64,000 nt of DNA, from assembly GCF_004360225.1 (NCBI RefSeq), contig NZ_SNUA01000010.1, positions 62,001 through 126,000 of the forward strand. The letters are read 5' to 3'. The notes beneath the pieces are model-generated. The model made no database searches, was not told the origin of the DNA, and was given only the letters and a program-made list of their open reading frames with translations. Made by a program: the position numbers and the translations under genes. Shown in pieces: positions 1 to 64,000 of this stretch. Source of the DNA: Alcanivorax sp. 24. Lineage in GTDB: Bacteria; Pseudomonadota; Gammaproteobacteria; Pseudomonadales; Alcanivoracaceae. The number at the start of each line of letters is the position of its first letter. Positions within the stretch are counted from its first letter, which is position 1.

Positions 1-200
1 TCGACCCGGACAGCCAGATGACGGTGATGACCCAGAACCGGGACGGTGAAACCACTCTGATTACCAAGGACCGGGAAAGCATCAAGGTACAGAAAGTCTC
101 CGACCGGGAGTTGAGTGGTGCTGGCACACGATTGGGCACCGCGTACCGGTTGCCTGACGGGCAGGTGGTCTATGTGCCGGAAGATGGGGTGTCTCCCTGA
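1..200 (+). CDS. DUF2149 family protein, C-terminal part (5' truncated by window edge)
   Basis: Only the last 66 or so codons are in the window; the frame is open from base 3. The C-terminus reads VSDREL, then RLGTAYRLPDGQVVYVPE, which matches my memory of the conserved tail of DUF2149 proteins. These are small single-membrane-span proteins that often accompany ExbB/TolQ-type and CobN-like genes. The stop overlaps the start of the next gene (ATGA, positions 200-203 region), so the two are translationally coupled. Such sets (outer-membrane receptor, ExbB-like, DUF2149, CobN-like) are associated with tetrapyrrole or metal uptake. The role here is inferred from context; the upstream partners lie outside the window. 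Confidence 0.6.
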   Translation, partial: DPDSQMTVMTQNRDGETTLITKDRESIKVQKVSDRELSGAGTRLGTAYRLPDGQVVYVPEDGVSP

Positions 201-3200
201 TGATGACATGGCAACGGACTCCGGTATCGCTGTTGATGGTGCTGGGCAGCCTGCTTGTTACGGTAACGGCATGGGCCGATACGCCACGTATCGGCCTGGT
301 GTACGACGGTGGAGAAAGTACCGGGGCTGGCGAAATTCTACGCGCCGCCCAGGGGCTGGATGATCGTGCCACGGTCATCGTTTACGCCTCGGGGGATGGT
401 GGTCATTCTTTGGATCAGGCCGGTATAGAGGCGGAACTGGCCGGGTTGGATCTGCTATTCGTGGATGGCGACTCGGATAATGCCCGTACTCATGCCCGAT
501 TGCTCCGGAGGGCCGGCGAGCATACCCGATTGGTGGTGGTCTCGCCGGGCGCTGACCTGAATGGCAATGTGGATGTCCATCAACATCCGGATCTGACCGG
601 TTACTGGCGCATGCCGTCGCAGGTCAATTACCGGGGACTGATCGCTTATCTCGCGGTGTTGGCCGGTGGTAACGACGGGGCGCCGGTACCGGCGCCCCGT
701 TCCTATCCGGAGCAGGGCTTTTACCGGCCGGGGGAGCCCGATCTGTTCGCCGACTGGCGGAGCTACCAGCGCGCGGGCGCCGAGGTGGACGAGGCTACAC
801 CGCGCATCGGCATCCTGTTCCATCGCAACCACTATCTGCAGGAAGACCTGGCCGGTGTGGACGCCCTGATCGAAGCCGTCCGGGCGGAAGGTGGCGAACC
901 GGTGGCGCTGGCTGGCACTGGTGACGCCCGCCTCGATCTTTTGCTGGACGATCAGGGTATTCCCAGGGTGGACGCAGTAATCTTTCAGGGCACCGTTCTT
1001 GATCGTGACGACCTGAATCAGGGCATTGAACGGGCCCGGGCCCTGGGTGTTCCCGTGCTTTCCGCGTTGCATATTCGTCACCAGAGTGGCGAAGCGTACC
1101 GGCAATCAGCTCATGGTCTGGCGCCACGTAACTCGGGAGACATCGCCCGGGGGGAACGGGCGGGCATATTCGAACCGCTGGCGGTATCCGCTGCCGGGGA
1201 GCGCGGGTTCGGTCGGCGCGACGTTCTCCCCATGGTAGAACAAACCCGTTGGCGTGCCGCCCGGGCGGTGGCCTGGGCGCATCTGCACCGCCGGGCCAAC
1301 GCCGAAAAGAAAGTGGTGTTCACCTTCTGGAGCGAAAGCGGCGGTAAGGCGGATCTGGGTGCCGATCCCGACGATTTTCTGGACGTGCCCGGCACTCTGA
1401 TTGAGGTGCTCAAGGCGATGAAGGCACGCGGCTATGATCTGGGCGACGCCCCCTTGCCGTCCCGGGACCAACTGAGCCGCCAACTGGTGGACGAAGCGTC
1501 CAATATCGGTGGTTGGGCTCCGGCGTCGATCCAACAACGTGCGGCAAGGACAGACGCCATTCGTGTGCCTCTGGCGCGTTACCAGGAATGGTTCGGGGCG
1601 CTGCCCGCCCGGCTACGAGAGCGCATGGGGTCAGTCTGGGGCGCGCCTCCGGGGAACGTCATGGTGGCCGGCGACGGCGACGAACGTGTCTTGCTGCTAC
1701 CGGCGTTGCGCTTCGGTAACATTCTGATCGCCGCGCATCCTGCCTGGGGTTACCTGGAAAACGACGCAGCGCTGAAGTCGCCGGACGCCCTGCCGCCTCA
1801 TCATCAATACGCCGCCTTCTTCCTCTGGCTGCGGAACGACTTCAAGGCGGACGCCTGGGTCAGCCTGTTCAGCAACATCGTCCTGCAACCCGGCAAAAGC
1901 GAGGGCCCGCTGGTGGACGATGCCATTGGCCAGCTGCTGGGGGCCACTCCCCACATCCACCCGGAACGCCTGGGAGGAGCCGGCGGTCTGGCCAATAAGC
2001 GAAAAGCGCTGGCGCTCACTCCCGGCTGGTACAACCTGGTGGTGCCCACCGGCGAATTGACCACTCTGACAACCTTGAAGACGCTGTTACAACGCTACGA
2101 TGATCTGGTCGGCCATGATCAGCTTCGCAGCGGGGCACGCCGGGCAATTCGCGACGAGGTCGCGGCCCTGGGCCTGGATCGAGCATTGTCCTGGGACGCC
2201 AGCAACGTGCCCTTCGAGCGCCTGCGCGAAGAGGTGGTTGGCCATATTGCCAATCTGGAACAGCAGAGTATGCCTTACGGCACTCGGGTACTCGGTCGGG
2301 CACCCACCGGAGACGCCCTGGCTGGCATGGTCACGGCCATGCTCACAGGCAATGGCCAGGAGCTCCTGCCCCCGGCCCTGCTTGATGCCGCCCTGAACGG
2401 GGCCAACGAAAAGGCACTGATCGCCGCCAACGACGGGCCCCTGTCCGATACCCGGCGGCAAACGGTACAACAGGCCCAGGACTACGCTGACGGTTTGCGC
2501 GGAGCGCCCCGGGAGGTCAGCGCCATCCTGGATGCCCTGGAAGGGCGCTGGATTGAGCCAGGGCCCATGTTTTCACCGTTGCGCCGCGCTGACAGCCTGC
2601 CGGTGGGCCGCAACCTCTACACCTTCGACCCGGCGATCATGCCAACACCGGAGGCGGAAGCCACTGGCTGGCAACTGGCCGAGGACACGGTGGCCACCTT
2701 TCAGGAAAAGCACCAGGGCCAACCTCCGAAACATCTCGCCTTCGTGTTGTTTTCCAGCGAAACAACCCGCAACCAGGGGGTCAATGAAGCGCACATCCTG
2801 GCTCTGCTGGGCGTACACGTCGAGCGGGACAGCCAGGGCCGTGTCTCGGGTCTTCGGCGCCTTTCCCGGGAACAATTGGGACGCCCTCGCGTGGACGTCA
2901 CGGTCACCGCCAGCGGTACCTACCGGGATCATTATGCCGGACTTATGGATCTGATCGACCGGGCAGTACGTTTGGCCGCCGCCGCGCCGGAGGACGATAA
3001 TCCCGTGGCCGCCTCCAGTCGCCAAAGAGCAGAGCGGCTCAAAGCCTCTGGCGCATCCGCCTCCGAGGCGGATGCCTTATCCACGGCCCGGGTGTTTTCC
3101 GCGGCGCCGGGGGCATACTCGCCGAACATCCAGTTCCTGGCCCGTTCCGGAGACCACCGTGGTGGCCAGGCGGACATGGCGGCGCTGTATCGTGATCGCA

Positions 3201-4135
3201 TGGGGCATGTGTATGGTGGCGGCCGGGACGGCGATGCCATGCCGGCGCTGTTCTCGGACACTGTGAAGGATCTGCAGGGCGCAGTCTTACCACGCTCCAG
3301 CGACGTCAATGGCATGCTTGATCACCCCATGTCGGCTGCTTTTCTGGGTGGTTTGGATATGGCCGCCCGCGCCGCCGGAGGCCAGGGCGCGGAACTTTAT
3401 GTAAGCCGCCCGGAAAGAGCTGGCGGCGGATCTCTGCAAAGCGCGGCCAAGGCGGTCCAGGAGGAACTCTTCACCCGTTATTTCAATCCGCGTTGGATTC
3501 AGCGGATGCAGGATCACGGCTACGACGGCGCGCGCGCATTCATGTTTCTCACCGATCAGCTTGATCTTTGGAATAGCACCACCGACCAAGTGGTGGGCAG
3601 CGCTGACTGGGCCAAGGTGAAGGCGGTCTACGTGGATGACGAATACGGCCTGGATATGCGCGATTTCCTGGATCGTCATAACCCCTACGCGGAGCAGGGG
3701 TTGTTGGCCAATCTGCTTGGAGCCGCGGAGCGTGGCCAATGGGACGCCAGCGACGCGGATAAGCGCCAAGTGGCCACGAGGTTGGTGGAGAGTGCCCTGG
3801 CCCATGGTAGCGCCTGTAACGCCAACCTTTGCCGCAACGAGACGCTGACCCGCTCCATTGAGGTGGCATTGGAACAGGCACCGGGTGGCAAGGCGCTGGC
3901 ACGCCGTTACCGTCAGGCAGTGCGGATGGCCACTGGCACAGCTCCCGCGTTGACGGCCGCGTCGCCGGGGCGGAGTGGCGGCGCCCCGGCCGAGGTGACA
4001 GGTCGTGTCATGGAAACCGTGGCGCGTCCCGCGGTGTCGGCCAATACCGTCGGCCAGCCGGCCACCATGCTGTTTCTGGGGGGCGCGCTGCTGCTGATCG
4101 GTCTTGGATTCTGCCTGGAGTGGCGCCGCCGCTGA
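200..4135 (+). CDS. Exported CobN/Mg-chelatase-H-like protein (possible tetrapyrrole dechelatase)
   Basis: 1311 residues, typical of the CobN/BchH large-subunit fold. An N-terminal Sec signal peptide (about residues 1-27, cleavage near AWA-DTP) and a C-terminal membrane span followed by EWRRR (about 1287-1311) place the body in the periplasm, unlike cytoplasmic CobN. The PPHH-YAAFFLWLR and QPGK regions mark the chelatase core. However, the family signature H-x-G-x-H-G-x-x-E before PGK reads W553 V S L F557 S N I V561, so both histidines and the glutamate are missing; a later AKRR-like block is reduced to NKRK (about 600). It is coupled to a DUF2149 gene, as in the HmuSTUV-type haem/cobalamin sets of Bacteroidota. 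A role in handling haem, cobalamin or another tetrapyrrole at the membrane is inferred. A standard cobalt-insertion role is unlikely. A second ATG at 203 is an alternative start. Confidence 0.8.
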   Translation: MMTWQRTPVSLLMVLGSLLVTVTAWADTPRIGLVYDGGESTGAGEILRAAQGLDDRATVIVYASGDGGHSLDQAGIEAELAGLDLLFVDGDSDNARTHARLLRRAGEHTRLVVVSPGADLNGNVDVHQHPDLTGYWRMPSQVNYRGLIAYLAVLAGGNDGAPVPAPRSYPEQGFYRPGEPDLFADWRSYQRAGAEVDEATPRIGILFHRNHYLQEDLAGVDALIEAVRAEGGEPVALAGTGDARLDLLLDDQGIPRVDAVIFQGTVLDRDDLNQGIERARALGVPVLSALHIRHQSGEAYRQSAHGLAPRNSGDIARGERAGIFEPLAVSAAGERGFGRRDVLPMVEQTRWRAARAVAWAHLHRRANAEKKVVFTFWSESGGKADLGADPDDFLDVPGTLIEVLKAMKARGYDLGDAPLPSRDQLSRQLVDEASNIGGWAPASIQQRAARTDAIRVPLARYQEWFGALPARLRERMGSVWGAPPGNVMVAGDGDERVLLLPALRFGNILIAAHPAWGYLENDAALKSPDALPPHHQYAAFFLWLRNDFKADAWVSLFSNIVLQPGKSEGPLVDDAIGQLLGATPHIHPERLGGAGGLANKRKALALTPGWYNLVVPTGELTTLTTLKTLLQRYDDLVGHDQLRSGARRAIRDEVAALGLDRALSWDASNVPFERLREEVVGHIANLEQQSMPYGTRVLGRAPTGDALAGMVTAMLTGNGQELLPPALLDAALNGANEKALIAANDGPLSDTRRQTVQQAQDYADGLRGAPREVSAILDALEGRWIEPGPMFSPLRRADSLPVGRNLYTFDPAIMPTPEAEATGWQLAEDTVATFQEKHQGQPPKHLAFVLFSSETTRNQGVNEAHILALLGVHVERDSQGRVSGLRRLSREQLGRPRVDVTVTASGTYRDHYAGLMDLIDRAVRLAAAAPEDDNPVAASSRQRAERLKASGASASEADALSTARVFSAAPGAYSPNIQFLARSGDHRGGQADMAALYRDRMGHVYGGGRDGDAMPALFSDTVKDLQGAVLPRSSDVNGMLDHPMSAAFLGGLDMAARAAGGQGAELYVSRPERAGGGSLQSAAKAVQEELFTRYFNPRWIQRMQDHGYDGARAFMFLTDQLDLWNSTTDQVVGSADWAKVKAVYVDDEYGLDMRDFLDRHNPYAEQGLLANLLGAAERGQWDASDADKRQVATRLVESALAHGSACNANLCRNETLTRSIEVALEQAPGGKALARRYRQAVRMATGTAPALTAASPGRSGGAPAEVTGRVMETVARPAVSANTVGQPATMLFLGGALLLIGLGFCLEWRRR

Positions 4136-4459
4136 TTGTGCCGATCAGGGGTTGGCGTGAAGTGGCTCGCCGGGCACAGTGCCGCAGCAAACAAAGACAG
4201 AGCTGTCTTCAAGGCGTTGAGTAGCGGCACGATTTCTGAGGTAACTGGTGGAAAGTTTTCTGTTGGTGCCGTCACAGGTGCTGAGCTTTCTGATAGGCAA
4301 CGGTCAAGAACAAGCGACGGGTCTGATCCGCGGGATCGAGGTCGAACTCTCTCGCCGGTTGGTGACCGCGAGAGGGCGCAACGTTGATCCATAGTGCTTG
4401 CTGCCCTGGGGCTCATAAGTTCTGGCTTGGGAGGGGCCTCCTAAACCTAAAGAGAAAAC
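4136..4459. other. 324-bp intergenic region between convergent genes
   Basis: No convincing gene. The short open frames here lack ribosome binding sites and recognisable proteins. It contains an inverted repeat, CTCTCGC (4349-4355) and GCGAGAG (4368-4374), which could help end transcription of the CobN-like gene, but no T-run follows. A weaker GGGAGG/CCTCC pair near 4430 could serve the opposing M24 gene. I considered a cobalamin riboswitch because of the CobN-like gene but found no recognisable B12-box, and the position would be downstream rather than upstream. Confidence 0.4.
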
Positions 4460-5146
4460 TCAGTTGTAGTGTTCGTCGTCCAGCAGCATGTCTTCGTGGA
4501 ACGCGCCGAAACGTCGCTGAGGGTCACACAGATGTATCTCCAGGATCCAACGCATTGCCGATGGCGGGACGTCAAGGTCGGCTAATGCCCCTGCATGGAT
4601 AGCCGCATGCGGAAAGTCCGATATTCGGTGTCCCGGAAGGTCAAGATTCAGTTCCCAACCCATTTTTCGGGCGGTGCTTTCCGCGTATGCGTACAGCGCT
4701 TGGCCGGTCAGATTCTGGGAGCTCCAGACTTCTCGCGCGTCGTGGAAAAGACGCTCCGCATCGGCCGCACAGCGTGAATAGTCGGGGTGTTCGCCGACGA
4801 TAAAGCTGGCGCCGCCATCGCCTTCCCAGGCGTTCACGCGAGGTGCGATGTCGATGAAGAAAATGTCGTTCTCCTGCAGCATCACGCCAGGCTCAGACTT
4901 GCGTTTCATCGGTTTGATCGTGTTTCGGCCAAAGCGCACACGGGTGGGGTGCCAGCTAAGAGTCATTCCGCTGTCGATCAAAACCTGTTTTGCCATGGTG
5001 ACGGCTTCTTCTTCCACCATTCCTGGAGTGACACGGCTAGCGATGTCGTGAATGGCTTGCCGTGTTTTTCTGCGTGCCAATAGCATGCCGTCTGTCGAAA
5101 AGGCCGGGCCCACACGTTCGGCGGCATGTACGGTCGTTTTGTCCAT
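4460..5146 (-). CDS. M24 family metallopeptidase-like protein (single-domain)
   Basis: 228 residues with the pita-bread (methionine aminopeptidase/creatinase) fold signature. The five expected metal ligands can be placed: D99 in FFIDIAP, D110 in EGDGG, H173 in GHRISD, E203 in ILEIHL and E218 in HEDML. It is shorter than prolidases and creatinases because it lacks their N-terminal domain; it resembles stand-alone M24 proteins annotated as Xaa-Pro peptidases. Start ATG at 5146 is preceded by AAGGAG at suitable spacing. It is divergent from a GlxA-type regulator with about 200 bp between them, so that regulator may control it. The substrate is unknown. Confidence 0.8.
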   Translation of the reverse strand: MDKTTVHAAERVGPAFSTDGMLLARRKTRQAIHDIASRVTPGMVEEEAVTMAKQVLIDSGMTLSWHPTRVRFGRNTIKPMKRKSEPGVMLQENDIFFIDIAPRVNAWEGDGGASFIVGEHPDYSRCAADAERLFHDAREVWSSQNLTGQALYAYAESTARKMGWELNLDLPGHRISDFPHAAIHAGALADLDVPPSAMRWILEIHLCDPQRRFGAFHEDMLLDDEHYN

Positions 5147-5345
5147 GAAACAACTCCTTGATGATCGGGATGAGGGAGTGGTTATTGTCGTAGCAAGGGG
5201 CCTGTTCCACCCAGTGGCGTTTGGGCATGATCTAGGACAACCCGAATGTGTTTTGTGCCAACAATCATGCTGTCGGCTTCGTTGGGCGAGCAGCGGGTTG
5301 TAGAGTGCGCAATGTCCCCGTTGCGTTACGTAGGAGTCGCTCGCT

Positions 5346-6341
5346 ATGGTCCATCATGTGGGTATCGTCGCCCCTCAGGACTCACAGGCTCTGGATATAT
5401 TTGGACCGCTTGATGTCTTTGCCGAAGCCAATCGGTTTTTACTGCCGGACGCTCAGTATCATCTGACCGTTATCGGGATGGAGCCGCACTCGATCCGATG
5501 CTCAAACGGAGCTTTACTCCGACCTCACTGTCACTACATGGATGTAAAGGATGCGTTCAGCCTATTACTGGTGGCTGGTGGGCCCTCGATACCTGGGCTT
5601 GAGGTATCGAGGGCGTTTGCGCTTTGGTTGGGCCAAGCATCGGCCCGGGCTCAGCGGTTTGGCTCGATTTGCAACGGAGCGTTCATTCTTGCCAGAGCAG
5701 GCCTTTTGGCTGGCCGCATGGTCACAACGCATTGGAACGATGCTGACGCATTGGCTGAGTTATGCCCCGACGCCAAAGTCCAGCCGGATCGCCTCTATAT
5801 CAGCGATGGTAATCTGTACACCTCCGCCGGGGTTACTGCGGGCATTGATCTCGCTCTCTTTCTTGTGGCTCGCGATCAAGGTCAGGATGTGGCGCTCAAT
5901 GTGGCAAAGCGGCTCGTTGTCTATACCCAGCGATCGGGAGGGCAATCGCAGTTCAGTCCTTATTTGATGCCGTTCATCGACTCAGATTCGCCAGTCGCGC
6001 AGGTGCAAGAGTATGTCTTGTCAAACCTGACTGCGGACCTCAGGGTGAAGGCGCTTGCGGATATGCTCGGAATGAGTCCGAGGAATTTCTCCCGTGTATT
6101 CTCGCGGGAAACCAGAATGAGTCCGGCTGAGTTTGTTGAGATGGTCAGGGTTGATGCGGCCCGCAGGCTGTTAGAATGTGGAAGATTGCCATTGAAGACC
6201 ATTGCGGCCGAATGCGGATTACGTGATGCGCAACTTATGCGTTCTGTGTTTCTGCGCCGTCTCGGTGTGTCTCCACGGCAATATAGGGCGAACTTTGGAA
6301 GTATGGAAAGGCAATCAATCGAAGAAAGATGGAATATCTGA
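5346..6341 (+). CDS. GlxA/FtrA family transcriptional regulator (DJ-1/PfpI + AraC HTH)
   Basis: 331 residues. Residues about 1-190 form a DJ-1/PfpI-like domain (VGIVAPQDSQALDIFGPLDVFAEAN at the start, then a nucleophile-elbow-like SICNGAFILARAGLL). Residues about 215-320 are an AraC-type double helix-turn-helix (LADMLGMSPRNFSRVF, then IAAECGLRDAQLMRSVFLRRLGVSPRQYR). This architecture belongs to regulators such as GlxA, GbdR and ArgR, which respond to amino-acid or amine metabolites. A TAGGAG sequence precedes the ATG. The gene looks AT-richer by eye than the flanking DNA, hinting at later acquisition. Ligand and targets are unknown; the divergent M24 peptidase gene is the obvious candidate target. 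Confidence 0.88.
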   Translation: MVHHVGIVAPQDSQALDIFGPLDVFAEANRFLLPDAQYHLTVIGMEPHSIRCSNGALLRPHCHYMDVKDAFSLLLVAGGPSIPGLEVSRAFALWLGQASARAQRFGSICNGAFILARAGLLAGRMVTTHWNDADALAELCPDAKVQPDRLYISDGNLYTSAGVTAGIDLALFLVARDQGQDVALNVAKRLVVYTQRSGGQSQFSPYLMPFIDSDSPVAQVQEYVLSNLTADLRVKALADMLGMSPRNFSRVFSRETRMSPAEFVEMVRVDAARRLLECGRLPLKTIAAECGLRDAQLMRSVFLRRLGVSPRQYRANFGSMERQSIEERWNI

Positions 6342-6958
6342 CCCCATGAGAACCCCATGTGGTTATAGCTTTCCCGATATGGTGGCGGCTTGCACGACGT
6401 CTATTCATATCGACGAGTAGAGAATCCTATTGGGCAATAGACGCCTTTAAAGACAGTGCTCAGCTGGGCGACCTCTCCGTCCGATTAGGGACAGGAGCGG
6501 CCACTGGCGCGTGGTTGAGCGCCTCCTTCGTGGGGGTGCCGTTATAGTGTCGTTATAGGCGGGAGGGCAGGATCGGAGTCCGGAGGCCGCCCTGATTCTC
6601 GATCCGACAGGGCGTCATGCCGCAAGCGGCAAGGGACCACGATGACCGTCTTGGCAGCGGGAGATGGGCGTGCCGGTTCAAGTCCGGCCTCTGTACCAAA
6701 TTCGTGGTGCGCCAAGACACCTTAAACTTGGCGAATCATAGGCCGGGGCGCTGTTCTCCGGCTTTTTTGCCTGCGATATCATCACGCCGCCTGCCTTCTT
6801 GCCACGAACGGTTCTGAATGGCTCGAGTATCGGATATCGGACCCGGCGCCGGGCTCCATATCCGCACTGTTGATCGCACCAAAGTTGTATGGCGGCACTG
6901 GACATTTTATGACAGAAGTGATGTCCGGATTTCCTGAAAGCAGGTGGTGGAGAGGCAA
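6342..6958. other. 617-bp non-coding region with tRNA-3'-end-like remnant
   Basis: No gene is supported here. Observed features are a near-duplicated CGTTATAG at about 6540-6557 and a T-arm/CCA-like segment at 6672-6698 (separate entry). Short open frames have no ribosome binding site or family resemblance. The length, the mixed composition and the tRNA fragment are compatible with a scar of past insertion or deletion, but no integrase, IS end or direct repeat confirms it. Confidence 0.4.
6672..6698 (+). other. tRNA 3'-end-like fragment (T-arm plus CCA), probable remnant
   Basis: GCCGG-TTCAAGT-CCGGC forms a perfect 5-bp T-stem with a canonical T-loop (the GGTTCAAGTCC box), followed by CTCTGTA and CCA. 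No matching 5' acceptor strand (TACAGAG-like), D-arm or anticodon arm is found upstream. The spacing from T-stem to CCA is also one base shorter than in a functional tRNA. It is therefore more likely a tRNA fragment left by integration at a tRNA gene, or a chance match, than a working tRNA. Confidence 0.35.
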
Positions 6959-7972
6959 ATGCTGGAGCAGGCACTATTGACTGACATGTCGGGCCGCCCC
7001 ATCGCACAAGATGGCCCCACGTCATCCAGAGATTGGGACGAGGTTCAGGAATTCTGCCGCAGGGTCTATATGCCCTATCGCGTAAGGCCGGCTACACCGC
7101 GGTTGCTTCCTTCCGCCACCATGCGTTCGGTGGAAGTCCAACGCATCACGATGACGCGATTTTCTTATGGCGTTCCCGTTCATCTGGATAATTTCGATCC
7201 GGCGGCGGGGAATATTCTGGTCCTGAACACCATTAAAGGTGCGTTGCGCCATAAGCAGGACGAGGTCTCTGACGTTAGCACCGGAGCGGGGGAAAGCTTC
7301 GTGGTCGATTGTTCAAGAACCGACTATTGGCTCGATGCCGACAGCCATCATATGCAGTTAAACCTGACGATCCCCCATCAAGCGATGGCCGATGTCGCCA
7401 TGCATTGGTTGGGGTTCGTGCCGGACGACACGCTGTGGACCCGACGATTGGCTTTCGGAGGGAACGGCTCGCGGTGGTATGCCTTGCTGTGCTATGTGGT
7501 CCGGTCCGTCGAGGCCTGCGGCCGCCTCAAGGCGGAGCCGGTGATGGCCCGGCACCTGGAGGAACTGCTATGCCTGGAGCTGTTGCAAACATGGGGGGAT
7601 GGCGTGGGCCTGGCAATGCGCAAGGAAACCATGCCGGTGACGCCACGCTATGTTCGTCAGGCCGAGGAAATCATGTCCGAGCAGGCCGATAACCCACCCA
7701 CCATCGGCGAAATCGCACGAATGGTGGGGGTTTCCGCTCGGGCACTGTCCGATGGATTTCGGCGCTCCCGTGGCGTTACCCCGTACGACTTTTTACGTGC
7801 CCGCCGATTGGAGGGCTTGCGCAAGGCCTTGCAAAACCCATCGCTGGGAGAAACCGTGACTTCGATCGCCGCTGATTGGGGGTACGTCAACCTGGGGGCC
7901 TTGGCGCGCATTTACAGGCGCCGTTTCGGCGAACTGCCCTCACACACTTTGGCCGCCGCGAAACAAACGTAA
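6959..7972 (+). CDS. AraC family transcriptional regulator (AraC-binding-like N-terminal domain)
   Basis: 337 residues from the ATG at 6959, chosen because GGAGAGG at 6949-6955 is correctly spaced; an in-frame GTG lies at 6944. The N-terminal two thirds resemble the AraC_binding_2 sensor domain (SVEVQRITMTRFSYGVPVHL region). The C-terminal 100 residues carry two helix-turn-helix motifs (IGEIARMVGVSARALSDGFRRSRGVTPYDFLRARRL, then VTSIAADWGYVNLGALARIYRRRFGELPS). It resembles regulators of aromatic or ester catabolism. The next gene, a serine hydrolase in the same direction 116 bp downstream, is the likely target. Confidence 0.88.
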   Translation: MLEQALLTDMSGRPIAQDGPTSSRDWDEVQEFCRRVYMPYRVRPATPRLLPSATMRSVEVQRITMTRFSYGVPVHLDNFDPAAGNILVLNTIKGALRHKQDEVSDVSTGAGESFVVDCSRTDYWLDADSHHMQLNLTIPHQAMADVAMHWLGFVPDDTLWTRRLAFGGNGSRWYALLCYVVRSVEACGRLKAEPVMARHLEELLCLELLQTWGDGVGLAMRKETMPVTPRYVRQAEEIMSEQADNPPTIGEIARMVGVSARALSDGFRRSRGVTPYDFLRARRLEGLRKALQNPSLGETVTSIAADWGYVNLGALARIYRRRFGELPSHTLAAAKQT

Positions 7973-8088
7973 TACAAAATATCTTCCGATTCGGAATGCA
8001 GCCCGCCGATTTCGAATGGCGCGTAGCCTCATGCCGACGCACGCTTCACTGTCCGTCATCCCACAACATTCAATAAAAGGACAATGAC

Positions 8089-9279
8089 ATGACCGACTTG
8101 AGAGCGTCCATTGACAGCATCCTTCATCGAGTTGTCACGGAAAGCCCGCGTGTACCCGGCGTCGTCGCCATGGTCACGGATCGGGAGCGTGATTTGTATT
8201 CCGGCGCAGCCGGAGAGCGAGGGCCGGACGGAATGCCAATGACAGAGGACACTGTCTTCGCGATCTTTTCCACCACCAAGGCCATCGCGGGAACCGCCGC
8301 GCTGCAATGTGTCGAGGAGGGACTGCTGGATCTGGACGCACCAGCCAGGGAATATGTACCCGTCATTGGCGAATTGCCGGTGCTGGATGGCTTTGATGCC
8401 CGTGGCCAGCCGGTATTGAGAGCACCGGAATCCGACATTACCACCCGCCAACTACTGACCCACACCGCCGGTTTTGGCTATGACTTTTTCAACGAAAACT
8501 ATTCGCGCATGGCGGCGGAGCATGGCCAGCCCGGCGCGATAACCTGCTCTCGAGCGAGTCTTGAGACACCCTTGTTGTTCGACCCCGGGACCCGATGGGA
8601 ATACGGCACGAACATTGATTGGGTCGGCCAGATCGTCGAGAGCATCCGTGGCCAGCGTCTGGGCACGGTCTTGCGTGAACGCGTTTTTGCGCCACTGGGC
8701 ATGGAAGACGTCGGGTTTACCCGCACCGCCGCCATGCGGGATCGTACCGCCGCTGTCTACGCGCGCCAGGCTGATGGTGCACTCGAGGATATGAATTTCT
8801 TTCTGCCGGATGAACCGGAAGTCGACTGCGGCGGACATGGTCTGTATGCCAGCGTGCCGGAATATATGAAGTTCATTCGTATGTGGCTCAACGACGGCGC
8901 CGGATCGAACGGCCAGGTGCTGAAGCCCGAGACTGTCGCCATGGCGGTGACCAACCAACTCGAACCCCATCAGAAAGTGGGTATGTTGCCGGGCGTCATC
9001 GCGCCGTTATCCAATGACGCGGAGTTCTTTCCGGGGTTGAAGAAGGGGTGGTCTTTCACCTTCATGACGGTGGAGGAAGACGCTCCCACCGGTCGCCCTA
9101 AAGGCGCTATCGGTTGGGCGGGGCTGGCTAACCTGTTCTATTGGATTGATCGTCGCAACGGCATCGGTGGCTACTGGGCGACCCAGATCCTGCCCTTCGG
9201 CGACCCCTCCTCGTTCGCGGGCTATCTGGATTTTGAAGGTGCCGTTTATCAATCCATGAACCGTGTGCGGGAGGCTTGA
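8089..9279 (+). CDS. Beta-lactamase-fold serine hydrolase (class C / EstB-like esterase)
   Basis: 396 residues of the serine beta-lactamase/PBP4* superfamily. S61-T-T-K64 is the SxxK nucleophile motif and Y172-G-T-N the YxN-like motif. No signal peptide is visible (the protein starts [16 protein letters not shown]), so it is probably cytoplasmic, like EstB-type esterases rather than true AmpC enzymes. Hydrolysis of a carboxylic ester is more likely than beta-lactam resistance. AAAGGA precedes the ATG. An AraC-type regulator lies immediately upstream. Its 3' end overlaps the convergent DUF3541 gene by 31 bp. Confidence 0.88.
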
Positions 9280-10394
9280 GACGGGGCGCCATCGATACTT
9301 TTCCGCCCTGTTGTGGTGTCTTTGGGTATGGACGGCGCTTGCTGGAAGGGGCGGGTCCGGGACAGGTCCGGACCCGTGTGAAGCTTCTCCGGCCAGTAAT
9401 AGAGCATCACCGCCAGGGTGTTGCGGTGCTCGCCGCGGGCGGGGTCGGTGCTGCCGTCGGTGGCCGGAATCATGTCCGCCTTGTCATCAAACTCCCGTTC
9501 CAGCGCCGCTTTGACCTTGCCGATGACCGGGTTGTCCGGCTCTTCCGCGAGCAGGAAACACAGCGCCATCTCGGTATACACATCCGGCTTGGTGCCTTGG
9601 ATGACGTGGCCGGCCCGGTGCTCGAAATAATCGAAAATCCAGGCAAAGTCCTTGCGCGCCACGGCATGTTGGTAATAGCCGCTGGCGGCGATCACCAGAT
9701 GGGTCATGCCATAGACCTTTTCCTGCAATTCGAGCCCCTGGTGCCGGGTGTCGGGTGGGTAGACGCGCCGAAAGGCCTGTTGGTAGGGCTCGCGCAAATC
9801 CTGTAATCCGAGCCGGTACAGGTAGTAGACCAGGTTCGCGGTCTGCGCCGAGTACACCGTGATGACCTCGGGATCGAGTACGAAGGAGCGGAAGTCGAAT
9901 TCCCTCAGATAGGCCAGGGCGCGGCCGGTGCCCTGAAACGGCGGTTTGCCGGCAAGATGCAACTCCTCAAGTTGATTGACGCGGTACAGTAACCGTTTGG
10001 CGAAGGGCAGCTCGCCACTGCGGCGCAGCAAGGCCTTGCGGCGTTGATACTTGAGGGTGTCGTCGCGGTAGTCGTCCACCAATTGGCTGGCCAGGGCCTG
10101 CCGCTGGTCCGCGGAGTCGAGGGCCTGCATGGCTTGCCGCCAGCGCGGCAGAATGGCCAGAACCTCGTCGCGGATCGGTGCCAGATAAACGTCGTCGCCG
10201 GTCAGACGGTACAGGCGTAGGGCGTAGTGGCGCTGCTTGTCCGGTGGCAGGGACGGCAGCACGGTCTCATAGCGGTCCCGGATCTGTTCGCCGAGAGATG
10301 GCGCGGAAGGCGGTGAAGCGGTGGCGATGGCGCCAGTCAGGAGTGTCGACAGGGCAGCCAGAACGAGCAGGGCGTACAGGCGGAAGCCGGACAT
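9249..10394 (-). CDS. DUF3541-type exported protein
   Basis: 381 residues from the ATG at 10394, chosen because GGAGGGAG stands just upstream and because the sequence then opens with a clear signal peptide ([19 protein letters not shown], cleavage near ATA-SPP). The body is helix-rich and soluble, with conserved-looking [31 protein letters not shown] and [14 protein letters not shown] blocks. I associate it with DUF3541, a gammaproteobacterial family of unknown function, without certainty. No enzymatic motif is recognised. It likely acts in the periplasm. Its stop lies inside the end of the convergent hydrolase gene. Confidence 0.7.
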
Positions 10395-10528
10395 GGGACT
10401 CCCTCCGGGTGGCACCCCGGTGACCGGGGTCATAGTGCCCTTGTACCGCCGCCGAGGGGCGCCCCGCAACAACCATGATGACGGGCTGTGACGCCGGTCC
10501 ACGGCGGGACAGGGGGGCCCGGGTTTGC

Positions 10529-10610
10529 TAGAATAGCCGCCGTTTGGGCCGGTCGCCGAGCCGACCGCGCCGCCGATGATTCAAAAGGCCCGCGCCGAGC
10601 GGGTTTTTTT
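10529..10610 (+). ncRNA. Candidate small RNA or short terminated leader
   Basis: A -10-like TAGAAT at 10529-10534 would start transcription near 10541. A small GGTCG/CGACC hairpin follows, then an intrinsic terminator at 10589-10610. The unit would give a transcript of about 70 nt. No clear -35 is visible, and conservation cannot be judged from one sequence. It could equally be an attenuated leader of the downstream RDD gene. Confidence 0.3.
10589..10610 (+). terminator. Intrinsic terminator
   Basis: CCCGC (10589-10593) and GCGGG (10599-10603) form a stem around GCCGA, followed directly by seven T residues (10604-10610) and preceded by an A-rich stretch. It is a textbook rho-independent terminator on the plus strand, located 155 bp upstream of the RDD gene, with no annotated plus-strand gene before it. 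Confidence 0.65.
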
Positions 10611-10744
10611 GTGACCATCATTCATGATGGTCACCTTACGGGCCGTCGCCGGAGCGACGTCAAAAATCGTTCCGGACGATTTATTTGTGACCACCATCCG
10701 TGATGGGGCGCCCTCAGTGGCGGTCACTCCGCGGGCCGTCGCCC
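10611..10744. repeat. Two tandem hairpin-containing repeat units
   Basis: Unit 1: GTGACCATCA (10611-10620) and TGATGGTCAC (10625-10634) form a perfect 10-bp stem with a 4-nt loop, followed by TTACGGGCCGTCGCC. Unit 2: GTGACC (10687-10692) pairs with GGTCAC (10722-10727), enclosing an inner CATC/GATG hairpin, followed by TCCGCGGGCCGTCGCC. Both are preceded by a T-rich TTTGTGACC. They look like a duplicated structured element with one copy expanded. Function is unknown; a protein-binding site or an mRNA leader structure is possible. Confidence 0.55.
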
Positions 10745-10766
10745 GGGTAACTCGTATGGAGCAGCG

Positions 10767-11243
10767 ATGATCGAAGATGCCAGACCCGCGGGCCTGATCA
10801 AACGGCTGATGGCGCTGGTCTACGATGGCTTTCTGGTGTTGGCGTTATGGTTTATAACCGCCGGGCTCTTCGTCATCGTTTATAACCACACGGGATTGCC
10901 GACCCAGGAGATCAACGGTGTCACCCGGGCCGATCCGATGGTGCTGAAGGGGGTGCTGTTCCCCCTGCTGCTGGTGGAGACCTGGGCTTTCTATGCCTGG
11001 TTCTGGCTGCATGGTGGCCAGACTCTGGGAATGCGCGCCTGGCGGCTGCAAATTCGTGGCTATCGTGGCGGGCCGGTGAAATTCTGGCAGACCCTGGCCC
11101 GTTTCGCCGCCGCCGGTGTGTCCTGGTTGATGCTGGGGGCCGGTTATCTGGTGGTGTTGGTGCATCCTCATCAAACTCTGCATGATCGATTGTCCCTCAC
11201 CGCCACGGTGGAAATGTCGAAGAACGGCAAAGGTTGCTCCTGA
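10767..11243 (+). CDS. RDD family membrane protein
   Basis: 158 residues. R-D-D-type features are present: a first membrane helix after ARPAGLIKRLMALVYDGFLVLALWF, a second in the LLVETWAFYAWFWLHGGQTLGMRAWRLQI region and a third near FAAAGVSWLMLGAGYLVVL, then HPHQTLHDRLSLTATV at the end. GQTLGMRAWRLQI and HDRLS are family hallmarks. RDD proteins are small three-helix inner-membrane proteins of mostly unknown function; some are linked to ion or osmotic responses. GGAG precedes the ATG. queA follows after 28 bp, so it may be co-transcribed with queA-tgt. Confidence 0.85.
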   Translation: MIEDARPAGLIKRLMALVYDGFLVLALWFITAGLFVIVYNHTGLPTQEINGVTRADPMVLKGVLFPLLLVETWAFYAWFWLHGGQTLGMRAWRLQIRGYRGGPVKFWQTLARFAAAGVSWLMLGAGYLVVLVHPHQTLHDRLSLTATVEMSKNGKGCS

Positions 11244-12290
11244 ACACATGTGAGCTGAACACGGGTGATACGTGCAAGTCGACGATTTTGATTTTGAGTT
11301 ACCGGACCAACTGATCGCCCGCTATCCGCCAGCGCGGAGGCGTGATGCGCGTTTGCTGACGCTGACCGGGGCGGGGATGGGGCATGGCCGGTTTCCGGAT
11401 CTGTCCGCCTGGCTGAAGCCCGGCGATCTGTTGGTGTTCAACGACACTCGCGTGATCCCGGCCCGCCTGTTCGGCCGCAAGCAAACCGGCGGGCGGGTGG
11501 AAGTGCTGATCGAGCGTCTGCTCGGCGGTCGTGAGGCGCTGGCCCATGTGCGGGCTTCCAAGTCGCCCAAGGCCGGCGGCTGGCTGGAATTTGACCACGG
11601 CGTGGCGGCGGAGGTTCGCGGTCGGCGTGGCGAATTGTTCCACCTGGTGTTCACCGGGTGTCAGCAGGTGCTGGATGCTCTGGAGCGCATTGGCCACGTG
11701 CCGTTGCCGCCTTACATCGACCGCCCGGACGAAGACACCGACTTGCAGCGCTATCAGACCGTGTATGCCCGGGAGCCGGGCGCGGTGGCGGCGCCCACCG
11801 CCGGTTTGCATTTCGACGAGGCCTTCATCGAGCAGCTGCGGGAGCAGGGCGTGGACACGGGCTTCGTCACCTTGCATGTGGGCGCGGGCACGTTCCAGCC
11901 GGTGCGCGTGGATAAGGTGGAAGAGCATCACATGCACAGTGAGCGCTTTCGTATCAGTGAAGCCCTGGTGGAGCAGGTACTGGCGACGCGAGCCCGTGGC
12001 GGACGGGTGGTGGCGGTGGGTACCACGGCGCTGCGGGCTCTGGAAGCCGCCAGCGCTGACGGTGCGTTGACCCAGGGGGAGGCGGAAACCGATATCTTCA
12101 TCTATCCCGGTTACCGTTTTCGTCAGGTGGACGCCCTGGTCACCAACTTCCATCTGCCGCGTTCCACCCTGCTGATGCTGATCAGCGCCTTTGCCGGCCG
12201 GGAACGGGTGCTGGCGGCTTACCGGGAAGCAGTCCGTGAAGGCTACCGCTTTTTCAGTTACGGCGATGCCATGTTCATCGAAAGGGTGCC

Positions 12291-13554
<1,264 letters not shown>

Positions 13555-13576
13555 CGCGAAAACGTGGAGAATTGAG

Positions 13577-13900
13577 ATGAACTGGTTGATTTCGCCCGCT
13601 TATGCACAAGCCGCCGGAGGTCCGGGCGGTGGCATCGAACTGATCATGCTGGTGGTGATGATCGCGGTGTTCTATTTCTTCCTGATCCGCCCGCAGCAGA
13701 AGCGCGCCAAGGAACACCGCAATCTGGTGCAGAACCTGAACAAAGGTGACGAGGTAGTAACCGCCGGCGGCATTCTCGGCCGGGTGACCAAAGTCACCGA
13801 CGAATTCGTGGTGGTGGAAATCAGCGACAATCTGGAAATCAAACTGCAAAAACAGAGTGTCCAGGCCACGTTGCCGAAGGGCACCATCAAATCCATATAA
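13577..13900 (+). CDS. yajC: Sec translocase accessory subunit YajC
   Basis: 107 residues from the ATG at 13577, supported by GGAG upstream; longer in-frame starts would run into tgt. It has one membrane helix (ELIMLVVMIAVFYFFLIRPQQKRAKEH) and a short cytoplasmic domain with GDEVVTAGGILGRVTKV, as expected. YajC associates with SecDF and SecYEG at the inner membrane. It is the first gene of yajC-secD-secF. Confidence 0.96.
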   Translation: MNWLISPAYAQAAGGPGGGIELIMLVVMIAVFYFFLIRPQQKRAKEHRNLVQNLNKGDEVVTAGGILGRVTKVTDEFVVVEISDNLEIKLQKQSVQATLPKGTIKSI

Positions 13901-13963
13901 AAAGAGGTGTGTCCGGCCCGGTCGCTCCGGGCCGCCGCCTCCCGGCAATACCGGAAGACGATT

Positions 13964-15847
13964 ATGACCCGCTACCCGCGCTGGAAATTCTTCCTGCTCA
14001 TGGCCGTGCTGTTTGTTTGCGGCCTCTATGCTCTTCCCAACCTGTTCCCCGATGCGCCGGCCGTACAGATCAGCAGTGCCAAGGCCGGTGGCGAGGTGTC
14101 CGACAGCGCCAGCCAGCGCGTGCTGCGGCAATTGGATCAGGCGGGTCTGCAACACGGGCCCGGCGAACACATCGACGGCGGCTCCTGGCTGGTGCGCTTC
14201 AGCGATAACGACAGCCAGCTCCGTGCCCGAGAGCTTCTCGCCGGCTCCCTCGGCGATGAGTACGTGGTGGCCCTGAACCTGGCACCCACCACTCCAGGCT
14301 GGCTGCGTGCCATCGGCGCTTCGCCGATGAACCTGGGGCTGGACTTGCGCGGTGGTGTGCATTTCCTGTTGCAGGTGGACATGGACGCGGTGGTGAACCA
14401 GCGCATGGAAGCCTGGGCCGGTCAGATCAAACTGGCGCTGAAAAACGAAGGCATTCGTTACCGCGACGTGCGGCAAGACGGCCAGCAGTTGCGCGTGCAG
14501 TTCGCCAACTCCGAAGACGCCGACTCGGCCCGCACTCTGCTGCGTAACGCGCTGCCGGAATTCTCGCTGGACTCCGATCCCGAGCAGCGGGTGCTGGTGT
14601 TCAACCTGAACCCGACCGCCCTCAAGGACATGCAGGATTACGCGGTGGATCAGAACCGCACCGCGCTGAATAACCGGGTCAACGAACTGGGCGTGGCCGA
14701 GCCGGTGGTGCAACGGCAGGGGGCGGACCGCATCGTCGTGCAACTGCCCGGGGTACAGGACGCGGCCCAGGCCCGCCGTATTCTCGGCCGTACCGCCACC
14801 CTGGAATTCCGGCTGGTCAATCAGGACTATCCGGCCAGCCGTGCCGCCACCGGCGTGGCGCCGCCGGGCACCGAGATTTTCCCCTTCCGCGGTCAGGGGG
14901 ATCGTCCGGTGATTCTGGATCGCGCCAAGATCGCCACCGGTGACGAAGTCACCAACGCGCAGATGGGGTTCGATCCGCAAAACGGCACCCCGCAGGTGAA
15001 CGTGTCCCTGGATTCCGCCGGTGCCCGCCGGATGCAGCGGGTGACCTCACAGAACGTCGGCAATCCGATGGCGGTGCTGTTCATCGAAACCAAGACCGAG
15101 ATGCGCTCGCGTACCAATGAGAACGGTGAGACCGAGCAAGTACCGGTGAGCACCACCGACCGTTACGTGATCAACGTGGCCACTATCCAGGACACTCTGG
15201 GCAGCCGCTTCCGGATTACAGGTCTGGACAGCCCGGCGGAAGCGTCCGAGCTGGCGCTGCTGCTGCGTGCCGGTTCCCTGGCCGCGCCTGTGACCATCAT
15301 CGAAGAGCGCACCATCGGTCCCAGCCTGGGGGCGGAAAATATCGAGGCCGGCCTCAAATCCATGGCGCTGGGCATGGTTCTGGTGCTGGTGTTCATGCTG
15401 GTCTGGTACAAGGTGTTCGGTATCTTCGCCAATGTGGCGCTGGTCGGTAACCTGTTGATCATCGTCGGTATCATGTCGCTGATTCCCGGCGCCACCCTGA
15501 CCCTGCCGGGCATCGCTGGTATCGTCCTGACAGTGGGCATGGCGGTGGACGCCAACGTGCTGATCTATGAACGTATCCGGGAAGAATTAAAGAAAGGCGT
15601 GCGTCCACGGCAGGCCATCGATGAAGGGTACGCCAAGGCGTTCAGCACCATTCTTGATGCCAACATCACCACCATGATCGTCGCGGTGATCCTGTTCTCC
15701 GCCGGCACCGGCTCGGTGCAGGGGTTCGCGGTGACTCTGTTTATCGGCATCCTCTCCTCCATGTTTACCGCCATCGTGGGCACCCGCGCCATGGTGGAAA
15801 TGGTCTACGGCCGCGGCGCCCGTCCGCCGGCCAAACTGAGTATTTGA
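13964..15847 (+). CDS. secD: Protein translocase subunit SecD
   Basis: 627 residues from the ATG at 13964, chosen because GGAAG stands before it and MTRYPRWKFF matches the usual SecD N-terminus. One N-terminal membrane helix is followed by a large periplasmic domain carrying the LGLDLRGGVHFLLQVD motif, then five C-terminal helices (from about residue 460) including GIVLTVGMAVDANVLIYERIREE, the family signature. SecD with SecF uses the proton-motive force to pull exported proteins across the membrane. Confidence 0.97.
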   Translation: MTRYPRWKFFLLMAVLFVCGLYALPNLFPDAPAVQISSAKAGGEVSDSASQRVLRQLDQAGLQHGPGEHIDGGSWLVRFSDNDSQLRARELLAGSLGDEYVVALNLAPTTPGWLRAIGASPMNLGLDLRGGVHFLLQVDMDAVVNQRMEAWAGQIKLALKNEGIRYRDVRQDGQQLRVQFANSEDADSARTLLRNALPEFSLDSDPEQRVLVFNLNPTALKDMQDYAVDQNRTALNNRVNELGVAEPVVQRQGADRIVVQLPGVQDAAQARRILGRTATLEFRLVNQDYPASRAATGVAPPGTEIFPFRGQGDRPVILDRAKIATGDEVTNAQMGFDPQNGTPQVNVSLDSAGARRMQRVTSQNVGNPMAVLFIETKTEMRSRTNENGETEQVPVSTTDRYVINVATIQDTLGSRFRITGLDSPAEASELALLLRAGSLAAPVTIIEERTIGPSLGAENIEAGLKSMALGMVLVLVFMLVWYKVFGIFANVALVGNLLIIVGIMSLIPGATLTLPGIAGIVLTVGMAVDANVLIYERIREELKKGVRPRQAIDEGYAKAFSTILDANITTMIVAVILFSAGTGSVQGFAVTLFIGILSSMFTAIVGTRAMVEMVYGRGARPPAKLSI

Positions 15848-15854
15848 GGTGCTT

Positions 15855-16781
15855 ATGAGTAACAAGGCTCCTTTCTCCATCAATTTCCTGGGCATCCGGC
15901 GGGTATTCGCGGCGCTGTCGATCATTCTGGTGATCGGCTCCATCGGGCTGCTGGCGACCCAGGGGCTGAATCTGGGGATGGATTTCACCGGTGGCACCTC
16001 GGTGGTGGCCAAGGGCGAAAATGAAGTGATCATCGACGATGTGCGTTCCGCGCTGGAAGGCACTCCGTTCGAAGAGGCCACCGTGGTGCGTTACGGATCG
16101 CCCCGGGATATCAGTATCCGGGTGCCCACCCTGAACGATATGCCCGCGGATCAGGTAGGGCCGCGGCTTACAGAGGTGGTGGAAAGCAAGCTGCCCGGGC
16201 TGAAGGTTCTGCAGGTGGAATTTGTTGGTCCGCAAGTCGGCGACGAACTGCGCGACGAGTCCGGCCTCGCGCTGCTGATGGCGCTGGGCCTGATGTTGGT
16301 TTACGTGTGGTTCCGCTTCACCAACAAGTTTGGTGTCGCCACCGTGGTGGCCTTGCTGCACGACGTGATCATCGTCCTGGGTCTGTTCTCGCTGACGCGC
16401 TGGACTTTCGATCTGACGGTGCTGGCGGCGGTGCTGGCGTTGATCGGCTACTCGCTGAACGACTCCATCGTGGTGGCGGACCGGATCCGGGAGAACTTCC
16501 GCGATACCCGGGAAACCGACGCGGAGAAGATCATCAATGGCTCTCTCAATGAAACCCTGAGTCGGACCATCAACACCTCCTTCACGACGTTGCTGGTATT
16601 GATTGCCCTGTTCTTCTTTGGCGGTGAAGTGATGCGTGCCTTCTCCGAAGCGCTGCTGGTGGGGATCGCGGTGGGTACCTACTCGTCCATATACGTGGTC
16701 ACCAACATGCTGTTCCTGATGAAAGTGGATAAGCAGGACTTCATCATTCCGGAGAAGAAGGAAGTGGACGATATGCCCTGA
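15855..16781 (+). CDS. secF: Protein translocase subunit SecF
   Basis: 308 residues. ATG 15855 is preferred because GAGG at 15846-15849 is well spaced; a GTG at 15849 is in frame. It has the characteristic NLGMDFTGGTSV motif after the first helix and ALIGYSLNDSIVVADRIRENFR in the C-terminal membrane domain. It starts 7 bp after secD ends and completes the SecDF complex. Confidence 0.97.
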   Translation: MSNKAPFSINFLGIRRVFAALSIILVIGSIGLLATQGLNLGMDFTGGTSVVAKGENEVIIDDVRSALEGTPFEEATVVRYGSPRDISIRVPTLNDMPADQVGPRLTEVVESKLPGLKVLQVEFVGPQVGDELRDESGLALLMALGLMLVYVWFRFTNKFGVATVVALLHDVIIVLGLFSLTRWTFDLTVLAAVLALIGYSLNDSIVVADRIRENFRDTRETDAEKIINGSLNETLSRTINTSFTTLLVLIALFFFGGEVMRAFSEALLVGIAVGTYSSIYVVTNMLFLMKVDKQDFIIPEKKEVDDMP

Positions 16782-16816
16782 TGGCGGGGTGCCGCCTGGG
16801 CCGTTTCGTACGGACT

Positions 16817-17055
16817 TGCCCACGAAGCCGCTGCAGGCAAGCTCCCACGGAGCGGCTTCGTGGTTCATTGCTGTGGAAGAGGCCCGGGCGGCGCTCCGCT
16901 TGGACACGAATGCCTCCGGGCCGCTGGCCATTCGCTTGCAAGCAAGCTCCCACAGCGGCTGTGTAGCATGATCCGTGGGAGACCAGCTTGCTGGCGAATC
17001 GGCGTATCAGTGAGCTTGCAGGGCACCATGGAGTTTCCTACAGCGGCCTTGTGGA
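16817..17055. repeat. Cluster of REP-like palindromic elements
   Basis: In the 299-bp gap after secF, CACGAAGCCGCT (16821-16832) and AGCGGCTTCGTG (16851-16862) are perfect inverted arms around GGCAAGCTCCCACGG. A second pair, ATTCGCTTGCAAGCAAGCTCCCAC-like at about 16930-16952 and GTGGGAGACCAGCTTGCTGGCGAAT-like at about 16976-17000, faces it. The core words GTGGGAG, CAAGCTCCCAC and AGCGGC are those of REP elements in Pseudomonas relatives. A related element is at 53109-53153. They may also end transcription between the convergent secF and aminotransferase genes. Confidence 0.7.
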
Positions 17056-17080
17056 AACCTCCTGAGAGATTAGCCTCACC

Positions 17081-18277
17081 CTAGAAATCCTGTTTGGCCA
17101 TCCACGGAATAATGCGCTCGAACGCCGCCTCGATCTGCTCCAGCGAGGTGGAGTAACTGATCCGTATGGCGTTGGCACAGGATTCGCCAAAGGTGTCCCC
17201 TGCCACCGTGCAGACACCGGTCTCTCGCAGCAGCTTCAGCGCCACATTGCCGCCGTTGACGCCTTCCGGAAGCGACGGAAACAGATAGAAGGCCCCCTCG
17301 GGCCGGTAGCCGGTCAGGTGCGGTGTCCGCTCCACCAGTTCCACCAATCGATCCCGCCGCCGCTGATATTCGGCCAGCATGGTGTCCACGAATGAGCGGT
17401 CGCCGTTCAAGGCCGCCACCCCCGCCCACTGGCAGGGTGTATTGGCCACGGTGGTAGTGAACATGTGATAGCGGCGCAGCTTCTTGATCGCGCCTTGGCT
17501 GGCCATCAACCAGCCGATGCGCATCCCCGCCATGCTGAACGTCTTGGAAAAGCTGGAAACCACCATCACGTGGTCGAGGTCGGCGCAGCATGACAGCACA
17601 CTGGGATATTCTCGCCCGTCATAAACCAGATGGTCGTAAACCTCGTCGCTGATCACATAGACGCCCCGGTAGGCCGCCTCCTGGACGATGGCCTCCACGG
17701 TTTCCCGTGGATAGAGCGTACCGGTGGGATTGCTCGGCGAGTTGAGTACGATGGCGCAGGTGTTGTTGTCGATGGCGTCGATGACCGCTTCGGGGTCCAA
17801 TTGGTGGTTCTGTTCGGCGTGGGTGGGGATCGCCTTGACGACGCCGCCGTTCATGCGGATCAAGGGCGCGTAAAGCATGAAGGCCGGCTCCGGCACGATG
17901 AACTCCCGACCCGGCGCGGAGGTGGCGGTGAGTGCCAGATAGATGGCCTCGGTGGCACCGGTGGTGACCATGATGTTTTCCGGCACCAGCGGCCGTTGAT
18001 AACGATTCCGGTAGTAGTCCGCCAGAGCGTCCAGCAGTTCCGGTAGTCCGGCGTCCATGGTGTAACCGGTCTGGCCGGCTTGCAGCGCCTCCACGGCCGC
18101 CTGCACCACGTGCTCCGGTGGCTTGAAATCCGGTTGTCCAATGGACAAATGAATGACGTCGTCCATGGTGGCGGCCAGATTCACCATGCGGCGGATGCCC
18201 GGCACCGGCATGGTGTGCAGCGCCGGATTCCAGATCGGGTCCTCGGATTCGTAGAAGTCGATGTCCAGTTCGCTCAC
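17081..18277 (-). CDS. PLP-dependent class I/II aminotransferase
   Basis: 398 residues starting with GTG at 18277 after a strong AGGAGG. Fold-type I aminotransferase blocks are clear: HLSIGQPDFKPPEHV, YTMDAGLPELLDALADYY, NSPSNPTGTLYP (PLP/substrate site), YVISDEVYDHLVYDG, the PLP lysine in SSFSKTFSMAGMRIGW and a C-terminal IRISYSTS with the carboxylate-binding arginine. It resembles aspartate or aromatic aminotransferases annotated only as pyridoxal-phosphate-dependent. It is the last gene of a six-gene operon (gaps of about 75 bp or less) and probably removes the amino group from the pathway's substrate. The specific substrate is unknown. Confidence 0.9.
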   Translation of the reverse strand: MSELDIDFYESEDPIWNPALHTMPVPGIRRMVNLAATMDDVIHLSIGQPDFKPPEHVVQAAVEALQAGQTGYTMDAGLPELLDALADYYRNRYQRPLVPENIMVTTGATEAIYLALTATSAPGREFIVPEPAFMLYAPLIRMNGGVVKAIPTHAEQNHQLDPEAVIDAIDNNTCAIVLNSPSNPTGTLYPRETVEAIVQEAAYRGVYVISDEVYDHLVYDGREYPSVLSCCADLDHVMVVSSFSKTFSMAGMRIGWLMASQGAIKKLRRYHMFTTTVANTPCQWAGVAALNGDRSFVDTMLAEYQRRRDRLVELVERTPHLTGYRPEGAFYLFPSLPEGVNGGNVALKLLRETGVCTVAGDTFGESCANAIRISYSTSLEQIEAAFERIIPWMAKQDF

Positions 18278-18321
18278 GGTGCCTCCTGTCGACGGTGCTT
18301 ACCCATTGAGAGTGCCTCCGG

Positions 18322-19731
18322 TCAGTCGACCCCGGCCAGCGGCGGAAACCGTCGCCAGGGCCGTTGCTGTTCGAACTGATGCCCGGCGCGCAGCACCAGG
18401 GCGTCATCGAAACGGCGGCCGACGATCTGCAGCCCCATGGGCAAGCCGGCGCTGTCCAGGCCCAGAGGGAGCGACAATGCCGGTTGGCCAGTGAGGTTGA
18501 ACGGGTAGGTGAAGGGCGTCCAGGTGGGCCAGCGGGTGCTGGGCCAGTCCACGGGTACTTCCCGGGCGGTATCAAAGGCGGTGATTGGCAGTGTCGGCGT
18601 CACCAGTAAATCGTATTTCTCATGGAACAGCGCCATCCGTTCCGACAGCGCCAGCCGTTCGTTCACCGCGCCCAGATAGTCGAGCATAGACAGCCGCTCC
18701 GCTTTGCTGACCACTTCCATCAGGGCCGGGTCCATCAGCGAGCGCTGGCGCGCGCCCAACTCCCGGCAGGCGTTGGCCGCGCCGCCGTAGAACAGGTGGC
18801 CGAAGGCGGCTAGGGGACTGCGAAAGCCCGGATCGGCTTCCACCACCTCCGCGCCCAGCTCCCGCAATACCTTCACCGCTTCATCACAGGCCTGTTCAAT
18901 GTCGGCGGCCACATCCACGTAGCCCAGATTGCGGCTGTAGGCGATACGCAGTCCTTTGAGGTCGCCGTCCAGGGCGGCCAGATAATCCCGTGGGCGGCGC
19001 GGGGCGGCCTGGGCGTCGCGCGAATCCGCTTCGCTCAACACCTGCATCATCAGGGCGCAGTCCGCCACCGTGCGCGTCATCGGTCCGGCGTGGGCCAGCG
19101 TGCCGAACGGACTGGCGGGCCAGTGCGGCACTTCGCCGAAGGTCGGTTTGTGTCCGACGATGCCGCAGAAGGCGGCGGGAATGCGAATGGAGCCGCCAGC
19201 GTCGGTGCCCAGGGCCAGCGGCGCCATGCCGGCGGCCACCGCCGCCGCCGATCCGCCGCTGGAGCCTCCGGCGGTTTTGGCCGGATCCCAGGGATTGTTG
19301 GTGGCGCCGCACAGGGGGCTGTCGGTCACCCCTTTCCAGCCAAACTCCGGCGTCGTGGTCTTGCCCAATGGCACATAGCCGTGGCGTTCCAGTGCCGCCA
19401 CCGCCGGAGCGCGCTTGCCCAGGGTCTTGACCGGATCGACGGTGCGCGAGCCTTTCAGGGTGGGCCACATCGGGGTGAGGAAAACATCCTTGATCGCCAC
19501 CGGAACGCCGTCCAGCAAGCCCTGGCTATCATCGCGCAGATAGCGTTGCTCGGCCTCCCGGGCGGAGGTCAGAGTGGTATCACGATCAATCAGACACCAG
19601 GCATTCAATGCCGGGTCCTGTTGCTCGATCTGATCGAGCAGGGTTTCGGTCACCTCCACCGGGGACAATGCCCGGCTTTGGTAGGCTTGCCGCAATGCCC
19701 GCGCGCTCAGGGCGCGTATATCCTCGCTCAT
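18322..19731 (-). CDS. Amidase (amidase-signature family)
   Basis: 469 residues of the GatA/amidase-signature family. The Ser-cisSer-Lys triad is visible: lysine in GVPVAIKDVF, cis-serine in AGGSSGGSAAAVAAGMAPLALG and nucleophile serine in TDAGGSIRIPAAFCG. The C-terminal part ends in TGQPALSLPLGLDSAGLPMGLQIVGRRFDD. No gatB or gatC is near and the protein is not flanked by translation genes, so it is a catabolic or detoxifying amidase rather than GatA. GGAGGAGG precedes the ATG. In this operon it could release an amine or amino acid from an amide before transamination; this is inference. Confidence 0.92.
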   Translation of the reverse strand: MSEDIRALSARALRQAYQSRALSPVEVTETLLDQIEQQDPALNAWCLIDRDTTLTSAREAEQRYLRDDSQGLLDGVPVAIKDVFLTPMWPTLKGSRTVDPVKTLGKRAPAVAALERHGYVPLGKTTTPEFGWKGVTDSPLCGATNNPWDPAKTAGGSSGGSAAAVAAGMAPLALGTDAGGSIRIPAAFCGIVGHKPTFGEVPHWPASPFGTLAHAGPMTRTVADCALMMQVLSEADSRDAQAAPRRPRDYLAALDGDLKGLRIAYSRNLGYVDVAADIEQACDEAVKVLRELGAEVVEADPGFRSPLAAFGHLFYGGAANACRELGARQRSLMDPALMEVVSKAERLSMLDYLGAVNERLALSERMALFHEKYDLLVTPTLPITAFDTAREVPVDWPSTRWPTWTPFTYPFNLTGQPALSLPLGLDSAGLPMGLQIVGRRFDDALVLRAGHQFEQQRPWRRFPPLAGVD

Positions 19732-19793
19732 GGATGGCCTCCTCCGCTGGTGGCGGTGCCGGCACGGGGGTGGAGGAACGGCGCGAGGCGAGG

Positions 19794-20765
19794 TCAGCGT
19801 TGACCGTAACCCCGCTGCGTATCCACCGGATTGCGCAGGGGCTGCCCCCGGCGCCAGCGCTCAAAGTTGTCCACGAACTGGTGGCCCAGGGCGGCACGCC
19901 AGCCTTGGGCGTCGCCGGCCATGTGGGCGGAAATCATCACATTGGGGTAGTCCCAGAGCGGGTGATCGGTGGGCAGCGGCTCCTGCTCGAATACGTCCAG
20001 GGCGGCGCCACCCAGGTGGCCGCCATCAAGAGCGGCGAGCAGAGCGCGGGTGTCCACAATGGCACCGCGGCCCACATTGACCAATACCGCGCCGGGTTTC
20101 ATCCGCGCGAAGGTGTCGCTATTGAACAGCCCCTCGGTCTGGCGGGTCAGCGGCGCGGTAATGATCACGTAGTCGGCATCACCCAGCAGTGCCGGCAGAT
20201 CCTCCTGGGCATGGACCCGGGCAAAGGCGTCGTCATGTTGTCGCGCCCGCCGCGCGGTGCCGATCACTTCCATGCCCAGGGCGCCGAGCAGGGTTGCCAC
20301 TTCCCGGCCGATGGAACCCGCGCCGACCACCAGCGCGCTTTGCTGGCGCAGCATTTTGGTTTCCCGGTGCCGCCACTGCCGTTGCCGCTGATAGCGCAGA
20401 TTGCCCAGGGTGTCCTTGGCGAACAGCAGCAGCGCGCCCAGCACGTATTCGGCGATACCGCGATCGAAGATGCCGGCGGCGTTGGTGACCGGAATATCGC
20501 TGTCCCGCAGAGGCGGAATCATCAGTGCGTCGACGCCGGCGCTGGTGGCATGCACCCAACGAATCGGACAGGGGGAGGGCCAGGCCCGTTCCAGCGCGTC
20601 GACGCGAAAGTCGGTGACCACCAGCACATCGGTTTCCGCCAGCCGGGGCGCCAGACCATCGACGCCACGGTGCTGGTGGATCCGGGCCAGGCCTTCCAGG
20701 CTTTCCAGGCCGGGCAGATCGGGCTCGTCCTCGGCCAGCAATACGGTAACCCGCGGCAACGTCAT
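19794..20765 (-). CDS. D-2-hydroxyacid dehydrogenase family protein
   Basis: 323 residues from the ATG at 20765, which overlaps the stop of the upstream aminotransferase by 4 bp (ATGA), arguing for translational coupling and for this start. The Rossmann NAD site is VVGAGSIGREVATLLGALGMEVIG. Further family blocks are PLTRQTEGLFN, MKPGAVLVNVGRGAIVD and GAALDVFEQEPLPTDHPLW. The expected catalytic histidine after SAH (ISAHMAGD) is present. The closest type is the D-2-hydroxyacid/phosphoglycerate dehydrogenase-like group acting on small 2-oxo acids. It probably reduces or oxidises a keto acid formed by one of the operon's aminotransferases. Confidence 0.9.
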   Translation of the reverse strand: MTLPRVTVLLAEDEPDLPGLESLEGLARIHQHRGVDGLAPRLAETDVLVVTDFRVDALERAWPSPCPIRWVHATSAGVDALMIPPLRDSDIPVTNAAGIFDRGIAEYVLGALLLFAKDTLGNLRYQRQRQWRHRETKMLRQQSALVVGAGSIGREVATLLGALGMEVIGTARRARQHDDAFARVHAQEDLPALLGDADYVIITAPLTRQTEGLFNSDTFARMKPGAVLVNVGRGAIVDTRALLAALDGGHLGGAALDVFEQEPLPTDHPLWDYPNVMISAHMAGDAQGWRAALGHQFVDNFERWRRGQPLRNPVDTQRGYGQR

Positions 20766-22012
20766 GCCGTGTTCTCCAGCGCGTCTTCGAAGGTATCCAC
20801 CGCCAGATCGATTTCCTGACGGCTTGCCGTCAAGGGCGGCAGCCAGCGCACCACCTGACCATGGGTGCCGCAGCGCAGCAGCAACAGGCCGGCCTGTTCG
20901 CACCGGGACAGCAGCGTTTGGGCGCGTTCGCCGTCGGGCTGGCCGGGGGCGCGGACCATCTCGACGCCCAGCATCAGGCCCTTGCCGCGCACCTCGTCGA
21001 TGTCGTCGTGTTTGCGAGCCAGTGCCTCCAGGCGTTCACGCAGATAGCGGCCGTGCCCGGCGGCCTGGTTGACCAGATCCTCTTCCTCGATCACCTCCAG
21101 GGTGGCGAGAGCGGCGGCACAGGACACCGCGTTGGCACCGTAGGTGCCGCCCTGGGAACCGGGGCGTCCCTGGGCCATCAAGCCCTTGGCGGCGGCCACG
21201 GCGGATAGTGGATAGCCGCTGGCTAACCCCTTGGCGGTGACCACTATGTCCGGCTGGATCCGGGCATGCTCGTGGCTCCAGAAGCGGCCGGTACGGCCGT
21301 AACCGGCCTGAATCTCATCAGCGATCAGCAGGATGCCATGGCGGTCGCAGCGCTCGCGCAGACCGGCCAGGAACGAGGCCGGTGCCGGGTAGTAACCGAA
21401 CTCCCCCTGTACTGGTTCGATGATCAGCGCGGCGGTATCGTGCGGCGGACTCTGGGTCAACAACAGTTCGTCGAGCTGACGCAGACAAAAGGCGCTGGTG
21501 GCTTCTTCATCCCAACCGTACAAGTAGGTGTGCGGGAACGGCGCGAAGAACACTCCTGCCATCATCGGCCCCCACCCGCTGCGCACCTTGGTGGTGGAAC
21601 TGGTCAGCGAGGCCGCCGCCAGGGTGCGGCCGTGAAAGCCGCCTTGAAAGGCGATCAGATTAGGGCGGCCGGTGGCATGCCGCGCCAGCCGGATGGCGGT
21701 TTCCACGGCTTCGCTGCCGGAGTTGGAGAATGCCACGGCATCGAGGCCGGCGGGCAGATGCTCACTGAGCCGGTCGGTGAGGCGCAGCATGTTGGGGTGG
21801 GTGACGGTGGTGTACTGGGCGTGGACCAGGCGGGCCACCTGTTCCTGGGCGGCGGCCACCACCTTGGGGTGGCAATGGCCGGTGGCGGTGACGCCGATGC
21901 CGGAGGTGAAATCCAGCCAGCGATGCCCCTCGGCATCGAACAACCAGCTTCCTTCGCCGCGCTCCGCGCAGATGCCGCTGGATTGCACCAGCAATGGAGA
22001 CAGATGATGCAT
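20762..22012 (-). CDS. Class III aminotransferase (4-aminobutyrate aminotransferase-like)
   Basis: 416 residues with class III PLP aminotransferase blocks: DFTSGIGVTATGHCHPKVV, FSNSGSEAVETAIRLAR, FQGGFHGRTLAAASLT, EPVQGEFGYYPAP, LLIADEIQAGYGRTGRFW and the PLP lysine in VVTAKGLASGYPLSAV. GabT, ArgD and related omega-aminotransferases share these. Position in an operon with a GabD-like dehydrogenase favours a GABA-type or other omega-amino acid substrate, giving an aldehyde for GabD. It is coupled by a 4-bp overlap to the 2-hydroxyacid dehydrogenase gene. I leave the symbol empty because the exact omega-amine is not decided by sequence. Confidence 0.9.
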   Translation of the reverse strand: MHHLSPLLVQSSGICAERGEGSWLFDAEGHRWLDFTSGIGVTATGHCHPKVVAAAQEQVARLVHAQYTTVTHPNMLRLTDRLSEHLPAGLDAVAFSNSGSEAVETAIRLARHATGRPNLIAFQGGFHGRTLAAASLTSSTTKVRSGWGPMMAGVFFAPFPHTYLYGWDEEATSAFCLRQLDELLLTQSPPHDTAALIIEPVQGEFGYYPAPASFLAGLRERCDRHGILLIADEIQAGYGRTGRFWSHEHARIQPDIVVTAKGLASGYPLSAVAAAKGLMAQGRPGSQGGTYGANAVSCAAALATLEVIEEEDLVNQAAGHGRYLRERLEALARKHDDIDEVRGKGLMLGVEMVRAPGQPDGERAQTLLSRCEQAGLLLLRCGTHGQVVRWLPPLTASRQEIDLAVDTFEDALENTA

Positions 22013-22086
22013 CGCTCTCTCCTCCGTGTCGTAGAGCCCTTGAACAGGCTTCTAAGCCCCGGGGGCCAGCGCCGATGCCGTTCGGC

Positions 22087-23289
22087 TTACCGTAGAGCGT
22101 TGGCTATGCGCCGGCCCACGGCATCGGTGCCACTGACCGGATGTCCGGCAGCGAGATCCGTAATCAGCGTCTCATGCAATTGGTGTGCGGCGCTATAAAA
22201 AAGCCGACTTTTTTCATTCGAGTTCTTAATATCGGCGGTGGCATCCGAGCGCTGCCCCAACCGTTTTCCTAACCGTTCTCCTAACCATTGCAACAGCAGC
22301 GCCAGACTGAACAAAGTGGCGCGCGGGTCGGCCAGATTGCGGCCGGCGATATCCGGCGCCGAGCCGTGGGTCGGTTCAAACAGCGCCGGCACATCGAGGT
22401 CGGCGGGATTGATATTGGCGGAAGGCGCCACCCCCAAACCACCGGCCAGGACCGCGGCCAGATCGGTAAGAATGTCGCCGTGCAGGTTGCTGGCCACCAC
22501 CACATCGAAGCGCCAGGGACACTGCACGAACTTCATCGCCGCCGCGTCCACCAGCTCGTGGTGGGTGGCGACATCGGCGTACTGCGCCGCCACCTGCTGG
22601 AAAACGCGGTCATAAAGATCACCCCAGAAGGCCTGGGCATTGCGTTTGGTGATCAGGCAAACCTGGGACTCCCGGGTTTCGCCTCCGGGGCCGGTGAAAG
22701 CACGCACCCGTTTTTCTTCACGGCGCTCCCTGGCCCGTTGTCGGGCCCGCTCGAAAGCATGGCGGATCAGCCGCTCGGTGGCGGCGTAGGTGAACACTTC
22801 CAACTGGGTGGCGACTTCGTCTTCGGTGCCGGCGCGCAGGCGGCCGCCCTGGCCGGCGTATTCCCCTTCGCTGTTTTCTCGAATCACCAGCATATCCAGT
22901 TCTGTGGCGCGTGGATCGGACAGGTAGCAGGGGACACCGGGATAGTAGCGGGCGGGGCGTTCACAGGCCCAGAGATTGAGCGATTTGCGCAGCGTCAGCA
23001 AAGGGGCGAGGGAAATGCTGTCGGGCAGACGATAGCGGTCCGGCTGATCCAGCGGGCCGGGATCCCCTAACGCCCCCAAGAGCAAGGCATCGTAGCCGAG
23101 CAACTGATCCAGAGCGTCGTCCGGCATCATGCTGCCGTGCTGCCGGTGCCATTCGGTGGCGGGCCAGGGGAGAACCCGGTAATCCAGCGGCAACCGGTGC
23201 CGCTGGACCAGGGTATCGAGGACCGGCACGGTGGCGGCCATCACCTCGCCGCCGATACCGTCACCGGGCAGTAACGCGATGGAAACCAT
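22087..23289 (-). CDS. Isocitrate/isopropylmalate dehydrogenase family protein (tartrate/D-malate-type)
   Basis: 400 residues with the beta-decarboxylating dehydrogenase fold: LLPGDGIGGEVM at the N-terminus, VIRENSEGEYAGQGG (substrate loop), DVVVASNLHGDILTDLAAVLAGGLG (metal aspartates) and FEPTHGSAPDIAGRNLADPRA (NAD site). It is not next to leuCD, so a role in leucine synthesis is unlikely; D-malate, tartrate or a related 2-hydroxyacid is a better guess. Near residues 338-350 the sequence GERLGKRLGQR arises from an imperfect 12-bp tandem repeat (22259-22282) not expected in the family. It is second in the operon, 60 bp after the gabD-like gene. Confidence 0.85.
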   Translation of the reverse strand: MVSIALLPGDGIGGEVMAATVPVLDTLVQRHRLPLDYRVLPWPATEWHRQHGSMMPDDALDQLLGYDALLLGALGDPGPLDQPDRYRLPDSISLAPLLTLRKSLNLWACERPARYYPGVPCYLSDPRATELDMLVIRENSEGEYAGQGGRLRAGTEDEVATQLEVFTYAATERLIRHAFERARQRARERREEKRVRAFTGPGGETRESQVCLITKRNAQAFWGDLYDRVFQQVAAQYADVATHHELVDAAAMKFVQCPWRFDVVVASNLHGDILTDLAAVLAGGLGVAPSANINPADLDVPALFEPTHGSAPDIAGRNLADPRATLFSLALLLQWLGERLGKRLGQRSDATADIKNSNEKSRLFYSAAHQLHETLITDLAAGHPVSGTDAVGRRIANALR

Positions 23290-23349
23290 GGGCGGCTCCT
23301 TGAAACGGGCAGCGCTAACGCGCTGCCGTGGTCATTACCGTCCGCGCGA

Positions 23350-24804
23350 TCAGCCCATGCAGAGGTATTTCGCTTCCAGATACTCTTCCATGCCGTAATG
23401 GGAGCCTTCACGGCCCAGGCCGGATTCCTTGACGCCGCCGAACGGGGCGGCGGCGTTGGAGATCAAACCTTCGTTGATACCCACCATACCGGCTTCCAGC
23501 GCTTCCGCCACGCGCCACACGCGGTGAATGTTTTCGCTGTAGAAGTAGGAAGCAAGGCCGAACGGGGTGTCGTTGGCCAGTTGGATCGCATCCTGTTCGT
23601 CCTGGAAACGGATCACCGCGGCCAGCGGGCCGAAGGTCTCTTCGTGGCAAAATTCCATGTCCTGGGTGGCGCCGGTGATCAGGGTCGGTTGCACGAAGTT
23701 GCCGCCGCGTTCATGAGCGGCGCCGCCGACCACCACTTTGGCACCCTTGGATTTGGCGTCCTCGATGTGCTCAAGCACTTTTTTCACCGCGCCACCGTTG
23801 ATCAACGGTGCCTGGGTGACGCCGTCCTCGAAGCCATCGCCCACTTTCAGTTGATTGATCGCCGCCGCCAGTTTTTCCACGAAGGCATCGTGCACGCCGT
23901 CCTGTACCAGGAACCGGTTCACGCACACACAGGTCTGCCCGGTGTTGCGGAATTTGCTGGCGATGGCGCCTTCCACGGCTTTGTCCAGATCGGCGTCGTC
24001 GAAGACGATGAACGGCGCGTTGCCGCCCAGTTCCAGGGACACCTTCTGAATGTGTTCGGCGCACTGCGCCATCAACTGGCTGCCCACTTCGGTGGAGCCG
24101 GTGAAGCTGACTTTGCGCACCACCGGAGACTGGGTGATGGTGGTGGAAATGGCGGCGGCGGAACCGGTGATCACATTGATCACACCGGCGGGAATGCCGG
24201 CCCGGGTAGCCAGTTCACCCAGTGCCAGCGCGGAGTAGGGGGTGGCGCTGGCCGGTTTGACCACCATGGTGCAACCGGCGGCCAGGGCGGCGCCGGCCTT
24301 GCGGGTGATCATGGAGGAGGGGAAGTTCCAGGGGGTGATCGCGGCGGTCACCCCGATGGGTTGTTTGATCACCACGATACGCTGGCCGGGACGGGCTCCG
24401 GGAATGGTGTCGCCATAGGCGCGCCGGGCTTCCTCGGCGAACCATTTCAGGAAGGAGGCGGCGTAGGCGATTTCGCCCTTGGATTCGGCCAACGGTTTGC
24501 CTTGCTCCAGGGTCATGATGGTGGCCAGGTCGTCCTGGTGCGCCATCATCAACTCATACCAGGCGTAGAGCAGTTTGCCGCGCTCCTCGGCGGTTTTGTC
24601 ACGCCAGGCGGGCAGGGCGTTGTCGGCGGCGGCGATGGCCTGCCGGGTTCCCTCTTCCGCCATGCGGGGCACGGTGCCGATGATGTCACCGGTGGCGGGA
24701 TTGTCCACGTCCAGGGTGGCGCCACCCTCGGCATCACACCACTGCCCGTTAATGAAACACTGCTGGCGGAACAGATCAGAGTCCTTGAGGTTGTGCTGGG
24801 TCAT
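23350..24804 (-). CDS. gabD: NAD(P)-dependent succinate-semialdehyde dehydrogenase
   Basis: 484 residues from the ATG at 24804, chosen for the upstream AGGAG and match to GabD length (about 482). Aldehyde dehydrogenase blocks are ITPWNFPSSMITRKAGAALAAGCTMVVKPAS, FTGSTEVG, the catalytic Glu in LELGGNAPFIVFDDADLDKAV and the catalytic Cys in NTGQTCVCVNRFLVQDG. The C-terminal FGGVKESGLGREGSHYGMEEYLE is the GabD signature. It oxidises succinate semialdehyde to succinate. It is the first gene of the six-gene operon; a perfect palindrome at 24921-24935 lies upstream. Confidence 0.92.
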   Translation of the reverse strand: MTQHNLKDSDLFRQQCFINGQWCDAEGGATLDVDNPATGDIIGTVPRMAEEGTRQAIAAADNALPAWRDKTAEERGKLLYAWYELMMAHQDDLATIMTLEQGKPLAESKGEIAYAASFLKWFAEEARRAYGDTIPGARPGQRIVVIKQPIGVTAAITPWNFPSSMITRKAGAALAAGCTMVVKPASATPYSALALGELATRAGIPAGVINVITGSAAAISTTITQSPVVRKVSFTGSTEVGSQLMAQCAEHIQKVSLELGGNAPFIVFDDADLDKAVEGAIASKFRNTGQTCVCVNRFLVQDGVHDAFVEKLAAAINQLKVGDGFEDGVTQAPLINGGAVKKVLEHIEDAKSKGAKVVVGGAAHERGGNFVQPTLITGATQDMEFCHEETFGPLAAVIRFQDEQDAIQLANDTPFGLASYFYSENIHRVWRVAEALEAGMVGINEGLISNAAAPFGGVKESGLGREGSHYGMEEYLEAKYLCMG

Positions 24805-24920
24805 GGCGTGGCTCTCCTGAAAGCGCATCAAAGGCAAGAGGCGCAGTCGTGCGACCGCGCCCGTGAAAATAGAGGTATAGAGTTACGCTAGCAGAGCCCG
24901 GCGCGCAATCCCATCCCCTG

Positions 24921-24935
24921 GTAAATCGGATTTAC
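24921..24935. promoter_or_regulatory. Perfect 7-1-7 palindrome upstream of the gabD operon
   Basis: GTAAATC-G-GATTTAC is fully symmetric except for its central base. It lies 117 bp upstream of the gabD start and 65 bp beyond the suhB stop. On the minus strand a weak TTGCGC/TAACTC pair follows it with 17-bp spacing, which would put the palindrome just upstream of the promoter, as for an activator site. No regulator gene is adjacent, so the cognate protein is unknown. Confidence 0.5.
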
Positions 24936-24999
24936 AAATCAGGGTGATCGAGAAAAACAGGCGGGCGGCGGGCCCGCCGGGAGCGAGCCCGCGCAGGGC

Positions 25000-25821
25000 T
25001 TATTGGCGGCGCAGAGCCGCGGTGAGATGGGGCTGGATTTTCTGCAGCAGGCCCTTGAAGACCTTGGGCGCTCCGGCCACCACATGGCCGAAGTCCAGGT
25101 GCCCGTGGCCGCCGGCGAGATCGCCCACCAGCCCCCCGGCCTCGGTGACCAGCAGCGTCCCCGCGGCCATGTCCCAGGGCGCCAGGCCGATCTCGAAGAA
25201 GCCGTCCATGCGACCGGCGGCGACCCAGGCCAGATCGAGGGCGGCGGAACCGGGGCGGCGCAGACCGGAGGCGGATTCGGCGATGGATTTGAACATGCCG
25301 AGATAAGCATCCAGGTGCTGGATCAGTTCGGCGCGGAGGGGAAAGCCGGTGCCGATCAGGGCGCCGGCCAGACCGGCGCGCTTGCTGACCCGGATACGGC
25401 GGCCGTTGAGGGACGCACCGCGACCGCGGCTGGCGGTGAATTCCTCATCCCGCAGCGGATCGTAGACCACCGCGTGCTCGACCCGGCCTTTGATGGCCAG
25501 GGCAATGGATACGCAATATTGAGGAAAGCCGTGGATGAAGTTGGTGGTGCCGTCCAGAGGATCGATGATCCACTGATAATCGACACCTTCACCGGTGCCG
25601 GCGATTTCGCCGCCTTCTTCGGCGAGGATGCCGTGTTGCGGATAGGCTTTGCGAATCACCTCGATGATGCGAGCTTCGGCCGCCCGGTCCACCTGGGTGA
25701 CGAAGTCGTTCATGCCCTTTTGATCCACGGTCAGGGGATCGTTGTTCTCCGCCGCGCGGCGGATCAGATTGCCCGCCTGGCGGGCGGCTCGCAGAGCAAT
25801 GTTCACTTGCGGCGCGTGCAT
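25000..25821 (-). CDS. suhB: Inositol-1-monophosphatase family protein
   Basis: 273 residues of the FIG/inositol monophosphatase family. Metal-site motifs are clear: ILAEEGGE, IIDPLDGTTNFIHGFP and APWDMAAGTLLVTEAGG. SuhB hydrolyses inositol-1-phosphate and in enterobacteria also joins the rRNA antitermination complex. It is divergent from trmJ with 131 bp between, the standard arrangement in Pseudomonas relatives, which supports the symbol. Confidence 0.95.
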   Translation of the reverse strand: MHAPQVNIALRAARQAGNLIRRAAENNDPLTVDQKGMNDFVTQVDRAAEARIIEVIRKAYPQHGILAEEGGEIAGTGEGVDYQWIIDPLDGTTNFIHGFPQYCVSIALAIKGRVEHAVVYDPLRDEEFTASRGRGASLNGRRIRVSKRAGLAGALIGTGFPLRAELIQHLDAYLGMFKSIAESASGLRRPGSAALDLAWVAAGRMDGFFEIGLAPWDMAAGTLLVTEAGGLVGDLAGGHGHLDFGHVVAGAPKVFKGLLQKIQPHLTAALRRQ

Positions 25822-25952
25822 GCCGGTATCCTGTCGGTTTAAAAGAGCGATTCGGCCAACGGCCGTGTTGCCGCGAAGTTTAGCAGAGGCGGAGGACCGT
25901 GGGCAGGTGAGAATCTGTTAAACTCCCTTCTTTCCCGTGATCTGGATACATC

Positions 25953-26720
25953 ATGTTAGATAACGTGCGCGTGGTGATGGTGGGGACCACCCACCCGGGC
26001 AATATCGGCGCGGCGGCCCGTGCCATGAAGACCATGGGGCTGAGCGACCTGCGCCTGGTGACGCCCAAGATCTACCCCAGTGCCGAAGCCACGTCCCGTG
26101 CCTCCGGCGCTGGTGACATTCTCGCCGCGGCCCGGGTTTGCGAGAGCCTGGACGAAGCCCTGGAAGGCGCCACTCTGGTGGTGGGCACCAGTGCCCGCCG
26201 CCGCCGTATCCCCTGGCCCTGCCTGACGCCACGTGAGCTTGGCCAGCAACTGGAACAGGAGCCCGCCGATGCTCGTATCGCGGTGCTGTTCGGGCGTGAG
26301 GATCGTGGCCTGACCAACGAAGAACTGCACCGCTGTAACCTGCATGTTTCCGTGCCCACCAACCCGGAGTATGGTGTGCTGAACGTGGCGTCGGCGGTGC
26401 AGTTGATTGCCTATGAACTGCGTTTGGTGCTGGCTGACGACGACACCGTGCCGAAGGCTGCGCGGGCCAATCGCGCCACCATGACGCCACCCCGGATGTA
26501 CTGGGACGAGCCGGCGGCCAGCAACGACGCGGTCCAGCACTTCCTCGATCATCTGGAGCGGATCATGGTGCGCAGTGACTTCCTGGACCCGGAGAAACCG
26601 GCCCAGGTGATGACCCGCATGCGGCGATTGTTCCTGCGCGCACGCCCCGACAGAATGGAAATCAATATCCTGCGCGGCACCCTGGTGGCCATTGAGAAGG
26701 CCCTGGATGACCGCTCATAG
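25953..26720 (+). CDS. trmJ: tRNA (cytidine/uridine-2'-O)-methyltransferase TrmJ
   Basis: 255 residues of the SPOUT family. The N-terminal [26 protein letters not shown], the central [17 protein letters not shown] and [28 protein letters not shown] form the knotted SAM site. The C-terminal extension (after about residue 165) is typical of TrmJ, which methylates position 32 of several tRNAs. It stands between suhB and cysE as in related genomes. Confidence 0.95.
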
Positions 26721-26749
26721 AGCAGGCAAACAGGCTCTCAGAGGTAACT

Positions 26750-27520
26750 ATGTTCGAGCAGATCAAAGAGGACATCCAATCCGTCTTTCACCGTGACCCG
26801 GCGGCGCGTAACACCCTTGAGGTATTGCTGAATTATCCGGGGCTGCACGCCGTCTTGTTCCACCGGCTGGCGCACTGGTGTTGGCGGCATGGTATGAAAC
26901 TGCTCGCGCGTCTGATCTCCACCTTCAGCCGCTGGCTGACCGGCATCGAGATTCATCCGGGGGCGCGCATTGGCCGGCGCTTTTTCATCGATCACGGCAT
27001 GGGCGTGGTGATCGGCGAAACGGCGGAAATCGGTGACGATGTCACGCTCTATCACGGCGTCACCCTGGGCGGCACCAGCTGGAACAAGGGCAAACGCCAC
27101 CCGACGCTGGAAGACGGTGTGGTGGTCGGCGCCGGCGCCAAGGTGCTGGGGCCGTTCACCGTGCACAAGAACGCCAAGATCGGTTCCAACTCGGTGGTGA
27201 CCAAGGAGGTGCCGGAAGGGGCCACGGTGATCGGTATCCCCGGACGGGTGATTCGCCAGCCGGCCTCCGAGCAGGAGCGCAATCGCCAGGAGATGGCCGA
27301 GAAGATCGGCTTCCAGGCTTACGGTGTCAGCAATGACATGCCCGACCCGGTGGCGGAGGCCATTGGGACGCTGCTGGATCATATGCACGCGGTGGATGGC
27401 AAGCTGGACCGGGTGTGCGAGAACCTGCGCCGCCAGGGCATCCAGGGCTGTGACGAGCAGCTGCCGGAATTGAAGGATGAGGACTTCGAGTCCATCAAGG
27501 CCCGGGAAGGCACCGACTGA
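26750..27520 (+). CDS. cysE: Serine O-acetyltransferase
   Basis: 256 residues. An N-terminal helical part ([27 protein letters not shown]) is followed by a left-handed hexapeptide-repeat domain ([30 protein letters not shown]) with the active-site GVTLGGTSW and [21 protein letters not shown] blocks. It makes O-acetylserine for cysteine synthesis. It follows trmJ by 29 bp. The iscR gene often found next is absent; an unrelated symporter gene follows instead. Confidence 0.95.
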
Positions 27521-27573
27521 CGGACTGGCGCGGCGGTACCCAGAACAACAACATCAAATAACGAGGGCAGGGC

Positions 27574-28521
27574 ATGATCGCGAGACTTTTCCCGCTGTGG
27601 GCGATTCTGTTTTCCATCTTTGCCTATTTCATGCCGGCGCCGCTGGCGGCGTTGTCCGACTGGATCGTGCCGCTGCTGATGGTGATCATGTTCGGTATGG
27701 GGCTGACCCTGACCTGGGAGGACTTCCTGCGTGTATTCAGGGCCCCCGGCGTCATTGGCCTGGGGGTGGTCCTGCAATACCTGGTCATGCCGCTGGCCGC
27801 GCTGCTGGTGGCCAAGGTCCTGGCCTTGCCCACGGAAGTGATGGTCGGTCTGGTGATCGTCGGCGCCTGTCCCGGCGGTACCGCGTCCAATGTGATTTGC
27901 TATCTGGCCCGGGCCGATGTGGCGCTCTCCATCGCCATGACTGCTGTTTCCACCCTGGTGGCGGTGTTGGCCACGCCGGCTTTGGTGTGGCTGTATCTGG
28001 GCGAAACCCTGCCCGTGCCGGTGGCGGCGATGCTGGTTTCCCTGGTGAAGATCGTTTTATTGCCGGTGGTCGGCGGCACCCTGATCAATTCTTTACTGGG
28101 GCCGAAGCTGGATCGGGTGCGTGAGGCCTTCCCGCTGATTTCCGTGGCCGCCATCGTCCTGGTAATCGGCATCATCGTGGCTCTGAACCAATCCCGTATC
28201 GCCAGTGGTGGTGTTCTGGTGATGCTGGCGGTGGTGCTGCACAACAGTATCGGCCTGGCCGCCGGCTATGGCGTTGCCAGACTGTTCCGCTTTGATGCGC
28301 GCCGCGCCCGCACGCTCGCCATCGAAGTGGGTATGCAGAATTCCGGTCTCGGCGTGGCGCTGGCGGTGAAACATTTCACCGCCATGGCCGCCTTGCCCGG
28401 TGCTTTGTTCAGCGTCTGGCATAACCTCTCCGGCGCGGTGCTGGCCTGGTATTGGCGGCGCCAGTCCGAGTCCGCCGAAGCGGCTCAGTCTGATGAAGAG
28501 GCTCGTGGCAACGTCAGATAA
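27574..28521 (+). CDS. Bile acid:sodium symporter family (BASS) transporter
   Basis: 315 residues with about nine to ten membrane helices. Family blocks include FGMGLTLTWEDFLRVFRAPG, GLVIVGACPGGTASNVICYLARADVALSIAMTAVST and the C-terminal EVGMQNSGLGVALAVKHF (crossing helices that bind sodium and substrate). BASS proteins import organic acids such as pantoate, pyruvate or bile acids with sodium; the substrate is not evident here. Its last 37 bp overlap the convergent EamA gene. Confidence 0.92.
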   Translation: MIARLFPLWAILFSIFAYFMPAPLAALSDWIVPLLMVIMFGMGLTLTWEDFLRVFRAPGVIGLGVVLQYLVMPLAALLVAKVLALPTEVMVGLVIVGACPGGTASNVICYLARADVALSIAMTAVSTLVAVLATPALVWLYLGETLPVPVAAMLVSLVKIVLLPVVGGTLINSLLGPKLDRVREAFPLISVAAIVLVIGIIVALNQSRIASGGVLVMLAVVLHNSIGLAAGYGVARLFRFDARRARTLAIEVGMQNSGLGVALAVKHFTAMAALPGALFSVWHNLSGAVLAWYWRRQSESAEAAQSDEEARGNVR

Positions 28522-29339
28522 ACCCCGGCCAGCATCAGCGGGGCGCCAAGCAAATGGTGAAGTCCCAGGGTCTGGCCGAGGATCAACCAGGCGAACAGGG
28601 CGGTGAAAAACGGCGTGCTGAGGCGGATTACCGTGGCTGCCGTGGGGGTGATGCGCTGGCAGGCCAGCGGGTAGAGATAGCCGGGGGCGAGGGTGGAGAA
28701 CAGCGCCAACCCCACAAACAATCCCCATTGCGGCCACTCGGGCAACGTCAGCGTCGGCAGAGCGAATGGCAGGCTGACCAGCGCGCCCAGCAGGCAACTG
28801 ATCAATACCACGGTCCAACCCTGTCCCTGTAAACGCGGCCCGACCAGTGAATACAAAGCCATGGTCAGAGCGGCGCCCAGACCGCAGAAATTACCGAGCG
28901 CGGGAAGGCGGCCGGTGGTCGCTGCGGCGCTGCCGGTAATCAGCACCAACACACCGGTAAACGCCAGAACCCCGCCTGCTATCTCACGGCCACGTAAAGC
29001 CTCCCGCCGGCAAACGCGAATCAACATAACGAAGAACGGTGAGGTGGAGACCAACAGCGAGACGCTGACCACGTTGCTGAAATAAAAACCGACGGTGGCG
29101 AACAGATAATAGGCGGCCAGCAGGGCGCCCGCGCCATAGCCGTCGCGGGTCGGTTTGCGGATGCCGCCGGAGAGCAGTAGTGCCGGTACCAGTAATGCGG
29201 CGGCGGTAACGAAACGGAATAACAGCGTGGAAGACACCGGTAGAACCGTCAGCAGCGCTACCCAGATACCGGTGGCCCCCCAGAGTGCGCTGGTGCCGAA
29301 GGCGTATCCCGTTCCCTGCAGTTGAGTGCGATCCATCAA
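28485..29339 (-). CDS. EamA/DMT family exporter
   Basis: 284 residues, about ten membrane helices in two EamA repeats (starting GTSALWGATGIWVALLTVLPVSS and LGNFCGLGAALTMALYSLVGPRL). These drug/metabolite transporters export small amino-acid-like metabolites or toxins. It lies 43 bp downstream of an HxlR-type regulator in the same direction, so the two may form one operon controlled from the 29710-29800 divergent region. Confidence 0.9.
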   Translation of the reverse strand: MMDRTQLQGTGYAFGTSALWGATGIWVALLTVLPVSSTLLFRFVTAAALLVPALLLSGGIRKPTRDGYGAGALLAAYYLFATVGFYFSNVVSVSLLVSTSPFFVMLIRVCRREALRGREIAGGVLAFTGVLVLITGSAAATTGRLPALGNFCGLGAALTMALYSLVGPRLQGQGWTVVLISCLLGALVSLPFALPTLTLPEWPQWGLFVGLALFSTLAPGYLYPLACQRITPTAATVIRLSTPFFTALFAWLILGQTLGLHHLLGAPLMLAGVYLTLPRASSSD

Positions 29340-29382
29340 TGGGGCTTCCTTCCGGGGCCGGATGGGGCGGAGCAGAGGGCGC

Positions 29383-29709
29383 TCAGCGGCCAGCCCAATG
29401 CGTTTCGGCCCAGCGGTTGAGCGCCAGCAGCGTGGTCCCCAACTCCTCGCCGGCCTGGCTGAGACGATAACCGGTTCCGTCTTCCCGTTGAACCAGGCCC
29501 GACTCGCGCAGGATTTTCAATCGATCGTTCAGGACCGTGGGCGACACCTGGTCGCAACGTTGACGCAAGGCTCTGAAGGACAGCGGCGAATCGCGCAACT
29601 CCCACAAAATACGGAGCGTCCAGCGCTGCCCGAGAATATCCAGCAACACCATGATCGGGCGGCCGGTGGTCGATCCCCGGACCGGTTGGTTGACGGTCTT
29701 CTTGGTCAT
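29383..29709 (-). CDS. HxlR family winged-helix transcriptional regulator
   Basis: 108 residues with the HxlR signature: VLLDILGQRWTLRILWELRDSPLSFRALRQRCDQVSPTVLNDRLKILRESGLVQRED, then YRLSQAGEELGTTLLALNRWAE. The N-terminal cysteine used by redox-sensing relatives such as HypR or YodB is not present at the usual site. It is divergent from a carboxymuconolactone-decarboxylase-like gene; two identical GCTAC-N7-GTAGC inverted repeats lie between them and are its likely operators. Confidence 0.92.
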   Translation of the reverse strand: MTKKTVNQPVRGSTTGRPIMVLLDILGQRWTLRILWELRDSPLSFRALRQRCDQVSPTVLNDRLKILRESGLVQREDGTGYRLSQAGEELGTTLLALNRWAETHWAGR

Positions 29710-29736
29710 GGCGATTCCTTGTTGAAGGACTTGACT

Positions 29737-29785
29737 GCTACATAAAAAGTAGCGGAGACTGAGTCTGTGCTACACATATTGTAGC
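29737..29785. promoter_or_regulatory. Tandem operators for the HxlR regulator
   Basis: GCTAC (29737-29741) N7 GTAGC (29749-29753) and GCTAC (29769-29773) N7 GTAGC (29781-29785) are two copies of the same inverted repeat with AT-rich centres. Their centres are 32 bp apart, close to three helical turns, so dimers would sit on one face. They fill the 91-bp gap between divergent hxlR-type and CMD genes, as expected for autoregulated HxlR repressors. Confidence 0.75.
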
Positions 29786-29800
29786 GACCAGGAGACGACA

Positions 29801-30379
29801 ATGACACATGACTTGATGCCCCTTTCGGGACCGCCATTCGACAGCGAGACTCAGGCCATACTGGACAAATACTACCCGCAGCGGGACGGCGTGGTGTTGA
29901 GCCTGTTCCGGGTTTTCGCCCGCAGTCCCCGTCTGTTACGCAAACTCGGCGCGGCGGGACTGCTGGATGAGGCCAGCCCGTTACCTTTACGTCATCGGGA
30001 GATTGTGATCTTGCGTACCACCGCGCGCCATGGGTGCGAGTACGAGTGGGGCGTGCACGCCAGGGTTTTCGCCAAGGCCGCGGGGCTGGATGAGGCGCAG
30101 CTGATCGCTACCCGGCACGGGGTGGCGGAGGCTCCATGTTGGACCGAGGTGGAACAAGCCCTGATCCGGGTGGTTGATGAACTGCTTGGTGGCGGTGATT
30201 TGAGCGAGGAAGCGCACTCGTTGTTCGCCCGGCACTGGGAAACGGAACAGCAACTGGAAGTGCTGGCGTTGTGCGGGTTCTATTCCACCGTCAGTTTCAT
30301 CGCTAACACCGCCCGACTGGCGCCGGAGCCCTGGGCGCGGCGTTTTCCCGATGCCGGTGAAGCCGACGCGCCGGCCTGA
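29801..30379 (+). CDS. Carboxymuconolactone decarboxylase family protein
   Basis: 192 residues of the CMD/AhpD-like family. The block LRHREIVILRTTARHGCEYEWGVHARVFAKAAGL carries the C-x-Y-x-W-x-x-H motif of this family in place of the AhpD CxxC. Members act as decarboxylases, peroxidase-like proteins or of unknown role. It is preceded by AGGAGA and divergent from an HxlR-type regulator that probably represses it. The substrate is unknown; induction by an electrophile or quinone would fit the HxlR pairing. Confidence 0.88.
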   Translation: MTHDLMPLSGPPFDSETQAILDKYYPQRDGVVLSLFRVFARSPRLLRKLGAAGLLDEASPLPLRHREIVILRTTARHGCEYEWGVHARVFAKAAGLDEAQLIATRHGVAEAPCWTEVEQALIRVVDELLGGGDLSEEAHSLFARHWETEQQLEVLALCGFYSTVSFIANTARLAPEPWARRFPDAGEADAPA

Positions 30380-30492
30380 CTCTCTTTCACCATGCCGGAA
30401 GCGGGCCGGTTGAGGAGAGTGATACGCAGACAGTGGTGGATTCTATTTCTATGGTGAGAACGGAGCTGGTGTTTCGCTGAAGAAAAACGGCC

Positions 30493-31371
30493 TCAGATTC
30501 GGATGGCGGCGAAGCGTTCCCGCAGCCATTTGGCCGCTGGACCACAGGGGCGCTGTTTGTGCCAGACCAGCTCCACCGCCACCGGCAGATCAAAATCGTC
30601 GAACTGCAGTTCCGGGATCGCCAGATCCGCCGCCACCGGTGACGCCTTGATCACATGGCTGGAGACAAAGGCCCAGCCGATACCCTGACGCACCAGTTGC
30701 AGGATCACCCAGTGGCTTTCCACCCACCACACTTCCGGTGCCACTCGTAAACGCTGTTTCTCGGGGCCGTCGTTACGCGCGGCCACCAGAATCTGGCGAT
30801 GGCGTTTCAGATCCTCCCAGTCCACCCGTACGTTGGCCAAAGGGTGTTGTTTACCGCAGACCATTTTGATCGGCACCCAGCCAAGGGTTTGGAAGCCCAG
30901 CTCGGTGGGCAGAATTTCCTGACGCCACATCACACCGATGTCGGCCTGGCCGGTCAGTACCAGACGGCTGACGTCCTCCATCATCGGGAACAGCAGCTCC
31001 AGTTCCACATGGGGGAAGTGCCGGGCGAATTCGGCGAACACCTCGGCCATGGCCTGCTCTGGATAAATCTCGTCGATCGCCACCACCAGCCGCTGTTCCA
31101 CATGAGCTTCGAAACTGCGAGCCACACCGATCAGGTGTTCGCGCCGGTCGAGGATCACCCGGGCCTCCAGCAGCAGCCGTTCCCCGGCCGGGGTCAGGGA
31201 GGGGCTGCGCCCGGCGCGGCTGAACAGCGCCAGCCCCAGATCCTCTTCCAGGTTGGAAATCTGGGTGCTGACGGCGGATTGGGCCTTGCGCAGTCGCCGG
31301 GCGGCGGCGGAGAACGAGCCGGTCTCGGCGGCGACGACGAAGGCCTGAAGCTGGTCCAGAGAAACACTCAT
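30493..31371 (-). CDS. LysR family transcriptional regulator (AceR-like context)
   Basis: 292 residues. The N-terminal LysR helix-turn-helix is textbook: VSLDQLQAFVVAAETGSFSAAARRLRKAQSAVSTQISNLEEDLGLALFSR. A periplasmic-binding-protein-like effector domain follows. It is divergent from a PACE efflux gene with 89 bp between, the arrangement of the aceR-aceI pair in Acinetobacter, where AceR activates aceI in response to biocides or short diamines. A palindrome at 31374-31388 lies just ahead of its start codon. The effector here is unknown. Confidence 0.92.
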   Translation of the reverse strand: MSVSLDQLQAFVVAAETGSFSAAARRLRKAQSAVSTQISNLEEDLGLALFSRAGRSPSLTPAGERLLLEARVILDRREHLIGVARSFEAHVEQRLVVAIDEIYPEQAMAEVFAEFARHFPHVELELLFPMMEDVSRLVLTGQADIGVMWRQEILPTELGFQTLGWVPIKMVCGKQHPLANVRVDWEDLKRHRQILVAARNDGPEKQRLRVAPEVWWVESHWVILQLVRQGIGWAFVSSHVIKASPVAADLAIPELQFDDFDLPVAVELVWHKQRPCGPAAKWLRERFAAIRI

Positions 31372-31373
31372 CT

Positions 31374-31388
31374 ATCTGAAATTTAGAT
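31374..31388. promoter_or_regulatory. LysR-type palindrome between regulator and PACE gene
   Basis: ATCTGAAATTTAGAT is a 15-bp near-perfect palindrome of the T-N11-A type, three bases upstream of the LysR start and 73 bp upstream of the PACE start. A further partial match, ATAGAT, occurs at about 31420. The location suits an autoregulatory recognition site. Confidence 0.5.
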
Positions 31389-31460
31389 GGCAACTAACTT
31401 TATTAATGCGATATTGAAGATAGATTAGGCGCACGTCAAATCATCAAGGAGTGCTCCATC

Positions 31461-31898
31461 ATGGCATTGCGTACGGCTCAGGACCGGGTTCGTCACGCGG
31501 TTCTGTTCGAGGTCATCGGGTTGGCCATCATGATCCCGGTCGGCGCTTACCTGTTCCAGTTGCCGGCTGCCCACATGGGCGTGTTGGGAGTGGCCGGTGC
31601 CACCATCGCCACCGTGTGGAATTTCGTATTCAACCTGGGATTCGACCACGCCATGTTCCGTTGGCTGGGCCATACCAGGAAAACCCTGCGCATGCGGGTA
31701 GGGCATGCGCTGCTGTTCGAAGGTGGCTTGCTGGTAATGCTGCTGCCGATGGTGGCTTGGTATCTGGGGATCGGTTTGATGCAGGCGCTGATGATGGACC
31801 TCGCCATGGTGCTGTTCTATCTGTTCTATGCCTTCGGTTTCAACTGGGCCTATGACCGGGTGTTTCCGGTGGCGCCGATGGCGCAAGCGGCGATTTGA
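31461..31898 (+). CDS. PACE family efflux transporter (chlorhexidine/diamine type)
   Basis: 145 residues with four membrane helices in two bacterial-transmembrane-pair repeats. Repeat 1: RVRHAVLFEVIGLAIMIPVG, then WNFVFNLGFDHAMF. Repeat 2: RVGHALLFEGGLLVMLLPMV, then YAFGFNWAYDRVFP. These RxxHAxxFE and WNxxFNxxFD blocks define the family, whose members export chlorhexidine, acriflavine and natural diamines such as cadaverine using protons. AAGGAG precedes the ATG. Confidence 0.95.
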   Translation: MALRTAQDRVRHAVLFEVIGLAIMIPVGAYLFQLPAAHMGVLGVAGATIATVWNFVFNLGFDHAMFRWLGHTRKTLRMRVGHALLFEGGLLVMLLPMVAWYLGIGLMQALMMDLAMVLFYLFYAFGFNWAYDRVFPVAPMAQAAI

Positions 31899-32267
31899 AG
31901 ACGGCCCGCTGATTATCCAAAAGTCAGGTCGGCGGGAGCCGCTCATGCATCATGCTGGTGCATGAGCGGCTCCTGTATTAACATGGACGCCGTCAAATCC
32001 TGAACGAACGGATTCTCCCTCATGAATGTGATCGCAACTCCCGTCGCTGTAGCTGTCCGGTTCCCCGGCGACCGCGTACGCGATCATGGCATGTCCCCAC
32101 CGGTTTCCTCCGTCGTCACGGCGGTTCGGACATCCGTTGCCGTGGTACGCCAAGTCGTTCGCGGCTGATACCGCTGATTTACCTCCCTGACCTGCTTTAA
32201 CGGCTTCGCCGCCCGGTTTCCGCGGCGTCAGGTCGGGGTCCGTTCGTATTCGATGGATGAGTGTTTC
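31899..32267. other. 369-bp gap with a strong stem-loop
   Basis: After the PACE gene, GGAGCCGCTCATGCA (31935-31949) and its exact complement at 31959-31973 form a 15-bp stem with a 9-base loop; no long T-run follows, but it probably ends the transcript or is REP-like. The rest (31980-32267) shows no gene; a CCTGAC/GTCAGG pair flanks a GC-rich segment near 32190-32236, and I could not match it to a riboswitch class. Confidence 0.45.
31935..31973. terminator. Long perfect stem-loop after the PACE gene
   Basis: 15-bp perfect inverted repeat with a 9-nt loop located 36 bp after the PACE stop codon. It lacks a clear T-run on the plus strand (TGTATT follows), so function as an intrinsic terminator is probable but not certain. 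Confidence 0.5.
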
Positions 32268-33134
32268 ATGAAAACGGAAAATAACTTCTGGGCGGCCCAG
32301 GGCGCCATGGCCACGTTCGTGTTGCTGTGGGGCAGTGCCGCCATCGTCACTCGTTGGGGGTTGGACCACGGCTCGGTTCTTGCCCTCTTGATTTTGCGTT
32401 TTGCTCTGGCGCTGGGCGTCTTGCTGCTGATCCGGGGTGGGCGCTTGCTGCCTCCTCGAGGACAGCGTCTGCCCGTGGCTGGCGTCGGCTTGTTGCTGAT
32501 TGGTTTTTATACCCTGTGTTACTTCCTGGCTTTGGAGTATGAGGTCACACCGGGACTATTGGCCACGGTGCTGGGGGCTCAGCCGATCCTTACTCTGGTT
32601 CTCACCGAGCGGCGTTTTTCTCCGTGGCGTCTGGCCGGGCTGCTGCTGGCTTTGCTGGGGCTGACACTGGTGGTCTACCAGAGTCTGGTGTTGGCCAGGT
32701 TGTCCTGGACCGGTATGGCGTTTGCCATGGGTGCCTTGCTTTGTGTCACCGTGGGCGCGCTTTGGCAGAAACGTATCGCGCTGCCGCCGAGTGAGGTGCT
32801 GCCATTACAGTACGCGGTGACTCTTGTGTTGTGCGTGTTGCTGATCCCGTTCCAGCCCTTTCATTGGCAATGGAGTGTGGGGTTCCTGGTGCCGGTGGTC
32901 TGGATGGGGCTGGGCGTCTCGGTGGCGGCGCAGTTGCTGCTTTATCGAATGATTCGCTCCGGTAATCTGGTTAATGTGACCAGCCTGTTCTACCTGGTTC
33001 CGGTGGTGACGGTAGTGCTGGATTACCTGGTGTTCGGCAACGCTTTGTCGGTTATGTCGTTGGCCGGGATGATCGCGATCCTGGCCGGGCTGGCGGTGGT
33101 GCATGGCCGGCGGGAGCGGGTGCCCACCGAGTAG
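32268..33134 (+). CDS. EamA/DMT family exporter
   Basis: 288 residues from ATG 32268 (MKTENNFWAAQGAMATFVLLWGSAAIVTRWGLDHGS), chosen because GGATGAG is suitably placed; an ATG at 32253 is in frame. There are ten predicted membrane helices in two EamA repeats. The first repeat has the usual FVLLWGSAAIVTRWGL opening. It is not closely related by eye to the other EamA protein in this window (28485-29339). The substrate is unknown. Confidence 0.9.
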   Translation: MKTENNFWAAQGAMATFVLLWGSAAIVTRWGLDHGSVLALLILRFALALGVLLLIRGGRLLPPRGQRLPVAGVGLLLIGFYTLCYFLALEYEVTPGLLATVLGAQPILTLVLTERRFSPWRLAGLLLALLGLTLVVYQSLVLARLSWTGMAFAMGALLCVTVGALWQKRIALPPSEVLPLQYAVTLVLCVLLIPFQPFHWQWSVGFLVPVVWMGLGVSVAAQLLLYRMIRSGNLVNVTSLFYLVPVVTVVLDYLVFGNALSVMSLAGMIAILAGLAVVHGRRERVPTE

Positions 33135-33235
33135 CAAGGTGAGAAAGCCATAATCCCGAAAAAAGAAGAACGGAGGGAAGCGGTCCCGGCGGTTTATGCC
33201 GGGCGCTTTCCTCTTATACTGTTGGTTCGCTTGTG

Positions 33236-33865
33236 TCATCCAGGGCGACGTACGGCTCGCAGTTTTCCGCTGCCACCGCCACCGCAGAAGAAACGCTCCC
33301 GGCCATCGGATTCGAGCCCTGATACGCCCATTCCGGCCGGCATCTCAATGCGTTCCAGAAGTTCTCCGCTGGTGGCGTCGATACGTCGTAGTTCACTTTC
33401 ATCGTTTTCCCAAGTGCCGTGCCACAACTCGCCTTCCACCCAGGTTACTCCGGTGACGAAGCGGTTGGACTCAAGAGTACGTAGAATCGCCCCGGTTTCC
33501 GGATCGACCTGATGGATCTTGCGACTGCGATGCTGTCCAACCCAGAGTACGCCTTCGCCCCAGGCGAGACCCGAGTTGCCGCCTTCGGGCGCGGGGAGTG
33601 TGGCGATGACCGTGCCACTTCGCGGGTCGATCTTCTGTATCCGGTCGCCGCTGATCTGAAACAAATATTGCCCGTCGAAAGCGGTTCCCGCATCCGCGGG
33701 GACGTTCAATGAGCGCACGGTTTCAGCGCTCTCGGGATCCAAGGAGGTGAGCGTCTCCCCGGTGGCAAGCCAGACGTGCCGGCCGTCGAAGGACACGCCG
33801 TGGACGGCGTTGATGTCGGGGAAAGGTCCGTATTCACGGAGCAGATCGGCTGCTGATGTCTTCAT
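33236..33865 (-). CDS. Beta-propeller (YncE/glutamine-cyclotransferase-like) cytoplasmic protein
   Basis: 209 residues without a signal peptide. Repeating blocks suggest propeller blades: VSFDGRHVWLATGETLTSLDPESAETV, TAFDGQYLFQISGDRIQKIDPRSGTVI, LAWGEGVLWVGQHRSRKIHQVDPETGAIL, VTWVEGELWHGTWENDESELRRIDATSGELL. It is short for a closed propeller (about five blades). AGGA precedes the ATG. It lies 36 bp downstream of a winged-helix regulator on the same strand, which is divergent from a DUF899 gene; the three may form one regulatory unit. Function is unknown. Confidence 0.75.
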   Translation of the reverse strand: MKTSAADLLREYGPFPDINAVHGVSFDGRHVWLATGETLTSLDPESAETVRSLNVPADAGTAFDGQYLFQISGDRIQKIDPRSGTVIATLPAPEGGNSGLAWGEGVLWVGQHRSRKIHQVDPETGAILRTLESNRFVTGVTWVEGELWHGTWENDESELRRIDATSGELLERIEMPAGMGVSGLESDGRERFFCGGGGSGKLRAVRRPG

Positions 33866-33901
33866 GAGGTTGTCCTCGTTGCTACACTAGGTGTTTTCAT
33901 C

Positions 33902-35122
33902 CTAGCCACCCGGCAGCGGGGCAGGGAGTAACAACGTTGTCGTGAATCCGGGAATCGGAGGAAGCAGCCAGCGGCGAGCGCGGCCTTGACCAAAACATTG
34001 CACCTTTTCCGCCCGAGCCAGCGATTCCAACGCTCTTTGCACGGTACGTTGACTGGCGCCCAATGCCAGCGCCAGAGCCGAACTGGACCAGGCCTCGCCG
34101 TCGGCAAGCAGGGCCAGCATGGCGGCGTGTTTTCCGTCCACCGGAGGGGCGAGCACGGCCACCTCCATGCCGGGCCCGGGAGCCAGGGTGAAACCCCGGT
34201 GGGTTGCTTTTATGCCGACGTGGCCTCGCAGGTGCTGACGCAGGCGCCCGATTTCCACCCGCAGCCGGGCGCGGTGGGAATCGTCGGCGAAGCGGGTTCG
34301 GAATACCCTTTCAATGAGGGCGTCTCTGGATACGTCTTGCGGCCAGGCCTCGGCCAGCATGCGGGCCAGCGCGAGCAGTACCGGGCGTCCCATGAGCGGA
34401 ACCGTGATGCGACCGCGACGGACCAGATGCCGGCATTCATCCACGATCAGCGTGTCGGAAGCGAACAGCGTTTCCACTTCCTCCAGCAGTAGAGTTCGTT
34501 GCCGGCCTGCATGAATCAATCGCGCCGCTGGCACCGTCAGCGTGATCGCGACCTGTTCCACCTCCGCGATCAGAGCTGGAATGCCGCTTTGGCGTGCCGC
34601 CTTGTCGGCACGGACAAAAGCGGCTCGGGCCCGCCGTGTTCGCAGACGACGCAGGGCGATGCCGGCGATCACCAATTCATGGGCGGCTTGTAAGGGAGGA
34701 GGGTAGAACGAGGCGTCGATTCCGGACAGTCCCAGCTCCGCGTCGTCAAGACGGCCAAGCAGCAGTTGGCGCCGGATTCGGATATGTCGGGCATGGGCGG
34801 CGTTGATCCGCTCGCCGTGCTTTTTCAGCGTTGATCTTGCCAACTCAAGAGGCTGCTCGGACCAACCCAGATCGCGTGACGCCAGCGCGACCTCGGCTTG
34901 GGCGACGATGCAGCGGGCCCGAGCCAGAGCCTCTTTTTTTCCGAAGGCCCGAGCCGCGTCTTTCAGCAGAGCACCGGCCCGAGTCAAGTCCCCGAGTTGC
35001 GCCAGCGCAATGCCGCGCATGGCCAGCGCGGCGGCGTCATCACGCAGGGCGACCTGGTTGAGCGCGGCCAGCGGATCGCCCGCCGCGAGAGCACGAGCCG
35101 CCGCCGTGATCAATGAATCCAT
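33902..35122 (-). CDS. Winged-helix/HTH transcriptional regulator, DUF899-associated
   Basis: 406 residues from ATG 35122 (MDSLITAAARALAAGDPLAAL). The first 250 residues are alpha-helical and TPR-like (repeated ALAQLGDLTRAGALLKDAARAFG, RRQLLLGRLDDAELGL). A winged-helix segment follows (SRDALIERVFRTRFADDSHRARLRVEIGRLRQHL, resembling OmpR/SARP-type DNA-binding domains), then a second small HTH (SSSALALALGASQRTVQRALESLARAEKVQ). I recognise no named family. It probably controls the divergent DUF899 gene 88 bp away, and is likely co-transcribed with the beta-propeller gene downstream. Confidence 0.75.
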   Translation of the reverse strand: MDSLITAAARALAAGDPLAALNQVALRDDAAALAMRGIALAQLGDLTRAGALLKDAARAFGKKEALARARCIVAQAEVALASRDLGWSEQPLELARSTLKKHGERINAAHARHIRIRRQLLLGRLDDAELGLSGIDASFYPPPLQAAHELVIAGIALRRLRTRRARAAFVRADKAARQSGIPALIAEVEQVAITLTVPAARLIHAGRQRTLLLEEVETLFASDTLIVDECRHLVRRGRITVPLMGRPVLLALARMLAEAWPQDVSRDALIERVFRTRFADDSHRARLRVEIGRLRQHLRGHVGIKATHRGFTLAPGPGMEVAVLAPPVDGKHAAMLALLADGEAWSSSALALALGASQRTVQRALESLARAEKVQCFGQGRARRWLLPPIPGFTTTLLLPAPLPGG

Positions 35123-35210
35123 CGGAATCCCGCCATCTTTGTTACTCACGCTGCCCGCTGGTTGATACCTAGCATAGCCCATGACCAACAATCACTTGGA
35201 GGGCATCATC

Positions 35211-35987
35211 ATGACAAGCCACGTTATTGGAACCCATGAAGAATGGTTGAAGGCGCGGTTACAACTGTTGCGGGAGGAAAAGGAACTGACACGGCGCGGC
35301 GATGAGTTGGCACGGCGGCGGCAGGCTCTGCCTTGGGTGCCGGTGGACAAGAGCTATGTGTTTGAAACCGATAGGGGCAATGCTTCCCTGGCCGATCTGT
35401 TCGAGGGGCGATCCCAACTGCTGATCTACCATTTCATGTTCGGCCCCGATTGGAAGGCGGGGTGTCCATCCTGTTCGATGATCGCTGATGGCTTCAATGG
35501 TTTCGTCACGCATTTGGCGCGGCACGATGTCATGTTGTGGGCCGTCTCCCGGGCACCATTACAGAAGCTGTGCTCTTTCAAGCAGCGTATGGGTTGGGAT
35601 TTTTCCTGGGCCTCTTCGCAACACAGCGATTTCAATTTCGACTTTTCCGCCTCGTACACCAAACAGCAACAAAGCGAAGGCATTGAATATAACTTCCATC
35701 GCGAACCGGAACGGCCCTGGCGCGCGAATAAGGAAGGTGGCGGCGAGGAAGCGGAAGCCACGTTCGCGGCTATGTGTGGCGTGGATGCACCGACCTTTGA
35801 ACGGGATCGGCCGGGCATGAGCGCCTTTATACTCGAAGACGGCGTGGTCTATCACACCTACTCCACTTACGCCCGCGGCCTCGATGGCCTTTGGGGAGCT
35901 TACCAATGGCTTGACCGGGCTCCCAAAGGGCGCAACGAAAGCGGTGGTGTCTGGTGGCGGCACCGTGACGCCTATGAGCCTGTGTAG
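35211..35987 (+). CDS. DUF899 family thioredoxin-fold protein
   Basis: 258 residues from ATG 35211, preceded by GGAGGG. DUF899 features are present: the helical EEWLKARLQLLREEKELTRRGDELARRRQALPWVPVDK opening, the YHFMFGPDWKAGC85PSC88SMIADGF motif with a CPSC thioredoxin-like site, then SRAPLQKLCSFKQRMGWDFSWASS, and a C-terminal YHTYSTYARGLDGLWGAYQWLDRAPKGR. Redox activity is likely but no substrate is known. It is divergent from the regulator at 33902-35122, and a small membrane protein gene follows 28 bp later. Confidence 0.92.
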   Translation: MTSHVIGTHEEWLKARLQLLREEKELTRRGDELARRRQALPWVPVDKSYVFETDRGNASLADLFEGRSQLLIYHFMFGPDWKAGCPSCSMIADGFNGFVTHLARHDVMLWAVSRAPLQKLCSFKQRMGWDFSWASSQHSDFNFDFSASYTKQQQSEGIEYNFHREPERPWRANKEGGGEEAEATFAAMCGVDAPTFERDRPGMSAFILEDGVVYHTYSTYARGLDGLWGAYQWLDRAPKGRNESGGVWWRHRDAYEPV

Positions 35988-36015
35988 ATAACCGGCTGGC
36001 ATGGGAGAAACAGCG

Positions 36016-36234
36016 ATGAATAATGGAGCTGAAAGGCGGCCCACTTCCGGTGTGGCCGGCTTTCTCGCCTTCGCGGCCACCCCTCTGTGTATCATGATGG
36101 CATTGATGACCGGGCTGGCCGGCTCTCATCATTCGGCGCATGACTTGTCCTGGTTGACGGGAATGGCGGCGATGTATGTTCTGATGGGCGTGCTGCACTC
36201 GGCGCCCTGGCTGGACCGGTTGTCTCGTTGGTGA
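36016..36234 (+). CDS. Small two-helix membrane protein
   Basis: 72 residues from ATG 36016 with GGGAGA upstream. Two hydrophobic segments are seen: GFLAFAATPLCIMMALMTGLAG and WLTGMAAMYVLMGVLHSAPWL, separated by SHHSAHDLS, a histidine-rich loop. It is in the same direction and 28 bp after the DUF899 gene, so it is likely co-expressed. I do not recognise a family. The histidine cluster might bind metal, but that is only a guess. Confidence 0.7.
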   Translation: MNNGAERRPTSGVAGFLAFAATPLCIMMALMTGLAGSHHSAHDLSWLTGMAAMYVLMGVLHSAPWLDRLSRW

Positions 36235-36273
36235 CGGCATGAAGTGGGTTCAAACCAAAAGTCTGAAAACGGC

Positions 36274-36294
36274 ATGCCGGACTTGATCCGGCAT
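36274..36294. terminator. Stem-loop after the DUF899 operon
   Basis: ATGCCGGA (36274-36281) and TCCGGCAT (36287-36294) form a perfect 8-bp stem around CTTGA, about 40 bp after the small membrane protein gene. There is no T-run; it may be a terminator of weak type or a short palindromic repeat. Confidence 0.4.
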
Positions 36295-36365
36295 CGCTCC
36301 ACGGCGGGATCATTCCGGCAGGAACAGGCAACAGTGCGGTATTGACCTGACATTGCTTTTTGTCG

Positions 36366-36396
36366 GATGTTGATAAACATCATTCGGTGACGAATG
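36366..36396. promoter_or_regulatory. Two adjacent 6-4-6 inverted repeats upstream of the molybdenum enzyme genes
   Basis: GATGTT-GATA-AACATC (36366-36381) is immediately followed by CATTCG-GTGA-CGAATG (36381-36396), sharing one base. The arms are perfect in both. They lie 128-158 bp upstream of the 2Fe-2S subunit start, a normal distance for regulator binding. No regulator gene is adjacent. Confidence 0.45.
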
Positions 36397-36523
36397 TCGC
36401 AAACAAGCCATGGAACCGTAGTGGCCGGATGCGTGTTTTTTTGCACGGCTCTTGATTTGCGGTATGAACTCAGGCCCTTATTCAGGGGCTGCCACGCCAA
36501 TTTGCAACGCGAAGGAGTTCGTC

Positions 36524-36994
36524 ATGACGCAACTGAAAATCAATGGCAAAACCAGGGACGTTGAGGTTCCCGAGGAGATGCCCCTGTTGTGGGTGTTGCG
36601 CGATGAACTCGGTATGACCGGTACAAAATTCGGTTGTGGCATGGCGTTATGTGGTGCCTGCACCGTGCACCTTGATGGCGCCCCCATTCGTTCATGCGTC
36701 ACACCGGCTTCCGCGGCGTCGGGGCGTGAAATTTCGACCATTGAGGGTATGGCATCCGACCGTGTCGGCCAGGTAGTGCAGCAGGCCTGGGTTGAGCACA
36801 ACGTGGCCCAGTGTGGCTATTGCCAGGCCGGGCAGATCATGACGGCGGTGGGGTTGCTTAAGAAGACGCCGGCGCCCACGGAAGAGCAGATTGATGGCGC
36901 CATGGGCGGCAATATTTGCCGTTGTGGCACCTACCCGCGTATTCGTGCCGCGATCAAGCAGGCGGCGGGCCGTCTGGCGCAAGGAGGCGAATAA
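36524..36994 (+). CDS. 2Fe-2S subunit of an isoquinoline 1-oxidoreductase-type molybdenum hydroxylase
   Basis: 156 residues from ATG 36524 with AAGGAG upstream. The first 2Fe-2S cluster is ligated by C38, C43, C46 and C58 ([14 protein letters not shown]...SC); the second by C97, C100, C132 and C134 ([18 protein letters not shown]). This is the IorA type of small subunit, which passes electrons from the Mo centre. Its TAA overlaps the ATG of the large subunit by one base. Substrate may be an N-heterocycle or aldehyde; the family alone does not decide. Confidence 0.93.
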
Positions 36995-39285
36995 TGTCCA
37001 CGACCTTACAACTTTCCCGGCGCCGTTTCCTCCAGGGCAGCCTGGGGGCATTGACGTTGGCGGTGACCTCGGGGGGGCTGGTTACCATCGCCAGAGCCGC
37101 GGATGCGGATGCCAAGAAATACGGTGCCGACTCCATGCCGGGCGGTACGGTGGACGATCCTCTGGTTTTCGTGTCCATCGCCGAGGACGGCACGGTCACC
37201 ATAGTGGCGCATCGTGCCGAGATGGGAACCGGCGTGCGTACCAGTCTGCCCATGGTGGTGGCCGATGAAATGGAGGCCGACTGGGATCGCGTGCGGGTGG
37301 TGCAAGCGGAAGCCAACGAGGCCCGTTATGGCAACCAGAATGTGGACGGCTCGCGTAGCATGCGCCATTTTCTGATGCCGATGCGACGTGTGGGCGCGGC
37401 GGCCCGACAGATGTTGGAAGCGGCGGCCGCCGTCCGCTGGTCGGTGCCGGTGTCCGAGGTCAGGGCGGTGCGGCATGAGGTGATTCACCAAAGCTCCGGG
37501 CGACGTCTGGGCTATGGTGAGCTGGCGGCCGACGCGGCCCGGCAACCGGTGCCCGGAACGGAGCAGCTCAAACTCAAGACGCGTGACGACTATCGTTACA
37601 TAGGTAAGGACCAGGTGCGCCTGGTCGACCTGGAGGCCATTGGCAAGGGCCAGGCCACCTATGGCATGGATATGCGTCTGCCTGGCATGGTTTACGCCGT
37701 GGTGGCGCGCCCGCCCGTGGTGGGCGGCAAGCCGCGCCGTTTCGACAGTGAGAAAGCTCTGGCCGTGCCCGGTGTCGTGAAGGTGGTGGAGATTCCCGCT
37801 TTCCAGGGGGCGCCGGCATTCCAGCCGCTGGGCGGTGTCGCCGTGGTGGCGCGCAACACCTGGGCCGCGATCAAGGGCCGCGAAGCTCTGGAGATAGAGT
37901 GGGACGACGGCCCCAACGGTGGCTACCACTCCGCCGACTTCCGCGAGACACTGGCGCAGGCCTCGCGTGCAACGGGTAAAACCATTCGTGATAACGGTGA
38001 TGCCGTGAGCGTGTGGAACGACGCCGCCGAGACGGAGCGGTTCGCCGCTGACTACTACATCCCGCATTTGGCGCATGCGTCGATGGAACCGCCGGTAGCC
38101 ACGGTGCTGATCAAGGAGGGTCGCGCCGAGGTCTGGACCTCGGTGCAGAATCCGGCGGCGGCGCAACAGGCGGTCGCGGCACGACTGAAACTCAAACCCG
38201 AGGACGTCAAGGTCAACGTGCTGCTGCTGGGCGGCGGCTTCGGCCGGAAATCCAAACCGGATTATGTTGACGAAGCGGCCATCGTTGCCCGGGCCATGCC
38301 CGAAGGGACGCCGGTCAAGCTGGTATGGACCCGCGAAGACGACATCCACCACGACTACCTGCACACCGTTTCGGCGGAACGGCTGGAAGCAGTCATCGAC
38401 CAGGCCGGAAAGGTTCAGTCCTGGCTGCATCGCAGCGCCGCCCCCACTATTGCCTCGTTGTTCGCCGAGGGCGCCAAGGGGCAGCAGCTTTTCGAGTCGG
38501 CCATGTCGGCCATCAACATGCCTTACCGGATTCCGAATGTACGGGTCGAAACCGCGGAGGTCGCCGCCCACGCGCGCATCGGCTGGTTCCGGTCGGTGGC
38601 CAACATTCCTCATGCTTTCGCGGCGCAATGTTTCATCGCCGAACTGGCGCACCGCGCCGGCAAGGACCACCGGCAGTTCGCGCTCGATCTGATTGGTCCG
38701 CCACGCCGCATCGATCCCGGCGACATGGCTGACACCTGGAACTACACCGAGTCACCGGAACGCTATCCTTACGACACGGGCCGTTTGCGTGGCGTCATCG
38801 AGGCCGCCTGCCAAGGCGCCAAATGGGGACGGGAGCTTCCCAAGGGGCATGGTCTGGGCCTGGCCTTCTGTTACAGCTTCATGAGCTACACCGCCACCGT
38901 GGTCGAGGTGGCCGTGGACGAGAAGGGCGCGGTCCGGGTGCTGGCGGTGGACATGGCCATGGACTGTGGCCCACAGATCAACCCCGAGCGCATTCGTGCC
39001 CAGATGGAAGGCGGCGCGGTCATGGGGTTGAGTCTGGCCCTCACCAGCGAGATTACCTTCGAGAAAGGGCGTGTAAAACAGAGCAATTTCCACGACTACC
39101 AGGTGCTGCGCCACAACGCCTCGCCGCGGGTGATACGTACTCATCTGCTCAACGATGACCATGATTTGCCGCCGGGCGGCGTGGGCGAGCCGCCGGTGCC
39201 ACCGGTGGCTCCGGCCCTGTGCAATGCCATCTTCGCCGCCACCGGTAAGCGCGTGCGCAGCTTGCCGGTGGGGACGGTGACCTGA
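36994..39285 (+). CDS. Molybdopterin-binding subunit of an isoquinoline 1-oxidoreductase-type hydroxylase (Tat-exported)
   Basis: 763 residues. The N-terminus has a twin-arginine signal (SRRRFLQGSLGALTLAVTSGG), so the complex is assembled with cofactor in the cytoplasm and exported to the periplasm. MCD-cofactor and substrate blocks include VFVSIAEDGTVTIVAHRAEMGTGVRTSLPMVVADE, LLLGGGFGRKSKPDYVDEA and the C-terminal GGVGEPPVPPVAPALCNA with the catalytic glutamate. It belongs to the IorB/aldehyde dehydrogenase single-large-subunit group with no separate FAD subunit; electrons presumably go to a cytochrome. It is followed by XdhC-like and MocA-like genes for cofactor sulfuration and cytidylation. 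Confidence 0.93.
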   Translation: MSTTLQLSRRRFLQGSLGALTLAVTSGGLVTIARAADADAKKYGADSMPGGTVDDPLVFVSIAEDGTVTIVAHRAEMGTGVRTSLPMVVADEMEADWDRVRVVQAEANEARYGNQNVDGSRSMRHFLMPMRRVGAAARQMLEAAAAVRWSVPVSEVRAVRHEVIHQSSGRRLGYGELAADAARQPVPGTEQLKLKTRDDYRYIGKDQVRLVDLEAIGKGQATYGMDMRLPGMVYAVVARPPVVGGKPRRFDSEKALAVPGVVKVVEIPAFQGAPAFQPLGGVAVVARNTWAAIKGREALEIEWDDGPNGGYHSADFRETLAQASRATGKTIRDNGDAVSVWNDAAETERFAADYYIPHLAHASMEPPVATVLIKEGRAEVWTSVQNPAAAQQAVAARLKLKPEDVKVNVLLLGGGFGRKSKPDYVDEAAIVARAMPEGTPVKLVWTREDDIHHDYLHTVSAERLEAVIDQAGKVQSWLHRSAAPTIASLFAEGAKGQQLFESAMSAINMPYRIPNVRVETAEVAAHARIGWFRSVANIPHAFAAQCFIAELAHRAGKDHRQFALDLIGPPRRIDPGDMADTWNYTESPERYPYDTGRLRGVIEAACQGAKWGRELPKGHGLGLAFCYSFMSYTATVVEVAVDEKGAVRVLAVDMAMDCGPQINPERIRAQMEGGAVMGLSLALTSEITFEKGRVKQSNFHDYQVLRHNASPRVIRTHLLNDDHDLPPGGVGEPPVPPVAPALCNAIFAATGKRVRSLPVGTVT

Positions 39286-39329
39286 ATGTGGCAAGTCGGA
39301 TCGCGGATTGATCTGTTTCGGAGTCGGTC

Positions 39330-40253
39330 TTGAAGGAACACCATTGGGTTCACGCATCGCCGGTCCGAACGCTGCGGACCGATGACCCGCTCGAACTGCT
39401 GAAATTCGCGCGGGCCAGCTTCCGCGGAGGCGGTGTGGCGATCGCCATGCTCGTTGACATAAGAGGAGGGGCGGCGCGCTCGCTCGGTTCGCAGGTCGTG
39501 GTCACCGAGGAGGGCGAATTCGCCGGCTTTGTTTCCGGCGGCTGTGTGGAAGCGGCCGTCGCCGCCGAGGCGCTTCTCGCGCTGGCCGAGGGCCGTGATC
39601 GCTCCGTGCTCTACGGCGAGGGCTCGCCATTTTTTGACATCGTACTGCCCTGCGGAGGCGGCATCACCGTCGCCATTCATGTACTCAGAGACATCGACGC
39701 CATCGATCAGGTTATCGCGTGTCTCGACAAGCGCGGTCCGGCCGGGCTGGCTTACTCTCCGCAACAGCAAACGTTGAGGTGCGTTGCGTCACCGGAACAG
39801 GCCGGGTGGCGCGATGACACCTTTGTGTCGGTCTATCGTCCGGTGACGCGGGTGGTGATATCCGGGGGCGGCATTGAAGCGGAACGCGTCGCCCTGCTGG
39901 CGGAATGCTCGGGCTACGATGCCGTCGTTCTCGACCCGTCGCGGGCCAGGGAAGGGTTGGACGGGGTGGCTGATGCCCATAGCGCCATTGTGCTTCTGCA
40001 TCACGATCTGGATGTGGAACTGCCGTTCCTGGAAAAGGCGCTGAACGCTCCGGGCTTTTATCTCGGCGCCCTGGGCAGTACCCGAACCCACCGTAAACGC
40101 ATCGAACGTTTGCTCGGCCTCGGTTTCAGTGATGAGGACGTGGCCCGGATCAAGGCGCCGATTGGCCTGTTCGGGCCGGCGCGAGAGGCGTCGTCCCTGG
40201 CCATTTCGGTGCTCGCCGATGTCGCCGCGACGCGCTTGGTGACCTTTGTCTGA
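39330..40253 (+). CDS. XdhC/CoxI family molybdenum-enzyme maturation factor
   Basis: 307 residues with the XdhC N-terminal domain (GGGVAIAMLVDIRGGAARSLGSQVVVTEEGEFAGFVSGGCVEAAVAAEA) and the C-terminal Rossmann XdhC_C domain (LGALGSTRTHRKRIERLLGLGFSDEDVARIKAPIGL). XdhC binds the Mo cofactor, helps its sulfuration and inserts it into xanthine-dehydrogenase-type enzymes. The only plausible start consistent with the N-terminal domain is TTG 39330, preceded by CGGAG, so the start is uncertain. It lies 45 bp after the Mo subunit. Confidence 0.9.
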   Translation: MKEHHWVHASPVRTLRTDDPLELLKFARASFRGGGVAIAMLVDIRGGAARSLGSQVVVTEEGEFAGFVSGGCVEAAVAAEALLALAEGRDRSVLYGEGSPFFDIVLPCGGGITVAIHVLRDIDAIDQVIACLDKRGPAGLAYSPQQQTLRCVASPEQAGWRDDTFVSVYRPVTRVVISGGGIEAERVALLAECSGYDAVVLDPSRAREGLDGVADAHSAIVLLHHDLDVELPFLEKALNAPGFYLGALGSTRTHRKRIERLLGLGFSDEDVARIKAPIGLFGPAREASSLAISVLADVAATRLVTFV

Positions 40254-40292
40254 ATCCCGGTAAGGTGGATCGTGCCCGGTGCTGGCGGGGTG

Positions 40293-40907
40293 TCAGATTT
40301 TCAGCACGCCGCCCGCCCGGATGACCGCTTCTGGCGTGTCCACATCAAGAAGCGCGGCCGGGCCGGTTTCCACGTCGAGGACCGGCAACTCCGACCGCTC
40401 GATCAATGATCGAGCTCCGGTATCGCCAGACAGCTGCCGCATGTCGTTGTAAAGGGCCTCGGGAATGATGACGGGATTGCCGCGTTGCCCGTCGCAGCTT
40501 GCGCGCACGATCACGTTACCGCCGTGCTGGCGAAATGCCTGGACCAGCCGGTGGACATGATCCGGGGTGATCGCCGGCATGTCGGCCAGCATCACCAGAG
40601 TGCCGCCGGTTTTCATGATCGCCGGATGAGCAAACCCGCAAGCCAGGGAACTGCCGATGCCGGTGCCATGGGCGGGATTGAATTGCGGTTCCACCTCGAG
40701 TTCACTCAGTGCCGACTCGACTTGTGAGTGCTGATGTCCGGTGACCGCGATGACCGGGCAAAGGCGGGACGACAACAAGGTTTGCGCTGATCGTCTTACC
40801 AGCGGACAGCCGTCGAATTCGGCCAGCAATTTATGGTGTGATCCCATGCGGCGGGCCTCACCGGCGGCGAGCAACAAACCAGCGACCGTGATCTTCCTGC
40901 CTGGCAC
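40293..40907 (-). CDS. MocA-like molybdenum cofactor cytidylyltransferase / MobA-related NTP transferase
   Basis: 204 residues beginning with GTG 40907. Nucleotidyltransferase motifs are VAGLLLAAGEARRMGSHHKLL and LVMLADMPAITPDHVHRL, with GQRGNPVIIP and GDTGARSLIE further on. MocA transfers CMP to molybdopterin to form the dinucleotide cofactor used by this class of hydroxylase. It is convergent with the xdhC-like gene (40-bp gap), so it has its own promoter; context still supports service to the adjacent enzyme. Confidence 0.88.
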   Translation of the reverse strand: MPGRKITVAGLLLAAGEARRMGSHHKLLAEFDGCPLVRRSAQTLLSSRLCPVIAVTGHQHSQVESALSELEVEPQFNPAHGTGIGSSLACGFAHPAIMKTGGTLVMLADMPAITPDHVHRLVQAFRQHGGNVIVRASCDGQRGNPVIIPEALYNDMRQLSGDTGARSLIERSELPVLDVETGPAALLDVDTPEAVIRAGGVLKI

Positions 40908-41025
40908 CGATAGCCCTCTTATCCGTATTCAGGAAAGGCAGTATGGCGCCGTCCCATTGAAAGTGAAACGGCGTCTATCCGTAAGCTGGCTGCTATCGGA
41001 TTGAAGGTGGGCTGAAAGGTTCATG

Positions 41026-41054
41026 GGCGGAAACCGGTGGGGCCGGTTTCCGCC
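41026..41054. terminator. Stem-loop downstream of ychF
   Basis: GGCGGAAACCGG (41026-41037) and CCGGTTTCCGCC (41043-41054) form a perfect 12-bp stem with a 5-base loop, about 50 bp beyond the ychF stop in the spacer before the divergent mocA-like gene. No T-run follows on either strand. A terminator role for the pth-ychF transcript is likely. Confidence 0.5.
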
Positions 41055-41101
41055 TGACGGGCGGGTTGGCCCTGGTCGCCTGGGGCGAGGGGCAAGCGGG
41101 A

Positions 41102-42193
41102 TCAGACGTTGAAGCGGAAGTGCACCACGTCGCCGTCCTTGACCACGTACTCCTTGCCTTCCAGGCGCCATTTGCCGGCGTCCTTGGCGCCCTGTTCGCC
41201 GTTGTAGGCGACGTAATCGTCGTAGGCGGTGACCTCGGCGCGAATAAAGCCTTTCTCGAAGTCGGTGTGGATGACGCCAGCGGCTTGCGGGGCGGTGGCG
41301 CCGATCTTGACGGTCCAGGCGCGCACTTCTTTTTTGCCGGCGGTGAAGTAGGTGTGCAGACCGAGCAGACTGTAGCCGGCGCGGATCACCCGGTTCAGGC
41401 CAGGCTCTTCCATGCCCAGGTCAGCCAGGAAGTCGGCTTTTTCATCGTCGTCCAGCTCGGCGATTTCCGCTTCGATCTTGGCGCAGATCGGCACCACCGA
41501 AGCGTTTTCCTTTTCCGCCAGTTCCCGTACCGCGCCCAGCAGCGGGTTGTTGTCGAAGCCGTCCTCGTCCACGTTGGCGATGTACATGGTGGGTTTGAGG
41601 GTGAGCAGGTTGAGGCTGCGCAGTTGTTTGCGTTCGTCGTCACTCAGTTCGGCGGCCCGGGCCGGTTCGCCTTCGTTCAGTAACGGCAGCACTTTGTCCA
41701 ACACCGGTAACAGCGCCTGGGCTTCCTTGTTCTGGCCCTTGGCGGCCTTGGTGGCGCGCTGATGGGCGCGTTCCACGGTGTCCAGATCGGCCAGCGCCAG
41801 TTCGGTGTTGATGACGGCGATGTCGTCCAGGGGGGACACCTTGCCGGCCACGTGGATCACGTTCTCGTCATCGAAACAGCGCACCACATGAGCGATGGCG
41901 TCGGTTTCGCGAATGTTGGCCAGGAACTGGTTGCCCAGGCCCTCGCCTTTGGAAGCGCCGGCCACCAGACCGGCGATATCGACGAATTCCATGGTGGCCG
42001 GCAGCACCCGCTCCGGGTTGACGATGGCGGCCAGCTTGTCCTGCCGTGGGTCGGGGATGGGCACCACGCCGGTGTTCGGCTCAATGGTGCAGAAAGGGAA
42101 GTTCTCGGCGTCGATGCCCGCCTTGGTCAAGGCGTTGAAAAGAGTGGACTTGCCCACGTTGGGGAGTCCCACGATGCCGCACTGAATACCCAT
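41102..42193 (-). CDS. ychF: Redox-regulated ATPase YchF
   Basis: 363 residues from ATG 42193, preceded by GGAGGT; an alternative in-frame start is 42199. The P-loop is [21 protein letters not shown] and the NxxE motif NVDEDG occurs in place of NKxD, as in this ATP-preferring OBG-family member. The C-terminal TGS-like domain ends [12 protein letters not shown]. YchF binds ribosomes and affects oxidative-stress responses. It follows pth in the minus-strand cluster, the canonical order, although a GST gene on the other strand lies between them here. Confidence 0.96.
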
Positions 42194-42353
42194 AACCATA
42201 CCTCCACGTTCGAGGGCGCAATGCTACTCAAGCCGCCGGCAAAAAGCGACCGCCATGGCGGGGTTGCCAGGGAGCCGTGGCGAACAGGCGCTGGCGCCGA
42301 TATGACGGCGCCGGGGCGCGGCTAGACTGGCTGGTCAGAAAACCAAGAGTCCG

Positions 42354-43094
42354 ATGATCATGCGTATCCTTTACCAGTTTCCCATTTCCCATTACTGCGA
42401 GAAGAGCCGTTGGCAATTGGAGCACAAGGGGCTGGCGTACGAGACCCGCGACCTGCTGCCCGGAGCGCACTGGCCGCGAACGCGCTGGCTGGCCCGGATC
42501 GGTACCGTGCCGGTGCTGCGTGACGGTGAGCGCAGGGTGGGGGACTCGACCAGAATTGCCTATTACCTGGAGAAGTACTATCCCGAGCGTTCCCTGATTC
42601 CCGAGGCGCCGGCCTTGCGTCATCGGGTCATTGAACTGGAGCAACAGTTCGACCGCCTGGGGGTTCATTTGCGGACCTGGATGTACGGACAGGTGCTGGA
42701 TCGCCCGGAAACCATGGAACTGTTGCTGTCGCCGGCGGCAATGGCCCCTTGGTTGACGCGGTTGCTGGCGTCGCCCCTGCGTCAGGTGATCCGTCGCAAG
42801 TACGCCATCGAGCCGAAATCGGTGGTTTATGCCAGCGAACGGGTCGAGGAAGGGCTGACGCTGGTGGAGAATCTGTTAGCCCGGAACGGGGGCGATTACC
42901 TGGTGGGAGAAAGCCTGACGCTGGCGGACATTACCGCCGCCAGTCTGCTGGCGCCGATGATGGGGATTGCCGGCACCCCTTGGGAAGGGATTGAGATCGC
43001 CAGTTTGCCGGAGCCGGTCCAGCAGCAATTCCAGGCCAACCGCGAACGGCCCGCCGGGCAATGGGTGAAGGAGCGTTACCTGAGTGACCGGTAG
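42354..43094 (+). CDS. Glutathione S-transferase family protein
   Basis: 246 residues. The N-terminal thioredoxin-like domain (MRILYQFPISHYCEKSRWQLEHKGLAYETRDLLPG, then GTVPVLRDGERRVGDSTRIAYYLEKYYPE) has the ES-T glutathione-contact region; a helical C-terminal domain follows, with GGDYLVGESLTLADITAASLLAPM. A start at ATG 42360 is equally possible. Substrate is unknown. It is inserted, on the plus strand, between pth and ychF, which are normally adjacent on the minus strand, so this gene interrupts a conserved cluster. Confidence 0.9.
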   Translation: MIMRILYQFPISHYCEKSRWQLEHKGLAYETRDLLPGAHWPRTRWLARIGTVPVLRDGERRVGDSTRIAYYLEKYYPERSLIPEAPALRHRVIELEQQFDRLGVHLRTWMYGQVLDRPETMELLLSPAAMAPWLTRLLASPLRQVIRRKYAIEPKSVVYASERVEEGLTLVENLLARNGGDYLVGESLTLADITAASLLAPMMGIAGTPWEGIEIASLPEPVQQQFQANRERPAGQWVKERYLSDR

Positions 43095-43106
43095 AGGGCG
43101 TGGCGG

Positions 43107-43691
43107 TCAGGCGCGAAAGCCGTTCAGGTGGTTCATGGCGGTGTTAAGGTCGCCGCGCAGCAAATCGGGGGTATAACGCACCGCTTCGTCGATGGCATGT
43201 TCGATGAGCGTACGGTCGGCGGTGGACGGTTTGTTGAGCACATGGGGTGTGACCAGTTGGGCGCTGCCCGGGTGGCCGATGCCGATGCGCAGCCGGTAAA
43301 AGTTCCGGTTGTTGCCGTGGCGGCTGATGATGTCCTTGAGGCCATTGTGGCCGCCGTGCCCGCCGCCTTGCTTGAACCGGGCGGTGCCGGGTGGCAGATC
43401 CAGCTCGTCATGGGCGACCAGGATTTCCTCGGTGGGAATCTTGAAGAAGTTGGCCAGAGCAGCGGTGGACTGGCCACTGCGGTTCATGAAAGTGGTGGGC
43501 ACCAGCAAGCGGATGGTTTCGCCTTCGAAGGTGAACGTCCCGGTGACACCGAAGTACTTCTTTTCCTCGTTGAGGTGAACCCCGTGAGCACGGGCCAGCG
43601 CGTCCACATACCAGATGCCGGCATTGTGGCGGGTCTGCTCGTACTCCTGCCCCGGGTTACCGAGGCCGACAATCAGTCGGACCGGTGCCAT
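43107..43691 (-). CDS. pth: Peptidyl-tRNA hydrolase
   Basis: 194 residues, typical length. [25 protein letters not shown] contains the catalytic histidine; [64 protein letters not shown] is the signature core. It recycles peptidyl-tRNAs released from stalled ribosomes. It follows rplY, separated by an intrinsic terminator at 43714-43737. Confidence 0.97.
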
Positions 43692-43713
43692 GTCGCTATC
43701 CTGAAGTCATAAA

Positions 43714-43737
43714 AAACGGGGGCCGAGGCCCCCGTTT
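43714..43737 (-). terminator. Intrinsic terminator between rplY and pth
   Basis: AAACGGGGGCC (43714-43724) pairs with GGCCCCCGTTT (43727-43737); on the minus strand the stem is followed by a run of six T residues (43711-43716 complement). It should end part of rplY transcription, so pth may depend on read-through or its own promoter. Confidence 0.8.
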
Positions 43738-43750
43738 CGTTTCGGGCCAA

Positions 43751-44395
43751 TTATTCCTGGCCTTCGCCTTCCGCTTCGCCACCTTCCTCGGCGTCGTCGC
43801 CACCGCCACGCACTTTCGGCTTGTGTACCGCGGCAACCGGCTGGTCGTGGCTTTCGCCGTGGCTCAGCTCGACCAGGGTCACGCCTTTCGGTAGTACCAG
43901 GTCGGACAGGTGAACCACTTGCTCAAGGGCAACATCGGCCATGTCCACTTCGATGAATTCCGGCAGGTCCTGCGGCAGACAGCTGACCTGAACCTCGGAG
44001 ATGTTGTGGTGGACCTCACCGCCTTCCTTCTTCACGCCCACGCTGGTTTCTTCGTTAATGAAGTGCAGCGGAACGGTCATGGTGATGGCATGGCTGGTGT
44101 CCACGCGCAGGAAGTCGGCGTGGATCGGGAAGCCGCTGGACGGATGGCGCTGCAGATCACGCAGTACCGCCTGGTGCTCCTTGCCTTCCAGTTTCAGGGT
44201 CAGCACGTGGCTGTAGAAGGCTTCGTTTTCCAGGGCTTTGCGCAGCTCACGCATTTCCAGGGACAGCATGGCGGGCTCGTCGGTACCACCGTAGAGAACG
44301 GCGGGAACCCGGTCTTGCAGACGACGCAGGCGGCGGCTCGCACCTTTCCCCTTGTCGCTGCGTGCTTCAGCGTTCAGTACAAACTCATTGCTCAT
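43751..44395 (-). CDS. rplY: 50S ribosomal protein L25 (Ctc/TL5 form)
   Basis: 214 residues from ATG 44395 ([37 protein letters not shown]), preceded by GGAGAA. This is the long two-domain form with an acidic C-terminal tail ([18 protein letters not shown]) rather than the 94-residue E. coli L25. It binds 5S rRNA. Position between prs and pth is canonical. Confidence 0.96.
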
Positions 44396-44506
44396 GAGTA
44401 TTCTCCGGTAAAGCTCCACGGCGCCCCGCGACCAGGCGCACCGGGAGGGATCAATCGAATGGAACCGGCAACCAGGCCGGAAGGGGGCGGATTATGCCGG
44501 AAAAGA

Positions 44507-44590
44507 ACGCTAGACGCTAGACGCCGGACGCCGGACGAAAAGCAAAAAGCCCGCCGAGGCGGGCTTTTGGAAAGCGTCAGGCGTCCGGCG
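44507..44590. repeat. Facing pair of GACGC-type repeats around a terminator
   Basis: Left copy 44507-44537 consists of repeated ACGCTAG and ACGCCGG words; right copy 44574-44590 holds the inverted words (GCGTCAGGCGTCCGGCG). A strong terminator (44545-44568) sits between them. The right copy abuts the prs stop codon. It is the same family and facing arrangement as at 12291-12413. Confidence 0.6.
44545..44568. terminator. Bidirectional-type intrinsic terminator after prs
   Basis: AAAAGCCCGCC (44545-44555) and GGCGGGCTTTT (44558-44568) are perfect arms; T-runs occur on both strands. It lies 23 bp beyond the prs stop on the minus strand and separates prs from rplY. Confidence 0.85.
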
Positions 44591-45550
44591 TTACACCAGC
44601 TCGAGGCGGTCGAACATGGCGGACAGGGATTCCTCGTTGTTCACCCGGCGTACCGTTTCAGCCAGAATCGGTGCCAGGCTGAGGACGCGGATGTTGGGGC
44701 AGGCTTCGCCTTCCAGGGACAGCGGGATGCTGTCGGTGACCACCAGCTGATCCAGCGGGCTGTTGCGGATGTTGTCGATGGCCGGGCCGGAGAGTACCGC
44801 GTGGGTACAGTAGGCGTAGACCTTGGCGGCTCCGTGGTCTTTCAGGGCCTGGGCGGCTTTGCACAGGGTGCCGGCGGTGTCGACGATATCGTCCACCAGG
44901 ATACAGGTGCGGCCCTCGACTTCACCGATGATGTGCATGACCTGGGATTCGTTGGCTTTCGGGCGGCGCTTGTCGATGATCGCCAGATCCAGGTCATTGA
45001 GCTGCTTGGCCAGGGCACGGGCGCGGACCACGCCGCCCACGTCCGGGCTCACCACCATGGCGTCGTCATACTTCTGGCGCTCGATATCGGCCACGAACAG
45101 AGGCGTGGCGTAGACGTTGTCCACCGGGATATCGAAGAAGCCTTGAATCTGGTCGGCGTGCAGGTCCACCGTCACCACCCGGTCGATACCCACCGCGGTA
45201 ATCATGTCGGCCACCACCTTGGCGGTGATGGGCACCCGCGCGGAGCGAACCCGGCGGTCTTGACGGGCATAGCCGAAGTAGGGCATGACGGCGGTGATGC
45301 GGCCGGCGGAGGAGCGGCGCAGGGCATCCGCCATCACCAGCACTTCCATCAGGTTGTTATTGGTGGGGTTGCAGGTGGACTGGACGATGAACACGTCCTT
45401 GCCGCGTACATTCTCCTGGATGTCCACGGCGACTTCGCCGTCGCTGAAGGTGCCGACTTCGGCATCGCCCAGGGGAATGCTGAGATGCCGGGACATGGCC
45501 TCGGCGAGAACCGGGTTGGCGTTACCGGAAAAGATGACGAGTTTGGACAC
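44591..45550 (-). CDS. prs: Ribose-phosphate pyrophosphokinase
   Basis: 319 residues. [71 protein letters not shown] at the start, the catalytic-flap region [35 protein letters not shown] and the PRPP loop [18 protein letters not shown] are all present. It makes PRPP for nucleotide, histidine and tryptophan synthesis. It lies directly after a tRNA-Gln gene, the usual gammaproteobacterial order. Confidence 0.97.
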
Positions 45551-45601
45551 TGGCGTCCCCTAGGATGTTGAAAGTACTGTTTTGAAGTACTACAGGAAAG
45601 A

Positions 45602-45677
45602 TGGCTGGGGTACCAGGACTCGAACCTGGGAATGACGGGATCAAAACCCGTTGCCTTACCAACTTGGCGATACCCCA
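45602..45677 (-). tRNA. tRNA-Gln (anticodon TTG)
   Basis: Read on the minus strand, the 76-nt cloverleaf starts TGGGGTATCGCC and ends with encoded CCA. The acceptor TGGGGTA pairs with TACCCCA, the anticodon loop TTTTGAT carries TTG at 45642-45644, and the T-loop is GGTTCGAGTCC. It is one base longer in the D-loop than the E. coli equivalent. It lies between ispE and prs, the classical location. Confidence 0.97.
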
Positions 45678-45689
45678 ACACTAACTTGC

Positions 45690-46571
45690 TCAGGACGTTC
45701 CTGAATTCTGTCTGGCCCGAAGCGTTGCCAGTGCCTCCCGGAGTGGGGAGATTTGTTTGCTTCGTGCCACAAAACCTGTCCAGTGCTGTGGCAACCTCGG
45801 CAGTAATTGCCGGGCTGCTTGCTCACCGGCAAGGCGTGCGAAACAGCAGGCGCCGGTGCCGGTCATGCGGGCGTTGCCCGCTTCTCGCTGGAGCCAGTCC
45901 AGGGCTTCCGCTATGAGCGGAAAGTGCCGTTTGGCCACGCTTTCACAGTCATTTTGCAGACTGTCCAGGATGCCCCTGTCCAGCGAGGCCGGTACTGTAA
46001 TGGGGGGTGTGTGCCTTGTCAATTCCTTGTCGCCGAAAATTCGAGCGGTCGGAACGGCAATGCCGGGGTGCACCACCAGAAACCATTCTTCGGGCATGAA
46101 CACCGGAGTCAGGCGTTCGCCGACGCCTTCCGCCCAGGCGCTGTGGCCGGCCACGAATACCGGAACGTCGGCACCCAGCTTCAGCCCCAGAGCCATCAGT
46201 TCCGACTCTTCCAGGTTCAGATCCCAAAGCAGGTTCAGACCGCACAGAGCGGTGGCGGCGTCGGAAGAGCCGCCGCCGACCCCGCCCCCGGCGGGTAGCC
46301 GTTTTTGCAAACGCAGACGCGCGCCCTGGCGGCATCCGGTGTGCTCGCGCAGAAGCCGGGCGGCCCGCAGTACCAAATTGTCGTCATCGATGGGCAAGTC
46401 GGGGGCGTCACATTGGAGGTGGAGATCGTCGCCCGGCTCAAAGTAGAGGCGATCGCCATGGTCCAGGATCACGAACAGGGTTTGCAGCTCATGGTAGCCG
46501 TTCGGGCGGCGGCCAGTGATATGCAAAAAGAGATTCAGCTTGGCCGGCGCCGGTAGATCGAAGGGGGTCAT
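45690..46571 (-). CDS. ispE: 4-diphosphocytidyl-2-C-methyl-D-erythritol kinase
   Basis: 293 residues of the GHMP kinase family. Motif 1 is LPAPAKLNLFLHITGRRPNGYHELQTLF, the ATP site LPAGGGVGGGSSDAATALCGLN and motif 3 MTGTGACCFARLA. It phosphorylates CDP-methylerythritol in the non-mevalonate isoprenoid pathway. Its start overlaps the lolB stop by 4 bp (ATGA). Confidence 0.97.
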   Translation of the reverse strand: MTPFDLPAPAKLNLFLHITGRRPNGYHELQTLFVILDHGDRLYFEPGDDLHLQCDAPDLPIDDDNLVLRAARLLREHTGCRQGARLRLQKRLPAGGGVGGGSSDAATALCGLNLLWDLNLEESELMALGLKLGADVPVFVAGHSAWAEGVGERLTPVFMPEEWFLVVHPGIAVPTARIFGDKELTRHTPPITVPASLDRGILDSLQNDCESVAKRHFPLIAEALDWLQREAGNARMTGTGACCFARLAGEQAARQLLPRLPQHWTGFVARSKQISPLREALATLRARQNSGTS

Positions 46572-47128
46572 GGCAGCGGTTGCCAGTCGCGGATCAACAG
46601 AGTGAACCGGTTACCGTCCTGCTCCGCCTTGATGCGATGGGGCAGCGTGACCCGGCCGACTGGTTCATAGCGGTCAAATTGCAGATGCCAGCCGAGCTGA
46701 TTCAATGTGGTCAGATTGCCGGCCTGGTCGCGGTCACTCCGCGCCGGGGCGCCCGGCCAGACCAGGCCGCGACTCCAGTATTCCAGTGCCGAGACCGGCA
46801 GCCAGAATCCGGTCAGGTGCCAGGCCAGCTCTCCGGGAGTGCGGGCCTGCCATTCCCCCTTGGCGGTGCGCAGATGGGCCAGGCCCGGGTCCCAGCGCAG
46901 TTCGGCACTGCCGAAACCCAGGGGGCCGGAGAACTGGATCTCGCCCTGGCGCGGCGTCTGATGCCAGTCAAAAGTGGCGGAGCCGCCGTCGGCGTCGGTG
47001 CGGTAGCCCAGTTTGCCGGACATGCGCCACTTCAGAATCTGGTCGGGACGGGTGAAATCGGTGCTCACCGGTTGCTGCTGACAGGCGGCCAGAAAAAGGG
47101 CCAGTGCCAGGGCGGCGATGCGCATCAT
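46568..47128 (-). CDS. lolB: Outer-membrane lipoprotein receptor LolB
   Basis: 186 residues from ATG 47128, which overlaps the stop of the upstream TPR gene by 4 bp. The lipobox is LFLAAC16QQQ. The body has the WRMSGKLGYRTDADGGSATFDWHQ and PVSALEYWSRGLVWPG blocks of LolB, which accepts lipoproteins from LolA and inserts them in the outer membrane. Longer in-frame starts lie inside the TPR gene and are rejected. Confidence 0.94.
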   Translation of the reverse strand: MMRIAALALALFLAACQQQPVSTDFTRPDQILKWRMSGKLGYRTDADGGSATFDWHQTPRQGEIQFSGPLGFGSAELRWDPGLAHLRTAKGEWQARTPGELAWHLTGFWLPVSALEYWSRGLVWPGAPARSDRDQAGNLTTLNQLGWHLQFDRYEPVGRVTLPHRIKAEQDGNRFTLLIRDWQPLP

Positions 47129-48846
47129 AATGACACTCCCAGACGTTGCAGGGTGTCGCGCAGCAGCTCGCTTTCCGGGTCGTCGGCGAGGGCGTCGCGC
47201 CAGACCGTGCGAGCTTCGTCGCGCTGACCCAGATTCCACAATACCTCACCCAGATGAGCGGCGACCTCGGCATCCGGATACTGGGCGTAGGCCCGCTGCA
47301 GATAGTCCAGAGCTGGCTGGGGGCGTCCCAACCGGAACAGCACCCAGCCCATGGAGTCGAGAATGGCGGGATGGTCCGGCTCCTGCTCCAGAGCCTGGCG
47401 AATCATGTCGTGGGCCTGATCCAGATTGATCCCCAGATCCGCCCAGGTGTAGCCCAGGGCGTTAAGAGCATCGGTATTGCCCGGGCGCAAGGCCAGCACT
47501 TTGCGCAGATCGCCGGTGGCCCGGTCCCAGTCCTTGAGCAGCGTGGCGGTCATGGCGCGGGCATAGAGCAGATCGGGGTCGTCGGGTAGCTCGCTGACCG
47601 CTTCATCCAACAGGGCCATGGCCCCGGGAGTGTCACCGATGTCGGTGCGGATCTCCGCCTCGGTAACGTACAGCAGTGAGGTATGGGCCGGGTGCTGTTG
47701 CATCAGACTGGTCATCAAGGCGTGCCCCTTGGCGGTCTGGCCGCGCTCGTACATCAGCCGTACCGCCTGGACCCGGGCGGGCAGAGTCTGAGGACCCTGC
47801 ACCTGCATATAAAGGTCGATGGCCTGGCTGGGCACGCCCTGCTGCTCCGCCGCCTGAGCCAGCTGCATGCGCACCTCATCCGGGCGGTAGCCCTGATCGA
47901 GCAAGGCCTGGAGCCGCTCCTGCGCGACCTCGGCGGCACCGGACTCCAGCGCCATCAGGGCCAGGGAATATTGCAGATCCAGATCGTCGGGGTCCTGAGC
48001 GGCGAGAATTTCCAGCTGTTCCTCGGCGCGTTCGTGCTCGCCATCGGCCAGCAGCACACGAATATAGGCGAGGCGGTAACGGCGCTGCTCCGGTGCCTTA
48101 TTCACCATCTTGCGCAGGTGGCGCTGGGCGCGTTTCTGCTTCCCCATGTCATGCCAGAGCTGGGCTTTCAGCAGCAGAGCTTCGTTGTGATCCGGGTTGC
48201 GTTTGAGGGTCTCGTCGGTGGCTTCCATGGCTCCTTCCAGATCGCCTTGTTCACGCAAGTCCAGAGCCCGTGCATACCACAGCGGAGCGTGCTCCGGGTA
48301 ACGGGTGGCGAGGCTGGACAGTGCATGCAGCAATTCCCGGTTGCCCTGCTGATCCAGATTCTGGGCCTCCGCTACCAGAGGCACGAGAGCTTCGGTGCCG
48401 TGATGGGCCACCAATCGATCCACATGATCGGCGGCGGCATCACCGTCCCCCAGGTGGATGTCGGCGAGCGCGGCCAGACGCAGGGCGTCGGGGTCCCGAG
48501 GAGACTGCGCCAGCCATTGGTTGGACAGTGCCCGGGCCTGGTCGAAGTGGCCGAGGTAGGCGGCCAACTGGGTGGCCTGGCCAATCACCTTGGGATCGCC
48601 GGTGCGCTCCGCCACCGGGGCGTAGTAATCCAGGGTCAGATCCAGCGCCTGACGCTGGGCGGCGGCTTCCGCCACCAACAGGTCACCGATATCGGTACCA
48701 TCGTACTTGACTGGCGGAATGGTGGGCGTGGGCTCGGAGGCGGTGGCGGGATCCTCGACCTTGGGGGCCGGACTGGCGCAACCGCCAAGCAATAAACTGG
48801 CGATCAGTGGCGGGATCGCGGCATAAAACGGCGAACGTGGTTTCAT
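47125..48846 (-). CDS. TPR-repeat outer-membrane-type lipoprotein
   Basis: 573 residues from ATG 48846. Signal and lipobox: IASLLLGGC23ASP. The mature part consists mostly of tetratricopeptide repeats (for example HAPLWYARALDLREQGDLEGAMEATDETLKRNPDHNEALLLKAQLWHDMGK and PGNTDALNALGYTWADLGINLDQAHDMIRQALEQEPDHPAILDSMGWVLFRLGRPQPALDYLQRAYAQYPD). It is the counterpart of the TPR protein found between hemA and lolB in Pseudomonas (PA4667 position). It probably acts in envelope assembly; no direct function is shown. It is coupled to lolB by overlap. Confidence 0.92.
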   Translation of the reverse strand: MKPRSPFYAAIPPLIASLLLGGCASPAPKVEDPATASEPTPTIPPVKYDGTDIGDLLVAEAAAQRQALDLTLDYYAPVAERTGDPKVIGQATQLAAYLGHFDQARALSNQWLAQSPRDPDALRLAALADIHLGDGDAAADHVDRLVAHHGTEALVPLVAEAQNLDQQGNRELLHALSSLATRYPEHAPLWYARALDLREQGDLEGAMEATDETLKRNPDHNEALLLKAQLWHDMGKQKRAQRHLRKMVNKAPEQRRYRLAYIRVLLADGEHERAEEQLEILAAQDPDDLDLQYSLALMALESGAAEVAQERLQALLDQGYRPDEVRMQLAQAAEQQGVPSQAIDLYMQVQGPQTLPARVQAVRLMYERGQTAKGHALMTSLMQQHPAHTSLLYVTEAEIRTDIGDTPGAMALLDEAVSELPDDPDLLYARAMTATLLKDWDRATGDLRKVLALRPGNTDALNALGYTWADLGINLDQAHDMIRQALEQEPDHPAILDSMGWVLFRLGRPQPALDYLQRAYAQYPDAEVAAHLGEVLWNLGQRDEARTVWRDALADDPESELLRDTLQRLGVSL

Positions 48847-49044
48847 CGAACTCGCTGTCACGGCACGGGGGAGCGGCTATCATGGCACAGACATTTGCGT
48901 CACCCAAGGGGCCGCGCCACGGGGCTCCCGCTGCTGCTCCCGGGCCTGGTGGCGCGGTGCCGTACAGACTATAAACAGGCTCTCATTGTTTCCGCGGGCG
49001 CTTTCGAGCAAAATGCGTGACCCATGCCGGGTCGTCCTGTCCAT

Positions 49045-50310
49045 ATGAATCTCTTCGCAGTCGGGGTCAATCACACCACCGCGGACGTGGAGTTGCGTGA
49101 GCAACTGGCGTTTTCAGCGGATCAGGCCGACCAGGTGCTGGCCGTCTTGCGCGATGAGCTGCCCGGCGTTCGCGAAGCCGCGCTGTTGTCCACCTGTAAC
49201 CGTACCGAATTGTATTGCCTGGTGGACGGCCCCATCCCCGATTTCAGTGATTGGCTGGCCCGTGCCCGGCGTATGTCCTCGCAGCGGTTGCGTGACGTGG
49301 TCTACCAGTATCGTGATGAGCAAGCGCTGGAACATATGATGCGGGTGGCTGGTGGGCTCGATTCCCTGGTGCTGGGAGAACCCCAGATTCTCGGGCAGAT
49401 GCGTGAAGCCTATGCCCGTGCCCATGAGGCTGGCCTGCTCAACAGCGAACTGGGGCGGGTGTTCCAGGACGTCTTCTCGGTGGCCAAGCGCATTCGCACG
49501 GAAACCGGTATCGGCGCCAATCCGGTATCGGTGGCCTATGCGGCGGTCTCCTTTGCCCGGCATATTTTCTCTGACCTGAAGAAAAGCCGTGCATTGCTGG
49601 TCGGAGCCGGGGAGATGATCCAGTTGGTGGCCCGGCATCTGCATGAACAGCAGGTGCGGGAAATCGTCATTGCCAACCGGACACTGGAACGGGCCAGTGA
49701 ACTGGCGTCCGAGGTGGCGGGACGCGCCATCGCCCTGGAAGAATTGCCGGTGGCGCTGGAGCACGCGGACATCGTTATTTCCTGCACCGCTTCACCGCTG
49801 CCGGTGCTGGGTAAGGGCACGGTGGAACGGGCGCTGAAGCGGCGCCGGCACCGCCCCGTGTTCATGGTGGATATCGCCGTGCCCCGGGATATCGAGCCGG
49901 AAGTGGGTAAATTGGACGACGTCTATCTATATACGGTGGATCACCTTCAGGAAGCCATCGAGGAGAATGTTCGCGCCCGCCAGGAGGCGGCCCGCGAGGC
50001 CGGTGAGTTGATCCGGGAGGCGGTGCACCGTCATCGCCGTTCGCGCCGTGAGCAGCGCGCCGCCGGTGTGTTGCGGGATTACCGGCAGCAGCGTGTGCTG
50101 CTGGCGGACCAGGAGCTGGAGCGCGCACTGTCGCAGCTGCGGAACGGCGTGGATCCGGAGGATGTCCTGCGCCGCTTCAAGCACAACCTGGTTAACAAAT
50201 GGCTGCACCAGCCCAGCGTGTCACTGCGGCGGATGGCCGCCGAAGGTCGTGTGGAGGATCTGCGCACCGCCCGGGAACTGCTGCTCGGCGACGAGCCTGA
50301 TCAGACCTGA
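49045..50310 (+). CDS. hemA: Glutamyl-tRNA reductase
   Basis: 421 residues from ATG 49045 ([24 protein letters not shown]), the usual N-terminus; an ATG at 49024 is in frame and no start has a strong ribosome binding site. The catalytic cysteine is in [39 protein letters not shown] and the NADPH site [16 protein letters not shown] follow. It starts tetrapyrrole synthesis from glutamyl-tRNA. It is divergent from the TPR-lolB-ispE arm and followed by prfA after 43 bp. Confidence 0.97.
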
Positions 50311-50353
50311 CGCCGCGTCGCCCGGTCCCTCTTTTTCAACATCGGAAACCTCT

Positions 50354-51451
50354 ATGAAAGCTTCGCTGAGCGCCAAGCTCGAGAAATTGACGGAACGTTT
50401 CGAGGAACTGAGCGGCCTGCTGTCCGATCCGGACGTGATTGCCGAGCAGAAGCGCTTCCGTGCTTTTTCCAAGGAGTACGCGGAGCTGGAACCGGTGGTG
50501 CGGGGATTCCGGGAGTATCGCTCCACCGAGGAGGATATGGACGCAGCCCGTGCGCTCGCCGAGGACAGCGATCCGGAAATGCGTGCCATGGGGCAGGAGG
50601 AACTGCGCGAGGGGCAGGCGCGTCTGGAGCAACTGGAAAGCGACCTGCAACGGGCCATGCTGCCCAAGGACCCCCGCGATAATGCCGGGGTTTACCTGGA
50701 AATCCGCGCCGGCACCGGCGGTGACGAAGCGGCGCTGTTCGCCGGTGACCTGTTTCGCATGTATTCCCGTTACGCTGATCAGCGCGGCTGGAAGGTGGAG
50801 ACGGTGAGCGCCAGCGAAGGCGAACACGGTGGCTATAAGGAAGTGATCGCGCGGGTGATGGGCGATGGCGTGTATTCCCGCCTCAAGTTCGAATCCGGTG
50901 CCCACCGGGTGCAACGTGTGCCCGCCACCGAATCCCAGGGCCGTATTCATACTTCGGCCTGTACCGTGGCGGTGATGGCGGAGGCCGAGGATGCCGGCGA
51001 TATCGAGATTCGCAACGAGGATTTGCGCATCGACACTTATCGTTCCTCCGGTGCCGGTGGGCAGCACGTCAACACCACCGACTCGGCGGTACGCATCACC
51101 CACTTGCCCACCGGCGTGGTGGTGGAGTGTCAGGACGAACGCAGTCAGCACAAGAACAAGGCCAAGGCCATGTCCCTGCTGAAAGCACGTTTGCTGGACG
51201 CCCGCGAAAGCGCCGCCCATGCGGAACAGGCCGCCCAGCGTAAGTCCCTGGTGGGCTCCGGTGATCGCTCCGAGCGTATCCGCACCTATAACTTCCCTCA
51301 GGGCCGCCTCACCGATCATCGCATCAATCTGACCCTCTACCGCCTCAACGAAATCGTCGCCGGTGACATGGACGAAGTGTTGGACGCTCTGCTCGCCGAA
51401 CATCAGGCGGAACAGCTGGCGGCGCTGGCGGACGCCGGCGGCGCGGAGTAA
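50354..51451 (+). CDS. prfA: Peptide chain release factor 1
   Basis: 365 residues from ATG 50354. The peptidyl-tRNA hydrolysis motif GGQ is in [27 protein letters not shown]; the stop-codon reading region lies before residue 200 ([20 protein letters not shown] follows it). It recognises UAA and UAG. It is followed by prmC (3 bp gap), whose product methylates this GGQ glutamine. Confidence 0.97.
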
Positions 51452-51454
51452 CCG

Positions 51455-52276
51455 GTGCGCATCGACCAGGCACTGCGAGAAGCCCGCTCCCGTCTGCGGG
51501 CCTCGCCCAGCGCGGCGTTGGATGCGGAGTGTCTGCTTGCCCACGTGCTGGCCCAATCCCGCACCTATCTGTTCACCTGGCCGGAACGGACCCTGAATGA
51601 GTCCCAGCAGCGGCATTTCCTGGAACTGCTGGCGCGCCGTGAAGCCGGTGAGCCGGTGGCTTATCTGATCGGTGAGCGGGAGTTCTATGGCCGGCGGTTT
51701 CGGGTCTCGCCGGACACCCTGATTCCGCGACCGGACACCGAGACCCTGATTGACGCCGTGCTGGAACGGATGCCTGAATCGCCGTTACGAGCGGTGGATC
51801 TGGGCACCGGCACCGGCGCCATCGGCATCACTTTGGCGCTGGAAAGGCCGGCCTGGTCGGTGTTGTTGGTGGATATCAGTGAGGCGGCTCTACAGGTGGC
51901 GAAGGACAATGCCCGGACTCTTGGGGCGACGGTCGAGATGGTTGGCGGAACCTGGCTGGCGGCGCTGTCGGGCCCGTTTGAACTGATCGTATCCAACCCG
52001 CCTTATGTGGATCCCGAAGACCCGCATCTGGGGCAGGGCGATGTTCGCCATGAGCCGCGTACCGCCCTGGTGTCGGCGGAACAGGGGCTGGCGGATATTC
52101 GTGTGCTTGCCGATCAGGCCATGACGCGCCTGGTGGAAGGGGGTTGGCTGATGTTGGAGCACGGTTATGATCAGGGCGAGGCGGTACGCACTCTGTTGAC
52201 GGAGCGAGAGTATCGAGAAGTGGAGACGCTCCGCGATCTGGGAGGGCAGGATCGCGTCACTTTCGGGCAAAGATAA
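51455..52276 (+). CDS. prmC: Release factor glutamine methyltransferase
   Basis: 273 residues starting with GTG. SAM site VDLGTGTGAIGITLALERPAWSVLLVDIS and catalytic NPPY (ELIVSNPPYVDPEDPHL) are present, with the N-terminal helical domain ending GERLFYGR-like (GEREFYGRRFRVSPDTLIPRPDTE). It methylates RF1/RF2 at the GGQ glutamine. Confidence 0.97.
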   Translation: MRIDQALREARSRLRASPSAALDAECLLAHVLAQSRTYLFTWPERTLNESQQRHFLELLARREAGEPVAYLIGEREFYGRRFRVSPDTLIPRPDTETLIDAVLERMPESPLRAVDLGTGTGAIGITLALERPAWSVLLVDISEAALQVAKDNARTLGATVEMVGGTWLAALSGPFELIVSNPPYVDPEDPHLGQGDVRHEPRTALVSAEQGLADIRVLADQAMTRLVEGGWLMLEHGYDQGEAVRTLLTEREYREVETLRDLGGQDRVTFGQR

Positions 52277-52303
52277 CCGGTGCCGACGACAGGCGGAGAC
52301 ACC

Positions 52304-53065
52304 ATGTTCAACGACGACCAGCTAATGCGTTACAGCCGGCAGTTGCTGCTGGCGGACTTCGATCTGGACGGTCAGGAGGCGTTGAGCCGTGCCCGGGTGT
52401 TATTGGTGGGATGTGGCGGTCTGGCCAATCCGGCGGCCCTGTATCTGGCCGGCGCCGGTGTCGGTGGGTTGTTGCTGGTGGATGACGACCGCGTGGAGGC
52501 GTCCAACCTGCATCGGCAGGTGGCTTTCCGCGCCGATCAGGTGGGGGAGGACAAAGCCCTGGCCCTGGCGGCGCAATTGCGTTCGTTGAATCCCGATGTG
52601 TCGATCACGCCAGTGGTGGCCCGAGTCGGCGCTGACTGGCTCGATCATCAGCTGCTGGAAGTGGATCTGGTGCTGGATTGCACCGACAACTTCGCTACCC
52701 GGCAAGCGGTCAACGCCGCCTGTGTGCGTCACCGCAAGCCGCTGGTAAGCGGCGCGGCCATTCGTCTGGAAGGTCAGATCGCTGCTTTCGATCTGCGCCG
52801 AATCGACAGCCCCTGCTATGCCTGTTTGTTTGGCGACGGTACCGAGGGCGATCTGCTCTGCAGTGAGGCGGGGATCCTGGGGCCGGTGGTGGGTACCGTG
52901 GGTACCTTGCAGGCACTGCTGGCCATGCACCTGCTCACCGGCAAACCGGTGGCTCCGAAACTTCACGTCTTCGATGGGCGCGCCCTGAGCTGGCGGCAAT
53001 TGGCACTGCGCAAGGACCCGCATTGCCCGGTGTGCGGTGATCCCGTCGCCAGGGAAGACGGATGA
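52304..53065 (+). CDS. moeB: Molybdopterin-synthase adenylyltransferase / ThiF-family E1-like protein
   Basis: 253 residues from ATG 52304, preceded by GGCGGAG; a longer GTG start at 52280 is less likely. The E1-like fold shows LLVGCGGLANPAALYLAGAGVGGLLLVDDDRVEASNLHRQVAF (ATP site), DCTDNFATRQAVN, and two CxxC zinc pairs (CYAC, CPVC). It activates the C-terminus of MoaD (or ThiS). Position after hemA-prfA-prmC is the Pseudomonas moeB position, hence the symbol. It fits the need for molybdenum cofactor by the enzyme at 36524-39285. Confidence 0.9.
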   Translation: MFNDDQLMRYSRQLLLADFDLDGQEALSRARVLLVGCGGLANPAALYLAGAGVGGLLLVDDDRVEASNLHRQVAFRADQVGEDKALALAAQLRSLNPDVSITPVVARVGADWLDHQLLEVDLVLDCTDNFATRQAVNAACVRHRKPLVSGAAIRLEGQIAAFDLRRIDSPCYACLFGDGTEGDLLCSEAGILGPVVGTVGTLQALLAMHLLTGKPVAPKLHVFDGRALSWRQLALRKDPHCPVCGDPVAREDG

Positions 53066-53108
53066 TCAGGCTCAGGAGACATGGATTGGCGTAGTCTTCG
53101 CCGCCAAG

Positions 53109-53153
53109 GCCGCTTCCCACGGCAGTAACCACAAAGTCACCGTGGGGAGCGGC
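53109..53153. repeat. REP-like inverted repeat after moeB
   Basis: GCCGCTTCCCACGG (53109-53122) and CCGTGGGGAGCGGC (53140-53153) are nearly perfect arms around 17 bases. The words match the REP-like cluster after secF (16817-17055). It lies between the convergent moeB and lipoprotein genes and may also act as a terminator. Confidence 0.6.
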
Positions 53154-53191
53154 TCTGGCCGCGAATGGAGCGGTTGCTCAACGATTACGGA

Positions 53192-54220
53192 TCAGAGCAC
53201 CTTGGTTGGAAAGGCGCACAGCGGACTGCCGGAGCAGTTTTCCGGAGTGACGAACAGCAGCCGTTCACCGGTGGGATCGTTGACCGGATCATCGCTGACG
53301 AAGGCCACGAAGCCGAAGAAGTAAATCCCTTCCGCACCCTTGGCATTGGCATCCGCCACCACTTCCGTGTAGGTGCCCGCCGACTCCGCCAGTTCATAGC
53401 TGAAAGTAGCCTGGCTGTTTTCATCCTTGATGTAGAGATTGGCGTATTCCGCCGCACCGTTGGTATTGACGAACGCGAAGGGGTAAATCCACAGGTAACC
53501 CTGATTGCCTTGCTCAGAGACGGCGGTAAGGAACTCTTCCTCGGTCTCTTCAAGGTCGGCTGGAGTGGAACGGTAGCTGTAACGGGCCGTGCCATTAACG
53601 GAGCGCTGCCAAAGGTAACCGGCATTGCCGCTGCCATCCGTGATCGGTCCCAGGAGCAGGTAACCGTCCTCTCCTTCCTCATTGGCCGCGTCAATGAGTG
53701 CCGAGGCGCTGGTTGCAAGACCCGGCGTCACCTTGGTTTCGTAAGTGGCACTGGTGCCCTGCTGGCGCATGTAAACGGTTTGAATGGTCGTGTCGCCATG
53801 CAGGCTGATGTAAGGAGCGTTCAGGGAGAAACCCTCTTGCCCTTGAGCATTGGCCTCGGCCACCAACTGATCCAGCGTGGGTTGTTGCGGACTGATCCGG
53901 TACTCATGGGTGGCATCCTGTTGGCGGCCGAACAGCAGCCCCCCCACATCCACGTCGGAACCAAATTTCACTGGCCCCAGGAAAACATAGCCTTCGGCGC
54001 CCATATTGATGAATTGCGTTTCGCTGAACTGGGTTCCAGGCAGAAATTCATAGTGGTATGTGCTGGCGTCGCCATCGCCACCGCCGTCACCATCTCCCCC
54101 ACCGTTGTCCCCTCCACCGTTATTGTCGCCGCCACCGCTGCTTCCGCCTCCGCCACCACAGGCGACCAGGGTGATGGAAAACAACGAAACGAAAAGGAAT
54201 GTAAAGGTACGTTTGAACAT
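53192..54220 (-). CDS. Lipoprotein with five tandem ~52-residue repeats
   Basis: 342 residues from ATG 54220 (AAGGA upstream; in-frame ATG 54238 is possible). Lipobox: ITLVAC21GGGGG, followed by a low-complexity Gly/Asp/Asn linker (about residues 22-52). The rest divides into five similar units, each beginning with a Y-x-Y/Y-E strand, then a helix of the A-N-A-x-G type, then G-Y-x-F-L-G-P: for example LVAEANAQGQEGFSL, LIDAANEEGEDGYLLLGP, FLTAVSEQGNQGYLWIYP, VVADANAKGAEGIYFFGF. I know no named family for it. It is probably on the cell surface. Function unknown. Confidence 0.8.
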   Translation of the reverse strand: MFKRTFTFLFVSLFSITLVACGGGGGSSGGGDNNGGGDNGGGDGDGGGDGDASTYHYEFLPGTQFSETQFINMGAEGYVFLGPVKFGSDVDVGGLLFGRQQDATHEYRISPQQPTLDQLVAEANAQGQEGFSLNAPYISLHGDTTIQTVYMRQQGTSATYETKVTPGLATSASALIDAANEEGEDGYLLLGPITDGSGNAGYLWQRSVNGTARYSYRSTPADLEETEEEFLTAVSEQGNQGYLWIYPFAFVNTNGAAEYANLYIKDENSQATFSYELAESAGTYTEVVADANAKGAEGIYFFGFVAFVSDDPVNDPTGERLLFVTPENCSGSPLCAFPTKVL

Positions 54221-54364
54221 AACAGCATCCTTGTTCATGCATCGTGTTGGGCACCCCCTGTCGTCAAACCAGGGGCGCCAGGTAAAGAATCAGTAATCAA
54301 CGATGCTCCCCGATCCGGCGCTCCCGGGAGGGTCGGTCGAATAGCGATTTGCCGGATTTGGCAA

Positions 54365-54619
54365 TCAGTCGTCGTTCTTGCCGATGGAAGTCATGTCATC
54401 CTTTGTGTCCTGGACCGCCTGGCCGGTGTCCTGCACGGATTTAACCGTGCCGTTCACGGCGTTGGTGGCCTTGTCGGAAGTTTCCTGCACCTTGTTGATG
54501 GCGTTGGAGGTCTTGTCCAGGGCGTCATTCATCTTGTCGAGGAAGCCGGCCTGGGCGTTCACGGAGAAAGCCAGTGCGCAGGCGGCGGAGGAGGCGATGA
54601 GCAGGGGTTTAAGTGTCAT
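54365..54619 (-). CDS. Small secreted protein, helical
   Basis: 84 residues from ATG 54619 (GGAGACCGACA upstream). A signal peptide (LLIASSAACALAFSVNAQA) precedes a short hydrophilic region rich in D, K, N, T and Q (FLDKMNDALDKTSNAINKVQETSDKATNAVNGTVKSVQDTGQAV), likely an amphipathic helix. It resembles many periplasmic small proteins of unknown function. A CCCCTG/CAGGGG hairpin near 54252-54276 lies beyond its stop. Function unknown. Confidence 0.72.
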   Translation of the reverse strand: MTLKPLLIASSAACALAFSVNAQAGFLDKMNDALDKTSNAINKVQETSDKATNAVNGTVKSVQDTGQAVQDTKDDMTSIGKNDD

Positions 54620-54938
54620 TGTCGGTCTCCGTACGGTTAACCGTTGTTCATGGAAGAGGCCCGGAATGGTCGCGCCCTCCGGACAATTGGCAAAAGTAGT
54701 CACCGACGTGGAGAACCCATACCGACTCCGACGTCGGGTGTCGTAAAATAGGGGACAATAATGCCGGAGTGCATAGCCATGGCTCTTGGGAGGGGAACAC
54801 GGGTATCGATGTGTTCCCGGCGCAGCTTCCGGAGTGTTGTCACCCGGTTAAATGAAAGTTATCGCCGGTGCCCGGTCTGAACCACCCTACCGTGGTAGGG
54901 TTTTCAGCCGTCGCCAACGACCTAGGATGGAATGGCGA
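54620..54938. other. 319-bp divergent spacer with two palindromes
   Basis: It separates the small secreted protein from a NarL-type regulator. It contains an 8-bp inverted repeat, GGGAACAC (54793-54800) and GTGTTCCC (54811-54818), and the perfect palindrome at 54885-54900. No additional gene is supported. Confidence 0.5.
54885..54904. promoter_or_regulatory. Perfect 7-2-7 palindrome before the NarL-type regulator
   Basis: CCCTACC-GT-GGTAGGG, followed by TTTT. The 7-2-7 geometry is that of NarL-family binding sites, and it lies 39 bp before the regulator's likely start. The hairpin plus T4 could also act as a weak intrinsic terminator. Confidence 0.5.
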
Positions 54939-55631
54939 ATGAATGAGGAAGCGGGGCTTCACGGGAAACCGGAAGAAAGGAAGGGAAACGCTGAGTATGC
55001 CCTGGTGGTGGACGACCATCCTTTGGTAGTACGCGGTGTGGTGGAGTACCTGGTGTCACACTGCGGTTACCGTTCAGTGCACAGCGTTGCGGATGGTGAC
55101 GCCTGCATGGCATTTATCACCGATAACGGAGCGCCCAACCTGGTCATTATCGATTTCTGGCTTGCCGATGGTGCCGCGCCGCCGTTGGTGAAGGCCTTGT
55201 CCGATCATTGCCCCTCAACCCGTCTGCTGGTCATGAGCGGTGATGATGGCGTTGGTATCGACGCCCAGGCACGGGACGCCGGTGCCCACGGCTTTATTCA
55301 TAAGAATGAATCACCGGAGACGTTTGCCCGGGCGGTGGCGGCTTTGCGCCGGGGGAAAACCTGGTTCGCGGATGCCGACCCGGCGTCGGCGGCAATACTC
55401 CGGTCCCGCCGGGAACTGCTGATCAGCCCGGCGGATCTGGGATTGACCCGGCGCCAGGGCGAGGTATTGGCGATGATGCTTAAAGGGTTGCCGAATAAAC
55501 GGATCGCCACCGCTCTCAACGTCACGGAGCAGACGGTGAAGGAACACGTGTCGTCCATCCTGCAGAAACTCGGCGCCAGTAATCGGGTGGAAGTGATCGC
55601 GTTACTGCACGGGCGGCGCCTGCGGCTATGA
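54939..55631 (+). CDS. NarL/FixJ family response regulator
   Basis: 230 residues from ATG 54939; upstream in-frame ATGs (54927, 54852) cannot be excluded. The receiver domain starts ALVVDDHPLVVRGVVEYLV, with the phosphoacceptor in LVIIDFWLADG and the lysine in GFIHKNESPE. The LuxR-type HTH is LTRRQGEVLAMMLKGLPNKRIATALNVTEQTVKEHVSSILQKLGASNRVEVIALL. Its stop overlaps the start of a hybrid histidine kinase by 4 bp, so the two are a coupled two-component pair. The signal and targets are unknown. Confidence 0.93.
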   Translation: MNEEAGLHGKPEERKGNAEYALVVDDHPLVVRGVVEYLVSHCGYRSVHSVADGDACMAFITDNGAPNLVIIDFWLADGAAPPLVKALSDHCPSTRLLVMSGDDGVGIDAQARDAGAHGFIHKNESPETFARAVAALRRGKTWFADADPASAAILRSRRELLISPADLGLTRRQGEVLAMMLKGLPNKRIATALNVTEQTVKEHVSSILQKLGASNRVEVIALLHGRRLRL

Positions 55632-57466
55632 ACTCTCCCCCTGCCAGAGGTAACGCCGCGGCGCCCGCCATGGCCGATCTGAGCGCCGATGGTCGCGCCC
55701 GCTTGTTGGACATTACTCGTGTCAGGCTGTTTTATAGCGCTTCGGTAACGCCATTCGCGGGCATGGCCTTCATCGTCTGGTTTTATCTTCAGGGGCAGGA
55801 TATTTCCTGGTTGCTCGTGGAACTGGCCGCGTACCTGCTGGGCGTCTGGCGGCTGTTCGTTCTGCGCCGGCGTTACCTGGCGGACAGGGCGTCCCTCGAT
55901 AGTGAGACGGTGCTTGAAAAATGGCTGCCGATCGTCAAGCGCATCGCCGTTCTGCATGGTTTTGGACTGGCCCTGGTCGTGTTTCTGACGGCGGGCAAGG
56001 TGACGTTCGAGTTTGCCGCCGTGCTGCACATTACCTACGCGGGTACCATCGCCGCCAACGCAACACATCAGACCCCGGTGTGGGGTGTGTTTCTGCGCTT
56101 TTTCCTGTGTTGCTGGGGGCCGGTGGTTTTAATGATGCCCTGGACGGTTCCCGAGCATTGGCATTTCGTGTTGCTGATGGGGGTATTGTTCGGCGTTGCC
56201 ATGTATCGCCATGGCATTACCTCCCACCGCTTCTTTGTGCAGCAAATGAAACTGGAAGAGGACAGTGCTGCTTTGGCTAAACGTTTCCGTGCCGCCAAGG
56301 AAGAAGCGGAGCAGGCCCTGCAGGACAAGAACCGGTTTCTGACCACCGCCAGTCATGATCTGCGCCAACCGGTGCATGCCATGGGTTTTTTGATTCAGGC
56401 CATCGCCCACCGTAATCGTGATGAAACGCTGAATGGCCCGTTGCGGGATTTGCAGCAGAGCGTGCGTTCGGTGGACCTGATGTTCAACTCGTTGCTGGAT
56501 CTTTCCAAGATGGAAGCCGGTGCGGTGATCGCGCAGCGCACCCCGGTGCTGTTGGACGCGATCATCGAGGATGTGGCGACTATGTTTCGCGAGGAAGCCA
56601 ACAGTCGTGGTCTGGATTTGCGTATCCGTATCGCCCGGCGGGAGGCGGTGGTTCTGGGGGACGCCAGCCTGATTCGCCGTTGCTTGATCAACCTCACTCA
56701 CAATGCTCTGCGGTATACCCCCCATGGCGGTGTCCTGCTGTCGGTACGCCGCCGTCGGGGAAGCTGGCTGCTGGAAGTCTGGGATACCGGAATCGGAGTG
56801 GCGCTGGAAGAACAGAAAAATATTTATACTCCGTTTTACCGCAATGCTTATTCCTGGGGGATCGACAGTGCCGGCCATGGCCTCGGGCTGGCGATGGTGG
56901 CTCGCAGCGCCAAGATCATGGAGGCCGGCTATGGTCTGGACTCGGTGGAAGGGCGTGGCTCCCGGTTCTGGTTATCATTGCCGGCCATGAAACACTTGAA
57001 AACCGGTCACACAGGCTCGAATAACGCCACGACTATGTCGTTGACCCGGCTGGTGCCGCTGAGTGGGAGCTGTCTGGTCATCGATGATGATCCTCTGGTG
57101 GCCAAGGCCTGGCAAAGTTTGATGGAAGCCTGGGGAGTGGAGGTCCATTGCGCCGCTTCCGGTGCCGAGGCATTTGAGGTGTTACGGGGAGGGTTTCAGC
57201 CTCAGGCGATTCTTTGCGACCAAAGGCTGCGCTCCGGGGAGAGTGGCTTTGAAGTCTTCCAGGCGCTGTTGGAGGCGTGCCCGGAGTCCGGTGGTGCGAT
57301 GGTCAGCGGTGAATTTCATTCCCCTGTACTGGAGCAGGCGGAACGGGACGGTTATCTGGTGTTGCGTAAACCTTTGCAGCCGCCACAACTGCACGCGGTA
57401 TTGTCACAATGGCTGGAACCGACGGAGGCGGCCGCCGAAAGTGATCGCTCCGGGTCAGCCGGATAG
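55628..57466 (+). CDS. Hybrid sensor histidine kinase with C-terminal receiver
   Basis: 612 residues. The first 210 residues have five to six hydrophobic segments (FYSASVTPFAGMAFIVWFYL and following), an integral membrane sensor with no large periplasmic domain. A coiled coil leads to the HisKA site TTASH243DLRQPVHAMGF, then HATPase blocks (LTHNALRYTPHGG, WDTGIGV, GHGLGLAMV). The C-terminal receiver (from about 480) has IDDDP, phosphoacceptor D531 in ILCDQRLRSGESG, and lysine in LRKPLQP. The architecture resembles kinases annotated as ATP-binding hybrid kinases paired with NarL regulators in gammaproteobacteria. It is coupled to the regulator by overlap. The signal is unknown; the missing periplasmic domain favours sensing of the membrane state. 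Confidence 0.93.
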   Translation: MNSPPARGNAAAPAMADLSADGRARLLDITRVRLFYSASVTPFAGMAFIVWFYLQGQDISWLLVELAAYLLGVWRLFVLRRRYLADRASLDSETVLEKWLPIVKRIAVLHGFGLALVVFLTAGKVTFEFAAVLHITYAGTIAANATHQTPVWGVFLRFFLCCWGPVVLMMPWTVPEHWHFVLLMGVLFGVAMYRHGITSHRFFVQQMKLEEDSAALAKRFRAAKEEAEQALQDKNRFLTTASHDLRQPVHAMGFLIQAIAHRNRDETLNGPLRDLQQSVRSVDLMFNSLLDLSKMEAGAVIAQRTPVLLDAIIEDVATMFREEANSRGLDLRIRIARREAVVLGDASLIRRCLINLTHNALRYTPHGGVLLSVRRRRGSWLLEVWDTGIGVALEEQKNIYTPFYRNAYSWGIDSAGHGLGLAMVARSAKIMEAGYGLDSVEGRGSRFWLSLPAMKHLKTGHTGSNNATTMSLTRLVPLSGSCLVIDDDPLVAKAWQSLMEAWGVEVHCAASGAEAFEVLRGGFQPQAILCDQRLRSGESGFEVFQALLEACPESGGAMVSGEFHSPVLEQAERDGYLVLRKPLQPPQLHAVLSQWLEPTEAAAESDRSGSAG

Positions 57467-58219
57467 AGCCACCACACGATGATTGAGCCGGGTGATTTGC
57501 CGTGCCATGTCGGTCATCAGCCTTTGAATCAGAGTGGGATGAGCCCGGATCAGCTGATGGAACTGGCTGCCGGGCACCCGCACCGCGGAACAGCGTGTCC
57601 GCGCCCTCACCGTGGCGCTGCGTGGGGCGCCGGTTAGCACGGCAATGGCGCCCAGCACCTCACCCTCGCCGACCTGGCCGACGGCCACCTCATCCACCAG
57701 TACATCCGCTTCGCCTTCGAATAAATGATAGACATCGGTTGCGTATTCTCCCTGACGGATCAGTATTTCACCGGGCTGAAAGTAGACAAAGGCGGAGTGA
57801 GCGTGATGATCCTCGCCGGCCCTGGCCGCCAGCATGTGCAACAGCAAGCGCTCCCTCTGGTTCCGCAGGTGCTCCCATAGAGCAGTGAGATGAGGCTCTT
57901 TTCGCACTCTCTGAAGCACAATTTTCCACGGATAGGCGGCCAGCAGCACGGCGCTATCCGCCTTGTAGCTCAGTTCCGTATACTGTGGCAGTACATCCCC
58001 TTCATCACACAGAAACAGGGGGCTTTCGCCGTGACGGGCCACCACCATGCCGCCCCGTACCACGTGCAGACAGTCTTCGTGGAGCGGTAGCCTGTCCGCC
58101 GGCGGCTGTGGGCGAGAGATGGCCAGGTCCGCCAGAGCCACGGTCAGTTCACTGCCCAGTCGCTTGTAGTCCCGTGCCAGCGCGGCAAAGCCGGGGAGAG
58201 GGTCGCCAAGTGTCATCAT
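57455..58219 (-). CDS. Cyclic-nucleotide-binding-domain protein without HTH, degenerate site
   Basis: 254 residues if started at ATG 58219 (ATG 58303 is in frame but gives an unlikely leader). The C-terminal half has a cNMP fold: FQPGEILIRQGEYATDVYHLFEGEADVLVDEVAVGQVGEGEVLGAIAVLTGAPRSATVRA. In the phosphate-binding cassette the expected Glu of GE is Ala (VLGAIAV), while the RSA arginine is kept, so canonical cAMP binding is doubtful. No helix-turn-helix follows (the end is TRLNHRVVALSG). The N-terminal half looks like a second, more divergent copy. It is convergent with the hybrid kinase gene, overlapping it by 12 bp. A regulatory role through protein contact is a guess. Confidence 0.78.
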   Translation of the reverse strand: MMTLGDPLPGFAALARDYKRLGSELTVALADLAISRPQPPADRLPLHEDCLHVVRGGMVVARHGESPLFLCDEGDVLPQYTELSYKADSAVLLAAYPWKIVLQRVRKEPHLTALWEHLRNQRERLLLHMLAARAGEDHHAHSAFVYFQPGEILIRQGEYATDVYHLFEGEADVLVDEVAVGQVGEGEVLGAIAVLTGAPRSATVRARTRCSAVRVPGSQFHQLIRAHPTLIQRLMTDMARQITRLNHRVVALSG

Positions 58220-58382
58220 GGTGTTTTGTCGTCCGCGGTAGCCGAAAAGTAAGGTGGCGTTGACCAAGCAGGGGTCGTGCCATTCCCGGGCGTCTTTAAT
58301 CATCGCCTCTGGGCGCTATGGATAGACGTGAACACAGGCACAATACTGTGCAAAGTGACAAAAAAAGTCAGGGAGGAGTACC

Positions 58383-58655
58383 GTGGGATACGGGATCCGC
58401 ATGATGACCGTGGTGTTACTGGCCATCCTGGGCCTGCTGGGGCTGGGGTTGGTTGTAGTGGGGATGGCGACAATGGACGATTGCCCGTCCCGTTCCGATT
58501 GTCTGGCCTGGCGGATGCTGGGCGTTATCATCTGGTTGCCCACGTCACTGGCGTTGCTGGTCACCGCGCTGTGGCTTTGGCGCTGGCCCTCCTGGTGGGC
58601 GCTGACGCCACTGCTGTTGCCGTTGTTGCTGATGGTTTTCTTCGTGGCGGGCTGA
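58383..58655 (+). CDS. Small membrane protein, three helices
   Basis: 90 residues starting with GTG 58383 after GGAGGAG; ATG 58401 is an alternative. Three hydrophobic stretches (VVLLAILGLLGLGLVVVGM, GVIIWLPTSLALLVTALWLW, ALTPLLLPLLLMVFFVAG) flank a short loop with two cysteines (DDCPSRSDCLAW), which could form a periplasmic disulfide. No family recognised. A YrhK-domain gene follows after 41 bp in the same direction. Confidence 0.7.
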   Translation: MGYGIRMMTVVLLAILGLLGLGLVVVGMATMDDCPSRSDCLAWRMLGVIIWLPTSLALLVTALWLWRWPSWWALTPLLLPLLLMVFFVAG

Positions 58656-58696
58656 CCCTCAGCGGCGCGGCCAAACATCTTGGGCATGAGGAACTG

Positions 58697-58915
58697 GTGA
58701 GCCGCCGTCGTTATGAAACGCTCAGTATCGCCAACGACTGCCTTATCGCTATCTGGTTTCTACTGGGCAGTATCTTCTTTCTGTATCCCAGCATGGAAAC
58801 ACCGGCGGCCTGGTTGTCCTTGGTAGGCAGTTTCCAGTTCCTGATCCGGCCCACGATCCGCCTGTGCGGCCATATGCATCTGCAACGTTTGCCCGGCAAT
58901 CAGTGGGAAGAATGA
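58697..58915 (+). CDS. YrhK-domain small membrane protein
   Basis: 72 residues with GTG start at 58697, preceded by GAGGA at 58688-58692. The sequence SRRRYETLSIANDCLIAIWFLLGSIFFLYPSMETPAAWLSLVGSFQFLIRPTIRL matches the YrhK domain: a charged start, two membrane helices and a conserved FL-RP-IRL end. YrhK proteins have no known function. Upstream codons of the same frame only read through the neighbouring gene in another frame, so the short form is chosen. Confidence 0.72.
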   Translation: MSRRRYETLSIANDCLIAIWFLLGSIFFLYPSMETPAAWLSLVGSFQFLIRPTIRLCGHMHLQRLPGNQWEE

Positions 58916-59136
58916 GGTGGTGAGGTGTCGCGGGCCGGTGGGTAAAGAGAGAACCCGGAGGCAATAGTTTGTAACCTCATATTGTGCGGTCTTGGCATGG
59001 TCGTGGTTTTGTAGAATCGTCGGCAGAGGCTCTCCCGGGGACTGTGGGCGTGATGCCGTGTGGCCCGGCGGAAAGCGCCCTGGTCCAGTACGATGGAGCT
59101 GACGGATGGAACAGAAAACCAGGGAGCAGGGATGTG

Positions 59137-59490
59137 ATGGTGAAAACAGCACTTCTTTTCTCGGTAATCGCGCTTCTGAGTTCGCCTGTTCAGGCCACCA
59201 GACCGCCTCCCGGGGGCGGCGCGTGGCCAGTGTGTGATCGGCTGGAAATGAGTTTCTTTATTGTGGCCTCGCTACGTTATGAGGAAGATCGGTCGCTGGA
59301 ATGGGTGTTGAAGGAACTCGACAAGGAAAATACGGAGTTGCCGGAGGAGCGCGGGCTGTTCGAGAAGATGGTCCGCCGGGTTTACGAACTGCCCGCCAAT
59401 CCTGAATATCTGACCGGTGAGGGCGAGGATGTGACGGCGGAGGCTTTGGTCGGTGACATCCTCGACGAATGCGGACAAAAATTCCCGTAG
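59137..59490 (+). CDS. Small exported protein of unknown function
   Basis: 117 residues from ATG 59137 (AGGG upstream; a GTG at 59134 is adjacent). A signal peptide (VKTALLFSVIALLSSPVQA) precedes a soluble acidic region, RYEEDRSLEWVLKELDKENTELPEERGLFEKMVRRVYELPANPEYL, with two cysteines (VCDRLEMSFF near the N-terminus, DECGQKFP at the end) that could pair. It stands 66 bp before the DUF2339 gene in the same direction. I recognise no family. Confidence 0.7.
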   Translation: MVKTALLFSVIALLSSPVQATRPPPGGGAWPVCDRLEMSFFIVASLRYEEDRSLEWVLKELDKENTELPEERGLFEKMVRRVYELPANPEYLTGEGEDVTAEALVGDILDECGQKFP

Positions 59491-59556
59491 TGCCCCGGAG
59501 GTGGGGTCTAAGGGCTGAAGCTCGTAAACGGAATGACCACAAAGGATGAGGATGCC

Positions 59557-62310
59557 ATGAGCCTGAACCCCGTACCCCGCTGGCCGCTTGCTTCGATGGT
59601 GCTCATGGCACTGGCCGGAGCGCTGGCGGGTGGCGCCGTGATGGCCTTCGTGGCGATGTTACTGGGGGCCTTGAGTGGCTCCTGGATAGCGGTGGGTATT
59701 CTGTTGGCGGTATTGGGGACACTGGGAGCTCTGACCGGATTCGCCATTGTTCTTTTAGTGCTGATCCGGGACCGGGTGACGGCCAGCGAACAACGAATCC
59801 GGGCATTGCTGGCGTCCGTGGAGCAAGGATCGCCGCCCGCAGAGTCCATGGCCGAGGACAGCGCTCCGCCCCTCTCGCGACCCGCCCCTCCGCCACCAGC
59901 GCAGGTGCGGACGTCTGGTGCCACCGCCGACCCGCCTCACAGGGTAGCGGCGCCTGAGCAGGCGATTACGCCGCCGCCCCGGGCTCCGGCCGCGCCCTCG
60001 CCATTTTTCCGCTTCTTGCGACGCGCCAGGGCCTGGCTGAAAGGAGGCAACACCATCGCCCGTGTTGGTGTTCTGGTGCTGTTCATTGGTGCCGCGCTGC
60101 TGGCCAAATACGCCGCGGAAAGCGGGCTGTTTCCCCTGGAAGTGCGGCTGGCCGCGGTGGGGCTGCTCGGAATCGGCTTGCTGGGATTGGGCTGGTGGCT
60201 GCGCGAGCGGCACCTTGGTTACGCATTGAGCCTGCAAGGCGGCGGCGTGGCCATACTGTATCTGACCCTGTACGCCGCTTTCCGCCTGTTCGGACTGCTG
60301 CCCGCCGGTCTGGCCTTCATGTTGATGGTGGTGGTGGCGCTGGCCGCGGCGGTATTGGCGGTGGCGCAGAACGCTTTGGTGTTGGCGGTGATCGGGTTCG
60401 CCGGCGGTTTCGTGGCGCCGCTACTGACATCCAGCGGTGGGGGCAGCCACATTGCTTTGTTCAGCTACTACACGGTTCTCAACCTGGGGGTGTTCGCGGT
60501 GGCCTGGTTCCGTGCCTGGCGGCCGCTCAATCTTGTGGGCTTTCTGTTTACTTTCGGCGTCAGTGCGCTATGGCGCGGAGGCGGCTATTCGCCGGCTGAT
60601 CTGGTCAGCACCGACGGCTTTCTGATCCTGTTCTTCCTGATGTACGTGGCGGTGGCGCTGTTGTTCGCCCGGCGTCAGAACACCAGGCGAATGGATTATG
60701 TGTCCGGTACCCTGGTATTCGGTTTGCCGGTGGTGGTGTTTACACTGCATGGCTCGCTGGTGGCGGATATTGAATACGGGCTGGCCTGGAGCGCGCTGGC
60801 GTTCGCCGTTTTCTATCTGGCGCTGGCGTTGCTTCTGTTCCGTCTGAAGGGGCAGACCTGGCGTTTGTTGGCGGAGGCGTTTGCCGCCCTGGGGGTTATT
60901 TTTGCGAGCTTGACGGTACCCCTGGCCTTGTCCGGAGGCGCCACGGCCGCGATCTGGGCCGTGGAAGGGGCCGGGCTGTTGTGGTTGGGCGCTCGCCAGA
61001 GCCGGCGTCTGGCCCGTGCCTTCGGCGTGCTGCTACAAGTGCTGGCGGCGGGGCAATTGCTTCACGCCATGCCGGACTACCTCACTCCCACCATACCGGT
61101 CTTCAATAGTTTGTTCATGGCAGCGTTCGGATTGGCCGTGGCCGGTTATTCGAGCGGCTTGTTTTTATTCCGCCTGGGGCAGGCACGGGCCTCCTACGAG
61201 CGGGGCGCTGCCCAGGTGATGCTGGCCTGGGCCATATTCTGGGCGCTGTTCGCCGGTTTCGCCGATACCGGCGAATACGCTCCCGCCCATGGCGAGGCGG
61301 GTTGGCTGCTGTTGGTGCCGACCCTGATCATCATGCTGTTGGCGGTGCTGGGAAAGCGGCTGCGCTGGAACGCGAGCTATCTGGTCGCGCCCTTGCTGGG
61401 GGCGGTTTTTGTCGCCATCGCCAGCGGGTCGTTGCTGGCATTCCCTCACCCGCTGGATCGGGGCGCCTGGTGGGGATGGCCGGTTCTGTGGCTGACGTTC
61501 CACGGAACCCTGTGGTGGCGTGATCGTGAGGATGACGTGTTGCTTCCAGGTCTGACGCCCTGGTTGCATGCGCTGGGTATGTGGGCTCTGGCCCTGGTGC
61601 TGATGCCGGAGCTTGCCTGGCGTATTGACGGGGCGCTTGATGGCGTCTGGCCGGTGCTCGGTTGGGGATTGGTCCCGGCGGCGTTGTTGGTGCTGGCGGC
61701 TCGCGCACCGGAATACTGGCCCTGGCGAGGACATGCGCGGGCCTATCGTTGGCAAGGAGGCGTGCCGCTGGGGGTGGTGGCGGCGTGTTGGCTGGTCTGG
61801 GTCAACCTTGCCAGTGATGGAAACGCTGCTCCGCTGCCTTATTGGCCTCTGCTCAATCCGCTGGATATCAGCGTGGCCCTGGTCATGTTGTGCGGCATCG
61901 GCTGGTGGTGGGCCACGGCGGAGCGGTATCGGCTCCGTGGTGTTCCGGTGCTGGTGGCGTTGACTTTCCTGTGGTTGAGTGCCGCTCTGGTACGCGCTTT
62001 GCACCACGAGCTGGGGACGCCGTTGGACGCTGCCGGGATGGTGCAATCGACTACCGTGCAGATGGCGCTGTCCCTGTTCTGGGCCTTGCTGGGGCTGGCC
62101 GCCATGATCTCCGCTACCCGTCGTGGCTGGCGCTCCGTCTGGATTCTTGGCGTGGCGTTGCTGGGGGTTGTGGTGGTGAAACTGTTTCTCATCGATATGG
62201 CGGGCACGGAAACCCTGGCCCGTATCGTGTCCTTCCTGGGCGTGGGATTGATACTGCTGGTGGTGGGCTATTTTTCGCCGTTGCCACCTCGAGCAAAGGA
62301 GTCTGCCTGA
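59557..62310 (+). CDS. DUF2339 family polytopic membrane protein
   Basis: 917 residues from ATG 59557 (GAGGATGCC upstream; ATG 59533 is in frame). After two N-terminal membrane helices comes a coiled segment (VTASEQRIRALLASVEQG), a Pro-rich cytoplasmic linker (about residues 100-150), then roughly two dozen membrane helices. The block GNTIARVGVLVLFIGAALLAKYAAESGLFPLEVRLAAVGLLGIGLLGLGWWLR is the hallmark of DUF2339. Function is unknown; the family is large and envelope-associated. Its stop overlaps the DUF3999 start by one base (TGATG), the regular partner arrangement in Pseudomonas relatives. Confidence 0.93.
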   Translation: MSLNPVPRWPLASMVLMALAGALAGGAVMAFVAMLLGALSGSWIAVGILLAVLGTLGALTGFAIVLLVLIRDRVTASEQRIRALLASVEQGSPPAESMAEDSAPPLSRPAPPPPAQVRTSGATADPPHRVAAPEQAITPPPRAPAAPSPFFRFLRRARAWLKGGNTIARVGVLVLFIGAALLAKYAAESGLFPLEVRLAAVGLLGIGLLGLGWWLRERHLGYALSLQGGGVAILYLTLYAAFRLFGLLPAGLAFMLMVVVALAAAVLAVAQNALVLAVIGFAGGFVAPLLTSSGGGSHIALFSYYTVLNLGVFAVAWFRAWRPLNLVGFLFTFGVSALWRGGGYSPADLVSTDGFLILFFLMYVAVALLFARRQNTRRMDYVSGTLVFGLPVVVFTLHGSLVADIEYGLAWSALAFAVFYLALALLLFRLKGQTWRLLAEAFAALGVIFASLTVPLALSGGATAAIWAVEGAGLLWLGARQSRRLARAFGVLLQVLAAGQLLHAMPDYLTPTIPVFNSLFMAAFGLAVAGYSSGLFLFRLGQARASYERGAAQVMLAWAIFWALFAGFADTGEYAPAHGEAGWLLLVPTLIIMLLAVLGKRLRWNASYLVAPLLGAVFVAIASGSLLAFPHPLDRGAWWGWPVLWLTFHGTLWWRDREDDVLLPGLTPWLHALGMWALALVLMPELAWRIDGALDGVWPVLGWGLVPAALLVLAARAPEYWPWRGHARAYRWQGGVPLGVVAACWLVWVNLASDGNAAPLPYWPLLNPLDISVALVMLCGIGWWWATAERYRLRGVPVLVALTFLWLSAALVRALHHELGTPLDAAGMVQSTTVQMALSLFWALLGLAAMISATRRGWRSVWILGVALLGVVVVKLFLIDMAGTETLARIVSFLGVGLILLVVGYFSPLPPRAKESA

Positions 62311-63695
62311 TGCGTGCATGGAATCCTGTATGGAAGCTTGTGTGGAGTCCTGCTTGGAGAGCGGCCTGTTTTATCATGGCCTTGGGATTCAGTCTCGGGT
62401 CCGGCGCGGCACCGGTGCCGGATGATTTCGCCGAAGGGATTCCCATCGTGCCGGTACGCGAAGGGCGTGCCTATCAACTGCCGTTGCCGGAGCCGGTGTA
62501 TGGTGTCAGTACCCGCGCCGATTTTGGCGACTTGAGACTGTTCAGCCGCGCCGGTGACGTGGTGCAACATGCGTTCTGCCACCCTCGGGATCAGCATCAG
62601 GAGAATACGGTGTCCCATCCGGTGGTGCTGCATGGCCTGCCTCCGGGGCGTCGGCCCGATGAGCAGCTTGGCGGGCAGTTGGCCATCGATACCGCGGACG
62701 GCCTCAGCATGCGCTGGCAACGATCGGATCCGAACCAGGACATACCCGCCTCCGGCGCTTTCGAGTACATAGTGGATGCGCGCGAGGTGGAGCAACCGTT
62801 GAGCGGCATCCGGCTGGACTGGCAATGGCGCTCTCCGGAAGGGCGGGAAGAATTGCCAATACGGATCGCCGCCAGCGAGGATCTGGATCAATGGCATACA
62901 GTGGTGACGCGCACCACGCTATTACGGCTGGATGGCGAAAAGCTGGAAACCGCCGCCGTCGCCTTGCCGGAACAGCGTTATCGTTTCTTGCGCCTGATTC
63001 CCGAGGATGAACGCGCCAGGGACTGGTTGCGGCAGGCGCGAGTGTTGACCACACATACCGAAGTGGATGCGGTGCCGTTGATATGGAGCGAAGTGGAGCG
63101 GACAGGCTCAGGGGAAGGACCGCTTGAAAGCGTGTTCCGTAGCGCCCGTCCGGCGTTTGCCCGACAGTGGCGTCTGACTTTGCCGGGGCCGAACCGGGTT
63201 CTCAGCGTCCGCCTCAGTTCCCGTGCCGATGACACCGCCGCCTGGCGCGAGCGCTATCTGGGCTCCGTTGCTTCCGCTGCCGGCAGCGGTGAAATCGAAG
63301 CGCGGAACATGACACCGACCACGGACCCGTTATGGCGGGTGCAAGTGTTGTCCGGAGGTGAGTCGTTGGCGGGAGAGCCGGTATCGTTGCACCTGGGGTA
63401 CCCGCCGCTACAACTGGGCTTCCTGGCCCAGGGTGAAGGGCCTTTCCTGCTCGCCTACGGCAGCCGCCGGGTGCCTCCCGCTCAGGTGTTGGACTGTGAC
63501 GCGCTGGGGGTGGAGCCGGCACCGGCGCGGGCGGAGATGGAGCAGCGGCGAGAACTGGGCGGGAAGGCGGTCTTGCAACCACTGCCGGAACCGATACCCG
63601 CACGGCGTATCGTGTTGTGGGGCGTCCTGATCCTCGGTGCGGTCCTGGTGGTCGTCATGGCGGTGGGTTTGCTGCGCAAATTGGATAACCGTTAA
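62310..63695 (+). CDS. DUF3999 family membrane-anchored protein
   Basis: 461 residues. An N-terminal signal region (ACFIMALGFSLGSGAAPVPDDFA) and a C-terminal single helix (RRIVLWGVLILGAVLVVVMAVGLLRKLDNR) suggest a periplasmic beta-rich body anchored at the inner membrane. Family-like blocks are YQLPLPEPVYGVSTRADFGDLRLFSRAGDVVQHAFC, RYRFLRLIPEDERARDWL and LLAYGSRRVPPAQ. It is coupled to the DUF2339 gene and probably forms one complex with its product. Function unknown. Confidence 0.92.
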   Translation: MRAWNPVWKLVWSPAWRAACFIMALGFSLGSGAAPVPDDFAEGIPIVPVREGRAYQLPLPEPVYGVSTRADFGDLRLFSRAGDVVQHAFCHPRDQHQENTVSHPVVLHGLPPGRRPDEQLGGQLAIDTADGLSMRWQRSDPNQDIPASGAFEYIVDAREVEQPLSGIRLDWQWRSPEGREELPIRIAASEDLDQWHTVVTRTTLLRLDGEKLETAAVALPEQRYRFLRLIPEDERARDWLRQARVLTTHTEVDAVPLIWSEVERTGSGEGPLESVFRSARPAFARQWRLTLPGPNRVLSVRLSSRADDTAAWRERYLGSVASAAGSGEIEARNMTPTTDPLWRVQVLSGGESLAGEPVSLHLGYPPLQLGFLAQGEGPFLLAYGSRRVPPAQVLDCDALGVEPAPARAEMEQRRELGGKAVLQPLPEPIPARRIVLWGVLILGAVLVVVMAVGLLRKLDNR

Positions 63696-63730
63696 CCGCG
63701 ATATCACTTATGCCTCCGGCGCGGCGCGGG

Positions 63731-64000
63731 TCAATTGCTGAAGTGCACGGGACGGGTGCCCCCCCGCGGATTCTTCCAGGAGCCCCGGAGGGTGCCGTTG
63801 TGATCCGGTTCCAGCAGAAAGCGCCCCTGGCCGCCCGGCCCGATCAACTCCAGGGGAGTTGTCAGCTGCCCTTCAAGGGGCAGTAGAGAGCGGTTATCGG
63901 ATATCGAGTAGGCGGCCTGGTCGGCATCGGGGCCCATGCCGATAATCAGGCTGATCATTTCCCCCTGATGAACTCGTCCCCGATAGGCGCCGGGATGAGG
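63731..64000 (-). CDS. C-terminal part of a probable exported protein (5' truncated by window edge)
   Basis: The frame is open to the right edge, so the start lies outside or, less likely, at ATG 63958 (no well-spaced ribosome site). The 89 visible residues end with GAYRGRVHQGEMISLIIGMGPDADQAAYSISDNRSLLPLEGQLTTP, then LLEPDHNGTLRGSWKNPRGGTRPVHFSN. The pattern of short beta strands (AYSISDNRSLLPLEGQL, GSWKNPRGGTRPVHF) resembles small all-beta domains of secreted proteins such as those reading YYYDKYGKPIPLSG. No function can be assigned. It is convergent with the DUF3999 gene. Confidence 0.6.
   Translation of the reverse strand, partial: PHPGAYRGRVHQGEMISLIIGMGPDADQAAYSISDNRSLLPLEGQLTTPLELIGPGGQGRFLLEPDHNGTLRGSWKNPRGGTRPVHFSN

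Follow-up and report, generated by a model that had tools for sequence, protein, structure and literature searches.

What does a protein built on the CobN chelatase fold do when the residues associated with chelation are no longer there? The question is raised by a gene at the start of a 64,000-nucleotide stretch of Alcanivorax sp. 24 DNA (the whole stretch analyzed, hereafter the window), where an intact open reading frame at 200–4135 (+), the final gene of its operon, encodes a CobN/HmuS-type protein of 1311 amino acids (coding part 200–4132), here termed W. The original prediction concerned positions 1853–2035 (residues 552–612, AWVSLFSNIVLQPGKSEGPLVDDAIGQLLGATPHIHPERLGGAGGLANKRKALALTPGWYN); it described a CobN-like protein without the block H-x-G-x-H-G-x-x-E, which may handle a tetrapyrrole in a different manner or serve only as a transport partner.

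Results

Family membership and architecture of W

The large fold is retained, as originally claimed: Pfam PF02514 matches residues 134–1186 of W at 749.4 bits (cut-off 24.5) and is covered nearly at full length (profile positions 2–1088 of 1090), which assigns W to the CobN/Mg-chelatase superfamily. CobN cobaltochelatase and ChlH-BchH magnesium chelatase belong to this family too, which they share with W over the entire length of the profile. W scored below every NCBIfam CobN/BchH equivalog cut-off compared (its highest score was 574.9 bits, where the cut-off is 1248), and does not reach that of the aerobic CobN cobaltochelatase. Its nearest solved relative by sequence is the haem de-chelatase HmuS of Bacteroides thetaiotaomicron (PDB 9d26, PMC12583661; E = 2.4e-88), with which it shares family membership over most of its length, followed by CobN (7c6o) and then ChlH. 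Judged by sequence, W is a member of the CobN/ChlH/HmuS fold.

A signal peptide and a C-terminal membrane span had also been proposed, and hydropathy predicts both: a signal peptide-like N-terminus at residues 1–26 (200–277, +), with its hydrophobic segment at residues 8–26, and a span at residues 1288–1306 (4061–4117, +). Directly ahead of the span lies a juxtamembrane motif, [VL]-x-G-x-x-[ML]-E (3995–4021, +), which by eye occupies the same position in 14 of 18 anchored sequences, W among them. HmuS is reported to be exported and membrane-anchored, as W is by hydropathy, whereas CobN and ChlH-BchH are described as lacking N- and C-terminal membrane segments (PMC13227078). An AlphaFold model of W residues 27–1200, computed from W and one orthologue (two sequences), reached a pLDDT of 35.2 and a pTM of 0.23, values too low for the model to be usable.

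The chelatase residues are missing from W

W was aligned against HmuS (9d26) and 23 other family members. The motif H-x-G-x-H-[GA]-x-x-E is absent from W, as predicted, and is kept in all 33 other family sequences examined, i.e., the 23 plus ten further ones, one from genome G252 and nine from plasmid records (8 of the 11 matching records; H5, H7 and H11 were left out). One of these, L104, reads HTGTHGTQE and was scored intact by eye. In W, residues 555–563 (1862–1888, +) read S-L-F-S-N-I-V-L-Q and align with HmuS His534-x-Gly-x-His538-Gly-x-x-Glu542, so that S-L-F-S-N-I stands where HmuS has HFG(T/A)HG with the catalytic His538. The loop carrying the former motif is two residues shorter in W ahead of PGK and, according to where this gap is placed, His538 falls opposite F557 or N559, and Glu542 opposite V561 or Q563. 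The residue assignments given originally are right in other respects, but the first His corresponds to S555, not to W553.

The surrounding landmarks also behave as foreseen: PGK is intact, AKRR has become NKRK, and the S-H/Y or D-H that should follow it is gone. In addition, the Glu ahead of AKRR (HmuS Glu577), present in 23 of 23 others, is missing. No histidine occurs in W residues 536–584, which excludes, at the sequence level, that the lost His has merely moved elsewhere nearby; with the facing ligands lost as well, a tetrapyrrole chelatase with its residues shifted nearby was rejected at that level.

These facing ligands belong to the domain V motif (residues 1033–1051, 3296–3352, +; SSDVNGMLDHPMSAAFLGG). 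There, the Asp found in 23 of 23 others (HmuS Asp1208) is P1043, H1042 has been gained, and in an ungapped alignment HmuS His1209 and Glu1212 correspond to M1044 and A1047. Where HmuS has LSLDHxxEFMGG, W reads NGMLDHPMSAAFLGG; many anchored relatives have DDxxQ, with Asp in place of His1209. A further loop (residues 786–800, 2555–2599, +) carries G-G-D in nearly all 23 relatives (D in all 23, each G in 22) and M790-F791-S792 in W; this loop weighs less, because classical CobN rows likewise lack G-G-D there. Unlike HmuS, W is thus without equivalents of His538, Glu577, Asp1208/His1209 and Glu1212. It also lacks the long methionine-rich domain IV insertion of HmuS, with 81 residues (673–753) separating the aligned stretches in place of 260 (655–914). 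The changes listed are common to W and its 73%-identical orthologue (L008/L019), and are therefore not sequencing errors.

W has gained residues, and its changed segments are under strong constraint

The 23 others share 106 near-invariant columns; W departs from these at 29, and its orthologue does so too at 27 of the 29. The differences are concentrated in three cleft segments (residues 536–608, 786–800 and 1033–1051), with 18 of 30 columns changed, compared with 11 of 76 elsewhere (Fisher p = 6e-6, a value that flatters the contrast because the segments were picked after the differences had been seen). The domain III segment alone (residues 536–608, 1805–2023, +) has 13 of 23 near-invariant positions changed, versus 16 of 83 (p = 0.001). 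In a separate loss count, W loses 17 of 65 and the other 16 sequences at most 12 of 77; the soluble outgroup rows L047–L053 lose 29–31 of 105, which is no control for W, as the voters there all belong to the other clade. The in-frame TGA codons in L047 and L049–L053 probably reflect alignment past the stop, the open frames in these rows being 1239–1322 amino acids long.

Identity between W and its orthologue is 949 of 1311 residues overall (about 72–73%) and 92–98% in slightly widened versions of the three segments (78/85 at 536–620, 39/40 at 781–820 and 39/40 at 1021–1060), the best conserved among the regions compared in this pair. In an intact-motif pair of similar overall identity (L016/L012, 938/1303), the corresponding values are 83/89, 32/39 and 37/40; as two of the three segments are highly conserved there too, conservation shows that the site matters, not what its job is. 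By the Nei-Gojobori method, the full-length comparison of W with the orthologue gives a dN/dS of 0.19, and the three segments give about 0.04, 0.01 and 0.01, values that are rough because dS is near 1. In a tree, the stem of the pair carries 1.89 changes per site and its tips 0.20 and 0.25, although with such long branches the attachment of the stem is uncertain. On these sequence comparisons, the pattern is one of a burst of change that then gave way to strict conservation, and W is not a decaying gene. The loss of otherwise invariant residues is what a former chelatase gene in decay would display, yet the frames are intact in two species (1311 and 1316 amino acids) and the constraint, lowest in dN/dS within the very segments that changed, already contradicts this reading, whose probability we put close to nil; pseudogene status was rejected on dN/dS.

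W has gained residues as well as lost them. H513 (1736–1738, +) is Gln in 21 of the 23 others, and H585, H587 and E589 lie together at 1952–1966 (+); all 23 others have Tyr at the positions of H587 and E589, and H585, absent from the 23, is present as His566 in HmuS and in two rows of the further set. Could W still be a chelatase or de-chelatase, working on a tetrapyrrole or another chelate in the same cleft through H513, H585, H587, H1042, M1044 and E589 as new ligands? The changed segments show strong conservation instead of erosion, the histidine gains lie in or near them, and HmuS too has the histidine seen in W as H585. Neither of the facing catalytic His/carboxylate pairs is left, however, the first loop is two residues shorter, and in HmuS the replacement of His538 by Ala was by itself reported to abolish haem conversion (PMC12583661). 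We consider such a re-equipped enzyme unlikely.

W is encoded with a receptor and a membrane channel

The W operon comprises, in order, genes for a TonB-dependent receptor, an ExbB-type channel, a DUF2149 protein and W. The receptor gene lies upstream, outside the window (L003:9200–11281), and is followed by the MotA/ExbB gene (L003:11294–11848; MotA_ExbB, 54.7 bits, cut-off 22.9) and the DUF2149 gene (L003:11841–12200; 90.8 bits, cut-off 27.1), which begins 160 bases ahead of the window, occupies window positions 1–200 (+) with its last 200 bases, and overlaps the W start with its stop. The orthologous operon has the same genes, with receptors 80% and ExbB-type proteins 73% identical.

ExbB-type and DUF2149 genes were found in the examined flanks of 16 of 18 C-terminally anchored family members (L042 and L046 being the exceptions) and of none of 7 soluble ones; the small profiles used for this count derive from 5 or 6 operons, themselves among those counted. 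The DUF2149 protein has one N-terminal membrane span by hydropathy and an Asp conserved in 16 of 16 sequences. Its layout resembles that of ExbD, but homology to ExbD found no support: hhalign gave a probability of 1.7% against an ExbD profile made from the 13 of 24 ExbD loci that yielded usable sequence. Because the genome has 6 ordinary ExbD genes, the receptor need not draw its energy from the W module.

Like the W operon, that of HmuS is described as combining a TonB-dependent receptor with an ExbB-type protein and a small membrane protein. HmuV is described as lacking any known homologue (PMC13227078). Unlike the HmuS operon, that of W has a predicted Zur-type promoter, and by eye no HmuY or HmuT gene was recognized alongside it.

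Two plasmid-borne CobN modules showed further arrangements. On Trichlorobacter lovleyi plasmid pGLOV01 (L103), genes for a receptor, DUF2162, ExbB, DUF2149, CobN, ExbB, ExbD, TonB and a second receptor are consecutive, i.e., a CobN module adjoins an ordinary TonB system. On Runella slithyformis plasmid pRUNSL01 (L104), a receptor, a protein annotated as urease accessory, ExbB, DUF2149 and CobN are followed by hypC-hypD-hypE, which hints that this module serves nickel.

The W operon is predicted to be controlled by Zur

A 15-base pattern that we take to be the consensus box of Zur, the zinc repressor, with up to two mismatches allowed, occurs at 8 places in the 4.76-Mb genome, versus 1 for the reversed control. 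On contig C5 the site accompanies genes for a FUR-family protein and a CobW-type GTPase; the other sites lie beside ribosomal protein L31 (C15), an amidohydrolase (C8) and receptors (C7, C10:24099 and C10:59077, the last at the W operon), between DksA and a second, intact CobN operon (C18), and, on C1, among neighbors without a link to zinc. The seven sites other than C1 presumably represent the Zur regulon, an assignment that draws partly on what is generally known of such regulons and partly on comparison with Pseudomonas aeruginosa. Zur targets described in the latter include znuD, rpmE2, dksA2, PA1922–PA1925 and COG0523 proteins.

A matrix trained on 5 sites outside the W operon scored the receptor promoter of the W operon at 20.4 and the orthologous promoter at 28.7; the former falls below the training sites (29.6–38.1, or 26.3–35.5 when each was left out in turn). 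Across 171 kb of partly overlapping loci, nothing besides the listed or overlapping sites exceeded 11.3, and first-order Markov resamples of the promoters matched the scores in 4 of 5000 cases for the W operon and in 0 of 5000 for the orthologue. A looser pattern did not outperform its reversed control in either G003, the genome of the orthologue (9 versus 15), or G006 (12 versus 30). Since no Zur-type site was detected in the examined flanks of 10 other CobN-module loci (best score 15.4), zinc control does not seem to be shared by CobN modules at large, with the proviso that other taxa may use other motifs. By prediction only, the W operon belongs to the Zur-regulated CobN-like kind, in which a receptor gene and a CobN-like gene stand behind a Zur site; Zur control would set the condition of expression, not the cargo.

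An operon of this kind, PA1922–PA1925 of P. aeruginosa, is reported to be zinc-repressed and to contain receptor, CobN-like and ExbD-annotated genes (PMC4542158); it thus shares with the W operon the combination of a receptor, a CobN-like protein and an ExbB/ExbD-type protein under Zur, which for W is predicted. The Alcanivorax genome itself encodes a second CobN-like protein (L004:7227–11162 (-), contig C18), which has an intact motif and is 28% identical to W. Its operon includes genes for a receptor, an ExbB-type protein and DUF2149, and is divergent from the DksA gene across a mismatch-free Zur-type box. It is likely this protein, rather than W, that corresponds to PA1922–PA1925; relative to this paralogue, W is a second copy from which the ligands have gone. 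In G003, a partial DksA_N match lies directly downstream of the W orthologue (L008:5473–5742 (-)), possibly a remnant of a Zur-regulated dksA2.

The W-operon receptor is 27% identical to the C18 receptor, which in turn is 35–37% identical to those of L023 and L024, two intact modules. Joint divergence of receptor and W was dropped as evidence, because in a third such module, L025, the receptor is distant as well (32% identical to that of C18 over 151 amino acids).

Candidate cargoes other than zinc

Among solved structures, the operon receptor is closest to those of BtuB, which raises the possibility that W, without doing chemistry, binds or carries a tetrapyrrole or corrinoid (haem, cobalamin or cobinamide), its zinc regulation being a cobalt- or B12-sparing response. 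Consistent with this, a cobW-cobN-type pair is found about 5 kb away from a receptor 46% identical to that of the W operon (L097:10673–12754 (-) in G252, one of 3 of 381 genomes with receptor matches at 1e-140), and cobalt links in the P. aeruginosa Zur regulon have been noted by the authors of PMC8531726 and PMC13083405. Against it, the best BtuB match is limited to receptor residues 60–258, and no cob, haem or porphyrin gene was recognized by eye in the W operon; moreover, the 19 kb surrounding the G252 receptor contain neither an ExbB-type nor a DUF2149 match, and the CobN of G252 keeps the motif. We judge a corrinoid or haem carrier to be distinctly unlikely. As for the original suggestion that W handles a tetrapyrrole differently, the receptor's relationship to BtuB and the G252 gene pair leave it some footing, but positive support was not found and the predicted zinc regulation points away from it.

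Upstream of the W operon, and contiguous with it, is an NRPS cluster of at least 26 kb (C10:33.1–59.0 kb, comprising L006 and L003:1846–8975). Its NRPS and ABC-type genes were recognized by eye and the others by NCBIfam; they include genes for an isochorismate synthase (535.9 bits, cut-off 475), a thiazolinyl imide reductase (330.9 bits, cut-off 188.8), a P450-like protein and a DHB-AMP ligase-like protein, the last scoring under its cut-off. This gene content suggests that the product is a thiazoline phenolate metallophore resembling yersiniabactin or pyochelin. A role for W in handling the metal complex of this metallophore was favored at first from the adjacency of the cluster, and it fits the second Zur-type site, C10:24099, beside receptors on the cluster's far side. 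Around the orthologous operon in G003, however, about 16 kb upstream and 8 kb downstream are free of such a cluster, and the thiazolinyl imide reductase is absent from that entire genome; conversely, G006 has the reductase and lacks W. As the operon occurs without the cluster and the reductase without W, the adjacency of operon and cluster is no evidence of joint function, and W as a partner of the metallophore was demoted to an improbable reading.

W-type proteins occur in two of the species sampled

Sequences of the W type turned up in the window genome, in Alloalcanivorax gelatiniphagus (G003) and in no other genome drawn, which makes 2 of the 13 genus members sampled; the orthologue in the latter has an intact frame of 1316 amino acids and is 73% identical. 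The draws, which overlap, comprised 94 relatives, 390 genomes from the order, 369 from the class and 398 from the phylum (E limits 1e-80, 1e-110, 1e-115 and 1e-70, respectively). A scan of named genomes with two N-terminal peptides returned one locus, a result with little bearing on distant relatives. In the open-access literature, judged mostly from titles and summary text, no description of a motif-less family member was found. The HmuS and PA1922–PA1925 modules are already known; the ligand-less W type is limited so far to two species.

Discussion

W has lost the catalytic ligands of its family, its changed segments are under strong constraint, and its gene follows those for a receptor, an ExbB-type channel and DUF2149. 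Of the two roles offered originally, that of a transport partner only is the one these data favor, given the receptor and channel genes in the operon, the predicted anchor that has been kept and the ligands that are gone. As W keeps the parts for coupling and has lost the chemistry, binding or transport of the receptor's cargo is the most economical reading of its function. That the cargo is zinc is suggested by the predicted Zur regulation. Most likely, W helps capture zinc rather than acting on a porphyrin; the full proposal, that W is a chelatase-dead, periplasmic, C-terminally anchored member of the fold working in zinc acquisition, seems to us to have even prospects of being right.

Under this proposal, zinc shortage would release Zur and the W operon would be expressed. 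The outer-membrane receptor would admit a zinc species to the periplasm, either free zinc or zinc in a small chelate; there W would bind it in the remodeled central cleft, or take over its carrier, and hand it on toward the inner membrane; the gained histidines H513, H587 and H1042 would suit zinc. CobN and ChlH work with partner proteins and are driven by ATP; HmuS is reported to need no ATP (PMC12583661). Unlike W, moreover, CobN and ChlH-BchH keep the motif where examined. Anchored proteins accompany the ExbB-type channel and DUF2149, and coupling to the proton-motive force is therefore a natural proposal: W may be coupled to the channel and DUF2149 through its C-terminal span, and these, by providing proton-motive force, would stand in for the ATP-driven partners that CobN and ChlH have.

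A broader idea, which we advance tentatively and rate as less than probable, is that a chelatase fold has here been turned into a device for a non-tetrapyrrole metal, driven by the proton-motive force by way of an ExbB-type channel and DUF2149 rather than by an ATPase, its cleft rebuilt with new histidines for zinc or a zinc chelate. The anchored CobN-like proteins would then be a single periplasmic module, coupled to the proton-motive force, that has been re-aimed at haem iron, at zinc and perhaps at nickel.

For a decade, zinc regulons have been seen to include CobN-like genes, which are given no settled role in the accounts available (PMC4542158, PMC13083405). If the broader idea is true, W is the branch of the anchored CobN-like module that dropped chelatase chemistry. 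With its ligands removed and its pocket, anchor and channel genes kept, W separates the two possible jobs of the module, metal removal and transport. One cell holds both W and an intact paralogue, a pair that would provide a contrast on the need for chelatase chemistry when such a module takes up zinc.
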